Shown: in pieces, positions 1 to 64,000 of the stretch
How positions within the stretch are numbered: position 1 is the stretch's first letter
Layout of the letters: each line of letters starts with the position of its first letter
Origin: Antedon bifida
Lineage: Eukaryota; Echinodermata; Crinoidea; Comatulida; Antedonidae
Length of the DNA stretch: 64,000 nt
Reading direction: 5' to 3'
Assembly: GCA_963402885.1 (NCBI GenBank)
Contig: OY727097.1
Coordinates: forward strand, 9,486,001 to 9,550,000
Notes under the pieces: generated by a model
The model's input: only the letters and a program-made list of their open reading frames with translations
Told to the model about the DNA's origin: nothing
The model's database searches: none
Made by a program: the position numbers and the translations under genes

Positions 1-33
1 TCTAGATCTAGTGTGCTTACTAAAACGACTTAC

Positions 34-3000
34 ATGTCCCTCCATACCAGGTGTTGTATCCTTAGTTGCTGGAAACACTCTGACAATTTCTTTGGCTAAC
101 AATATTTTTTCAGGTGATGTCGGATATCTACAAAAAGTTAAAGTGTGGCAACAGAAAAGTTATTAGCATGATACTCTAAATTAATCGGTATATTTCTCAA
201 TGAATTTGGTGCATCACGATTCACACTGGAATGGATCTTTTCAGTTTCAGTTCAGTTGTAGTTCACTTCACATTTGAGAACTTACGTTGAGCTGCTTTCA
301 GTTCCAGGTCGACATATGACTACCTTTATGGTGAAAGAAAGCACAATTGTAAAGAACAAATTTCTATTCAAACTGTGTACTACTTACAGTCCTCTTTGCT
401 CTACTAAAGAAGCAACGCCTAAATTAACAATCAATTTTCTTTGTTTGCTCGTTGGTGGTAGACCACTGTCTTTAACACTAAGGTACTTCCGTCCTTCAAC
501 ATGGTGTCCTAAAGCACTCTCAAGATCAAAAATCTGGAAGAAAATGATTGATATCAAGTGGATTAGATTGGATTAAAAAGTGAAAATATCATAACTATTA
601 CAGGTAATGATAAATAATTCCTCCATGTTATAATATCATGAACACTATTTTTATCAATTCAAGAGAATAAAATGAAATAAATTAAATTAATTGGTGTTGG
701 CTGTTACTGGTTTTTCTAACAGGTATGGTTTTTTTTTCTGAGTACAAACTGAAACTCACTGATATAGATAGACATGATGATGATTTGAATGAAAAAGTCA
801 TTTCAAATCGATTATAAAAATGAGTATAGAACATTTTAATCTTAAAAGATTGAATTAAATTTATACAGGCAAAACATTAAAACATATAAACATCATTTAA
901 ATGACTCTCCATTTATGTGTTCAGATTCTTTAATGGTTGTTGGTGGAACTTTCATTACAATTGAATACAAAGCATACAAAAATACTTACGAGAGGTGCCC
1001 ATTCTAAAGGCTTCATGTGCTTTGGATTTTGATGATCATTTATATTTTCAGAAGCAGAGGGAATTATATATGATGTGCTGGGTGCATTTGGTGCTTCATT
1101 ATCCTGAAGGAAAAAACAAATTAGAGTTGATTTACACTCTTAAAGCCCCCTTCCCTACGTTTTTTAGATCTAATTTAAGATCACAAACTATATTTAATGT
1201 AAAAATAATACTATATGGTCCTATTGCGAAAACTTTTTTCGTCTTTAAACGGTTAAAAATGTGAAAAATAAGTCGATTCTAATAATTATAGCGGCCCGCT
1301 ATAAATCCCAAAATGCATTGCGCGCGGATTGATATTTTTGTTTTTCACCTGTAATTCGCCCACTTTTCGATCGATCGTGAGGCCAAAACAAATGGAAGAC
1401 TCCTAACTTTTCAGCGAAAATACCGGGTTTTCCCCAATTTGTATCAACGGAGTCTGGCAAAAATAGAAAGACAATTAATGCAGCAACTATACAACGTCAG
1501 GCTAGGTATATAGCTAGCGTACGATGTTCGTACGTTACCGATGTTTACCAGCTAGGCCTACAAAACTAAGCCTAGCTAGGCTAGGCCTAAGACCGTCCAC
1601 GAGAGGTCGATCGCCGCGAGCTACTTAGGTAGTGCATTGTTTCTCACTTTTTATCATAATTTACCATAAAACGTACATTTAAGACAAGGAATGACATGGT
1701 TTAATGTTTTTAAAGTGATATCTATGTATTATTTTCCAAAAAACGTCCAAAATTGCAGGGAAGGGGTCTTTAAGCTCTGTCTACATTATCAAACTTTATG
1801 CAACAACAAAAATGTGATGTGCCCATATATGGACACAATGACGTCACATCACTACCATATTTTTGGGCACATCACACTTTTTTTTGTCAAACTAGTTCGA
1901 TGTGTAGACAGAGCTTTACAGTACAATACAAACATTGAACACAAACTGCAACAAACAAATGTGCTAAGCAGAAACTTTAAACCCAATTCAGACAGCATGC
2001 ATGCTAAAATAATGTTCTTTTGAACAGTAGATCGTATGAGAAAATATTTTACTGGAAAATGTTTGTAAAGATTAAGCCCTATGATGTCCAATGCAAACAA
2101 ATTGCTTGTTTTCAATTTAACAACACTCAAAGTCATGTGAAGAACTAGCGACGAATGCACCACTAAATCTGTCTATTTATACTCACTGTTGCATAGTACA
2201 ATTCAGTGCTCATCCAGGAGTTAGGAGCATCAGTCTCCTGCTCTGGGGGTGATGGTATAGGTGGCTCAGATTCTGTCACATGTTCAGTTTGTGTAGATAC
2301 AGTTGAAAGTGATTTACTTATACTGCTAACATTTACCTAAAACAGATAAAAATGAAATATAAATAAATTTAGTGCTGCATGACATAAATTAATGTCACAC
2401 ATCATACACAAAGTTTGTAAGCAAGTTTGTAAACCTCTTGTTACTAAGGTGCTCTTTTCAAACTACAAAGAGACCAGGCCTAGACAGGCCTAATAACCTA
2501 GATCAAAGAAGCAATTTGGTAACAATCCAGGCTTGCAAGTGATAACTATGTCCCCCCTTTATATTCTATTTGTAATCTGTACCTCCTTCATATGTTTTAT
2601 ATTGCAAGAAATTTTATTTTATGTTTGTTATGAATGAAAAAAATAAATGTTATTTTGATTGACTGATGTCAGGGGCGGACGTAGGGGTGTTGCCCCAGTT
2701 GCCCGGGCAACACCCTTAATTTCGTACTAAATGTTTTTTTCTGCCACTAAATTAAAATTTAGATCCCACTTCATCATAGGCATATATTAACCATATTAAC
2801 GTCGTTATAGAAGTCCAGTGTTGGAAGAGTCTATATGTAAATTGACTGACTGCAGCGTAAAATTAACTGCGCACAATTTAACGACGTTCGTGGGTTTTTT
2901 TTCTTCATTTCTCTACGTCCGTAAAATTAGGCCGAATTTCCGTAGTAATTACAAACCTGTGGCGTAAATGCTTGGTTTCTATTATGGCCCTGGACTCTTG

Positions 3001-5244
3001 GGCAACCCCCTTAAAATAGTCCTGCGACCGCCCCTGAATGTGTTTAGATTGCACTTAATAGTGCACAAATTAATAGAATGAACTTGCATTGTAAAGGTAG
3101 AAATAAACCTAAAAGCAATTCTGGTTTTGGAAAATTTTCAAGACTTTAGTAAGTCATATTTTTGGGGGGAAAGGTAGATGCACTTACATAAGTTTCTTCA
3201 GGCATACTATTAAGCTTTGTAATAACTATGTACAGTTTCCTTCTTTTCCCAAATGATGCAATACCAATGTCCTTTAAGTCTTGTTCTGTAACTGTTCTTA
3301 GAACCTCCATGTCAACATCATTTTCTATAAATTAAATTTCAATCAAAAAACATCTCATTAAACTTTAACCATGTGTATACTTATTGGCATATGCATTCAT
3401 GATCTCTACTACATTATACCTGATTTTATCTTGACGTATAAATATGTTTAAATAAAAATAGAATAAATAAAATTACTGTAATCATTTTAATATTAATTAT
3501 TGTATTTCGAAGTTCAGTCAAAGGATTAACATTTATACATTAAACCATATGCTTGTCTAAGGTGTACATAATTTATGGATTTAATACTATATACTGAATA
3601 ACATTTTGGAATATCAAAACATTAAAGTAAAGCTTTGAGTATATTTTTATTAAATACATTAGAAAAAGTCGTCAAAAATTCCATAAAATTATCCTTTTAA
3701 TTGATTGAATTAAGTACGATTAATTAAGCTTCAATAATGCTTGACGTATAAATATGTTTAAATAAAAATAGAATAAATAAAATTACTGTAATCATTTTAA
3801 TATTAATTATTGTATTTCGCAGTTCAGTCAAAGGATTAACATTTATACATTAAACCATATGCTTGTCTAAGGTGTACATAATTTATGGATTTAATACTAT
3901 ATACTACGGTGGCCTATAAGTGTCACGGCAACTTTCAAAAAATATCACGGCAATTTTTTCAAAAAATGCCACGGCAATTTGAAAAAAGCCACGGCAATTT
4001 GAAAAAAGCCACGGCAATTTGAAAAAAGCCACGGCAATTTGAAAAAAGCCACGGCAAATTAAAAATAAAACATCACGGCAAATTAAAAAAAAAAAAAGCG
4101 GCAATTTAACAAAAATACCACGGCAACTTAAAAATGAAACACCACGGCAAATTAGTATTGAAACACCACGGCAAATTAATAATGAAACACCACGGCAAAT
4201 TACAGAATGCCACGGCGGAAGTGAGTTACCACGGCGGAAGTGAAACCTTTGGAATCTTCGATTTTTTCTGAGGTAAGTAATTATTTGTGCATTGATGTAA
4301 ATATTATATTAATTTATTTAACTGCAGCAGTTTACGTGTTTATTGCACTCTTCTTGAACTTTCTAGGCCGGGCTAGACCATAGGCCTTATTACAAGGTAG
4401 GCCTAGGCCTTATAACATTCTATAATGTTTTAATATATTTACAGTAATCTGTTTTTTATATAACAAGTTTTTTTTACAGTAGACCTAGCTACTACTGTAG
4501 GCCTAGGGCTAATAGTAGGCATAGCTAGGCCTAGTGCAATAAACACGTAAATGCTGCAGTTAAATATAATAAATTAATATAATAATATTTACTTCAATGC
4601 ACAAATAATTACTTACCTCAGAAAAAATTGAAGATTCCAAAGGTTTCACTTCCGCCGTGGCATTCTGTAATTTGCCGTGGTGTTTCAATACTAATTTGCC
4701 GTGGTGTTTCAATACTAATTTGCCGTGGTGTTTCATTTTTAAGTTGCCGTGGTATTTCTGTTAAATTGCCGCGATGTTTTATTTTTAATTTGCCGTGATG
4801 TTTTATTTTTAATTTGCCGTGGCTTTTTTCAAATTGCCGTGGCTTTTTTCAAATTGCCGTGGCTTTTTTTGAAAGTTGCCGTGATATTTTTTGAAAGTTG
4901 CCGTGACACTTATAGGCCACCGTAATATACTGAATAACATTTTGGAATGAATATCAAAACATTAAAGTAAAGCTTTGAGTATATTTTTATTAAATACATT
5001 AGAAAAAGTCGTCAAAAATTCCATAAAATTATCCTTTTAATTGATTGAATTAAGTACGCTTCAATAATTTCAGATCCAATCCTGTAGAGTGACGTCACTC
5101 CGCTATGACACAACCAATAATCTAATCTACCATTATGCAAATCGGCCTTACTGAGTGGCTAAGCCTGGAAACAAAGAAATGCCTACCTTTAAGAACATTT
5201 ATAACATCATCGTCCACGTTTTTCGATTTCAAAAATGCTTCCAT
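34..5244 (-). CDS. SAM-domain protein, SAMD3-like, six exons, 3' partial
   Basis: I assembled this gene by hand from splice sites. Minus-strand coding exons are 5187-5244, 3188-3324, 2187-2336, 990-1103, 388-533 and 34-127. Each is bounded by AG and GTAAGT, GTGAGT or GTAGGC, and the reading phase is consistent across all five junctions. Exon 1 starts at ATG with MEAFLKSKNVDDDVINVLK. Exons 1 and 2 together form a SAM domain of about 60 residues; EQDLKDIGIASFGKRRKL is the typical helix 4-5 signature. Exons 3 and 4 are a polar, proline-rich linker. Exons 5 and 6 (for example YPTSPEKILLAKEIVRVFP) resemble the conserved middle region of SAMD3-type proteins. SAM domains mediate protein-protein or RNA contacts; the role here is unknown. 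A donor at 28-33 shows that the gene continues beyond the window. The SAM call is strong; SAMD3-like is from recall. Confidence 0.8.
1770..1918. mobile_element. MITE with AAGCTCTGTCTACA inverted ends
   Basis: An inverted repeat of about 150 bp lies in an intron of the SAM-domain gene. The left end reads TTAAGCTCTGTCTACAT and the right end reverse-complements to TAAAGCTCTGTCTACAC. The symmetry continues inward with GTGATGTGCCCA on both arms around a central TGACGTCA. It has no coding capacity. The family is not assigned. Confidence 0.6.
2670..3036. mobile_element. Non-autonomous hAT-like element
   Basis: The 367-bp segment starts CAGGGGCGGACGTAGG and ends with the inverted form of CAGGGGCGGTCGCAGG. 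CAGGGGCGG is a common hAT-superfamily terminus. I could not confirm the expected 8-bp target duplication (ACTGATGT left, AATGTGTT right), so the family call is tentative. It sits in the intron between exons 2 and 3 of the SAM-domain gene. Confidence 0.55.
3431..5065 (+). repeat. 310-bp tandem duplication, second copy split by an insertion
   Basis: Copy 1 is 3431-3740 and copy 2 is 3741-3904 plus 4925 to about 5065. The two are nearly identical. Copy 1 keeps the uninterrupted sequence at the point where copy 2 carries the fold-back element, and so serves as the empty site. Confidence 0.85.
3905..4924. mobile_element. Fold-back transposon with CACGGCAA subterminal repeats
   Basis: This 1,020-bp palindromic element starts TACGGTGGCC and ends GGCCACCGTA, with a 6-bp target duplication ATATAC at 3899-3904 and 4925-4930. 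Each arm holds an array of units of about 20 bp, GCCACGGCAATTTGAAAAAA on the left and the reverse complement on the right. The inner part (4262-4640) is also roughly palindromic, around a TAGGCCTA-rich centre. No transposase was found. Six-bp duplications occur in a few DNA transposon groups; I do not assign one. Such subterminal repeat arrays usually bind transposase, which is an inference here. Confidence 0.8.
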
Positions 5245-5262
5245 GATTTATTGGTTTTGCTC

Positions 5263-6309
5263 AATAATCGTTGTAACATAAATCTTAAAAGTATATCTTA
5301 GTGAGACTAAAATAAGTCGCTTCGGGATTGAAATCCATGGCGTCGAAGTCTCGTTTCCGTAGTTTTTGACCTTTTCTACTCTTAATGGTGGCGCACTCCG
5401 AGTAATATTTCAATCACTACCGTATCTAATAATGTGCCTCAGTCAGTGAGATTGAAAAGTTCAAATACGATAGTTTTCAAACGTTATTCACTTTATGTGT
5501 TGATCTGGGCTTCCGTATTAAATAGAGTTGAGTTATGTATATTTATATTTTAAATGTGATGAATTGAGATTTATTCAAAGTTTACACACACTCTATAAAA
5601 AAAACAATTTTACTGAAATATGTAAATGTTTCTTTTCACGTGTTTTGAATTCTTTAATAATATGTAGGCCTACGGTTTCAAATGGAAATATTACAATAAT
5701 AATATTATATATAATATATATTATAATAATGTCCTAACGATAAGACTAAACTCCGGGTTCAAAATGTCTATGTCTATTACCAAATATAAATGTTCAACAA
5801 CATTGAGCCAACTTATTTTTCGCCAGCAATAAAGCATTACAGCGTCGTATGTGTACAACTTTATTATTGTAGTTAAACCACCACCCACACCACCACCCTC
5901 CCCCTTAATGGCATGAGTAGCGTTGTAAAGCTATAGGATATAGGCCTACAGTACGAAGGATCACATGCCCTAGTGTTATTACGACGCCTGAGGGAATAGA
6001 CACTTGTGGAAGAGAGATTAGAATGTTCTATTTATCGCAAATGAATACATTTTGTATAAACGTATATTAAATCTATCAAAATAGTAGTAGAAAACCGCCC
6101 TGTCTTCAACATTATGATGCTGTACTCGAGCTGTTCAACCGGTTTTCAGCTATTGAAAACAATTATCGGAGGAGATAGGTATTTTTTCACTAAGATGGAC
6201 ATCCATTAGACAGTGTATACCACGAGCGGAAAACACCCTATTTGGGGCAAATAGTTGAACCTAAATTCGTTTTAATTGTCAATAACTAATTTACCTATCT
6301 ATAACTTAC
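5263..6309. other. Intergenic spacer, no gene recognised
   Basis: This lies upstream of the SAM-domain gene start. The region just right of 5244 presumably holds its 5' UTR and promoter, but I see no convincing TATA box or initiator. An AT-rich palindromic stretch lies near 5690-5730 and a pyrimidine-rich CCACC run near 5880-5905. No open frame here looks coding. Confidence 0.5.
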
Positions 6310-6441
6310 GAGTATAGCGAGGCATTTAACGAATAGGCAAACTGCCTAATGTGACATGTTTCGAGAAACAATTCTCATCATCAGAAGAACAGAAAACAAC
6401 GCCTAGCAGTTTGCCTATTCGTTAAATGCCTCGCTATACTC
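6310..6441 (-). ncRNA. Long hairpin with hammerhead-like apex
   Basis: Perfect 36-bp inverted arms at 6310-6345 and 6406-6441 enclose a 60-nt loop. On the minus strand the loop (6353-6384) contains CTGATGA, then a GAGAA/TTCTC stem with a short loop, then GAAAC and ATGTC. This order matches the catalytic core of hammerhead ribozymes: CUGANGA, stem II, GAAA, then a UH cleavage site. Minimal type I hammerheads are known in the terminal repeats of Penelope-like elements and in retrozymes. One extra T sits between CTGATGA and stem II, and stem I is not well paired next to the core, so self-cleavage is uncertain. It may be a decayed retroelement end. Confidence 0.45.
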
Positions 6442-6764
6442 ATATTAGCTCTTAAGTTCAATGGAATCATTCATGATTTATCTATAACTCAATTTAATTA
6501 GTAAACAGGCTTACATCAGGTGGTAAAAATCAGTACCGATTTATCGAAAATTGCTCTTACGTAAATTTATATATAGATTCGTACATTTCAATGTAGGCGT
6601 ACATGATATACAAAATATAACCACAATAACTTATTATACAACTTATTTACAAAATATATTTCTTGGTGATAGTGAGGTGTGTCTCCTGTATGTAGGCCTA
6701 TTGTCAGGAGCGTTTTAAAATTGCCCCTTACTTTAAATTTCTTACCACAGTGCTGACATGGGAC

Positions 6765-7550
6765 TTACATTTTATAATGTGTCCCTCCTGTGTGTACTTT
6801 CAAGTGCGTTTTCAAATTGCTATTCCGTTTAAATTTCTTCCCACAATGTTCACATTCATATGGTGTCTCCCCTGTGTGTACTCTCAAGTGCTTCTTCAAA
6901 TTCCCTCTTTCTTTAAATTTCTTCTCGCAATGTTCACATTCATATGGTGTCTCCCCTGTGTGTACTCTCAAGTGCTTCTTCAAATTCCCTCTTTCTTTAA
7001 ATTTCTTCCCGCAATGTTCACATTCATATGGTGTCTCTCTTGTGTGTACTCTCAGATGGTTTCTCAAATTCTCAATTTCTCTAAATTTCTTTTCACAATG
7101 TTCACATTCATAAGGTGTCTCTTCTGTGTGTACTCTCAGATGGTTTCTCAAATTCTCATTCCGTTTAAATTTCTTCCCACAATGTTCACATTCATAAGGT
7201 GTCTCTCCTGTATGTACTCTCAAATGCATCTTAAAATTCCCATTTTGTTTAAATTTCTTTCCACAATGTTCACATTCATAAGGTTTCTCTCGATCTCCAG
7301 TGTGTACTCTCAAGTGATCTTTCAAATGCCCACTTGTCTCTCCTGTGGGTGTTTTCAAATTCTTCCCGCAATGTTCATTTTCGTTTGTTGGGTTTTCTTC
7401 TATTCCCACTAAATTTGTTTTAAAATCATCTCCCCATAATATTGTCTCGTCGTAGTGTTCACACTCTTCTGTCCAAGTATGTATTCCTAAATGCTCCTTT
7501 AAATAAATTAACTCAAATTTATCTCCACAATGTTCACATTTGTATTTCAT
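6765..7550 (-). CDS. C2H2 zinc-finger protein, array locus G1
   Basis: This 261-residue open frame starts at ATG. The family N-terminal module comes first: one finger-like unit ([16 protein letters not shown]), an acidic linker with CEHY, and a degenerate finger around residues 58-85. Six canonical C2H2 fingers with TGETPYE-type linkers follow. Their helix segments are QNGNFKM, RNENLRN, EIENLRN, ERGNLKK, ERGNLKK and RNSNLKT. The protein is probably nuclear and DNA-binding; the target is unknown. The stop follows HYKM. An in-frame relic of another finger (QHCGKKFK) lies just past it at about 6700-6760, so the gene may have been longer. E-to-G in ILWGDDF is unique to this copy. Confidence 0.8.
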   Translation of the reverse strand: MKYKCEHCGDKFELIYLKEHLGIHTWTEECEHYDETILWGDDFKTNLVGIEENPTNENEHCGKNLKTPTGETSGHLKDHLRVHTGDREKPYECEHCGKKFKQNGNFKMHLRVHTGETPYECEHCGKKFKRNENLRNHLRVHTEETPYECEHCEKKFREIENLRNHLRVHTRETPYECEHCGKKFKERGNLKKHLRVHTGETPYECEHCEKKFKERGNLKKHLRVHTGETPYECEHCGKKFKRNSNLKTHLKVHTGGTHYKM

Positions 7551-7920
7551 GATGTTGGTTTTCGTTCAATCTCACAATTGTAAAAACGTATAACTGCATT
7601 TACAGTATCTTTATTATTTTGTGTGAATAGCTCACAGTTAAACCAACAAACCGATAAGATATTTCTTCTATAGTATTATGCAGGTAGTATAACTGCAGCT
7701 TTCTGCTGGCTTGTTTTAAGGGCGGTAATCCTCTCGGGTCCGCAAAATGCGATCCACTTCGCGGACGTGAGAGAGCGTTTCTTTGTATGTTTGGGGAGGG
7801 GAAAATATAGCGTGCTTACCTCGCCCTGTTATGATGATAATTCGCGGTGTTCTAAAAATAGAGATTTTGGACCTCAGAAAAAAAGGAATATTAGTTTCAT
7901 TTTACAATTGCAAGCCAGTA
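7551..7920 (-). promoter_or_regulatory. 5' leader of G1 with a probable UTR intron
   Basis: On the minus strand a donor GAG|GTAAGC (intron start at 7819) and an acceptor GTGAG|ATTGAACG (intron end at 7571) define a 249-bp intron upstream of the ATG. The intron contains a CpG-rich block with GTCCGC/GCGGAC inverted words. The donor and acceptor are conserved in nearly all array copies, including the diverged ones. The transcription start was not located. Confidence 0.6.
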
Positions 7921-7999
7921 GCCAGGATTTTTACAGGGGGGTCTTTCAAAAAAAGGCACTTCTCACTCCCATGGGGATATTACCCTCTACCCCACCTGC

Positions 8000-9470
8000 C
8001 TTTTTCATAATATTAAAAACGTATGTGAATTAATCAAAAAGGATCAAGACTTAGAAAACACCAATTGTTGCCCGCCGCGTCTCCACCTTCATCCCCAGCC
8101 AAATACAATGCAAACATCGCAAACATAGCCTTGAGTAAGTGGATCACATGCAAAATCTACCTGTCTCTAAACCAAGGCAATTCGCCTTGGTTTAGAGACT
8201 TGCTCTAACACCCAGTGACGACATATATCTTAACAAACAAGAGTTTTCTGGCCCATGTCAGAACATCTTGAACGCTAGGTGCGTAAATTGGCCCGTGTAC
8301 TTTGAAAATATCAGGCCATGTTTGGTAGAAAATAGGCGTAAGTTTAGATACTGTACAACGCACTACAGCCAACAACATTGCTGTAGGAAATTAAGTTCCT
8401 TTGAACGTTTTTGGACACAGGGTCTTCGTTTACAATTTTGGTGAAATTTCAAAGTTCCACTTATTTTAAATAAGATATTTCTTTTCTTATGTAGGTAGAT
8501 ACTGCAGTACAACAATTGTTATGCCTGTGCACAATAATACTTTACGAAAGGGGGAAGAAATTCGGCCCTGGTTTTGATGGAAATAATAGAAAATCGTATA
8601 AAGAATTGGACGGCGCCGTCTTTAAAGAAGGGTACGAGTGAGTGTAAACTCGAAAAAATAATATTGATGATACTGTATTGTGACATGTTGCCTCATTAGT
8701 TGTTGGATAGGTACTATTAACATGAGTGACAATGCTGTATTTAGTCTTAATTTATTATAACTAGACGCGTACCATCTAGGTCATGCCCACAGATGTTTTT
8801 CGAATACATAGTAATTTCAGCGTTAAAAAACTGGCGATTTCAAATGTAAGTACCGCAGAACAATAATACGTGGTCGTTTAAAGAAACGAATAAATAGACA
8901 CGGTGATTTATGTACTCAAACACAATTAGCACTCTGGGAATTACTTCCGAAAGAAAAACTTGTCACAAAATGAAACCAATTGCTTTAGCCAAATTTAAAC
9001 AAACTTAATTGTGTTTTGCATGTGACATTAGGGTTAAGGGATGGGGAAGAGGATAGGTGCAAAGAGGAACAATTTTTAAATATATTCTTTATCCATTTAG
9101 TAACGAAATATTAAATGTGTTCATGTTTTACAAATAATATACCACTAAACACAGTAAAACATTGCGATTTAATACTTGAAACTGTCAACGCCAGAGTCTT
9201 GATTGAAATATAGTACAGTACATGTAACGATACACCACTACGACGTTTTATTTACATTTTTTGTACAGTATTAATTAACACAAACATTGAGAAGCAACTG
9301 TCAGTAATTTTATTTGTAAACTTTTATATACATTATGCGTTGTAAAAAAGTTTGTGAAAAAACACCTCTATTCGGGGCAAATTCCCCTTAATCGTCAATA
9401 AATAATTATCTAACAAATGATTTTCAATTGTTTCTTAGAGCCAATTCATACTTAAGTTGGTTCCCGCCCT
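8000..9470. repeat. Inter-unit spacer of the array, block B1 type
   Basis: This sequence is homologous to 12240-13680, 17450-18660, 29440-30097 and 63200-64000. It carries no credible gene. A reading frame of 67 residues is preserved in several copies but starts at GTG. The right part (about 9230-9470) is the 3' trailer of the next unit, with TTTATT, the complement of an AATAAA signal. This copy alone holds a perfect 16-bp-stem hairpin at 8163-8199. Confidence 0.7.
8163..8199. repeat. Perfect 16-bp hairpin unique to one unit
   Basis: GTCTCTAAACCAAGGC at 8163-8178 and its exact complement at 8184-8199 are separated by AATTC. Sister units (for example 12395-12425) have only a short quasi-palindrome AAGGCAATTCGATTGCCTT at this place. 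Confidence 0.9.
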
Positions 9471-9830
9471 GTGTGTACTTTCAAGTGCGTTTACAGTATC
9501 TTTATTATTTTGTGTGAATAGCTCACAGTTAAACCAACAAACCGATAAGATATTTCTTCTATAGTATTATGCAGGTAGTATAACTGCAGCTTTCTGCTGG
9601 CTTGTTTTAAGGGCGGTAATCCTCTCGGGTCCGCAAAATGCGATCCACTTCGCGGACGTGAGAGAGCGTTTCTTTGTATGTTTGGGGAGGGGAAAATATA
9701 GCGTGCTTACCTCGCCCTGTTATGATGATAATTCGCGGTGTTCTAAAAATAGAGATTTTGGACCTTAGAAAAAAAGGAATATTAGTTTCATTTTACAATT
9801 GCACGCCAGTAGCCAGGATTTTTTTACAGG
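9471..9830 (-). pseudogene. Zinc-finger unit with its whole coding region deleted
   Basis: At 9480-9495 the last bases of a terminal finger (CTTTCAAGTGCG) join directly to the 5' intron sequence (TTTACAGTATC) that normally lies upstream of the ATG. The complete reading frame is missing. The 5' leader (donor at 9715-9720) and the 3' trailer remain. The junction shares GCRTTT-like microhomology between the two ends. Confidence 0.8.
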
Positions 9831-9889
9831 GTCTTTAAAAAAAAAGGCACTTCTCACTCCCTAGGGGATATTACCCTCCACCCCACATG

Positions 9890-11260
9890 TCTTTTTCATA
9901 ATATTAAAAACGGATGTGAATTAATAAAAAAGGATCAAGACTTAGAAAACACCAAAAAAAATAATATTGATGATACTGTATTATGACATGTTGCCTCATT
10001 AGTTGTTGGATAGGTACTATTAACATATAGTCAGAGTTACAACGCTGTATTAGTCTTAATTTATTATAACTAGCCGCGTACCAATAATACGTCGTCGTTT
10101 ACAGAAACGAATAAATAGACACGGTGATTTATATACTCAATTAGCACTCTGGGAATTACTTCCGAAGGAAAAACTTGTCACAAAATGAAACCAATTGCTT
10201 TAGCCAAATTTAAAGCTCAGGTACAGGCATGAATTTTAAATATAATATTTGGTTAATAGTACATAAATAAAAAATTTGTAATAGAAATCAAGACGAAAAA
10301 ACATGAATTTCCATTAATATGGTCAAATACAAAATTTGGCAAAATTCTGCCATGAAAACCAGGAAGACATTTTTTTCAGTAGTTAGGTAGTTAACCTAAT
10401 GTAATAACATGTCTGGTGACTCCCTAGAAAGTGAAAAAAGATGGTGGATATACGGTGGATAATTTTTGCTATAGCATGAAAATAAAAATCTGAAGTTGAA
10501 TAAAAATACCAGAAATGTAATATTCAAGTTATATTACCTATATTTATTCATCTGATAACATTTTTCACCACACCGTTTATTTTTAATAGCTTTTTAAAAT
10601 GCCTCTCTATTTACAAAATTTGTGTACAAAAGAATAGAGATTTTACTGTGTAATTTGAACTATCCCCCCACTGATAAGAAAGTGCTTATTTTCAACAAGC
10701 TTGTGTAACACAAATAAAATCCCAAAAATTATGAAACATAGGGGAAACTATAGATCGATAATTATTGGAATGTATGATCAATAGAAATTTTTTGCCCGCA
10801 CCTGGCCTTTAAACAAACTTAATTGTGTTTTGCATGTGACATTAGGGTTAAGGGATGGGGAAGAGGATAGGTGCAAAGAGGAACAATTTTTAAATATATT
10901 CTTTATCCATTCAGTAACGAAATATTAAATATATCAAATTATATACCACTAAACACAGTAAAACATTGCGATTTAATACTTGAAACTGTCAACGCCAAAG
11001 TCTTGATTGAAATATAGTACAGTACATGTAACGACACACCACTACGACGTTTTATTTACATTTTCTGTACAGTATTAATTAACACAAACATTGAGAAGCA
11101 ACTGTCAGTAATTTTATTTGTAAACTTTTATATACATTATGAATCATGCGTTTATATATAAAAAAGTTTGTGAAAAAACACCTCTATTCGGGACAAATTC
11201 CCCTTAATCGTCAATAAATAATTATCTAACAAATGATTTTCAATTGTTTCTTAGAGCCAA
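9890..11260. repeat. Array spacer with inserted 595-bp element
   Basis: Spacer homologous to 15190-16470 and 27000-28450. It contains the TTAA-flanked element at 10214-10808 and the 3' trailer of G2, with AATAAA (complement) at 11051-11056. No coding sequence is recognised. Confidence 0.7.
10214..10808. mobile_element. TTAA-flanked non-autonomous DNA transposon, copy 1
   Basis: The 595-bp element has imperfect inverted ends AGCTCAGGTACAGGC and AGGCCAGGTGCGGGC and is flanked by TTAA (10210-10213 and 10809-10812). Sister units without it read straight through CCAAATTTAAACAAAC, which gives the empty site. TTAA targets are typical of piggyBac and Kolobok superfamilies; the AGG.. ends suggest Kolobok, tentatively. 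No coding capacity. Confidence 0.75.
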
Positions 11261-11267
11261 TTCATAC

Positions 11268-11789
11268 TTAAGTTGATTCCCGCCCTGTGTGTACTTTCAA
11301 GTGCGTTTTCAAATGGCTATTCCGTTTAAATTTCTTCCCACAATGTTTACATTCATAAGGTGTCTCTCCTGTGTGTACTCTTAAGTGCGTTTTCAAATTG
11401 CTATTCCGTTTGAATTTCTTTCCACAATGTTCGCATTCATATGGTGTCTCCCCTGTGTGTACTCTCAAGTGCATCTTAAAATTCCCATTTTGTTTAAATT
11501 TCTTTCCACAATGTTCACATTCATGAGGTTTCTCTCCTGTGTCTATTCTCAAATGATCTTTCAAATGCCAACTTGTCTCTCCTGTGGGTGTTTTTAAATT
11601 CTTCCCGCAATATTCATTTTCGTTTGTTGGGTTTTCTTCTATTCCCACTACATTTGTTTTAAAATCATCTTCCCATAATATTGTCTCGTTGTAGTGTTCA
11701 CACTCTTCTGTCCAAGTATGCATTCCTAAATGCTCCTTTAAATATATTAACTCAAATTTTTCTCCACAATGTTCACATTTGTATTCCAT
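11268..11789 (-). CDS. C2H2 zinc-finger protein, array locus G2
   Basis: A 173-residue frame from ATG ([12 protein letters not shown] variant) to the stop after HTGREST. The N-terminal module (about residues 1-85) is followed by three canonical fingers with helices QNGNFKM, RNSNLKT and RNSHLKT. It is short for the array; members reach nine fingers. G4 (16474-16995) is an almost identical copy 5.2 kb away, which shows block duplication. The 3' trailer holds AATAAA (complement at 11051-11056). Probably a nuclear DNA-binding protein; three canonical fingers could read about 9 bp. Confidence 0.75.
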   Translation of the reverse strand: MEYKCEHCGEKFELIYLKEHLGMHTWTEECEHYNETILWEDDFKTNVVGIEENPTNENEYCGKNLKTPTGETSWHLKDHLRIDTGEKPHECEHCGKKFKQNGNFKMHLRVHTGETPYECEHCGKKFKRNSNLKTHLRVHTGETPYECKHCGKKFKRNSHLKTHLKVHTGREST

Positions 11790-12180
11790 GATGTTGGTTT
11801 TCGTTCAATCTCACAATTGTAAAAACTTATAACTGCATTTACAGTATCTTTATTATTTTGTGTGAATAGCTCACAGTTAAACCAACAAACCGACAACATA
11901 TTTCTTCTATAGTATTATGTAGGTAGTATAACTGCAGCTTTCTGGTTTTAAGGGCGGTAATCCTCTCGGGTCCGCAAAATGCGGATCCACTTCGCGGACG
12001 TGCGAGAGCGTTTCTTTGTATGTTTGGGGAGGGGAAAATATAGCGTGCTTACCTCGCCCTGTTATGACGATAATTCGCGGTGTTCTAAAAATAGAGATTT
12101 TGGACCTTAGAAAAAAAGGAATATTAGTTTCATTTTACAATTGCACGCCAGTAGCCAGGATTTTTTTACAGGGTCTTTAA
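11790..12180 (-). promoter_or_regulatory. 5' leader of G2 with UTR intron
   Basis: Copy of the array leader. The donor GAG|GTAAGC is at 12047-12052 and the acceptor next to ATTGAACG lies just upstream of the ATG. It has the GCGGATCC variant of the CpG-rich block. Confidence 0.6.
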
Positions 12181-12239
12181 AAAAAAGGCACTTCTCACTC
12201 CCTAGAGGATATTACCCTCCACCCCACCTGCCTTTTTAA

Positions 12240-13680
12240 AAATTTAAACGTATGTGAATTAATAAAAAAGGATCAAGACTTAGAAAACACCAATTGTTGC
12301 CCGCCGCGCCTCCACCTTCATCCCCTGCCAAATACAATGCAAACATCGTAAACATAGCCCTGAGTCAGTGGATCACATGCAAAATCTACCTGTCTCTAAA
12401 CCAAGGCAATTCGATTGCCTTGCTCTAACACCCAGTGACGACACATATCTTAACAAACAAGAGTTTTCTGGCCCATGTCAGAACATCTTGAACGCTAGGT
12501 GCGGAAATTGGCCCGTGTACTTTGAAAATATCAGGCCATGTTTGGTAGAAAATAGGCGTAAATTTAGATAATGTACACCGCACTATATAGCCAACAACAG
12601 GAAATTTAGTTCGTTGACTTTTGAACGTTTTTGGACACAGGGTCTTTGTTTACAATTTTGGTGAAACTGCAAAGTTCCACTTATTTTAAATAAGATATTT
12701 CTTTTCTTATGCAGGTAGATACTGCAGTACAACAATTGTTAGTGCCCAATAATACTTTACGAAAGGGGGAAGAAATTCGGCCCTGGTTTTGATGGAGATA
12801 ATAGAAAATCGTATAAAGAATTGAACGGCACCGTCTTAAAAGAAGGGTACGAGTGAGTGTAAACTCGAAAAAATAATATTGATGATACTGTATTGTGGCA
12901 TGTTGCCTCATTAGTTGTTGGATAGGTACTATTAACATCTAGTCAGAGTTACAACGCTGTATTTAGTCTTAATTTATTATAACTAGACGCGTACCATCTA
13001 GGTCATGCCCACAGATGTTTTTCGAATACATAGTAATTTCAGCGTTAAAAAACTGGCGATTTCAAATGTAAGTACCGCAGAACAATAATACGTCGTCGTT
13101 TACAGAAACGAATAAATAGACACGGTGATTTATATACTCAATTGTACTCAATTAGCACTCTGGGAATTACTTCCGAAGGAAAAACTTGTCACAAAATGAA
13201 ACCAATTGCTTTAGCCAAATTTAAACAAACTTAATTGTGTTTTGCATGTGACATTAGGGTTAAGGGATGGGGAAGAGGATAGGTGCAAAGAGGAACAATT
13301 TTAAAATATTTTCTTTATCCATTCAGTAACGAAATATTAAATATATCAAATAATATACCACTAAACACAGTAAAACATTGCGATTTAATACTTGAAACTG
13401 TCAACGCCAAAGTCTTGATTGAAATATAGTACAGTACATGTAACGACACACCACTACGACGTTTTATTTACATTTTCTGTACAGTATTAATTAACACAAA
13501 CATTGAGAAGCAACTGTCAGTAATTTTATTTGTAAACTTTTATATACATTATGAATCATGCGTTTATATGTAAAAAAGTTTGTGAAAAAACACCTCTATT
13601 CGGGACAAATTCCCCTTAATCGTCAATAAATAATTATCTAACAAATGATTTTCAATTGTTTCTTAGAGCCAATTCATACT
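12240..13680. repeat. Array spacer, block B1 type
   Basis: Homologous to 8000-9470 and 17450-18660 and lacks the TTAA element. The right end is the trailer of G3, with AATAAA (complement) at 13463-13468. No gene is recognised. Confidence 0.7.
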
Positions 13681-13737
13681 TAAGTTGGTTCCCGCCCTGT
13701 GTGTACTTTCAAGTGCGTTTTCAAATGGCTACTCCGT

Positions 13738-14754
13738 TTAAATTAAAGTGTGTACTCTCAAGTGCATCTTCAAACTCCCACTTTGGTTAAATTTCTTTCC
13801 ACAATATTCACATTCATAAGGTGTCTCTCCTGTGTGTATTCTCAAGTGCCTCTTCAAACTCCCACTTTGTTTAAATTTGTTCCCACAATGTTCACATTCA
13901 TAAGGTGTCTCTCCTGTGTGTACTCTCAAGTGCATCTTCAAACTCCCACTTGCTCTGAATTTCTTTCCACAATGTTCACATTCATATGGTGTCTCTCCTG
14001 TGTGTACTTTCAAATGCATCTTTAAATTCCCATTTTGTTTAAATTTCTTCCCACAATGTTCACATTCATAAGGTGTCTCTCCTGTGTGTATTCTCAAGTG
14101 CTTCTTCAAAGCCCCATTTTGTTTAAATTTTTTTCCACAATGTTCACATTCATAAGGTGTCTCTCCTGTGTGTACTCTCAAGTGGGTTCTCAAACCGCTA
14201 TTCCGTTTAAATTTCTTCCCACAATGTTCACATTCATATGGTGTCTCTCCAGTGTGTACTCTCAAGTGCTTCTTCAAATTCCCATTTTGTTTAAATTTCT
14301 TTCCACAATGTTCACATTCATAAGGTGTCTCTCCTGTGTGTACTCTCAAGTGCCTTTTCAAACTCCCACTTGTTTGAAATTTCTTTCCGCACTTTTCACA
14401 TTCATATGGTGTCTCTCCTGTATGTACTCTCAAATGCATCTTAAAATTCCCATTTTGTTTAAATTTCTTTCCACAATGTTCACATTCATGAGGTTTCTCT
14501 CCTGTGTCTATTCTCAAATGATCTTTCAAATGCCAACTTGTCTCTCCTGTGGGTGTTTTTAAATTCTTCCCGCAATATTCATTTTCGTTTGTTGGGTTTT
14601 CTTCTATTCCCACTACATTTGTTTTAAAATCATCTTCCCATAATATTGTCTCGTCGTAGTGTTCACACTCTTCTGTCCAAGTATGTATTCCTAAATGCTC
14701 CTTTAAATAAATTAACTCAAATTTATCTCCACAATGTTCACATTTGTATTTCAT
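13738..14754 (-). CDS. C2H2 zinc-finger protein, array locus G3, nine fingers
   Basis: A 338-residue frame, the longest of the left array. After the shared N-terminal module come nine canonical fingers with helices [56 protein letters not shown] and QSGSLKM. The end is odd: after LRVHT the frame runs into LI and a stop. A deletion has joined the linker to the middle of what was a tenth finger, and its remainder (helix SSHLKT) is out of frame at 13690-13737. Nine contiguous fingers could contact about 27 bp. Function otherwise unknown. Confidence 0.8.
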
Positions 14755-15150
14755 GATGTTGGTTTTCGTTCAATCTCACAATTGTAAAAACGTATAACTG
14801 CATTTACAGTATCTTTATTATTTTGTGTGAATAGCTCACAGTTAAACCAACAAACCGATAAGATATTTCTTCTATAGTATTATGTAGGTAGTAAAACTGC
14901 AGCTTTTTGCTGGCTGGTTTTAAGGGCGGTAATCCTCTCGGGTCCGCAAAATGCGGATCCACTTCGCGGACGTGCGAGAGCGTTTCTTTGTATGTTTGGG
15001 GAGGGGAAAATATAGCGTGCTTACCTCGCCCTGTTATGACGATAATTCGCGGTGTTCTAAAAATAGAGATTTTGGACCTTAGAAAAAAAGGAATATTAGT
15101 TTCATTTTACAATTGCACGCCAGTAGCCAGGATTTTTTTACAGGGTCTTT
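14755..15150 (-). promoter_or_regulatory. 5' leader of G3 with UTR intron
   Basis: Array leader copy. The donor GAG|GTAAGC is at 15019-15024 and the acceptor at AG|ATTGAACG just upstream of the ATG at 14754. Confidence 0.6.
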
Positions 15151-15179
15151 AAAAAAAAAGGCACTTCTCACTCCCTAGG

Positions 15180-16470
15180 GGATATTACCCTCCACCCCAC
15201 CTGTCTTTTTCATAATATTAAAAACGGATGTGAATTAATAAAAAAGGATCAAGACTTAGAAAACACAAAAAAAATAATATTGATGATACTGTATTATGAC
15301 ATGTTGCCTCATTAGTTGTTGGATAGGTACTATTAACATATAGTCAGAGTTACAACGCTGTATTAGTCTTAATTTATTATAACTAGCCGCGTACCATCTA
15401 GGTCATGCCCACAGATGTTTTTCGAATACATAGTAATTTCTGCGTTAAAAAACTGGCGATTTCAAATGTAAGTACCGCAGAACAATAATACGTCGTCGTT
15501 TACAGAAACGAATAAATAGACACGGTGATTTATATACTCAATTAGCACTCTGGGAATTACTTCCGAAGGAAAAACTTGTCACAAAATGAAACCAATTGCT
15601 TTAGCCAAATTTAAAGCTCAGGTACAGGCATGAATTTTAAATATAATATTTGGTTAATAGTACATAAATAAAAAATTTGTAATAGAAATCAAGACGAAAA
15701 AACATGAATTTCCATTAATATGGTCAAATACAAAATTTGGCAAAATTCTGCCATGAAAACCAGGAAGACATTTTTTTCAGTAGTTAGGTAGTTAACCTAA
15801 TGTAATAACATGTCTGGTGACTCCCTAGAAAGTGAAAAAAGATGGTGGATATACGGTGGATAATTTTTGCTATAGCATGAAAATAAAAATCTGAAGTTGA
15901 ATAAAAATACCAGAAATGTAATATTCAAGTTATATTACCTATATTTATTCATCTGATAACATTTTTTACCACACCGTTTATTTTTAATAGCTTTTTAAAA
16001 TGCCTCTCTATTTACAAAATTTGTGTACAAAAGAATAGAGATTTTACTGTGTAATTTGAACTATCCCCCCACTGATAAGAAAGTGCTTATTTTCAACAAG
16101 CTTGTGTAACACAAATAAAATCCCAAAAATTATGAAACATAGGGGAAACTATAGATCGATAATTATTGGAATGTATGATCAATAGAAATTTTTTGCCCGC
16201 ACCTGGCCTTTAAACAAACTTAATTGTGTTTTGCATGTGACACACCACTACGACGTTTTATTTACATTTTCTGTACAGTATTAATTAACACAAACATTGA
16301 GAAGCAACTGTCAGTAATTTTATTTGTAAACTTTTATATACATTATGAATCATGCGTTTATATATAAAAAAGTTTGTGAAAAAACACCTCTATTCGGGAC
16401 AAATTCCCCTTAATCGTCAATAAATAATTATCTAACAAATGATTTTCAATTGTTTCTTAGAGCCAATTCA
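15180..16470. repeat. Array spacer with second TTAA element
   Basis: Near-identical to 9890-11260. After the element, a deletion removes the part between TGTGACA and CACCACTACG that other units keep. AATAAA (complement) for G4 is at 16257-16262. Confidence 0.7.
15615..16209. mobile_element. TTAA-flanked transposon, copy 2
   Basis: Same 595-bp element, ends and insertion point as at 10214-10808. It was therefore carried here by unit duplication, not by a new transposition. Confidence 0.75.
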
Positions 16471-16473
16471 TAC

Positions 16474-16995
16474 TTAAGTTGGTTCCCGCCCTGTGTGTAC
16501 TTTCAAGTGCGTTTTCAAATGGCTATTCCGTTTAAATTTCTTCCCACAATGTTTACATTCATAAGGTGTCTCTCCTGTGTGTACTCTTAAGTGCGTTTTC
16601 AAATTGTTATTCCGTTTGAATTTCTTTCCACAATGTTCGCATTCATATGGTGTCTCCCCTGTGTGTACTCTCAAGTGCATCTTAAAATGCCCATTTTGTT
16701 TAAATTTCTTTCCACAATGTTCACATTCATGAGGTTTCTCTCCTGTGTCTATTCTCAAATGATCTTTCAAATGCCAACTTGTCTCTCCTGTGGGTGTTTT
16801 TAAATTCTTCCCGCAATATTCATTTTCGTTTGTTGGGTTTTCTTCTATTCCCACTACATTTGTTTTAAAATCATCTTCCCATAATATTGTCTCGTTGTAG
16901 TGTTCACACTCTTCTGTCCAAGTATGCATTCCTAAATGCTCCTTTAAATATATTAACTCAAATTTTTCTCCACAATGTTCACATTTGTATTCCAT
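16474..16995 (-). CDS. C2H2 zinc-finger protein, array locus G4
   Basis: A 173-residue frame, nearly identical to G2. The shared N-terminal module is followed by three fingers with helices QNGHFKM, RNNNLKT and RNSHLKT. Differences from G2 fall at helix positions (N to H in finger 1, S to N in finger 2) and near the C-terminus (REPT instead of REST). The gene, its leader (donor at 17260-17265) and its trailer all repeat the G2 unit at a distance of about 5.2 kb. Confidence 0.75.
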   Translation of the reverse strand: MEYKCEHCGEKFELIYLKEHLGMHTWTEECEHYNETILWEDDFKTNVVGIEENPTNENEYCGKNLKTPTGETSWHLKDHLRIDTGEKPHECEHCGKKFKQNGHFKMHLRVHTGETPYECEHCGKKFKRNNNLKTHLRVHTGETPYECKHCGKKFKRNSHLKTHLKVHTGREPT

Positions 16996-17400
16996 GATGT
17001 TGGTTTTCGTTCAATCTCACAATTGTAAAAACTTATAACTGCATTTACAGTATCTTTATTATTTTGTGTGAATAGCTCACAGTTAAACCAACAAACCGAT
17101 AAGATATTTCTTCTATAGTATTATGTAGGTAGTATAACTGCAGCTTTCTGCTGGCTGGTTTTAAGGGCGGTAATCCTCTCGGGTCCGCAAAATGCGGATC
17201 CACTTCGCGGACGTGCGAGAGCGTTTCTTTGTATGTTTGGGGAGGGGAAAATATAGCGTGCTTACCTCGCCCTGTTATGACGATAATTCGCGGTGTTCTA
17301 AAAATAGAGATTTTGGACCTTAGAAAAAAAGGAATATTAGTTTCATTTTACAATTGCACGCCAGTAGCCAGGATTTTTTTACAGGGTCTTTAAAAAAAAG
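16996..17400 (-). promoter_or_regulatory. 5' leader of G4 with UTR intron
   Basis: Array leader copy with donor GAG|GTAAGC at 17260-17265 and the conserved acceptor next to ATTGAACG. Confidence 0.6.
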
Positions 17401-17449
17401 GCACTTCTCACTCCCTAGAGGATATTACCCTCCACCCCACCTGCCTTTT

Positions 17450-18690
17450 TAAAAATTTAAACGTATGTGAATTAATAAAAAAGGATCAAGACTTAGAAAA
17501 CACCAATTGTTGCCCGCCGCGCCTCCACCTTCATCCCCTGCCAAATACAATGCAAACATCGTAAACATAGCCCTGAGTCAGTGGATCACATGCAAAATCT
17601 ACCTGTCTCTAAACCAAGGCAATTCGATTGCCTTGCTCTAACACCCAGTGACGACATATATCTTAACAAACAAGAGTTTTCTGGCCCATGTCAGAACATC
17701 TTGAACGCTAGGTGCGGAAATTGGCCCGTGTACTTTGAAAATATCAGGCCATGTTTGGTAGAAAATAGGCGTAAATTTAGATAATGTACACCGCACTATA
17801 TAGCCAACAACAACAGCTGTAGGAAATTTAGTTCGTTGCCTTTTGAACGTTTTTGGACACAGGGTCTTTGTTTACAATTTTGGTGAAACTGCAAAGTTCC
17901 ACTTATTTTAAATAAGATATTTCTTTTCTTATGCAGGTAGATACTGCAGTACAACAATTGTTAGTGCCCAATAATACTTTACGAAAGGGGGAAGAAATTC
18001 GGCCCTGGTTTTGATGGAGATAATAGAAAATCGTATAAAGAATTGAACGGCACCGTCTTAAAAGAAGGGTACGAGTGAGTGTAAACTCGAAAAAATAATA
18101 TTGATGATACTGTATTGTGGCATGTTGCCTCATTAGTTGTTGGATAGGTACTATTAACATCTAGTCAGAGTTACAACGCTGTATTTAGTCTTAATTTATT
18201 ATAACTAGACGCGTACCATCTAGGTCATGCCCACAGATGTTTTTCGAATACATAGTAATTTCAGCGTTAAAAAACTGGCGATTTCAAATGTAAGTACCGC
18301 AGAACAATAATACGTCGTCGTTTACAGAAACGAATAAATAGACACGGTGATTTATATACTCAATTAGCACTCTGGGAATTACTTCCGAAAGAAAAACTTG
18401 TCACAAAATGAAACCAATTGCTTTAGCCAAATTTAAACAAACTTAATTGTGTTTTGCATGTTACATTAGGGTTAAGGGATAGAGAAGAGGATAGGTGCAA
18501 AGAGGAACAATTTTTAAATATATTCTGTATCCATTCAGTAACGAAATATTAAATGTGTTCATGTTTTACAAATAATATACCACTAAACACAGTAAAACAT
18601 TGCGATTTAATACTTGAAACTGTCAACGCCAAAGTCTTGATTGAAATATAGTACAGTATGTAACGATACACCACTACGACGTTTATATAT
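17450..18690. repeat. Array spacer, block B1 type
   Basis: Homologous to 12240-13450 and, from about 18105, to 43139-43720. It shows the uninterrupted sequence GATGATACTGTATTGTGG (about 18102-18119), which is the empty site of the large palindrome inserted at 30098. Confidence 0.75.
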
Positions 18691-18704
18691 ATTTTTTACT
18701 CGGG

Positions 18705-19260
18705 GTACCCGAGTCTAGGACTTACTCATTTTCTCCTCTTCTTCCATCTGGACACTATTGAGTAAAAAGTGCGATTTTTTAAGTACTACTCCTCCCTTAT
18801 TCGTTGTAATATTGAGCTGGGATTTGGCATGAATATACTACAGGGACATGTCCTCAAAGCAATAGAGCCATATTTTTACATTTCAAACCGGATGCAGCCA
18901 TATCATGTCTCAAAGATGGTACCGTATAGCCGTATTTGGTAGAGGTTATTGATGTGTATGTGACGTCACATCCCGTCATATGACGTAATTACAGCTTCTT
19001 TTGCTGCACCCCGAGTATCGCACATTCGTGCTTTTTTGTTAATTAATTTGTTTAATTAAGAAGCCACAATGTGTGACACACACCAGTAGTTATATGCGGC
19101 TTCTTGGCGTAGTGGTTATCACGTCTGCTTAACACGCAGAAGGTCCCCGGTTCGAAGATGGTACCGTATAGCCGTATTTGATGTGTATGTGACGTTACAT
19201 CCGGTCTTATGACGTCATTACAGCTTCTTTTGCTGTACCCCGAGTATCGCACATTCGTGC
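18705..19260. repeat. TACTCGGGGTA-ended repeat with internal duplication
   Basis: This starts TACTCGGGGTACCCGAGT and ends GTACCCCGAGTA. An inner block (GATGGTACCGTATAGCCGTATTT to ATCGCACATTCGTGC) occurs twice, at about 18914-19030 and 19156-19255, with the tRNA-like piece between. A second copy lies at 43729-45920, split by a transposon. Probably a non-autonomous DNA element; family unknown. Confidence 0.55.
19099..19155 (+). pseudogene. Truncated tRNA-Val(AAC)-like sequence, copy 1
   Basis: The 57-nt sequence has a box A match (TGGCGTAGTGG), an anticodon arm TCTGC/GCAGA around loop TTAACAC with anticodon AAC, and a box B start (GGTTCGA). It is cut off inside the T arm, and no acceptor 3' strand follows. 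It is a tRNA-derived relic or SINE head, not a working tRNA. Confidence 0.7.
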
Positions 19261-19473
19261 TTGTTTAATTACAGTATTAATTAATTTAAACGTTGAGAAG
19301 CAACTGTCAGTAAAAAAGATTATTTGTATAATATACATTATGTGTTTATATGTAAAAAGGTTTGGGAAAAAACATCTCAGTTCGGGGCAAATCATAAATT
19401 CCCTTTAATCGTCAATAAATAATTATCTAACTCAACTTTTAATTAAAATGAGTAAGCATAATGATTTTCATTT

Positions 19474-19798
<325 letters not shown>

Positions 19799-20010
19799 TT
19801 ACATTTTCTGTACAGTATTAATTAACACAAACATTGAGAAGCAACTGTCAGTAATTTTATTTGTAAACTTTTATATACATTATGAATCATGCGTTTATAT
19901 GTAAAAAAGTTTGTGAAAAAACACCTCTATTCGGGACAAATTCCCCTTAATCGTCAATAAATAATTATCTAACAAATGATTTTCAATTGTTTCTTAGAGC
20001 CAATTCATAC

Positions 20011-20958
20011 TTAAGTTGGTTCCCGCCCTGTGTGTACTTTCAAGTGCGTTTTCAAATGGCTACTCCGTTTAAATTTCTTTTCACAATGTTCACATTCATA
20101 TGGTGTCTCTCCTGTGTGTACTCTCAAGTGCATCTTCAAACTCCCACTTTGGTTAAATTTCTTTCCACAATATTCACATTCATAAGGTGTCTCTCCTGTG
20201 TGTATTCTCAAGTGATTCTTCAAATTCCCATTTTGTTTAAATTTTTTTCCACAATGTTCACATTCATAAGGTGTCTCTCCTGTGTGTACTCTCAAGTGGG
20301 TTCTCAAACCGCTATTCCGTTTAAATTTCTTCCCACAATGTTCACATTCATATGGTGTCTCTCCTGTGTGTATTCTCAAGTGATTCTTCAAATTCCCATT
20401 TTGTTTAAATTTCTTTCCACAATGTTCACATTCATATGGTGTCTCTTCTGTGTGTACTTTCAAGTGGTTTTTCAAACCCCCACTCTGTTTAAATTTCTTT
20501 CCACAATGTTCACATTCATAAGGTGTCTCTCCTGTGTGTACTCTCAAGTGCCTTTTCAAACTCCCACTTGTTTGAAATTTCTTTCCGCACTTTTCACATT
20601 CATATGGTGTCTCTCCTGTATGTACTCTCAAATGCATCTTAAAATTCCCATTTTGTTTAAATTTCTTTCCACAATGTTCACATTCATAAGGTTTCTCTCG
20701 ATCTCCAGTGTGTACTCTCAAGTGATCTTTCAAATGCCCACTTGTCTCTCCTGTGGGTGTTTTCAAATTCTTCCCGCAATGTTCATTTTCGTTTGTTGGG
20801 TTTTCTTCTATTCCCACTAAATTTGTTTTAAAATCATCTTCCCATAATATTGTCTCGTCGTAGTGTTCACACTCTTCTGTCCAAGTATGTATTCCTAAAT
20901 GCTCCTTTAAATAAATTAACTCAAATTTATCTCCACAATGTTCACATTTGTATTTCAT
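20011..20958 (-). CDS. C2H2 zinc-finger protein, array locus G6, eight fingers
   Basis: A 315-residue frame. The N-terminal module ([12 protein letters not shown] form, [18 protein letters not shown]) leads into eight canonical fingers with helices [49 protein letters not shown] and SSHLKT. Two modules (QNGNLKN) are identical, and several are shared with G3 in different order, which shows exchange of single fingers. AATAAA (complement) is at 19794-19799. Probably a nuclear DNA-binding protein. Confidence 0.8.
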   Translation of the reverse strand: MKYKCEHCGDKFELIYLKEHLGIHTWTEECEHYDETILWEDDFKTNLVGIEENPTNENEHCGKNLKTPTGETSGHLKDHLRVHTGDREKPYECEHCGKKFKQNGNFKMHLRVHTGETPYECEKCGKKFQTSGSLKRHLRVHTGETPYECEHCGKKFKQSGGLKNHLKVHTEETPYECEHCGKKFKQNGNLKNHLRIHTGETPYECEHCGKKFKRNSGLRTHLRVHTGETPYECEHCGKKFKQNGNLKNHLRIHTGETPYECEYCGKKFNQSGSLKMHLRVHTGETPYECEHCEKKFKRSSHLKTHLKVHTGREPT

Positions 20959-21345
20959 GATGTTGGTTTTCGTTCAATCTCACAATTGTAAAAACGTATA
21001 ACTGCATTTACAGTATCTTTATTATTTTGTGTGAATAGCTCACAGTTAAACCAACAAACCGATAAGATATTTCTTCTATAGTATTATGCAGGTAGTAAAA
21101 CTGCAGCTTTTTGCTGGCTGGTTTTAAGGGCGGTAATCCTCTCGGGTCCGCAAAATGCGATCCACTTCGCGGACGTGTGAGAGCGTTTCTTTGTATGTTT
21201 GGGAAGGGGAAAATATAGCGTGCTTACCTCGCCCTGTTATGATGATAATTCGCGGTGTTCTAAAAATAGAGATTTTGGACCTTAGAAAAAATGGAATATT
21301 AGTTTCCTTTTACAATTGCAAGCCAGTAGCCAGGATTTTTACAGA
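20959..21345 (-). promoter_or_regulatory. 5' leader of G6, truncated outer part
   Basis: Donor GAG|GTAAGC at 21222-21227. The outer part ends at 21343 with GGATTTTTACAG joined directly to AACAATAATACG, which deletes block B1. The identical junction recurs at 23747, so the two units share one ancestor. Confidence 0.65.
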
Positions 21346-21943
21346 ACAATAATACGTCGTCGTTTACAGAAACGAATAAATAGACGCGGTGATTTATATA
21401 CTCAATTGTACTCAATTAGCACTCTGGGAATTACTTCCGAAGGAAAAACTTGTCACAAAATGAAACCAATTGCTTTAGCCAAATTTAAACAAACTTAATT
21501 GTGTTTTGCATGTGACATTAGGGTTAAGGGATGGGGAAGAGGATAGGTGCAAAGAGGAACAATTTTTAAATATATTCTTTATCCATTCAGTAACGAAATA
21601 TTAAATATATCAAATAATATACCACTAAACACAGTAAAACATTGCGATTTAATACTTGAAACTGTCAACGCCAAAGTCTTGATTGAAATATAGTACAGTA
21701 CATGTAACGACACACCACTACGACGTTTTATTTACATTTTCTGTACAGTATTAATTAACACAAACATTGAGAAGCAACTGTCAGTAATTTTATTTGTAAA
21801 CTTTTATATACATTATGAATCATGCGTTTATATGTAAAAAAGTTTGTGAAAAAACACCTCTATTCGGGACAAATTCCCCTTAATCGTCAATAAATAATTA
21901 TCTAACAAATGATTTTCAATTGTTTCTTAGAGCCAATTCATAC
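21346..21943. repeat. Array spacer, shortened
   Basis: B1-deleted spacer and trailer of the next unit, with AATAAA complement near 21728-21733. Repeated with a 2,404-bp offset at 23750-24347. No gene. Confidence 0.7.
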
Positions 21944-22538
<595 letters not shown>

Positions 22539-22750
22539 TTACATTTTCTGTACAGTATTAATTAACACAAACATTGAGAAGCAACTGTCAGTAATTTTAT
22601 TTGTAAACTTTTATATACATTATGAATCATGCGTTTATATGTAAAAAAGTTTGTGAAAAAACACCTCTATTCGGGACAAATTCCCCTTAATCGTCAATAA
22701 ATAATTATCTAACAAATGATTTTCAATTGTTTCTTAGAGCCAATTCATAC

Positions 22751-23362
22751 TTAAGTTGGTTCCCGCCCTGTGTGTACTTTCAAGTGCGTTTTCAAATTGC
22801 TACTCCGTTTAAATTTCTTTTCACAATGTTCACATTCATATGGTGTCTCTCCTGTGTGTACTCTCAAGTGCATCTTCAAACTCCCACTTTGGTTAAATTT
22901 CTTTCCACAATGTTCACATTCATAAGGTGTCTCTCCTGTGTGTACTCTCAAGTGCCTTTTCAAACTCCCACTTGTTTGAAATTTCTTTCCGCACTTTTCA
23001 CATTCATATGGTGTCTCTCCTGTATGTACTCTCAAATGCATCTTAAAATTCCCATTTTGTTTAAATTTCTTTCCACAATGTTCACATTCATAAGGTTTCT
23101 CTCGATCTCCAGTGTGTACTCTCAAGTGATCTTTCAAATGCCCACTTGTCTCTCCTGTGGGTGTTTTCAAATTCTTCCCGCAATGTTCATTTTCGTTTGT
23201 TGGGTTTTCTTCTATTCCCACTAAATTTGTTTTAAAATCATCTTCCCATAATATTGTCTCGTCGTAGTGTTCACACTCTTCTGTCCAAGTATGTATTCCT
23301 AAATGCTCCTTTAAATAAATTAACTCAAATTTATCTCCACAATGTTCACATTTGTATTTCAT
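22751..23362 (-). CDS. C2H2 zinc-finger protein, array locus G8, four fingers
   Basis: A 203-residue frame with the intact N-terminal module and four canonical fingers: QNGNFKM, TSGSLKR, QSGSLKM and SSNLKT. It looks like G6 with four internal fingers removed in frame, as expected from unequal recombination between near-identical finger repeats. The leader has donor GTAAGC at 23626-23631. Ends HTGREPT. Probably DNA-binding; about 12 bp could be read. Confidence 0.8.
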   Translation of the reverse strand: MKYKCEHCGDKFELIYLKEHLGIHTWTEECEHYDETILWEDDFKTNLVGIEENPTNENEHCGKNLKTPTGETSGHLKDHLRVHTGDREKPYECEHCGKKFKQNGNFKMHLRVHTGETPYECEKCGKKFQTSGSLKRHLRVHTGETPYECEHCGKKFNQSGSLKMHLRVHTGETPYECEHCEKKFKRSSNLKTHLKVHTGREPT

Positions 23363-23750
23363 GATGTTGGTTTTCGTTCAATCTCACAATTGTAAAAACG
23401 TATAACTGCATTTACAGTATCTTTATTATTTTGTGTGAATAGCTCACAGTTAAACCAACAAACCGATAAGATATTTCTTCTATAGTATTATGCAGGTAGT
23501 AAAACTGCAGCTTTTTGCTGGCTGGTTTTAAGGGCGGTAATCCTCTCGGGTCCGCAAAATGCGATCCACTTCGCGGACGTGTGAGAGCGTTTCTTTGTAT
23601 GTTTGGGAAGGGGAAAATATAGCGTGCTTACCTCGCCCTGTTATGATGATAATTCGCGGTGTTCTAAAAATAGAGATTTTGGACCTTAGAAAAAATGGAA
23701 TATTAGTTTCCTTTTACAATTGCAAGCCAGTAGCCAGGATTTTTACAGAA
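23363..23750 (-). promoter_or_regulatory. 5' leader of G8, truncated outer part
   Basis: As for G6: donor at 23626-23631 and the same B1 deletion junction at about 23747. Confidence 0.65.
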
Positions 23751-24347
23751 CAATAATACGTCGTCGTTTACAGAAACGAATAAATAGACGCGGTGATTTA
23801 TATACTCAATTGTACTCAATTAGCACTCTGGGAATTACTTCCGAAGGAAAAACTTGTCACAAAATGAAACCAATTGCTTTAGCCAAATTTAAACAAACTT
23901 AATTGTGTTTTGCATGTGACATTAGGGTTAAGGGATGGGGAAGAGGATAGGTGCAAAGAGGAACAATTTTTAAATATATTCTTTATCCATTCAGTAACGA
24001 AATATTAAATATATCAAATAATATACCACTAAACACAGTAAAACATTGCGATTTAATACTTGAAACTGTCAACGCCAAAGTCTTGATTGAAATATAGTAC
24101 AGTACATGTAACGACACACCACTACGACGTTTTATTTACATTTTCTGTACAGTATTAATTAACACAAACATTGAGAAGCAACTGTCAGTAATTTTATTTG
24201 TAAACTTTTATATACATTATGAATCATGCGTTTATATGTAAAAAAGTTTGTGAAAAAACACCTCTATTCGGGACAAATTCCCCTTAATCGTCAATAAATA
24301 ATTATCTAACAAATGATTTTCAATTGTTTCTTAGAGCCAATTCATAC
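23751..24347. repeat. Array spacer, shortened
   Basis: Copy of 21346-21943 at 2,404-bp distance. No gene is recognised. Confidence 0.7.
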
Positions 24348-24948
<601 letters not shown>

Positions 24949-25160
24949 TTACATTTTCTGTACAGTATTAATTAACACAAACATTGAGAAGCAACTGTCA
25001 GTAATTTTATTTGTAAACTTTTATATACATTATGAATCATGCGTTTATATGTAAAAAAGTTTGTGAAAAAACACCTCTATTCGGGACAAATTCCCCTTAA
25101 TCGTCAATAAATAATTATCTAACAAATGATTTTCAATTGTTTCTTAGAGCCAATTCATAC

Positions 25161-25770
25161 TTAAGTTGGTTCCCGCCCTGTGTGTACTTTCAAGTGCGTT
25201 TTCAAATTGCTATTCCGTTTAAATTTCTTCCCACAATGTTCACATTCATATGGTGTCTCTCCTGTGTGTATTCTCAAGTGATTCTTCAAATTCCCATTTT
25301 GTTTAAATTTCTTTCCACAATGTTCACATTCATATGGTGTCTCTTCTGTGTGTACTTTCAAGTGGTTTTTCAAACCCCCACTCTGTTTAAATTTCTTTCC
25401 ACAATGTTCACATTCATAAGGTGTCTCTCCTGTGTGTACTCTCAAGTGCCTTTTCAAACTCCCACTTGTTTGAAATTTCTTTCCGCACTTTTCACATTCA
25501 TATGGTGTCTCTCCTGTATGTACTCTCAAATGCATCTTAAAATTCCCATTTTGTTTAAATTTCTTTCCACAATGTTCACATTCATAAGGTTTCTCTCGAT
25601 CTCCAGTGTGTACTCTCAAGTGATCTTTCAAATGCCCACTTGTCTCTCCTGTGGGTGTTTTCAAATTCTTCCCGCAATGTTCATTTTCGTTTGTTGGGTT
25701 TTCTTCTATTCCCACTAAATTTGTTTTAAAATCATCTTCCCATAATATTGTCTCGTCGTAGTGTTCACAC
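25161..25770 (-). pseudogene. Zinc-finger gene G10, N-terminus deleted
   Basis: Six fingers (QNGNFKM, TSGSLKR, QSGGLKN, QNGNLKN and NSNLKT, plus the degenerate N-terminal finger) are open. The first 30 or so codons are missing: at 25770 the codons for [10 protein letters not shown] join directly to leader sequence (TAGTAAAACTGCAGC), so the ATG and first finger are lost. The frame has only a GTG near 25715. Expression as a zinc-finger protein is doubtful. The leader itself is truncated at 25929. Confidence 0.75.
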
Positions 25771-25914
25771 TAGTAAAACTGCAGCTTTTTGCTGGCTGGT
25801 TTTAAGGGCGGTAATCCTCTCGGGTCCGCAAAATGCGATCCACTTCGCGGACGTGTGAGAGCGTTTCTTTGTATGTTTGGGAAGGGGAAAATATAGCGTG
25901 CTTACCTCGCCCTG

Positions 25915-26532
25915 TTATGATGATAATTCATAAGGTGTCTCTTCTGTGTGTATTCTCAAATGCATCTTCAAATTCCCATTTTGTTTAAATTTCTTTCCAC
26001 ACTGTTCACATTCATGAGGTTTTTCTCCTGTGTGTATTCTCAAATGCACCTTAAAGTGGCTATTTTGTTTAAATTTCTTCCCACAATGTTCGCATTGATA
26101 TGGTGTCTCTCCTGTGTGTACTCTCAAGTGCCTTTTCAAACTCCCACTTGTTTGAAATTTCTTTCCGCACTTTTCACATTCATATGGTGTCTCTCCTGTA
26201 TGTACTCTCAAATGCATCTTAAAATTCCCATTTTGTTTAAATTTCTTTCCACAATGTTCACATTCATGAGGTTTCTCTCCTGTGTCTATTCTCAAATGAT
26301 CTTTCAAATGCCAACTTGTCTCTCCTGTGGGTGTTTTTAAATTCTTCCCGCAATATTCATTTTCGTTTGTTGGGTTTTCTTCTATTCCCACTACATTTGT
26401 TTTAAAATCATCTTCCCATAATATTGTCTCGTTGTAGTGTTCACACTCTTCTGTCCAAGTATGTATTCCTAAATGCTCCTTTAAATATATTAACTCAAAT
26501 TTTTCTCCACAATGTTCACATTTGTATTCCAT
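25915..26532 (-). CDS. C2H2 zinc-finger protein, array locus G11, chimeric end
   Basis: A 205-residue frame from ATG. The N-terminal module of the [12 protein letters not shown] type is followed by fingers QNGNFKM, TSGSLKR, QNSHFKV and QNGNLKM. After the last linker TEETPYE the coding sequence runs into the leader of G10, which supplies LSS and the stop. The junction at about 25926-25930 shares ATTC between the two parents. The gene has therefore lost its own C-terminal fingers and trailer, and its 3' UTR now lies in the neighbour's leader. Confidence 0.7.
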   Translation of the reverse strand: MEYKCEHCGEKFELIYLKEHLGIHTWTEECEHYNETILWEDDFKTNVVGIEENPTNENEYCGKNLKTPTGETSWHLKDHLRIDTGEKPHECEHCGKKFKQNGNFKMHLRVHTGETPYECEKCGKKFQTSGSLKRHLRVHTGETPYQCEHCGKKFKQNSHFKVHLRIHTGEKPHECEQCGKKFKQNGNLKMHLRIHTEETPYELSS

Positions 26533-26935
26533 GATGTTGGTTTTCGTTCAATCTCACAATTGTAAAAACTTATAACTGCATTTACAGTATCTTTATTATT
26601 TTGTGTGAATAGCTCACAGTTAAACCAACAAACCGATAAGATATTTCTTCTATAGTATTATGTAGGTAGTATAACTGCAGCTTTCTGCTGGCTGGTTTTA
26701 AGGGCGGTAATCCTCTCGGGTCCGCAAAATGCGGATCCACTTCGCGGACGTGCGAGAGCGTTTCTTTGTATGTTTGGGATGGGGAAAATATAGCGTGCTT
26801 ACCTCGCCCTGTTATGACGATAATTCGCGGTGTTCTAAAAATAGAGATTTTGGACCTCAGAAAAAAAGGAATATTAGTTTCATTTTACAATTGCACGCCA
26901 GTAGCCAGGATTTTTTTACAGGGTCTTTAAAAAAA
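26533..26935 (-). promoter_or_regulatory. 5' leader of G11 with UTR intron
   Basis: Donor GAG|GTAAGC at 26797-26802; acceptor next to ATTGAACG upstream of the ATG at 26532. Confidence 0.6.
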
Positions 26936-26989
26936 GGGCACTTCTCACTCCCTAGAGGATATTACCCTCCACCCCACCTGCCTTTTTAA

Positions 26990-28450
26990 TAATATTAAAA
27001 ACGTATGTGAATTAATAAAAAAGGATCAAGACTTAGAAAACACCAAAAAAAATAATATTGATGATACTGTATTATGACATGTTGCCTCATTAGTTGTTGG
27101 ATAGGTACTATTAACATATAGTCAGAGTTACAACGCTGTATTAGTCTTAATTTATTATAACTAGCCGCGTACCATCTAGGTCATGCCCACAGATGTTTTT
27201 CGAATACATAGTAATTTCTGCGTTAAAAAACTGGCGATTTCAAATGTAAGTACCGCAGAACAATAATACGTCGTCGTTTACAGAAACGAATAAATAGACA
27301 CGGTGATTTATATACTCAATTGTACTCAATTAGCACTCTGGGAATTACTTCCGAAGGAAAAACTTGTCACAAAATGAAACCAATTGCTTTAGCCAAATTT
27401 AAAGCTCAGGTACAGGCATGAATTTTAAATATAATATTTGGTTAATAGTACATAAATAAAAAATTTGTAATAGAAATCAAGACGAAAAAACATGAATTTC
27501 CATTAATATGGTCAAATACAAAATTTGGCAAAATTCTGCCATGAAAACCAGGAAGACATTTTTTTCAGTAGTTAGGTAGTTAACCTAATGTAATAACATG
27601 TCTGGTGACTCCCTAGAAAGTGAAAAAAGATGGTGGATATACGGTGGATAATTTTTGCTATAGCATGAAAATAAAAATCTGAAGTCGAATAAAAATACCA
27701 GAAATGTAATATTCAAGTTATATTACCTATATTTATTCATCTGATAACATTTTTTACCACACCGTTTATTTTTAATAGCTTTTTAAAATGCCTCTCTATT
27801 TACAAAATGTGTGTACAAAAGAATAGAGATTTTACTGTGTAATTTGAACTATCCCCCCACTGATAAGAAAGTGCTTATTTTCAACAAGCTTGTGTAACAC
27901 AAATAAAATCCCAAAAATTATGAAACATAGGGGAAACTATAGATCGATAATTATTGGAATGTATGATCAATAGAAATTTTTTGCCCGCACCTGGCCTTTA
28001 AACAAACTTAATTGTGTTTTGCATGTGACATTAGGGTTAAGGGATGGGGAAGAGAATAGGTGCAAAGAGGAACAATTTTTAAATATATTCTTTATCCATT
28101 CAGTAACGAAATATTAAATATATCAAATAATATACCACTAAACACAGTAAAACATTGCGATTTAATACTTGAAACTGTCAACGCCAAAGTCTTGATTGAA
28201 ATATAGTACAGTACATGTAACGACACACCACTACGACGTTTTATTTACATTTTCTGTACAGTATTAATTAACACAAACATTGAGAAGCAACTGTCAGTAA
28301 TTTTATTTGTAAACTTTTATATACATTATGAATCATGCGTTTATATGTAAAAAAGTTTGTGAAAAAACACCTCTATTCGGGACAAATTCCCCTTAATCGT
28401 CAATAAATAACTATCTAACAAATGATTTTCAATTGTTTCTTAGAGCCAAT
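26990..28450. repeat. Array spacer with third TTAA element
   Basis: Homologous to 9890-11260 and 15180-16470. Contains the 595-bp element and the trailer of G12. No gene. Confidence 0.7.
27403..27997. mobile_element. TTAA-flanked transposon, copy 3
   Basis: Third 595-bp copy at the same insertion point as those at 10214 and 15615, flanked by TTAA at 27399-27402 and 27998-28001. It spread by unit duplication. Confidence 0.75.
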
Positions 28451-28453
28451 TCA

Positions 28454-28977
<524 letters not shown>

Positions 28978-29385
28978 GATGTTGGTTTTCGTTCAATCTC
29001 ACAATTGTAAAAACTTATAACTGCATTTACAGTATCTTTATTATTTTGTGTGAATAGCTCACAGTTAAACCAACAAACCGATAAGATATTTCTTCTATAG
29101 TATTATGTAGGTAGTATAACTGCAGCTTTCTGCTGGCTGGTTTTAAGGGCGGTAATCCTCTCGGGTCCGCAAAATGCGGATCCACTTCGCGGACGTGCGA
29201 GAGCGTTTCTTTGTATGTTTGGGGAGGGGAAAATATAGCGTGCTTACCTCGCCCTGTTATGACGATAATTCGCGGTGTTCTAAAAATAGAGATTTTGGAC
29301 CTTAGAAAAAAAGGAATATTAGTTTCATTTTACAATTGCACGCCAGTAGCCAGGATTTTTTTACAGGGTCTTTAAAAAAAGGGCA
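28978..29385 (-). promoter_or_regulatory. 5' leader of G12 with UTR intron
   Basis: Intact-looking leader (donor 29242-29247) in front of a broken reading frame. Confidence 0.6.
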
Positions 29386-29399
29386 CTTCTCACTCCCTA

Positions 29400-30097
29400 G
29401 AGGATATTACCCTCCACCCCACCTGCCTTTTTAATAATATTAAAAACGTATGTGAATTAATAAAAAAGGATCAAGACTTAGAAAACACCAATTGTTGCCC
29501 GCCGCGCCTCCACCTTCATCCCCTGCCAAATACAATGCAAACATCGTAAACATAGCCCTGAGTCAGTGGATCACATGCAAAATCTACCTGTCTCTAAACC
29601 AAGGCAATTCGATTGCCTTGCTCTAACACCCAGTGACGACATATATCTTAACAAACAAGAGTTTTCTGGCCCATGTCAGAACATCTTGAACGCTAGGTGC
29701 GGAAATTGGCCCGTGTACTTTGAAAATATCAGGCCATGTTTGGTAGAAAATAGGCGTAAATTTAGATAATGTACACCGCACTATATAGCCAACAACAACA
29801 GCTGTAGGAAATTTAGTTCGTTGACTTTTGAACGTTTTTGGACACAGGGTCTTTGTTTACAATTTTGGTGAAACTGCAAAGTTCCACTTATTTTAAATAA
29901 GATATTTCTTTTCTTATGCAGGTAGATACTGCAGTACAACAATTGTTAGTGCCCAATAATACTTTACGAAAGGGGGAAGAAATTCGGCCCTGGTTTTGAT
30001 GGAGATAATAGAAAATCGTATAAAGAATTGAACGGCACCGTCTTAAAAGAAGGGTACGAGTGAGTGTAAACTCGAAAAAATAATATTGATGATACTG
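29400..30097. repeat. Array spacer, left part, interrupted by the palindrome
   Basis: Block B1 sequence that ends with ATACTG (30092-30097), the left target duplication of the large element. It continues at 43133 with ATACTGTATTGTGG. Confidence 0.85.
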
Positions 30098-30628
30098 AGT
30101 AGTAAAATACACTGGCCTAGCCCCCGTAGAGGGCTTTTGAGGGGATAACATTAGTTAATCCTATTATAATTAATACAATGGTAAACAATGGTAAGGAAGT
30201 AAAACAATGGAGATGTTATATATTAATACACATATAATATAAAATTTATTGAATAATAAATAAAATGTATATGGTGATTTAGTCGCTTGTAAGGAGAACA
30301 AATGGTTTCCAATGGTTAAGTATAAGATAATAGGTGTTATGTTTCGGATTATAATACAATGGTTGACATTGGGTAAGACAATATAGTTTTTTGTGGGAAT
30401 TGAATTAGTCATGGATACAAATAAAGATGCACCTGGTTAATTAAAACTAGTTAATAAAGTTGGTCCGGATATTTAGGATTTTAAAATAAAGGTTATTTAA
30501 GTATGTAAAATTAACTAATGAATGTATTCTTATTATTCTTTACCTCCATTTTATTTAAAAAAAATTATTTTAATTTCTCAAACATTGCTGCAGTGCTCTA
30601 CTGGGTACCGTAAGTATGCTTATTGTAG

Positions 30629-30995
30629 TACATGCATTTGTTTGATCAATTCCGATATGTACTTAAGAAGTGCCGACATGTACTTAACCATCTTCCGGAA
30701 ATGTTAACAATGGAGCTTCGCAATGAATGAATAGTGTATCGTCAAACAAGATGTTAGTTTCACCATTTTTCAAAAAAGTAATGTTAAAGTGGCGGAAATT
30801 TTAAAAGATTTAAACAAAAGGTGTGTTAGTATAATTTACAGTGGCGGTCTTTATATGCATTTGTTTGATCAATTCCGATATGTACTTAAGAAGTGCCGAC
30901 ATGTACTTAACCATCTTCCGGAAATGTTAACAATGGAGCTTCGCAATGAATGAATAGTGTATCGTCAAACAAGATGTTAGTTTCACCATTTTTTC
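30629..30995 (+). repeat. Direct duplication in the outer left arm
   Basis: A block of about 140 bp starting GCATTTGTTTGATCAATTCC occurs at about 30634-30776 and again at 30857-30995. It has the mirror arrangement in the right arm at about 42235-42600. The spacing is about 222 bp. No coding function is apparent. Confidence 0.8.
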
Positions 30996-31259
30996 AAAAA
31001 AGTAAAACAAATAATAATTATTTCTAACTTTAAATTAAGTTTCATTTTCATTTAAATGGTTTACGTTTTACATAAAGATTTCTTTGTTTCCTTTTAAAAA
31101 AAAAAAAAAAAAAAGGACCCTACAACTGACATGCATAAATTATTTTGTTTAGTATAAATGTAGGGTGAATGTATAGTTAAATTATCAGTATCAGTTTTCA
31201 AAGCGCTGAACTCACTTCTACAATCTTGATTAGGAGAATTTAGTACAGTTTTCATCAGT

Positions 31260-31784
31260 ATGAACTTCTACAAACCAACAGTCGATTACACCGATTCTAA
31301 AATAGTCGATAAGGCTAAGGCTACTATGCAGCGAGTTATGAGGCCTAGCAAGAGACAGAGAGTAGAAGATGAACCAAATACTAACGCTTCTTTTCAACAA
31401 GATTGTCGACCGGTGGTACAGAATCACTTTTTTAAGAATGATAGTCGAATTACAGTTACAGCTACTAAACGTATTAAACTTAATGAAACGAGGCACGTTG
31501 TTGCTCAACGTTGGGGTGATGATATGTACGTGTGTATCCGAGAATACTATCAATCAGAACCAGATGGTAAATTTAAACCGGGCAAGAAAGGTATTAATTT
31601 AACAATGATGCAGTGGAGAGATCTAATGGAGCAAAAGGACATGGTCGATGAAATGATTTTAGAATTGGACGGGGTTGATTATTGTGGAAATGGTGTAGAC
31701 TCGAATGATAATGGAATTCTAGAATCACGGACCAAAAAAAGTTACCAGAATGACAATTACGATTGGTTAAAACAGTTCCCGTAA
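31260..31784 (+). CDS. PC4/SUB1-like transcription coactivator, left-arm copy
   Basis: A 174-residue frame from ATG. Residues about 85-135 match the C-terminal ssDNA-binding domain of PC4 (p15, SUB1): MYVCIREYY, then KPGKKGINLTMMQW, then a helix. The lysine-rich PGKKGI..L turn and the IREYY strand are hallmark features. The N-terminal half is basic with KRQRVEDE, a possible nuclear signal, and the C-terminal tail is acidic. PC4 proteins bind single-stranded DNA and act in transcription, replication and repair. In this element it may serve viral transcription or DNA handling, which is inferred. The frame is intact. TATAAATG near 31155 could be a promoter, and AATAAA occurs downstream near 32073. 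Confidence 0.85.
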   Translation: MNFYKPTVDYTDSKIVDKAKATMQRVMRPSKRQRVEDEPNTNASFQQDCRPVVQNHFFKNDSRITVTATKRIKLNETRHVVAQRWGDDMYVCIREYYQSEPDGKFKPGKKGINLTMMQWRDLMEQKDMVDEMILELDGVDYCGNGVDSNDNGILESRTKKSYQNDNYDWLKQFP

Positions 31785-31879
31785 TTACAATGCACTCTTT
31801 TGGAAAAACGGAATGATGATTTAAATTCAATGACATTGGGGAAGCTACTTAATGAAACAAAAGGAACACAGCGCTTTTC

Positions 31880-32640
31880 AAAGCCATAAAGTTGATTACA
31901 AATGATTCAGAACTTTTTAATAAGATTCTTAACCAATTGTAATTTCTACAAATTTAAATATTATCTTAACACTTTTTTTTAATTAATGTTATATATTTTT
32001 ATAATTCTTATTTCTTTTCGGTAAATTTATTATTATTATGGTTGTAAAATATATTGAAATAGAATGTGTGTTAAAATAAAGGTTGTGTTTTTTCTTTTAA
32101 AAGCAACAACAAAAATGAAATTTGATCTTTGCGTGTTATTTAAGTATTTGATTTATTTTTTAAGTTTTCATTTGGGTGATTGAGGGTAATGAGTATGGAT
32201 GAGTACTTAAGAAAAGTATATTTATGTGGGCGCTAAACTACTTTCATTTACGTTGTATAAATGTTGATGCGTTTGCTAAAGCCATAAAGTTGATTACAAA
32301 TGATTCAGAACTTTTTAATAAGATTCTTTACCAATTGTAATTTGTACAAATTTAAAATAATATCTTAACACTTTTTTAAATTAATGTTACATTATATTTT
32401 TATATTTCTTATTTCTTTTCGGTAAATTTATTATTATTATGGTTGTAAATTATATTGAAATAGAATATGTGTTAAAATAAAGGTTGTGTTTTTTCTTTTA
32501 AAAGCAACAACAACGAAAATGAATTTGATCTTTGAGTGTTATTTAAGTATTTTATTTATTTTTTTTAATTTTCATTTGGGTGAATGAGGGTAATGAGTAT
32601 GGATGAGTACTTAAGAAAAGTATATTATTACGATCCTAAG
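31880..32640 (+). repeat. About 395-bp direct duplication in the left arm
   Basis: The block from AAAGCCATAAAGTTGATTAC to the integrase start (GAGTACTTAAGAAAAGTATA) is present twice, at about 31884-32221 and 32278-32632, with small differences. The first copy has a truncated integrase start. It is mirrored at about 40598-41350 in the right arm, so the duplication predates the palindrome. Confidence 0.8.
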
Positions 32641-32841
32641 CATCCTGATAGTTTTGGTGGTGTGGACCGACTTTATCAAAATGTAAAATACGATTTAAAT
32701 ATTACCAAGAGACAAGTTCAAGACTGACTGAGCAAGCAAGATACATATACATTACACAAATCCATTCAACGTAAATTCAAACGAAACTGGGTACTTGTAA
32801 GTGTTATTGATGAACAATGGGGAATGGATTTGGAAAAATAA
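32593..32841 (+). pseudogene. Polinton-type integrase N-terminal remnant, left arm
   Basis: From an ATG at 32593 the frame encodes the start of a retroviral-like integrase as found in Polintons/Mavericks. The recognisable pieces are YDPKHPDSFGGV near residue 14 and TYTLHKSIQRKFKRN near residue 50. An in-frame TGA at 32725-32727 interrupts it, and a TAA follows at 32839-32841, just where the catalytic core should begin. The DDE core and chromodomain are absent. It cannot be an active integrase; any mobilisation would need one supplied in trans. I give no repaired sequence. Confidence 0.75.
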
Positions 32842-34109
32842 CGTGTATAAAATTTGATTCAGACAAACTGTTTGACTTTAAATTTCCAAAAATCAAAGGA
32901 AGTCAATTTTGAAATAGTTGGTAGCATGGTACAAGGAATCGGACTGGAAAAAATAACAACAACTAATCCTAACAAAATAACCCGTAAACCAAAAATCTCA
33001 CTCTCTACCATTCAAAAACAAAATTTTTGATGTAGCGATTTTTTCAAGCGGTATTGTCATGAACGTATTGAAAAGAAAATAGTTTTATTGTCAATGATTT
33101 GTCAAGTGTTTTATTTTAATTTCAATTACTGTTGTATTGTATTTAGTTTTACCCGTTCATGTTGGCATGATCAATATTTGCTCAAACTCCATTTTATCGT
33201 TATGTTTGTAGTATTTTAGAGCTTCCCGATCATCGTAATAATGATATAACTAGAATTCGTAACCGTGTGTTAGATTCCACGCGTATTATATACATATTGT
33301 CTTACTTTAATTCCTTCTCTCGTTATTCACCCGATGTAGTTTGATCAAACATTGTACCTGAGCCTGAAAGGTTAGTTGTTATGGTACAAGGAATCGGCCC
33401 GGACAATAATTTGTTTTCTTTTCTGTTAAATTATTATTATGTTTGTGAATTGTGTATTGCAATAGATTTGTTTAATGAAATTAAATTAATTAGGCCTATG
33501 TTTTGACTTAATTTACTGTCAGTGTAAATTTGTAAAAGTAGTTTTCCTACTTTAATTCACGGTAAATTTATTTATCGACTTAATTTAATTTGTTTTCTTT
33601 TCTGTTGTTGTTAAATGTAATTGCAAACACACATAATAAATGATTGTGATTATAAATATTCTGTTTACTTCTTTTAATTTTAAACAGTACAATAGATCTG
33701 TAATGTAAAGTTATATTTTATATATAATAAGTAATATTACAAAAATAAACATACAAAATGTATAAAGCATAGATTAATTAAATTTAAATACAATTTCTTT
33801 ATTTCAAAATGAATTTCATTTTCTACGTGTTTTCAATTTTAAATCTTTTAAGAAAGACACAATAGGTACTGCTAAAAAAATAAAACGCACACAAAAGAAA
33901 ACAAATTTGAGACGCACGATATGTAACGACGGTTTCAATAAAAAGGCATATTATAAATGTATTTTTACCAAATTTATAAAGTAAAGTGTTATTATTGAGA
34001 AATATACATTTTAGATAAATGATAACACATCTAAAATTAATTAGAGAGATCAATACAATATGGTGTTCATAATAATGTTTTGATGACTAGAGGAAACATC
34101 TGAAGACAT
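32842..34109. other. Left-arm stretch without recognised gene
   Basis: AT-rich sequence between the integrase remnant and the Bcl-2-like gene. Short, broken peptide-like pieces occur, and ATGGTACAAGGAATCGG occurs twice (about 32925 and 33380). It may hold decayed viral genes, but none could be identified. Confidence 0.4.
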
Positions 34110-34681
34110 TCAACAAAAAACAAGCGTTAACACCATACCAGTCATTAAGAATGCTACTACTCTGAAAAAAACATCTCCCTTCAAGCACAGAAACAAATTC
34201 TGAACGAAAATAAAAAATAAAAATAATTAGTAAACGAAACACGCGCATTATAAATAAAATGAATAATTTAAGAATATTTGTTAAAATACCCACGAACAAA
34301 ACAAAAAAAAAGAAACATACTAACCGATTTATCGTCATTACGAAGTTCAAATAACGAAAACTTTTCCTTGAAAAATCCACAAGAGACACGTTTTACATTT
34401 TCTAACTGCATTTCAGTGTCACATTGTTTCGCAACACATGTACATAAAACGAGTCCTGTCACAAATCTGCCGACATTTATTTTTTTATCGCTCATCATTT
34501 GTTCTAATACATAATACAACGCTTCCGAAGAAATATCTTTACACAATTCTAACACATTAAAATTGTTTTCCAACTCTTTACAAGCACGAATAGTACTCTG
34601 GAGGATGGGTGAATCCAAAACAATTAACCCCGTCAATTTATATTCAATGTATACTAAAACTACTTCCTCTAAATCAACCAT
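34110..34681 (-). CDS. Bcl-2-like protein, two exons, left-arm copy
   Basis: Exon 1 is 34325-34681 from ATG, and exon 2 is 34110-34199 to a TGA. Between them is a 125-bp intron (34200-34324) with donor GTTAGT and a pyrimidine-rich TTCAG acceptor, phase 0. The predicted length is about 148 residues, short for the family. A BH3-like helix (RACKELENNF) lies near residues 32-41. A BH1-like motif with NVGR, corresponding to the family's NWGR, is at about 69-72. Exon 2 encodes a hydrophobic, probably membrane-anchoring tail. The intron falls about 47 residues after NVGR, where animal Bcl-2 genes are split in BH2. Bcl-2 homologues block or promote mitochondrial apoptosis; the direction here is unknown. 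Homology is by motif only. Confidence 0.6.
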
Positions 34682-34689
34682 AACGCTCG

Positions 34690-36180
34690 ACAAAACAAAT
34701 GATAATGGATGTAATTACCAAGAAAGTTACAACTTAAAACATTTATTTTTGTTTTTAAAAAGAAGTTGTAACATAGAAACTAATTTTGTCAGGAAATGTG
34801 TTTTTATTATTTATGTGATTTAATTGTGTTTAGAAAGTTACAACATTAACATTTAATTTTGTCAAAAAAAATGTGAATATACGGAGCCGAATGTAATTTT
34901 TAATCCTTAGTATAGTGAGAGATTTTATATAAGAAAAAAAAAAAAAAAAAAAAAGAGCGAACGGAAACTAATGATTGCAGATTAGCCATATAGAAATGGA
35001 TTGAAATTGGAAATCCACATGATCAAAGAAAAGAAATCATCGTTCCGACAGAAGCTAATGACAATTACAAAGGATGACACAGTTTGAATATAGTAATTAC
35101 CGTAAAACATAATTAAATGTTGTCAAGATAGTTGTCAAAAATAAATAAAATATATTATACTGAATTTACTTTGTACATTTATTTAATTTAGACCGTAATT
35201 AGGGTTGTTGTTCATTTATGATTGTGAAAAATATACATACGAATAAAACAGCTATATATATATATAAAAAAAAAATAATGATTCAGTGTTATAATTTTAT
35301 TTACCTGTCATTATGTTAAATAAAACATATTCTAAATTAAATTTATATCATGTTAGATATATTTTCAAGAACATTTTTTACATAAAAATAAATTTGTAAA
35401 GAAATTTGTTACATAAGATAAATTTGTTAAGAAGTTTGTTTCATAAAAATATTTGTGTAGATAAATTTGTTACATGAAAATAAATTTTTCAAAATATTTG
35501 TTACATAAAAATAAATTTGTAAAGAAATTCGTTACATAAATTTATTTTTTACAAGAAGTTTGTAACAGAAAATTATTTTGCTAAGAATTAGTTGCATCAA
35601 TTGATTTTATCAACCGTATGTAACATAAAGAATTATTTTGTTGAAAAAAATATTTTGTCATTCAGTCCATTGTTCAATAGGCCTAGTTCGTTTAAGTTTT
35701 TAAGAATTATTTGTGTAATATTCTTGTATATAAGAGAATTTATTTTTAACCTTTGTAATTATTTTGTAAATATCATTTATGCAATATTTTTGTGTGTAAA
35801 TATTTGAATTTATTTATACTTTTTGTATGGAAATAATTATACTAATATTAAATATCATTATTTGTTTATAAATTTATTTGTGATTATAGATTTATTCTTT
35901 ATAAGTATGTCGATTAATTTCAGAATCAAAAACTTGTTACATAAGAAAAAAAAATGGTCATGAAATTCGTTAAATAAAAAATAATTTATCAAGAATCTTT
36001 TTACATAAATTTTATTTTATCATTAAATTTGTTACATAAAAATAATTTGTCAAGAATCTTTTTGCATAAAATTTATTTTGTCATTAAGTTTGTTACATAA
36101 AAAAAAAAAAATTGTTTCATGAATCTTGTTACATTTTTTAAATTTTTGTTTTCAACTACTTATATGAAAATTCAAGTTAA
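34690..36180. repeat. AT-rich part of left arm with TTGTTACATAAA minisatellite
   Basis: Between about 35300 and 36150 the motif TTTGTTACATAAAAATAAATT recurs at irregular spacing of about 35-40 bp, mostly as diverged copies. A poly-A run of about 22 bases lies at 34934-34954. The mirror is at about 37075-38540. No gene is recognised. It could be a replication or packaging signal array, but nothing proves this. Confidence 0.6.
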
Positions 36181-36192
36181 GAACGCAGTATA

Positions 36193-36324
36193 ATGACAAT
36201 GACTGGGCGTTTAGTAACACCTTTCACCGCGGTGATTAGCGGACAGACTTCCTCCGGTAACTCGGTATTTGTTAACAATCTTTTAGAAAATAATTACTTT
36301 AAAAAAATAAAACAAGTCGTTTGA
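36193..36324 (+). pseudogene. Start of a Polinton packaging ATPase, left arm
   Basis: A 43-codon frame resembles the N-terminal 40 residues of A32/FtsK-HerA-type packaging ATPases of Polintons. A TPFTAVISGQTSSGNSVFV segment stands where the Walker A P-loop belongs. The P-loop lysine is replaced by asparagine (SSGNS), and the frame stops soon after, so it cannot be an active ATPase. The fold-back point of the palindrome lies 0.25 kb downstream. Confidence 0.6.
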
Positions 36325-36390
36325 TGATATGACAAAGTATTATGGCGAATATCAAACTTAGTTTGAGAAGTAAATACTGTTTGTGTTTAC

Positions 36391-36570
36391 ATGCGTGTCA
36401 TAGTAGAGTCCGCAGAGACCTACAGATTTAAATTTAGAAATTCAAACAGAGTTAAAGATATGTCCATCAGGGAATGGCTGAATGAGCTCTCCCATTATTT
36501 AAAATGTTGGATGAAATGGGCTAATGTAAAAGAAGATGATGCTGCAGGCATTTTATCAAGTTATAAATAA
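36391..36570 (+). CDS. Small hypothetical ORF beside the fold-back centre, left
   Basis: A 59-residue frame from ATG (MRVIVESAETYRF...) to TAA, ending 11 bp before the arm end. Composition is ordinary (WLNELSHYL, KCWMKWANV). No family is recognised. It could be the remains of a longer viral gene cut by the fold-back event. The mirror copy at 36658-36837 has Phe for Ser at one codon. Confidence 0.3.
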   Translation: MRVIVESAETYRFKFRNSNRVKDMSIREWLNELSHYLKCWMKWANVKEDDAAGILSSYK

Positions 36571-36581
36571 TGAATTTTAAC

Positions 36582-36646
36582 ATTTGTTTTTTGCTCATCA
36601 CTGCATATTCAAATTAGTGTGTATGCAACCATAGTAAATTTAATAA
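36582..36646. other. Unpaired 65-bp spacer at palindrome centre
   Basis: The only part of the element without a mirror copy. In single-stranded form it would be the loop of a 6.5-kb hairpin. It holds no motif I recognise. Confidence 0.85.
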
Positions 36647-36657
36647 GTTAAAATTCA

Positions 36658-36837
36658 TTATTTATAACTTGATAAAATGCCTGCAGCATCATCTTCTTTT
36701 ACATTAGCCCATTTCATCCAACATTTTAAATAATGGGAGAGCTCATTCAGCCATTCCCTGATGGACATATCTTTAACTCTGTTTGAATTTCTAAATTTAA
36801 ATCTGTAGGTCTCTGCGAACTCTACTATGACACGCAT
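36658..36837 (-). CDS. Small hypothetical ORF beside the fold-back centre, right
   Basis: Mirror of 36391-36570, 59 residues with one apparent amino-acid change. Function unknown; coding status unproven. Confidence 0.3.
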   Translation of the reverse strand: MRVIVEFAETYRFKFRNSNRVKDMSIREWLNELSHYLKCWMKWANVKEDDAAGILSSYK

Positions 36838-36903
36838 GTAAACACAAACAGTATTTACTTCTCAAACTAAGTTTGATATTCGCCATAATACTTTGTCATA
36901 TCA

Positions 36904-37035
36904 TCAAACGACTTGTTTTATTTTTTTAAAGTAATTATTTTCTAAAAGATTGTTAACAAATACCGAGTTACCGGAGGAAGTCTGTCCGCTAATCACCGCG
37001 GTGAAAGGTGTTACTAAACGCCCAGTCATTGTCAT
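36904..37035 (-). pseudogene. Start of a Polinton packaging ATPase, right arm
   Basis: Mirror of 36193-36324 with the same altered P-loop and the same stop. Confidence 0.6.
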
Positions 37036-38548
37036 TATACTGCGTTCTTAACTTGAATTTTCATATAAGTAGTTGAAAACAAAAATTTAAAAAATGTAAC
37101 AAGATTCATGAAACAATTTTTTTTTTTTTTATGTAACAAACTTAATGACAAAATAAATTTTATGCAAAAAGATTCTTGACAAATTATTTTTATGTAACAA
37201 ATTTAATGATAAAATAAAATTTATGTAAAAAGATTCTTGATAAATTATTTTTTATTTAACGAATTTCATGACCATTTTTTTTTCTTATGTAACAAGTTTT
37301 TGATTCTGAAATTAATCGACATACTTATAAAGAATAAATCTATAATCACAAATAAATTTATAAACAAATAATGATATTTAATATTAGTATAATTATTTCC
37401 ATACAAAAAGTATAAATAAATTCAAATATTTACACACAAAAATATTGCATAAATGATATTTACAAAATAATTACAAAGGTTAAAAATAAATTCTCTTATA
37501 TACAAGAATATTACACAAATAATTCTTAAAAACTTAAACGAACTAGGCCTATTGAACAAATGGACTGAATGACAAAATATTTTTTTCAACAAAATAATTC
37601 TTTATGTTACATACGGTTGATAAAATCAATTGATGCAACTAATTCTTAGCAAAATAATTTTCTGTTACAAACTTCTTGTAAAAAATAAATTTATGTAACG
37701 AATTTCTTTACAAATTTATTTTTATGTAACAAATATTTTGAAAAATTTATTTTCATGTAACAAATTTATCTACACAAATATTTTTATGAAACAAACTTCT
37801 TAACAAATTTATCTTATGTAACAAATTTCTTTACAAATTTATTTTTATGTAACAAATGTTCTTGAAAATATATCTAACATGATATAAATTTAATTTAGAA
37901 TATGTTTTATTTAACATAATGACAGGTAAATAAAATTATAACACTGAATCATTATTTTTTTTATATATATATATATAGCTGTTTTATTCGTATGTATATT
38001 TTTCACAATCATAAATGAACAACAACCCTAATTACGGTCTAAATTAAATAAATGTACAAAGTAAATTCAGTATAATATATTTTATTTATTTTTGACAACT
38101 ATCTTGACAACATTTAATTATGTTTTACGGTAATTACTATATTCAAACTGTGTCATCCTTTGTAATTGTCATTAGCTTCTGTCGGAACGATGATTTCTTT
38201 TCTTTGATCATGTGGATTTCCAATTTCAATCCATTTCTATATGGCTAATCTGCAATCATTAGTTTCCGTTCGCTCTTTTTTTTTTTTTTTTTTTTTCTTA
38301 TATAAAATCTCTCACTATACTAAGGATTAAAAATTACATTCGGCTCCGTATATTCACATTTTTTTTGACAAAATTAAATGTTAATGTTGTAACTTTCTAA
38401 ACACAATTAAATCACATAAATAATAAAAACACATTTCCTGACAAAATTAGTTTCTATGTTACAACTTCTTTTTAAAAACAAAAATAAATGTTTTAAGTTG
38501 TAACTTTCTTGGTAATTACATCCATTATCATTTGTTTTGTCGAGCGTT

Positions 38549-39120
38549 ATGGTTGATTTAGAGGAAGTAGTTTTAGTATACATTGAATATAAATTGACGG
38601 GGTTAATTGTTTTGGATTCACCCATCCTCCAGAGTACTATTCGTGCTTGTAAAGAGTTGGAAAACAATTTTAATGTGTTAGAATTGTGTAAAGATATTTC
38701 TTCGGAAGCGTTGTATTATGTATTAGAACAAATGATGAGCGATAAAAAAATAAATGTCGGCAGATTTGTGACAGGACTCGTTTTATGTACATGTGTTGCG
38801 AAACAATGTGACACTGAAATGCAGTTAGAAAATGTAAAACGTGTCTCTTGTGGATTTTTCAAGGAAAAGTTTTCGTTATTTGAACTTCGTAATGACGATA
38901 AATCGGTTAGTATGTTTCTTTTTTTTTGTTTTGTTCGTGGGTATTTTAACAAATATTCTTAAATTATTCATTTTATTTATAATGCGCGTGTTTCGTTTAC
39001 TAATTATTTTTATTTTTTATTTTCGTTCAGAATTTGTTTCTGTGCTTGAAGGGAGATGTTTTTTTCAGAGTAGTAGCATTCTTAATGACTGGTATGGTGT
39101 TAACGCTTGTTTTTTGTTGA
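38549..39120 (+). CDS. Bcl-2-like protein, two exons, right-arm copy
   Basis: Mirror of 34110-34681: exon 1 is 38549-38905, the intron 38906-39030 and exon 2 39031-39120. The exon-1 reading frame is identical in both arms. Without splicing, the frame runs on to a stop near 38960 and would lack the hydrophobic tail. Bcl-2 homologues have been reported in adintovirus-like genomes, which fits the proposed origin of the element. Confidence 0.6.
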
Positions 39121-40388
39121 ATGTCTTCAGATGTTTCCTCTAGTCATCAAAACATTATTATGAACACCATATTGTATTGATCTCTCTAATTAATTTTAGA
39201 TGTGTTATCATTTATCTAAAATGTATATTTCTCAATAATAACACTTTACTTTATAAATTTGGTAAAAATACATTTATAATATGCCTTTTTATTGAAACCG
39301 TCGTTACATATCGTGCGTCTCAAATTTGTTTTCTTTTGTGTGCGTTTTATTTTTTTAGCAGTACCTATTGTGTCTTTCTTAAAAGATTTAAAATTGAAAA
39401 CACGTAGAAAATGAAATTCATTTTGAAATAAAGAAATTGTATTTAAATTTAATTAATCTATGCTTTATACATTTTGTATGTTTATTTTTGTAATATTACT
39501 TATTATATATAAAATATAACTTTACATTACAGATCTATTGTACTGTTTAAAATTAAAAGAAGTAAACAGAATATTTATAATCACAATCATTTATTATGTG
39601 TGTTTGCAATTACATTTAACAACAACAGAAAAGAAAACAAATTAAATTAAGTCGATAAATAAATTTACCGTGAATTAAAGTAGGAAAACTACTTTTACAA
39701 ATTTACACTGACAGTAAATTAAGTCAAAACATAGGCCTAATTAATTTAATTTCATTAAACAAATCTATTGCAATACACAATTCACAAACATAATAATAAT
39801 TTAACAGAAAAGAAAACAAATTATTGTCCGGGCCGATTCCTTGTACCATAACAACTAACCTTTCAGGCTCAGGTACAATGTTTGATCAAACTACATCGGG
39901 TGAATAACGAGAGAAGGAATTAAAGTAAGACAATATGTATATAATACGCGTGGAATCTAACACACGGTTACGAATTCTAGTTATATCATTATTACGATGA
40001 TCGGGAAGCTCTAAAATACTACAAACATAACGATAAAATGGAGTTTGAGCAAATATTGATCATGCCAACATGAACGGGTAAAACTAAATACAATACAACA
40101 GTAATTGAAATTAAAATAAAACACTTGACAAATCATTGACAATAAAACTATTTTCTTTTCAATACGTTCATGACAATACCGCTTGAAAAAATCGCTACAT
40201 CAAAAATTTTGTTTTTGAATGGTAGAGAGTGAGATTTTTGGTTTACGGGTTATTTTGTTAGGATTAGTTGTTGTTATTTTTTCCAGTCCGATTCCTTGTA
40301 CCATGCTACCAACTATTTCAAAATTGACTTCCTTTGATTTTTGGAAATTTAAAGTCAAACAGTTTGTCTGAATCAAATTTTATACACG

Positions 40389-40637
40389 TTATTTTTCCAA
40401 ATCCATTCCCCATTGTTCATCAATAACACTTACAAGTACCCAGTTTCGTTTGAATTTACGTTGAATGGATTTGTGTAATGTATATGTATCTTGCTTGCTC
40501 AGTCAGTCTTGAACTTGTCTCTTGGTAATATTTAAATCGTATTTTACATTTTGATAAAGTCGGTCCACACCACCAAAACTATCAGGATGCTTAGGATCGT
40601 AATAATATACTTTTCTTAAGTACTCATCCATACTCAT
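40389..40637 (-). pseudogene. Polinton-type integrase N-terminal remnant, right arm
   Basis: Mirror copy of 32593-32841 with the same internal TGA and the same loss of the catalytic core. Confidence 0.75.
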
Positions 40638-41445
40638 TACCCTCATTCACCCAAATGAAAATTTAAAAAAATAAATAAAATACTTAAATAACACTCAAAG
40701 ATCAAATTCATTTTCGTTGTTGTTGCTTTTAAAAGAAAAAACACAACCTTTATTTTAACACATATTCTATTTCAATATAATTTACAACCATAATAATAAT
40801 AAATTTACCGAAAAGAAATAAGAAATATAAAAATATAATGTAACATTAATTTAAAAAAGTGTTAAGATATTATTTTAAATTTGTACAAATTACAATTGGT
40901 AAAGAATCTTATTAAAAAGTTCTGAATCATTTGTAATCAACTTTATGGCTTTAGCAAACGCATCAACATTTATACAACGTAAATGAAAGTAGTTTAGCGC
41001 CCACATAAATATACTTTTCTTAAGTACTCATCCATACTCATTACCCTCAATCACCCAAATGAAAACTTAAAAAATAAATCAAATACTTAAATAACACGCA
41101 AAGATCAAATTTCATTTTTGTTGTTGCTTTTAAAAGAAAAAACACAACCTTTATTTTAACACACATTCTATTTCAATATATTTTACAACCATAATAATAA
41201 TAAATTTACCGAAAAGAAATAAGAATTATAAAAATATATAACATTAATTAAAAAAAAGTGTTAAGATAATATTTAAATTTGTAGAAATTACAATTGGTTA
41301 AGAATCTTATTAAAAAGTTCTGAATCATTTGTAATCAACTTTATGGCTTTGAAAAGCGCTGTGTTCCTTTTGTTTCATTAAGTAGCTTCCCCAATGTCAT
41401 TGAATTTAAATCATCATTCCGTTTTTCCAAAAGAGTCCATTGTAA

Positions 41446-41970
41446 TTACGGGAACTGTTTTAACCAATCGTAATTGTCATTCTGGTAACTTTTTTTGGTC
41501 CGTGATTCTAGAATTCCATTATCATTCGAGTCTACACCATTTCCACAATAATCAACCCCGTCCAATTCTAAAATCATTTCATCGACCATGTCCTTTTGCT
41601 CCATTAGATCTCTCCACTGCATCATTGTTAAATTAATACCTTTCTTGCCCGGTTTAAATTTACCATCTGGTTCTGATTGATAGTATTCTCGGATACACAC
41701 GTACATATCATCACCCCAACGTTGAGCAACAACGTGCCTCGTTTCATTAAGTTTAATACGTTTAGTAGCTGTAACTGTAATTCGACTATCATTCTTAAAA
41801 AAGTGATTCTGTACCACCGGTCGACATTCTTGTTGAAAAGAAGCGTTAGTATTTGGTTCATCTTCTACTCTCTGTCTCTTGCTAGGCCTCATAACTCGCT
41901 GCATAGTAGCCTTAGCCTTATCGACTATTTTAGAATCGGTGTAATCGACTGTTGGTTTGTAGAAGTTCAT
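41446..41970 (-). CDS. PC4/SUB1-like transcription coactivator, right-arm copy
   Basis: Mirror copy of the gene at 31260-31784, intact, 174 residues. I noticed one amino-acid difference, Glu for Asp in the segment before CRPVVQNHFF. The preserved frame in both arms means either that the palindrome is very young or that the arms are homogenised. Confidence 0.85.
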   Translation of the reverse strand: MNFYKPTVDYTDSKIVDKAKATMQRVMRPSKRQRVEDEPNTNASFQQECRPVVQNHFFKNDSRITVTATKRIKLNETRHVVAQRWGDDMYVCIREYYQSEPDGKFKPGKKGINLTMMQWRDLMEQKDMVDEMILELDGVDYCGNGVDSNDNGILESRTKKSYQNDNYDWLKQFP

Positions 41971-43132
41971 ACTGATGAAAACTGTACTAAATTCTCCTAA
42001 TCAAGATTGTAGAAGTGAGTTCAGCGCTTTGAAAACTGATACTGATAATTTAACTATACATTCACCCTACATTTATACTAAACAAAATAATTTATGCATG
42101 TCAGTTGTAGGGTCCTTTTTTTTTTTTTTTTTTTAAAAGGAAACAAAGAAATCTTTATGTAAAACGTAAACCATTTAAATGAAAATGAAACTTAATTTAA
42201 AGTTAGAAATAATTATTATTTGTTTTACTTTTTTGAAAAAATGGTGAAACTAACATCTTGTTTGACGATACACTATTCATTCATTGCGAAGCTCCATTGT
42301 TAACATTTCCGGAAGATGGTTAAGTACATGTCGGCACTTCTTAAGTACATATCGGAATTGATCAAACAAATGCATATAAAGACCGCCACTGTAAATTATA
42401 CTAACACACCTTTTGTTTAAATCTTTTAAAATTTCCGCCACTTTAACATTACTTTTTTGAAAAATGGTGAAACTAACATCTTGTTTGACGATACACTATT
42501 CATTCATTGCGAAGCTCCATTGTTAACATTTCCGGAAGATGGTTAAGTACATGTCGGCACTTCTTAAGTACATATCGGAATTGATCAAACAAATGCATGT
42601 ACTACAATAAGCATACTTACGGTACCCAGTAGAGCACTGCAGCAATGTTTGAGAAATTAAAATAATTTTTTTTAAATAAAATGGAGGTAAAGAATAATAA
42701 GAATACATTCATTAGTTAATTTTACATACTTAAATAACCTTTATTTTAAAATCCTAAATATCCGGACCAACTTTATTAACTAGTTTTAATTAACCAGGTG
42801 CATCTTTATTTGTATCCATGACTAATTCAATTCCCACAAAAAACTATATTGTCTTACCCAATGTCAACCATTGTATTATAATCCGAAACATAACACCTAT
42901 TATCTTATACTTAACCATTGGAAACCATTTGTTCTCCTTACAAGCGACTAAATCACCATATACATTTTATTTATTATTCAATAAATTTTATATTATATGT
43001 GTATTAATATATAACATCTCCATTGTTTTACTTCCTTACCATTGTTTACCATTGTATTAATTATAATAGGATTAACTAATGTTATCCCCTCAAAAGCCCT
43101 CTACGGGGGCTAGGCCAGTGTATTTTACTACT

Positions 43133-43728
43133 ATACTGTATTGTGGCATGTTGCCTCATTAGTTGTTGGATAGGTACTATTAACATCTAGTCAGAGTTAC
43201 AACGCTGTATTTAGTCTTAATTTATTATAACTAGACGCGTACCATCTAGGTCATGCCCACAGATGTTTTTCGAATACATAGTAATTTCAGCGTTAAAAAA
43301 CTGGCGATTTCAAATGTAAGTACCGCAGAACAATAATACGTCGTCGTTTACAGAAACGAATAAATAGACACGGTGATTTATACTCAATTGTACTCAATTA
43401 GCACTCTGGGAATTACTTCCGAAAGAAAAACTTGTCACAAAATGAAACCAATTGCTTTAGCCAAATTTAAACAAACTTAATTGTGTTTTGCATGTTACAT
43501 TAGGGTTAAGGGATAGAGAAGAGGATAGGTGCAAAGAGGAACAATTTTTAAATATATTCTGTATCCATTCAGTAACGAAATATTAAATGTGTTCATGTTT
43601 TACAAATAATATACCACTAAACACAGTAAAACATTGCGATTTAATACTTGAAACTGTCAACGCCAAAGTCTTGATTGAAATATAGTACAGTATGTAACGA
43701 TACACCACTACGACGTTTATATATATTT
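43133..43728. repeat. Array spacer, right of the palindrome
   Basis: Begins with the right target duplication ATACTG and continues the interrupted unit. Homologous to 18109-18700. Confidence 0.8.
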
Positions 43729-44092
43729 TTTACTCGGGGTACCCGAGTCTAGGACTTACTCATTTTCTCCTCTTCTCCATCTGGACACTATTGAGTAAAA
43801 AGTGCGATTTTTTAAGTACTACTCCTCCCTTATTCGTTGTAATATTGAGCTGGGATTTGGCATGAATATACTACAGGGACATGTCCTCAAAGCAATAGAG
43901 CCATATTTTTACATTTCAAACCGGATGCAGCCATATCATGTCTCAAAGATGGTACCGTATAGCCGTATTTGGTAGAGGTTATTGATGTGTATGTGACGTC
44001 ACATCCCGTCATATGACGTAATTACAGCTTCTTTTGCTGCACCCCGAGTATCGCACATTCGTGCTTTTTTGTTAATTAATTTGTTTAATTAA

Positions 44093-45727
44093 AGGGGGGT
44101 TCCGGGTTTAAAATGAATAGTAAAAAATGTAAAATATATTTGTTTGTCTCTTGAACGGTAAAAGTTTCAATTTATATAAGCGCCCAGTGAAGCAGAACGA
44201 AGGCTGTGAAATGAGGCCAGATTACAAGTGCAGCTACGGCGATATGACACTGTGTTACAGAATAGGAAATTCGTGAAATGGTCAATCTTCCGACGACTCG
44301 TTATCATTAACCATATCAATTACTTTTGTAAAATTATACTTATCTGATGTAATTTTAGTCGGTCTTCCCATTTATGAAGTCAATTTTCTATGAAAATTTA
44401 TCAAAGCAGTGAAAACTTAGATATGTTTGCACTTTACGTTTGCCGATTTTCGCACTGACTTAGGGAAAGCCTTCAAAATCAATGAAGCGTAACGTATACA
44501 TTCCTGAGCGAGGAGAGCGAGACGACGATACACGTGCTCTCTCTGCCCATGCCTGGCATCGTCACGTGATAAGCAGATACAGTATACAATACCAAACTGG
44601 TCGGGTCGAGTATACCCCGTCTATAATCACAACATGAACGATGTACAGTATTTGATTGAAGGTCGACTCGACCTACCGGAATGGTATAGATAATATAGCT
44701 CGAATGAGAGAGTTGGATTATTTGTAAACATAAGTATTGCTAATTTTAACAAGTGTAGCCTATAGTAAAAGGCCTGGTAGTATCAATTCGCATAGGGTCT
44801 ACTACACTAGCTAGCTCAATTTTTAACTGGGCCGGATCGGCCAGGTTTCCTTCCTACTACCTGGTCTACTTGCTTGATGCAGTATCCGCTTTTTTGGAGA
44901 GTAAACTAGGCCTATTTTAGGCCTACTTAGACGATCGGGACACCATAGGCATACGTGCGGACGGCGATCGGACCTTGTTTTGCCTCAATATTTACAGCCG
45001 ATTTTGTAGAACGTTTTAGGTTTAGATTGTTTAGGAGTTTGGTTGATAGGATGGGTTTGGATCCACTGAGTTTTGTTATTTATGGGCCAATCGTTTAGTA
45101 CTACTAGTAGGCTAGCTAGGCCCATGATGGGCCCCAATGTAAAATGTAGGGTAGCCATCGTGGCATGGAATCCCTAGTCAGAATGGCTCTCACCCATGAC
45201 AAAAAATAATTTAGGCTAGGCCTAGCCTAGTACTTGAAGCCGATAATACGATCTGTACTATTCGAGGTATAAAAATAGTATAACTGTATACAATCTATAT
45301 ATAGGCCTAATCTGTACTAAATTTTGTATTTCATTAAATGTCAAATAAATATATGCTACTACTGTTATTATTACATTTTAGGCCTAGCTTAGAAAATCTA
45401 CAAAAAATGTATTTCACAATGATCGGGTGGTTGTCGTTTGACAGGGGAGAGGGATGTAAATTAGTTGACAAACACACTCGTACATGACGTCGCGAGTTTG
45501 GAATCCACTGATGACGTGATTTTGTGAATATCTCATGAATATTAATGAGCTTCCCTAAGCTGCTGAAAAACAGACTTTCCATGAATTTACCCTAAAATGT
45601 ATATGAAATTTAATTTTTTTAATTTCTCGTTATTACTTCTTCATTCTGACATGTCTATATTGTTATAATATTTTTTATTTAATAAATAAACGATATTTAA
45701 AAGCAATTTTAAACCCAGAATCCCCCT
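44093..45727. mobile_element. TTAA-flanked non-autonomous transposon, 1,635 bp
   Basis: The ends are AGGGGGGTTCCGGGTTTAAA and AGGGGGATTCTGGGTTTAAA (inverted), flanked by TTAA at 44089-44092 and 45728-45731. The paralogous locus near 19050 reads TTTAATTAAGAAGCC without the insert, which is a clean empty site. TTAA targeting and AGGG ends suggest the Kolobok or piggyBac groups. No transposase frame was found; the interior has TAGGCCTA words and ordinary host-like sequence. Confidence 0.8.
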
Positions 45728-45770
45728 TTAAGAAGCCACAATGTGTGACACACACCAGTAGTTATATGCG

Positions 45771-45827
45771 GCTTCTTGGCGTAGTGGTTATCACGTCTGC
45801 TTAACACGCAGAAGGTCCCCGGTTCGA
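45771..45827 (+). pseudogene. Truncated tRNA-Val(AAC)-like sequence, copy 2
   Basis: Identical in structure to 19099-19155: box A, AAC anticodon arm and the start of box B, cut in the T arm. Present because the whole repeat was duplicated. Confidence 0.7.
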
Positions 45828-46149
45828 AGATGGTACCGTATAGCCGTATTTGATGTGTATGTGACGTTACATCCGGTCTTATGACGTCATTACAGCTTCT
45901 TTTGCTGTACCCCGAGTATCGCACATTCGTGCTTGTTTAATTACAGTATTAATTAATTTAAACGTTGAGAAGCAACTGTCAGTAAAAAAGATTATTTGTA
46001 TAATATACATTATGTGTTTATATGTAAAAAGGTTTGGGAAAAAACATCTCAGTTCGGGGCAAATCATAAATTCCCTTTAATCGTCAATAAATAATTATCT
46101 AACTCAACTTTTAATTAAAATGAGTAAGCATAATGATTTTCATTTGTTT

Positions 46150-46640
46150 CATAGAGCCAATTCATACTTAAGTTGGTTCCTACCACCAAAGTTGTTATGC
46201 GTTTAGGGCATGTGCCATTATGCCATTAAGTGGTGGTTTAACTGCAATAATAAAGTTGATCATATTATTGTGTGCCGGTATTTTTTCAAGATGGACATCC
46301 TTATTTGGGGCAAATAGTTGAACCTAAATTCGCTTTGTCAATAACTAATTATCTCAATTTCATTAGTAAATAGGGTTACATCGGGTGGTTAAAATCAGTA
46401 ACGAAAGTACGAACCAACTTTATATACCATCGAGTAAACATTCTAGAAGTACCGCGCGATTTACCGAATTTTGCCCTTACGTAAATTTATATATAGATCA
46501 TACAATTCAATGTACATGATTTACAAAATATAACAACTTATTATACAACTTGTTTACAAATATTAAAAATATATTTCTTGGTAATAGTGAGTTGTGTCTC
46601 CTGTATTTAGGCCTATTGTCATGTGCGTTTTCAAATTTCC
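46150..46640. repeat. Trailer of the diverged zinc-finger subfamily
   Basis: Homologous to 6200-6740 and 50930-51290. It shares the words GGGGCAAATAGTTGAACC and TACGTAAATTTATATATAGAT. No gene. Confidence 0.6.
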
Positions 46641-46656
46641 TCTTTCTTTAAATGTC

Positions 46657-48086
<1,430 letters not shown>

Positions 48087-49140
48087 GATGTTTTTCGTTC
48101 AACCTTGTAAAAACGTATAACTGCACTAACAGTATCTTTATTATTTTGTGTGAAGAGCTCAGTTATATACTGCAGTTTACTGCTGGCTGGTTGTAAAGGC
48201 TGTAATCCTCCCGGGTCCGCAAATTGCAATCACTTCGCGGACGTGCGGCATTCCTTTGTATTTTTGGGGAGGGAAAAAATTTAGCGTGAGATACCTCTTT
48301 ATGGCGGCGTTCTAAAAATGGACTTCAAAAAGGAATATTATTTTCTTTTCCCAATTGTGCCCAATAATCCATGCCTCGGTCTTTTTAAAGGAGTCCTTGT
48401 ATACTCGAAAAAGTAATGTAGGAGATAGATAGGCTGATTGTAATCAATACAAAATACTTTAGTCCGATTGACAACGCAAAGTTGTATTTTTGTTTGAAGG
48501 TTAATAAAAAAGACTTTGAATATGTCATTATTCTACTTTCGTAGAAAAAACTGTTTAAAAACCAATTTGTGACTTATAAAAAGACAAAATAAACCGTTAA
48601 ATTCAACCAAAACCCATCAATTTGAGTATTTTTTGCTTTAAATTTCCAGGTACTATAAGTGTCTTCAGCTCAAATTGTTGGTCAAAGTGAATCCACTATT
48701 ATGTGATATTAAAATTCTTATAAAAAAAGTATAAAACATTATTTTTAGGGGGACAATATATCTTTAATATCAAAAATACATTATTATTATTTAAATTTAT
48801 TTATTAAAACAAACTTGTAGTGGCAGTAAAAGCTAAATTGTTACAATATTTATAAAATATATAAAATGAATTAAAAGTTAACAAACATATTTAAACATCA
48901 AGAATAAAAAAAATTAAAAGCTGGTTTTCATTAGAACGTACAGTCAGCCTATTGCACGCAAGTTGTATAACATGAGTGGAACATCAAAAAGGTAACAAGA
49001 ACATCATAGACATTCCTAAAAACAAGTCATTAAAAATGTAGACGAGAAAGTAATATGACTCTTATATTGTATGGCACACTAATTATGTCCCATTAATTAA
49101 GTAACGGATTTGACTGTCTCAATCCGGGTATTTATTTTTC
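48087..49140. repeat. Diverged 5' leader and upstream spacer of G13
   Basis: The leader resembles those of the left array at lower identity. The donor is GAG|GTATCTC (about 48283-48292) and the acceptor AAG|GTTGAACG upstream of the ATG. From 48340 on, the sequence repeats at 53100-53850 and 55770-56430. No gene is recognised. Confidence 0.6.
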
Positions 49141-49740
49141 AGCTGGGTTACATTTTCCTCATATTACACAACCTTTCATGCAGCGGGGTTGGTAAGAGAT
49201 AATGACATGGTGCCAACGGGTTATTTAATTTACTTGCAAAGTGTCTTTAGTAATACAGTATATTGAAAAGACACTAATTCCCTCAAATAGTTAAATTTGC
49301 TGATGACATTCACACAAGTATCACAGGCACAATCCCTAAAAATTATGAGAGCACTTACAGGATTGACAATCACAATTTAATTCATTGGTGCATGGAGTAA
49401 TTATTACTCCATGATTGGTGTGATAGAAATTGTCTGAACATAAATGGCCATAGATGAAAAATTGTCATAGAATACTAACACCGACATGGTGTATGCGAAA
49501 GCCAACCAACGATTTTTTATATAAAATTAACTGTGTAACTTTTATTAAATATTAGGAGGCAAACATACATTAGGCAGTGGTGCTAAAACCTTTGACCACT
49601 GGACTTATCGTAGTTTACCAAGGAATATATGATGTTGAGGATTCTCAACATATCGTCATTCACGTGAAGTTGTGCAACTAATTTCCATGACGTTTACAAT
49701 TGCGCAACGTGACTCTTATTAAACTGTTAAACCTTAAAGG
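49140..49740 (+). pseudogene. LINE reverse-transcriptase fragment, copy 1
   Basis: At 49293 the plus strand reads KFADDIHTSITGTI, then a segment like NHNLIHWC, which matches the [FY]ADD catalytic motif and following region of non-LTR reverse transcriptases. Flanks are decayed. A 23-bp palindrome CATGGAGTAAT/ATTACTCCATG follows at about 49393. The same fragment recurs at 53930-54560. Confidence 0.65.
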
Positions 49741-50100
49741 AATCGGGTATATTCCACTTTACTTCCGGAGAGGACAAACAAGTGAGATGCATTGGATAAG
49801 TTAAACAAAGTATCAAAAATATATTTCTAGGTAATAGTGCTGATATGGGTTATTTCATTTATAATGTGTCTCATGTGTACCTTCAAGTGCATTTTCAAAT
49901 CGCTATTCCGTTTAAATTTCTTTCCACAATGTTCACATTCATAATCATCATCATCATCTCCTGTGTGTAACTAATTTCCATGACGTTTACAATTGCGCAA
50001 CGTGACTCTTATTAAACTGTTAAACCTTAAAGAAATCGGGTATATTCCACTTTACTTCCGGAGAGAACAAACAAGTGAGATGCATTGGATAAGTTAAACA
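49670..50100 (-). repeat. Orphan finger flanked by 130-bp direct repeats
   Basis: The block TAATTTCCATGACGTTTACA to GGATAAGTTAAACAAA occurs at 49678-49808 and 49973-50101. A single degenerate zinc finger (helix around NSDLKM) lies between, at about 49860-49970, and ends in a CATCATCATCATC run. A third copy of the block is at about 54471-54580. Confidence 0.7.
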
Positions 50101-50101
50101 A

Positions 50102-51290
50102 AGGTTAAATAAAACCAAGAGTAACTATTACTTAATATCTAAAACATATCCAATGTAAAACTAATTACAATAGTGAAACAGTAACAATTACATCTGCAAA
50201 AAGAAAGCATAGGCCTATACATGTTTGTTGATAAAGGTGGTCTTAAGATTTGATTTTAAAAAGAATTTGCAGATTTAAGTTTAGAAGTTGGTTACAAAGA
50301 AATTGAACAGCAAGCATAATATGTGAGGTACAACAAATGTATGTACAGGCTGCATTCTAAATGTAAACACAACATTCTAAATCTCACAGTATTCTAATAT
50401 TTACAAGATTCGAATTCGACATTTTGAATTTATGTTAATAACACACTTCCTGACCCGATTTTGGTAAACTTTGGAAATTATGTTCATTTCAACAAGGAGA
50501 ATATTAAGAGACTTGTTTTTCTGCAGTTTCTAAATTGTTCGCATAGTATAATGTCATTTAAGCATTTATAACATAATATATGACGTCACAACTACCATAT
50601 GACGTCATAGGTACGTCATATGGGAATTTAAATATGCTAATTAGAATGTTTAATGTCACATTTATATCTACTTGTAATGCACTTAGGTGGTTTAAATCCA
50701 ACCGTTAAGGAGATATGGGGCCTTAAAATAGCAAATGGCCATTTTGAATTTATGCTAATTAACCCACTTCCCGATGTCTGATTTTGGTAAACCATATAAA
50801 ACTATAAAAATTCTGTTGCAATTTGTTCTAGGTTCACCTTATTTTTTACTATTAATCGTCAATAAATAATTATCTAACTCAACGTTTAATTAAAATTAGT
50901 AGGCATAATGGTTTCTTAGAGACAATTAATACTTAAATCAAGATGGACATCCATATTTGGGGCAAATAGTTGAACCTAAACTCGTTTTAATTGTCAATAA
51001 CTAATTATCTAACTCAATTTCATTAGTAAACAGGGCCGGGTTACATCGGGTGGTTAAAATCAGTAACGAAAGTACGAACCAACTTTATATACCATCGAGA
51101 AAACATTGTAGAAGGAACGCGCGATTTACCGAATTTTGCCCTTACGTAAATTTATATATAGATTCATACAATTCAATGTACGGTACATGATATACAAAAT
51201 ATAACCACAACAATGTATTATACAACTTGTTTACAAGTATCAAAAATATATTTATAGGTAATAGTGCTGATATGGGCTTATTTCATTTAT
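50102..51290. other. AT-rich spacer, no gene recognised
   Basis: It contains TATGACGTCA palindromes near 50579-50630 and, from about 50840, the trailer repeat shared with 46080-46640. No coding frame is supported. Confidence 0.5.
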
Positions 51291-51400
51291 AATGTGTCTC
51301 ATGTGTACCTTCAAGTGTATTTTCAAATCGCTATTCCGTTTAAATTTCTTTCCACAACGTTCACATTCACCATCATCATCTCCTGTGTGTACTCTCGAGT
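51291..51400 (-). pseudogene. Single zinc-finger relic
   Basis: One finger with [16 protein letters not shown]-like sequence, ending in the GATGATGATGG run also seen near 49950, then fused to spacer. It has no start or leader. Confidence 0.6.
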
Positions 51401-51822
51401 GGAGAAGAGGATGGGTGCAAAGAGGAACAATTTTTAAATATATTCTTTATCCATTCAGTAACGAAATATTAATTGTGTTCATGTTTTACAAGCAATATAC
51501 CACTAAATACAGTAAAACATTGCGATTTTAAATACTTTATTGAAACTGTCACCGTCATAGTCGATTGAAATATAGTACAGTACATGTAACGATACACCAC
51601 TACGACGTTTTATTTACATTTTTTGTACAATATTAATTAACACAAACATTGAGAAGCAACTGTCGGTAATAAAGTTTATTTGTAAACTTTTATATACATT
51701 ATGTGTTTATATGTAAAAAAGTTTGTGAAAAAACACCTCTATTCGGGGCAAATTCCCCTTAATCGTCAATAAATAATTATCTAACAAATGGTTTTCAATT
51801 GTTTCTTAGAGCCAATTCATAC

Positions 51823-52830
51823 TTAAGTTGGTTTCTGGCCTGTGTGTACTTTCAAGTGCGTTTTCAAATGGCTATTCCGTTTGAATTTCTTTTCACAATG
51901 TTCACATTCATATGGTGTCTCTCCTGTGTGTACTCTCAAGTGCATCTTCAAACTCCCACTTTGGTTAAATTTCTTTCCACAATATTCACATTCATAAGGT
52001 GTCTCTCCTGTGTGTACTCTCAAGTGGGTTCTCAAACCGCTATTCCGTTTAAATTTCTTTCCACAATGTTTACATTCATATGGTGTCTCTCCTGTGTGTA
52101 CTCTCAAGTGCATCTTCAAACTCCCACTTTGGTTAAATTTCTTTCCACAATGTTCACATTCATATGGTGTCTCTCCTGTGTGTAATCTCAAGTGCGTTTT
52201 CAAATTGCTATTCCGTTTAAATTTCTTTCCACAATGTTCACATTCATATGGTGCCTCTCCTGTGTGTATTCTCAAATGCATCTTCAAATTCCCAATTTCT
52301 TTAAATTTCTTCCCACAATGTTCACATTCATAAGGTGTCTCTCCTGTGTGTACTCTTAAGTGCGTTTTCAAATGGCTATTCCGTTTAAATTTCTTTCCAC
52401 AATGTTCACATTCATATGGTGTCTCTCCTGTGTGTAATCTCAAATGCACCTTCAAATTCCAAATTTCTTTAAATTTCTTTCCACAATGTTCACATTCATA
52501 TGGTGTCTCTCCTGTGTGTACTCTCAAGTGCGTTTTCAAATGGCTATTCCGTTTAAATTTCTTTCCACAATGTTCACATTCATAAGGTGTCTCTCCTTTA
52601 TGTATTCTCAATTGATCTTTCAAATGCCCACTTGTCTCTCCTGTGGGTGTTTTCAAATTCTTCCCGCAATGTTCATTTTCGTTTGTTGGGTCTTCTTCTT
52701 TGTCTATTCTCACTAAATTTGTTTTAATTGTCTCGTTGTAGTTTTCACACTCTTCTGTATGTATTCCTAAATGCACCTTCAAATAAATTAACTCAAATTT
52801 ATCTCCACAATGTTCACATTTGTATTCCAT
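51823..52830 (-). CDS. C2H2 zinc-finger protein, array locus G15, nine fingers
   Basis: A 335-residue frame from ATG. The N-terminal module is of the diverged type ([18 protein letters not shown], with [21 protein letters not shown]). Nine canonical fingers follow: RNSHLKT, EIWNLKV, RNSHLKT, EIGNLKM, RNSNLKT, QSGSLKM, RNSGLRT, QSGSLKM and RNSHLKT. The first four alternate two module types, which suggests duplication of a two-finger unit. The trailer is of the left-array type, so the gene is a mosaic of the two subfamilies. Probably a nuclear DNA-binding protein. Confidence 0.8.
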   Translation of the reverse strand: MEYKCEHCGDKFELIYLKVHLGIHTEECENYNETIKTNLVRIDKEEDPTNENEHCGKNLKTPTGETSGHLKDQLRIHKGETPYECEHCGKKFKRNSHLKTHLRVHTGETPYECEHCGKKFKEIWNLKVHLRLHTGETPYECEHCGKKFKRNSHLKTHLRVHTGETPYECEHCGKKFKEIGNLKMHLRIHTGEAPYECEHCGKKFKRNSNLKTHLRLHTGETPYECEHCGKKFNQSGSLKMHLRVHTGETPYECKHCGKKFKRNSGLRTHLRVHTGETPYECEYCGKKFNQSGSLKMHLRVHTGETPYECEHCEKKFKRNSHLKTHLKVHTGQKPT

Positions 52831-53930
52831 GATGTTTTTCGTTCAACCTTGTGAAAACGTATAACTGCATTAAACAGTATCTTTATTATTTTGTGTGAAT
52901 AGCTCACAGTTATATACTGCAGTTTTACTGCTGGCTGGTTGTGAAGGCTGTAATCCTCCCGAGTCCGCAAAATGCAATCCAAATCACGGACGTGCGCGAG
53001 CGGCATTCCTTTGTATTTTTGGGGAGCGGAAAAATATAGCGTGAGATACCTCTTTATGGCGGCGTTCTAAAAATGGACTTCAAAAAGGAATATTATTTTC
53101 TTTTCCCAATTGTGCCCAATAATCCATGCCTCGGTCTTTTTAAAGGAATCCTTGTATACTCGAAAAAGTAATGTAGGGGATAGATAGGCTGACTGCTAAC
53201 ATACAGTACTTCCTTGGTTGTTTGATAGGTACAATAAAAAAAATACTCTAGTCCGATTGGCAACGCAAAGTTGTATTTTTGTTTGAAGGTTAATAAAAAA
53301 GACTTTGAATAGGTCATTATTCTACTTTCGTAGAAAAAAAAAACTGTTAAAAATCAATTTGTGGACTATAAAAAGACAAAATAAACCGTTAAATTCACCC
53401 AAAAACACAAATATGAGTATTTTTTGCTATAAGTTTTTTCAGCTCAAATTGTTGGTCAAAGTGAATCCACTATTATGTGACAGTAAAATGGCCTATTATA
53501 TAAAAAAAGTATAAAACATTATTTTTCAGTATATCTTTAATATCAAAAATAAAAAAATTATTATTGAAGGTTTATTTATTAAAACAAACAGGTAGTGGCA
53601 GCAAAAGCTAAATTGTTACAATATTTATAAAATATATAAAATGAATTAAAATATTAAAAGTTATAACAAACATCAAAAAAGAATAACAAAAATTAAAAGC
53701 TGGTTTTCATTAGAACGTCACCCTATTGCACGAAAATTGTTTAACATGAATGGAACATCAAAAAGGTAACAAGAACATCATATACATTGTATTCCTAAAA
53801 AAAGTGATTAAAAAGGTAGACGAGAAAGTACTGACTCTTATATTGTATTGCACACTAATTATGTCCCATTAAGTAAGGGATATGACTGTCTCTCAATTTG
53901 TTGATTCTGTATTTATTTTTCAGCTGGGTT
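52831..53930. repeat. Diverged leader and upstream spacer of G15
   Basis: The donor GAG|GTATCTC is on the minus strand near 53043-53053, and the acceptor AAG|GTTGAACG lies before the ATG. The spacer repeats 48340-49140. No gene is recognised. Confidence 0.6.
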
Positions 53931-54560
53931 ACATTTTTCTCATATTACACAACCTTTCATGCGGCGGGGTAGGTAAGAGATAACGGCATGGGCCAACGGG
54001 TTATTTAATTGACTTGTTAAGCCATGGCATTTTTTCTTGGTAATATATTGAAACACACTAATTCTCCACCCGCCCGCCCCAATGTTGGGTCTTATCTCAA
54101 ATAGTTAAATTTGCTGATGACAGTCACACAAGTATCACAGGCACAATCTCAAAAAGTTATGAGAGCACTTTCAGGATTGACGATCACAATTTAATTAATT
54201 GGTGCATGGAGTAATTATTACTCCATGATTGGTTGATAGAAATTGTCTAAACATAAATCAATAGATGAAAAATTGTCATAAAATACTACACCAACGACTG
54301 TACTTTTTAAAAATAAAATTAAATGTGTAACTTGTATTAATTAGGAGGCAAACAATGTGCATACATTAGCCAGTGGTGTTAAAACCACTGGACTTATCGT
54401 AGTTTACCAAGCAATATATGATGCTGAGGATACTCAACATATCGTCATTCACGTGAAGTTGTGCAACTAATTTCCATGACGTTTACAATTGCGCAACATG
54501 ACTCTTATTAAACTGTTAAACCTTAAAGGAATCGGGTATATTCCACTTTACTTCCGGAGA
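53930..54560 (+). pseudogene. LINE reverse-transcriptase fragment, copy 2
   Basis: Homologue of 49140-49740, with FADD at about 54107-54121 and the same palindrome CATGGAGTAATTATTACTCCATG. Carried by unit duplication. Confidence 0.65.
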
Positions 54561-54811
54561 GGACAAAACAAGTGAGACGCATTGGATTGAAACTATTAAC
54601 AACATTTTCATTTAATATCAAATTATAAAATAATGTACATAGGCAACTTACTAGCATATTCTATTTAAAGATTAAATAAAAGTTAAATAAAAGCAAGAGT
54701 AACTATTACTTAATGTCTATAACATATCCGATGCAAAACTAGTGAAAACAAGAACAATTACTTGCAAAAAGAAAGCATATACATGTTTGTTTGATAAAGG
54801 TGTACAGTATT

Positions 54812-55486
54812 CTAAATCTCTTCTGTGTGTACTCTCAAGTGCGTTTTCAAATTCCCGCTCTGTTTAAATTTCTTTCCACAATGTTCACATTCATAAGGTG
54901 TCTCTCCTGTGTGTATTCTCAAATGCATCTTCAAATTCCAATTTTTTTTACATTTCTTGCCACAATGTTCACATTGATATGGTGTCTCTCCTGTGTGTAC
55001 TCTCAAGTGCGTTTTCAAATGGCTATTCCGTTTAAATTTCTTTCCACAATGTTCACATTCATATAGTGTCTCTCCTGTGTGTACTCTCAAGTGCGTTATG
55101 AAATGCCCACTCTGTTTAAATTTCTTTCCACAATGTTCACATTCATAAGGTGTCTCTCCTGTGTGTACTCTCAAGTGCGTTTTCAAATGGCTATTCCGTT
55201 TAAATTTCTTTCCACAATGTTCACATTCATAAGGTTTCTCTCCTGTGTGTATTCTCAAATGCCCTCTTGTCTTGTCTCCTGTGGGTGTTTTCAAATTCTT
55301 CCCGCAATGTTCATTTTCGTTTGTTGGGTCTTCTTCTTTGTCTATTCTCACTAAATTTGTTTTAAAATCATCTTCACATAATCTTGTCTCGTTGTAGTTT
55401 TCACACTCTTCTGTATGTATTCCTAAATGCACCTTCAAATAAATTAACTCAAATTTATCTCCACAATGTTCACATTTGTATTCCAT
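54812..55486 (-). CDS. C2H2 zinc-finger protein, array locus G16, five fingers
   Basis: A 224-residue frame from ATG. The diverged N-terminal module (FKTNLVRIDKEEDPTNENEH) has a shortened degenerate finger, TGDKTRGHLRIH. Then come fingers RNSHLKT, QSGHFIT, RNSHLKT, KNWNLKM and QSGNLKT. It ends TEEI and a stop, where the DNA joins unrelated spacer (about 54812), so C-terminal fingers may be lost. The finger with KNWN has CGKKCKKN in place of CGKKFK, losing the core phenylalanine. Probably DNA-binding. Confidence 0.75.
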   Translation of the reverse strand: MEYKCEHCGDKFELIYLKVHLGIHTEECENYNETRLCEDDFKTNLVRIDKEEDPTNENEHCGKNLKTPTGDKTRGHLRIHTGEKPYECEHCGKKFKRNSHLKTHLRVHTGETPYECEHCGKKFKQSGHFITHLRVHTGETLYECEHCGKKFKRNSHLKTHLRVHTGETPYQCEHCGKKCKKNWNLKMHLRIHTGETPYECEHCGKKFKQSGNLKTHLRVHTEEI

Positions 55487-56915
55487 GATGTTTTTCGTTC
55501 AACCTTGTGAAAACGTATAACTGCATTAACAGTATCTTTATTATTTTGTGTGAATAGCTCACAGTTATATATAGGCCTACAGCAGTTTACTGCTGGCTGG
55601 TTGTAAAGGCGGTAATCCTCCTGGGTCCGCAAACTGCAATCACTTCGCGGACGTGCGGCATTCCCTTGTATTTTTGGGGAGCGAAAAATTAGCGTGACTA
55701 CCTCTTTATGATGGATAATTCGCGGCGTTCTAAAAATGAACCTCAAAAGGAATATTATTTTCATTTCCCAATTGTGCACAATAGGCCTAATCCATGCCTC
55801 GGTCTTTTTTAAGGAGTCCTTGTATACTCGAAAAAGTAATGTATGAGATAGGCTGATTGTAATCAATAAAAAAATACTCTAGTCCGATTGACAACGCAAA
55901 GTTGTCTTTTTGTTTGAAGGTTAATAAAAAAGACTTTGAATATGTCATTATTCTACTTTCGTAGAAAAAACTGTTAAAAATCAATTTGTGACTTATAAAA
56001 AGACAAAATAAACCGTTAAATTCAACCAAAACCCATCAATTTGAGTATTTTTTGCTTTATATTACAGCTTTTCCAGGTACTATAATGTTTTCAGCTTAAA
56101 TTGTTGAGTGAAGTGAATCCACTATTATTTGACATTAAAATTATTATAAAAAAAGTATAAAACATTATTTTTCAGGGGGGACAATATATCTTTAATATCA
56201 AAAATAAATAATTATTATTTAAAGTTTATTTATTAAAACAAACTAGTAGTGGCAGTAAAAGCTAAATTGTTACAATATTTATAAAATGAATTAAAAGTTA
56301 TAACAAACATCAAAAACATACATAAACATCAAGAATAACAAAAATTAAAAGCTGGTTTTCACTATTAAAACGTACAGTCACCCTATTGCACGCAAGTTGT
56401 ATAACATGAATGGAGCATCAAAAAGGTAACATTTTCATTTAATATCAAATTATAAAACAATGTACAGTAGTTTCAACATCAGCTGACATGTATATAGGCA
56501 ACTTACAAGCATATGCTATTTAAAGATTAAATAAAAGTTAAATAAAACCAAGAGTAACTATTACTTAATATCTATAACATATCCGATGTAAACCTAATTA
56601 CAATAGTGAAACAAGAACAATTACTTCTGCAAAAAGAAAGCATATACATGTTTGTTTGATAATAAAGGTGGTCTTAAGATTTGATTTTAAAAAAAATTTG
56701 CAGATTTAAGTTTAGAAGTTGGTTACAAAGAAATTGAACAGCAAGCATAATATGTGAGGTACAACTAATGGTATGTACAGGCTGTATTCTAAATGTATGT
56801 ACACAGTTTTAATGAATGTACATTATTAAAAATGAATATACAGTATTTCTAGTGCAAGTAATGTACAGAATTCAAAAAATGTATGTATAGTACGGTATTC
56901 TAAATGTATTTACAG
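55487..56915. repeat. Diverged leader and upstream spacer of G16
   Basis: The donor GAG|GTAGTC lies near 55697-55704 (minus) and the acceptor AAG|GTTGAACG before the ATG. The spacer matches 48340-49000 and 53100-53700. From 56540 it also matches 50105-50350. No gene is recognised. Confidence 0.55.
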
Positions 56916-56919
56916 TACA

Positions 56920-58625
<1,706 letters not shown>

Positions 58626-58737
58626 ATATTTCATGATTCTGGTTTTTTTCGTTCATTCTTACAAAACTGTAAAAGAAATAAACTAAATAGATTAATAAAT
58701 TAAATAGCATTAATTAATACTGTAGTAGTAAACGTGA

Positions 58738-58790
58738 AAAGAAGCCCAAGAACTTCTATGGGGGTTCTTTGGTGGGCTTCTTTGTGAGGT
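58738..58790. repeat. Short hairpin AAAGAAGCCC/GGGCTTCTTT
   Basis: Imperfect inverted repeat: AAAGAAGCCCAAGAAC and GGTTCTTTGGTGGGCTTCTT around a short G-rich loop. Possibly a small element end; function unknown. Confidence 0.5.
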
Positions 58791-58899
58791 TACTTTTGCA
58801 AATTAAAAAAAACAACACGAATTCTGATTGCATCCAAATAAGAAAACGATATTAACCATTGTAGTCGTATTGGGAATATTTAGGTAAAGACAATATGAA

Positions 58900-60985
58900 T
58901 TTGCTTTTCTAACTGATCGGCTAGTTAGAAAAATTAGAGATAACCTTTCTTACGATGTCTATTTTGATAATAATGGAGAATTCCTCAATGATTTTGCTAT
59001 TGATTTTGATATTGGTAAAGATGCTGTACAGTATCTCTTGCAAAGAATAACAAAGTCCCTGGTTTGGACAATATTACAAATGAATTACTTAAAAATGGAG
59101 GAATATATATTATTAAAATTTTAACAAAATTATTGAATTGGAAGAAATTCCGAAGGACTGGAATAGTTCCATTATTCATAAGAAAGGTAGCCGTAGAATT
59201 TTGGACAACTATAGAGGAATCGTTAACCTCCTCGTGTGTTTCTAAGATCTTTAATATAATTGTACCATTTAACATTTCAAACTATTTTGAAAATAATGAT
59301 ACTTTTTCCCGAGTTCCAGGGAGGCTTTTGGGCAACATATAGATGTGAAGACCATATTTTTACTCTTAAGAGTATTATTGCTTGCAGACTTAATAAAAAT
59401 AAACACACCTATATGGCCTTCCTGGACTTCCGTAAAGCATTCGACAGTGTCTGGCGAAACGGCTTACTTAAAGCCGTTTGGTCATCAGGTAGGCCTATTA
59501 GGGGTAAAATATGGTGATTGATGGATAAACTTTATGAAGATGTTAAAGGTTCTGTAAGATTTGGAGATAGACACAGAATTCTTCAATATTAAACAGGGTG
59601 TAAAGCAAGGCTTTGTACTTCCTCCAATCCTATTTAACATTTTCATAAATAAAAGAAAATGCTAGTATCAAACAATGCTGGTATCAAAATAAATAACACT
59701 TTGATAGGTGGGTTATTCTGGGCATCAGTTACCAATAACAAACATGAATTGTCAAAAATGCTTGATCTTGCAGCATTATTTGCTAAAAAATGGAAGTTAA
59801 ATTTTAACTTTGATAAATCCAATGTTCTGGTTTTTCGGGAAAGAATTGAAAGTCATAAGCAATGGAAGCTAGGGTAATAGATTTATTGTTGAAGCAGAAA
59901 CTTACAAAATACTTTGGTGTCCATATTTCTAGGAAACTGAATGAAAATGTACAGTTCCAAAATGTAATTACAAAATGCAATAGGTTTATAGCTTATATCA
60001 AATTGTTACAGGGTATTTTTTGGAGATATATTATGGAAGACAATCGGTCTACCTGCAATTAATTACGAATCAGCTGTTTGGTGTTCGTTAAATAAAGTTG
60101 ATATTAGAAAAATTACAATACAATTGCAAATGGCTATATATATTCTTAAGGCGTCTTGAAACACGCTGCATGCAACATTATATGGTGAACTGGGTTGGTT
60201 TCCAATAAATGTCGCACACAATAGCGTATAAAATATTTTAATCGAATTGTACACATGGCTCTGCTTCAACTGTAATTTAACTTTAATTGTAATCAGAATG
60301 ATTTTCGTTTTAAATGTTCAACATGCTTACACACTACTTTTTCTAAATGTTGATTAGATAATTTGAGAGATATGTAACACGATGGATAACCCCACCGTAG
60401 ATCTGACCAACTTTATGTTGTCGAAGATTAAAGAATGTGCTTGTATTGATTGAAGGAGTGATCTTGCATTAAAATGTTCTCTTTTGGACTATCAAATTAT
60501 TAAAGAAACCTCCTGCGATCTAATACGTTACCATTTAACAGACTACTGGTCAGATAAAAGCAATAATGACGGTCTATGTACCCTATGTAACTCTAAATCC
60601 ACTATTGATCTTAGGCATTTCCTTTTTTCATGTCCTGCGCTCCAGAATATTAGACTGGAGGAATTGGAAATACTCAAGCAAAATCTATCAAATGCAATTG
60701 ATGTTTGGAACCAATTTAATAATGGAACAATAGAACAATAAATATATGTTCTTGGTTTACCTGTACTTGATCTTCCTACAAATATTGAAGTTGCAGTCGA
60801 TAGATTTTGTTAAGGTTTCACCAAATGGGCAAGGAAAAAGAGAAGGGAAATCAACAATGAAAATGATTAGTTCTTTGCTTTTTAAACTTTTTTTAATGTT
60901 ATCATTATTAGTCGCATGCAAACGCAACTCTACAGCTCACTATGTCGGTTGGTTGGTTGGTCGGTTGGTTGGTAAACACTAATTC
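58900..60985 (+). pseudogene. LINE reverse transcriptase, decayed
   Basis: Frames on the plus strand carry non-LTR reverse-transcriptase pieces in order: DNITNELLK near 59064, KFRRTGIVPLFIRK near 59142, DHIFTLKSII and FLDFRKAFDSVWRNGLL (59350-59470), a QGF-like region near 59600, and a C-terminal C..C...H...C knuckle (CTLCNSKSTIDLRHFLFSCP) at about 60575-60640. Several frameshifts and stops separate them, and the catalytic ADD box is missing. The tail has GGTTGGTC repeats (60948-60974). Probably a jockey/CR1-like element; clade not certain. Confidence 0.75.
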
Positions 60986-61565
60986 AAATTTGAGCATACA
61001 ACTGCAGCCATGTATATGGCCTTGTTTTTTATATCTTGAACATATTTTATTTTAAGTTTCCTTGTAAATAGGCATATTTTTAAATTTTTTCTCTAACTTT
61101 TACTTTACTTTGGACACACCTTCATTCAAGAAGTGTGCCACTGTTTCAAAAGTATTACTTTTGCTAATTTTTTTTTTTGTATCTTGTGCATAATTTAGTT
61201 TAAGTTTCCTTGTACTGTAAATAGGCCTATTGTTAATTAAAAATTTAAAAGTGTAACTTCCAAATTAATTATTATTACATTAAGTATGGGGGTGTTCACT
61301 ATCTAAGAGCCTATTAAACATGTGCGTCACCCAATGTGTAGCCAAAACATTATTTACACTCCTAAATATACAATCGCGTATTCTGTAATTTTACTCAACA
61401 CTATTCAATTGTTGTTTGACGTTCATCGTGGAGGTGAAATACATTCGCCAATTTGGTTCAACAAATTACACAAGAAACTCAAATCATGAAAATAAAAGGG
61501 TGCGAAATAGTTAAAAATGTAAAATCGTTAAAATTTTGGGCTTTACCGTAAGTATGTGTTTAAAA
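60986..61565. other. LINE 3' UTR remnants and spacer
   Basis: It contains a partial duplication of the phrase TAAGTTTCCTTGTA..AATAGG (about 61053 and 61200). No gene is recognised. Confidence 0.5.
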
Positions 61566-61569
61566 TCTC

Positions 61570-62757
<1,188 letters not shown>

Positions 62758-63165
62758 GATGTTGGTTTTCGTTCAATCTTACAATTGTAAAAACGTATAA
62801 CTGCATTTACAGTATCTTTATTATTTTGTGTGAATAGCTCACAGTTAAACCAACAAACCGATAAAGATATTTCTTCTATAGTATTATGCAGGTAGTAAAA
62901 CTGCAGCTTTTTGCTGGCTGGTTTTAAGGGCGGTAATCCTCTCGGGTCCGCAAAATGCGATCCACTTCGCGGACGTGCGAGAGCGTTTCTTTGTATGTTT
63001 GGGGAGGGGAAAATATAGCGTGCTTAACTCGCCCTGTTATGACGATAATTCGCGGTGTTTTAAAAATAGAGATTTTGGACCTTAGAAAAAAAGGAATATT
63101 AGTTTCATTTTACAATTGCACGCCAGTAGCCAGGATTTTTTTACAGGGTCTTTAAAAAAAAGGCA
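62758..63165 (-). promoter_or_regulatory. 5' leader of G18, splice donor mutated
   Basis: Array leader copy in which the conserved GAG|GTAAGC reads GAG|TTAAGC on the minus strand. The acceptor next to ATTGAACG is kept. Confidence 0.65.
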
Positions 63166-63169
63166 CTTC

Positions 63170-64000
63170 TCACTCCCTAGAGGATATTACCCTCCACCCC
63201 ACCTGCCTTTTTCATAATATTAAAAACGTATGTGAATTAATAAAAAAGGATCAAGACTTAGAAAACACCAATTGTTGCCCGCCGCGCCTCCACCTTCATC
63301 CCCTGCCAAATACAATGCAAACATCGTAAACATAGCCCTGAGTCAGTGGATCACATGCAAAATCTACCTGTCTCTAAACCAAGGCAATTCGATTGCCTTG
63401 CTCTAACACCCAGTGACGACATATATCTTAACAAACAAGAGTTTTCTGGCCCATGTCAGAACATCTTGAACGCTAGGTGCGGAAATTGGCCCGTGTACTT
63501 TGAAAATATCAGGCCATGTTTGGTAGAAAATAGGCGTACATTTAGATAATGTACACCGCACTATATAGCCAACAACAACAGCTGTAAGAAATTTAGTTCG
63601 TTGACTTTTGAACGTTTTTGGACACAGGGTATTTGTTTACAATTTTGGTGAAACTGCAAAGTTCCACTTATTTTAAATAAGATATTTCTTTTCTTATGCA
63701 GGTAGATACTGCAGTACAACAATTGTTAGTGCCCAATAATACTTTACGAAAGGGGGAAGTAATTCGGCCCTGGTTTTGATGGAGATAATAGAAAATCGTA
63801 TAAAGAATTGAACGGCACCGTCTTAAAAGAAGGGTACGAGTGAGTGTAAACTCGAAAAAATAATATTGATGATACTGTATTGTGGCATGTTGCCTCATTA
63901 GTTGTTGGATAGGTACTATTAACATCTAGTCAGAGTTACAACGCTGTATAATTTATTATAACTAGACGCGTACCATCTAGGTCATGCCCACAGATGTTTT
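63170..64000. repeat. Array spacer, block B1 type, runs off the window
   Basis: Homologous to 12240-13020 and 17450-18240. The array probably continues to the right. No gene is recognised. Confidence 0.7.

What the first reader, a model, noticed from the sequence alone, without database searches (positions are those of the whole stretch)
30098..43132. A 13-kb near-perfect palindrome that is an integrated, defective Polinton/adintovirus-like genome
Seen: arms of about 6.48 kb with very few differences, a 65-bp spacer, AG...CT ends, a 6-bp duplication ATACTG, and an empty site in a paralogous unit at about 18102. Established: Polintons/Mavericks make 6-bp duplications and encode a retroviral-like integrase and an A32-like ATPase; remnants of both are here. 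Inference: a snap-back or hairpin-dimer form, like defective-interfering genomes of other DNA viruses, was integrated as one unit by an integrase acting in trans. I know of no described family of fully palindromic Polintons.
Basis: partly seen in the sequence, partly recalled or inferred. Interest (0 to 1): 0.95.

Follow-up and report, generated by a model that had tools for sequence, protein, structure and literature searches.

The report
Palindromic fold-back Polintons in crinoid genome
A 13-kb mirror-image stretch in a feather-star-like genome is a folded-back, gene-poor copy of a virus-like mobile element (a Polinton), and the same genome holds other palindromic copies that appear to have spread as palindromes beside full-length ones.

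Summary
Confirmed: window 30098-43132 is a palindrome with arms of 6484 and 6486 bp (6 substitutions, 2 indels), a 65-bp spacer, AGTAG..CTACT ends, a 6-bp duplication and two exact empty sites.

It is not a one-off. Of 13 left-end loci read (window included), 12 have their own 6-bp duplications; one of the 13 is mirrored only over 3.5 kb. Mirrored hits mark 12 more loci with Bcl-2-like DNA and 7 with PolB-like DNA. The window's centre junction recurs at two other loci. Seven unit-length Polintons (13.7-14.4 kb) lie in the same assembly; the one read through carries PolB, an integrase-like ORF, an ATPase and a capsid homologue.

Relatives run through the window's spacer plus GTT and go on, where the window turns back onto AAC 65 nt upstream. 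Three other junctions show 3-5 nt of similar microhomology. Of 78 substitutions between compared copies, 75 are alike in both arms.

Best reading: microhomology-primed fold-back during Polinton replication makes self-complementary satellite genomes that persist as palindromes and integrate in trans. Replication as hairpins, packaging and helper dependence are inferred. In the window a PC4-like and a weakly recognised Bcl-2-like ORF are open.

The parts
30092..30097 (.). left copy of the 6-bp target-site duplication ATACTG
   Evidence: empty sites
43133..43138 (.). right copy of the 6-bp target-site duplication ATACTG
   Evidence: empty sites
30098..36581 (+). left arm of the palindrome, 6484 bp, begins AGTAGTAAAATACAC
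36582..36646 (.). 65-bp spacer (loop of the fold-back); in relatives L036 and L028 this stretch lies inside an arm
36647..43132 (-). right arm of the palindrome, 6486 bp
36579..36581 (+). AAC: inner end of the left arm, the fold-back annealing site
36647..36649 (+). GTT: shared by the window and by relatives that do not fold here; 3-nt microhomology with AAC
31230..31784 (+). PC4-like ORF (184 aa stop to stop), left arm
   Evidence: Pfam PF02229 E 1.1e-14; Anneissia japonica relative 50% identical over 83%
41446..42000 (-). PC4-like ORF, right arm; one residue differs (D58E)
32584..32838 (+). integrase N-terminal remnant, left arm: two pieces separated by an in-frame stop, then truncated; mirror of the first piece 40503-40646
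   Evidence: pieces 76-85% identical to integrase residues 1-82 of L030/L032
32872..32994 (+). PolB C-terminal remnant (residues 1212-1252 of the L041 ORF, 76%), left arm; mirror 40236-40358
34268..34714 (-). Bcl-2-like ORF (148 aa stop to stop), left arm
   Evidence: Pfam PF00452 E 7.1e-5, below the curated cut-off
38516..38962 (+). Bcl-2-like ORF, right arm, identical protein
35362..36104 (.). AT-rich tandem repeats, periods about 31 and 61 bp, left arm (with an interruption)
36190..36381 (+). A32-like packaging ATPase N-terminal remnant (residues 4-64 of the L040 ORF, 49%), left arm
   Evidence: L040 ORF Pox_A32 E 4.7e-5
12885..12890 (.). empty target site in a paralogous zinc-finger unit
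18107..18112 (.). second empty target site in a paralogous unit

Best explanation
The feature is an integrated, non-autonomous Polinton derivative: one arm, starting with the element's left end and carrying rearranged remnants, present twice head to head. Shown by sequence: at the four junctions that could be read against relatives, the palindrome turns back at 3-5 nt of microhomology (loops 33, 47 and 65 nt, once 4.6 kb); the same centres recur at different insertion sites; the arms evolve in concert; full-length Polintons lie in the same genome. Inferred: the fold-back happens on strands displaced in protein-primed replication; the self-complementary product, with the same replication and integration end at both termini, is copied by a helper's polymerase and inserted by a helper's integrase, so the palindromes are satellites of the full-length elements; near-unit length hints at packaging in helper capsids.
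For: Window centre recurs: its 30-base junction lies at the window and at C8:22398110 and C8:22474108, 0 in the reversed control, at the midpoints of two mirrored Bcl-2 pairs. Other shared centres: one 33-bp spacer at 3 loci and near-identical at a 4th, one 49-bp spacer at 2 loci, both in either orientation; one 45-bp centre at 3 loci with mirrored PolB-like DNA, and visible at a 4th. Turning points against relatives: window, C10:1.28M and C1:6.0M, the 33-bp centre. Independent insertion: AGTAG..CTACT ends and exact 6-bp duplications at 12 of 13 left-end loci read. Concerted arms: of sites differing between copies, 4 of 5, 55 of 55 and 16 of 18 are alike in both arms of each copy compared; arm divergence 0-0.18% within 10 elements. 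Helper candidates: 7 unit-length elements with duplications, each with PolB-like DNA where expected (one is the query itself, one 99% identical, five 66-67%). PC4 dN/dS 0.27-0.33 for the window against six relatives.
Against: No reads, extrachromosomal DNA, virions or transcripts were examined, so replication as a palindrome, packaging and helper dependence are not shown. No unit-length element with the window's exact AGTAGTAAAATACAC end was found; the genome-wide search for that end did not complete. Concerted arms could also come from host gene conversion after insertion. Three-nt microhomology is short and only four junctions were read. Bcl-2-like ORFs show no clear constraint (dN/dS 0.57-2.2 over 15 pairs). 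The two other loci with the window's centre are 76 kb apart and their ends were not read, so they could be one insertion copied by host duplication. At C11:12.63M no duplication was found in the stretches read. Ends of the 12 Bcl-2 loci and the 7 PolB loci were not read, and two of 21 Bcl-2 loci are unpaired.
Confidence: 0.8

Rival explanations
1. A very-long-TIR DNA transposon family: palindromes move by ordinary integrase action on a copied template, and arms stay alike only through host gene conversion or youth; no snap-back replication intermediate exists.
For: Shared centres and duplications show only that the palindrome moves as a unit; arms are young in all 10 elements compared.
Against: 55 of 55 differences between C1:29.97M and C10:13.62M are alike in both arms of both copies, which needs very efficient conversion over 6.4 kb; the turning points need a self-templating step at least at origin.
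Confidence: 0.12
2. Post-integration host repair: a unit-length element broke after insertion, and its right end was rebuilt by copying the left arm through the terminal repeats.
For: Would also give one duplication, an empty paralogue and a short unique centre.
Against: The same centre occurs at several sites with different duplications, and the window's own centre at three loci.
Confidence: 0.04
3. A single defective-interfering genome trapped once, with no onward spread (a dead end).
For: No intact polymerase, integrase, capsid or protease gene was recognised in the window's arms.
Against: Thirty-two palindromic loci by sequence or mirrored hits, several sharing centres.
Confidence: 0.02
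4. Assembly artefact (foldback read or graph error).
For: Near-identical arms and no reads available here.
Against: Different host flanks matching exact empty sites; different duplications at 12 of 13 loci; substitutions found in one arm only; seven unit-length relatives with a single PC4 copy in the same assembly; spacers in either orientation.
Confidence: 0.02

Closest known systems
Polinton/Maverick elements (unit-length, same genome; vertebrate Mavericks, PMC8097293, passages read)
   Same: AG..CT ends, inverted terminal repeats, 6-bp duplications; integrase, PolB, C5 protease, A32-like ATPase and capsid homologue in related elements; sequence-related genes in the palindromes.
   Different: In the window one arm is doubled and only remnants of integrase, PolB and ATPase were found; the unit-length copy read has only a few hundred bp of inverted repeat. 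One palindrome (C10:1.28M) does keep open integrase, capsid-homologue and protease ORFs in its arms.
Snapback defective-interfering genomes of adeno-associated virus (PMC8235507, passages read)
   Same: Self-complementary genomes made from either end (5' and 3' snapbacks), symmetric or with a single-stranded loop; a template switch had been proposed for nonunit-length genomes; they replicate with functions supplied from elsewhere.
   Different: Here the palindromes are integrated with 6-bp duplications, in lineages with shared centres; AAV is a parvovirus and no kinship is claimed.
Snap-back and palindromic deletion mutants of adenoviruses and other protein-primed linear DNAs (recalled, no call)
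   Same: Protein-primed strand displacement frees single strands that can fold back and self-prime.
   Different: As I recall them, laboratory or infection products, not endogenous families.
Foldback and long-TIR transposons such as Tm1 (PMC3169594, search listing only)
   Same: Named for long inverted repeats (recalled).
   Different: No relation by sequence was tested; here the parent is a Polinton and four centres read as fold-back junctions.

Membership tests
Polinton/Maverick | 6-bp target-site duplication and AG..CT ends with inverted terminal repeats | tested here: met
   Window; 12 of 13 left-end loci read and 7 of 8 single-PC4 loci tested.
Polinton/Maverick | retroviral-type integrase gene | tested here: not met
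   Window: only N-terminal pieces with an in-frame stop. Relatives L030, L032, L040: open 357-aa ORF; L032 rve E 1.1e-13. So the window is a defective derivative, not a complete member.
Polinton/Maverick | family B DNA polymerase (protein-primed) | tested here: not met
   Window: C-terminal remnant only. L041: 1284-aa ORF, DNA_pol_B_2 E 6.1e-48. The terminal-protein domain was not tested.
Polinton/Maverick | double-jelly-roll capsid protein, C5 protease, A32-like ATPase | tested here: not met
   Window: ATPase remnant only. Relatives: Peptidase_C5 E 9.3e-6 in L032, Pox_A32 E 4.7e-5 in L040, capsid homologues. The 446-aa ORF itself had no Pfam match; of four homologues scanned one matched the DJR-like domain, E 1.5e-7.
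Adintovirus | placement by PolB/capsid phylogeny | not tested
   No tree was made.
Snap-back defective genome (works like) | one original end at both termini, self-complementary, loop at the turning point | tested here: met
Snap-back defective genome (works like) | replication and packaging depend on a helper; interference with it | not testable with these tools
   Only gene loss was seen.

The most novel reading that the evidence does not exclude
These are heritable lineages of self-complementary satellite viruses: they replicate through a hairpin, are packaged at near-unit length in the capsids of the full-length Polintons, keep their own PC4 gene under selection, have picked up a Bcl-2-like gene not found in the unit-length copy read, and by read-through across the centre could make long hairpin RNA against the helper.
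Probability: 0.35. Interest if true: 0.95.

Novelty: new variant of a known kind. Interest (0 to 1): 0.87.

Why it matters
It turns snap-back defective genomes into a genomic record: formation points, turnover and spread of such genomes can be read from one animal genome. It is indirect evidence that animal Polintons replicate through displaced single strands and form defective satellites, as viruses do. Repeat surveys that ask for a long insert between terminal repeats would drop full palindromes: as I read its methods passage, PMC12220804 kept inserts of 6-80 kb with TIRs of 100 bp-8 kb. Similar elements elsewhere may therefore have been missed.

Tried and rejected
Post-integration repair, a one-off defective genome and assembly artefact: see rivals. 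Viral-contig searches found no relative: PC4 protein (one candidate, none confirmed) and PC4 alignment (104 candidates, none confirmed); integrase motif 1 gave one contig, L001, judged unrelated from its ORFs and tblastn; motif 2 gave L002 and L003: no relation was seen in L002, and L003 was not compared because the script stopped; the end motif gave none. Protein search with the Bcl-2-like ORF: 36 candidates, none at E <= 0.001. Its structure model had pLDDT 39.7, so no fold search was run; the Bcl-2 call rests on Pfam E 7e-5 below cut-off and a weak match to a fowlpox Bcl-2-like chain, E 0.054. Rfam: no match in the window at gathering scores. Four of the six arm differences in the window are A/T or C/G exchanges; over 29 differences in five elements I saw nothing to build on, so this was dropped.

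Counts: one search scored 40 of 119 candidates, 108 of 108, 40 of 55, 40 of 88, so totals are lower bounds. C1:6.0M is counted among the 13 left-end loci although only 3.5 kb of each arm is mirrored. C11:12.63M gave no duplication in the stretches read; C8:21.93M (single PC4) gave no matching ends. Loci with only fragments of PC4 were not tested. In one search one pair (C8:22.59M) is 11.6 kb apart where the other 18 are 3-7 kb. Of the 7 PolB loci five show mirrored main hits and two (C7:13.10M, C9:9.32M) mirrored outer pieces only. For C7:19.06M and L065 the script reported over-long spacers (347 and 1358) because of mismatches near the axis; their centres were recognised by eye in the printed stretch. 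Arm divergence leaves out C1:6.0M, C7:19.06M and C11:12.63M.

Papers: passages seen in PMC8235507, PMC12220804, PMC8097293, PMC2836005, PMC6431247, PMC9683012, PMC11071296; the rest search listings only.
Full report
What is there. Window 30098-43132 is a near-perfect palindrome: 6484- and 6486-bp arms with 6478 identities, 6 substitutions and two single-base indels, and a 65-bp spacer. It starts and ends with AGTAGTAAAATACAC and is flanked by ATACTG on both sides. The window is a cluster of C2H2 zinc-finger units (84-bp repeats). Joining the flanks with one ATACTG gives 400 bp identical to two other units in the window, so there are two exact empty sites. Over longer stretches the closer unit differs at 9 substitutions in a 2832-column alignment, against 6 in 6484 between the arms; if neither has been converted, the insertion is younger than the duplication of the units.

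What it encodes. Each arm has an open PC4-domain ORF (E 1.1e-14) that starts like a feather-star protein 50% identical to it, an open Bcl-2-like ORF (E 7e-5, below the curated cut-off), and remnants of an integrase N-terminus with an in-frame stop, a PolB C-terminus (76%) and an A32-like ATPase N-terminus (49%). In 1000 simulated arms of like dinucleotide make-up a stop-free run of 148 codons or more appeared 6 times and of 184 once. Pfam found nothing convincing in 15 further ORF pieces of the left arm.

The genome. The window lies in a 315.6-Mb assembly of 27 contigs.

Many palindromes. Arm DNA and the PC4 protein hit mirrored +/- pairs about 10-13 kb apart at many loci. I fetched both halves of ten pairs. 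All ten end in AGTAG..CTACT with exact 6-bp duplications that differ from locus to locus. Nine are palindromic through to the centre; the tenth (C1:6.0M) has 3.5-kb arms and a 4.6-kb single-copy middle. Two more distant pairs (C7:19.06M, C11:12.63M) were read at edges and centre: both are palindromic at the centre, the first has its duplication, for the second none was found; their centres resemble that of C7:16.5M (by eye; L057 and L060 match L038 at 85-98%). With the window this makes 13 left-end loci with sequence read, 12 with duplications. Arms of different lineages are rearranged against each other; a 2.9-kb segment, for example, is inverted between the window and C1:29.97M. Bcl-2 DNA (40 of 88 candidates scored) gives 19 mirrored pairs and 2 unpaired hits, 12 of the pairs at new loci. 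DNA from the PolB gene gives 7 mirrored loci, mostly 66-69% identical to the query; at 3 of them the same 45-bp centre was read, and it is visible at a fourth; their ends were not read, so that they derive from the polymerase end of a Polinton is inference. In all, 32 loci, a lower bound.

Unit-length relatives. C15:13284849-13299092 is 14,244 bp with duplication TCTGAT and a few hundred bp of 90-95% inverted terminal repeat. It carries PC4, a 357-aa integrase ORF, a 273-aa ORF, a 133-aa ORF, a 446-aa capsid homologue and a protease ORF, then on the other strand 267- and 121-aa ORFs, an A32-like ATPase and a 1284-aa DNA_pol_B_2 ORF. Integrase (rve, chromodomain), protease (Peptidase_C5) and the 273-aa ORF (DUF5901, E 4.5e-5, below cut-off) were scanned in L032, 98.6% identical in DNA over this stretch. 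The 446-aa ORF had no Pfam match itself; 1 of 4 homologues scanned, 55% identical to it, matches the double-jelly-roll-like domain, and two Porites homologues bear capsid names. Six of seven other single-PC4 loci have matching ends and duplications at 13.7-14.4 kb, and PolB-like DNA lies at the expected place in all seven unit-length loci: the query itself, one at 99%, five at 66-67%. The Bcl-2-like region of the window found no match in the unit-length copy read.

How palindromes form. Relatives L036 and L028 are collinear with the window through its arm end, its 65-bp spacer and the bases GTT, and then continue; the window instead turns back into the complement of its own arm, and GTT pairs with AAC at the arm end. 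At C10:1.28M the relatives L040 and L030 have AAAAA-47 nt-TTTTT followed by other sequence, where the palindrome turns back (the spacer lies in the opposite orientation). The 33-bp centre turns on GTG/CAC against L040. The large-loop element C1:6.0M joins the middle of the genome to its inverted left end at a shared TTT. These four junctions of 3-5 nt fit self-priming or template switching; that the strand is one displaced in protein-primed replication is inference from the type of polymerase.

That palindromes spread as palindromes. The 30-base junction of the window's own centre occurs at two further loci, in both orientations, at the midpoints of two mirrored Bcl-2 pairs. The 33-bp centre is at three loci and nearly so at a fourth, the 49-bp centre at two, all six with their own duplications. 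Arms evolve together: of positions differing between copies, 4 of 5, 55 of 55 and 16 of 18 are alike in both arms of each copy compared (three copies with the 33-bp centre, one pair of loci, and a 4-kb part of another pair). Within-element arm divergence is 0-0.18% in ten elements; three copies with one centre differ by 0.015-0.061%. Copying through a hairpin would do this in each round; host gene conversion is the alternative.

Size and selection. Twelve palindromic elements with both ends read are 11.6-14.7 kb (mean 13.1); seven unit-length elements 13.7-14.4 kb (mean 14.1). Random fold-back could give anything up to about twice the unit length, so this hints at a packaging limit, but the palindromes are related to each other and were found with similar queries. 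PC4 shows dN/dS 0.27-0.33 between the window and six relatives, as expected of a gene that still matters; the other 15 pairs have few changes and range from 0.12 to 1.15, two undefined. The Bcl-2-like ORF shows no clear constraint (0.57-2.2 over 15 pairs).

Comparison. The nearest functional likeness is the snapback class of AAV defective genomes, made from either end and with or without a loop (PMC8235507, passages). By descent the element is a Polinton derivative; it fails the gene-content tests for a complete Polinton and should be called a defective, palindromic derivative. The literature searches run here listed no palindromic Polinton family, within the limits told in Tried and rejected; one large survey's filters would, as I read them, have excluded such elements (PMC12220804).

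What is not shown. Replication as a palindrome, packaging, helper dependence and any effect on the helper or host are inferences. No reads were available. The search for the window's end motif across the genome did not complete.

Noticed in passing
G000 C8:22.08-22.60 Mb: Five mirrored Bcl-2 pairs and one unpaired hit lie within about 0.5 Mb: insertion cluster or segmental duplication.
   Followed up: no
G000 C11:7.79-7.94 Mb: Fragments of the PC4 region recur on one strand, mostly about 24.4-26 kb apart: perhaps a tandem duplication that carries a broken element.
   Followed up: no
window 3900-4929: About 1 kb stretch that is its own inverted repeat (81% over 996 columns, outer ends 96-98%): a separate foldback/MITE-like element.
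   Followed up: no
L038:2049-3191 and related loci C7:19.06M, C11:12.63M: A distant palindromic lineage has a 381-aa ORF with two PC4 matches (36-51% identity to the window's PC4) and similar centres.
   Followed up: partly
L028:3489-4016: ORF whose start resembles the integrase N-terminus (by eye) and whose end matches a 2OG-Fe(II) oxygenase (E 6.9e-12): a fusion or captured gene inside a palindrome.
   Followed up: no
unit-length loci, PolB versus PC4: Five unit-length elements are only 66-67% identical to L041 in PolB DNA although PC4 proteins in the set are alike in their match to the window (88-89%): the ends may have been exchanged between lineages.
   Followed up: no
window 34120-34420 minus strand: A GT..AG pair after the Bcl-2-like ORF and a hydrophobic reading frame beyond it suggest a spliced tail; seen by eye in the printed stretch, not tested or joined.
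   Followed up: no
window, from about 6.7 kb on: Some 95 matches to an 84-bp-period C2H2 zinc-finger repeat in many tandem units.
   Followed up: no
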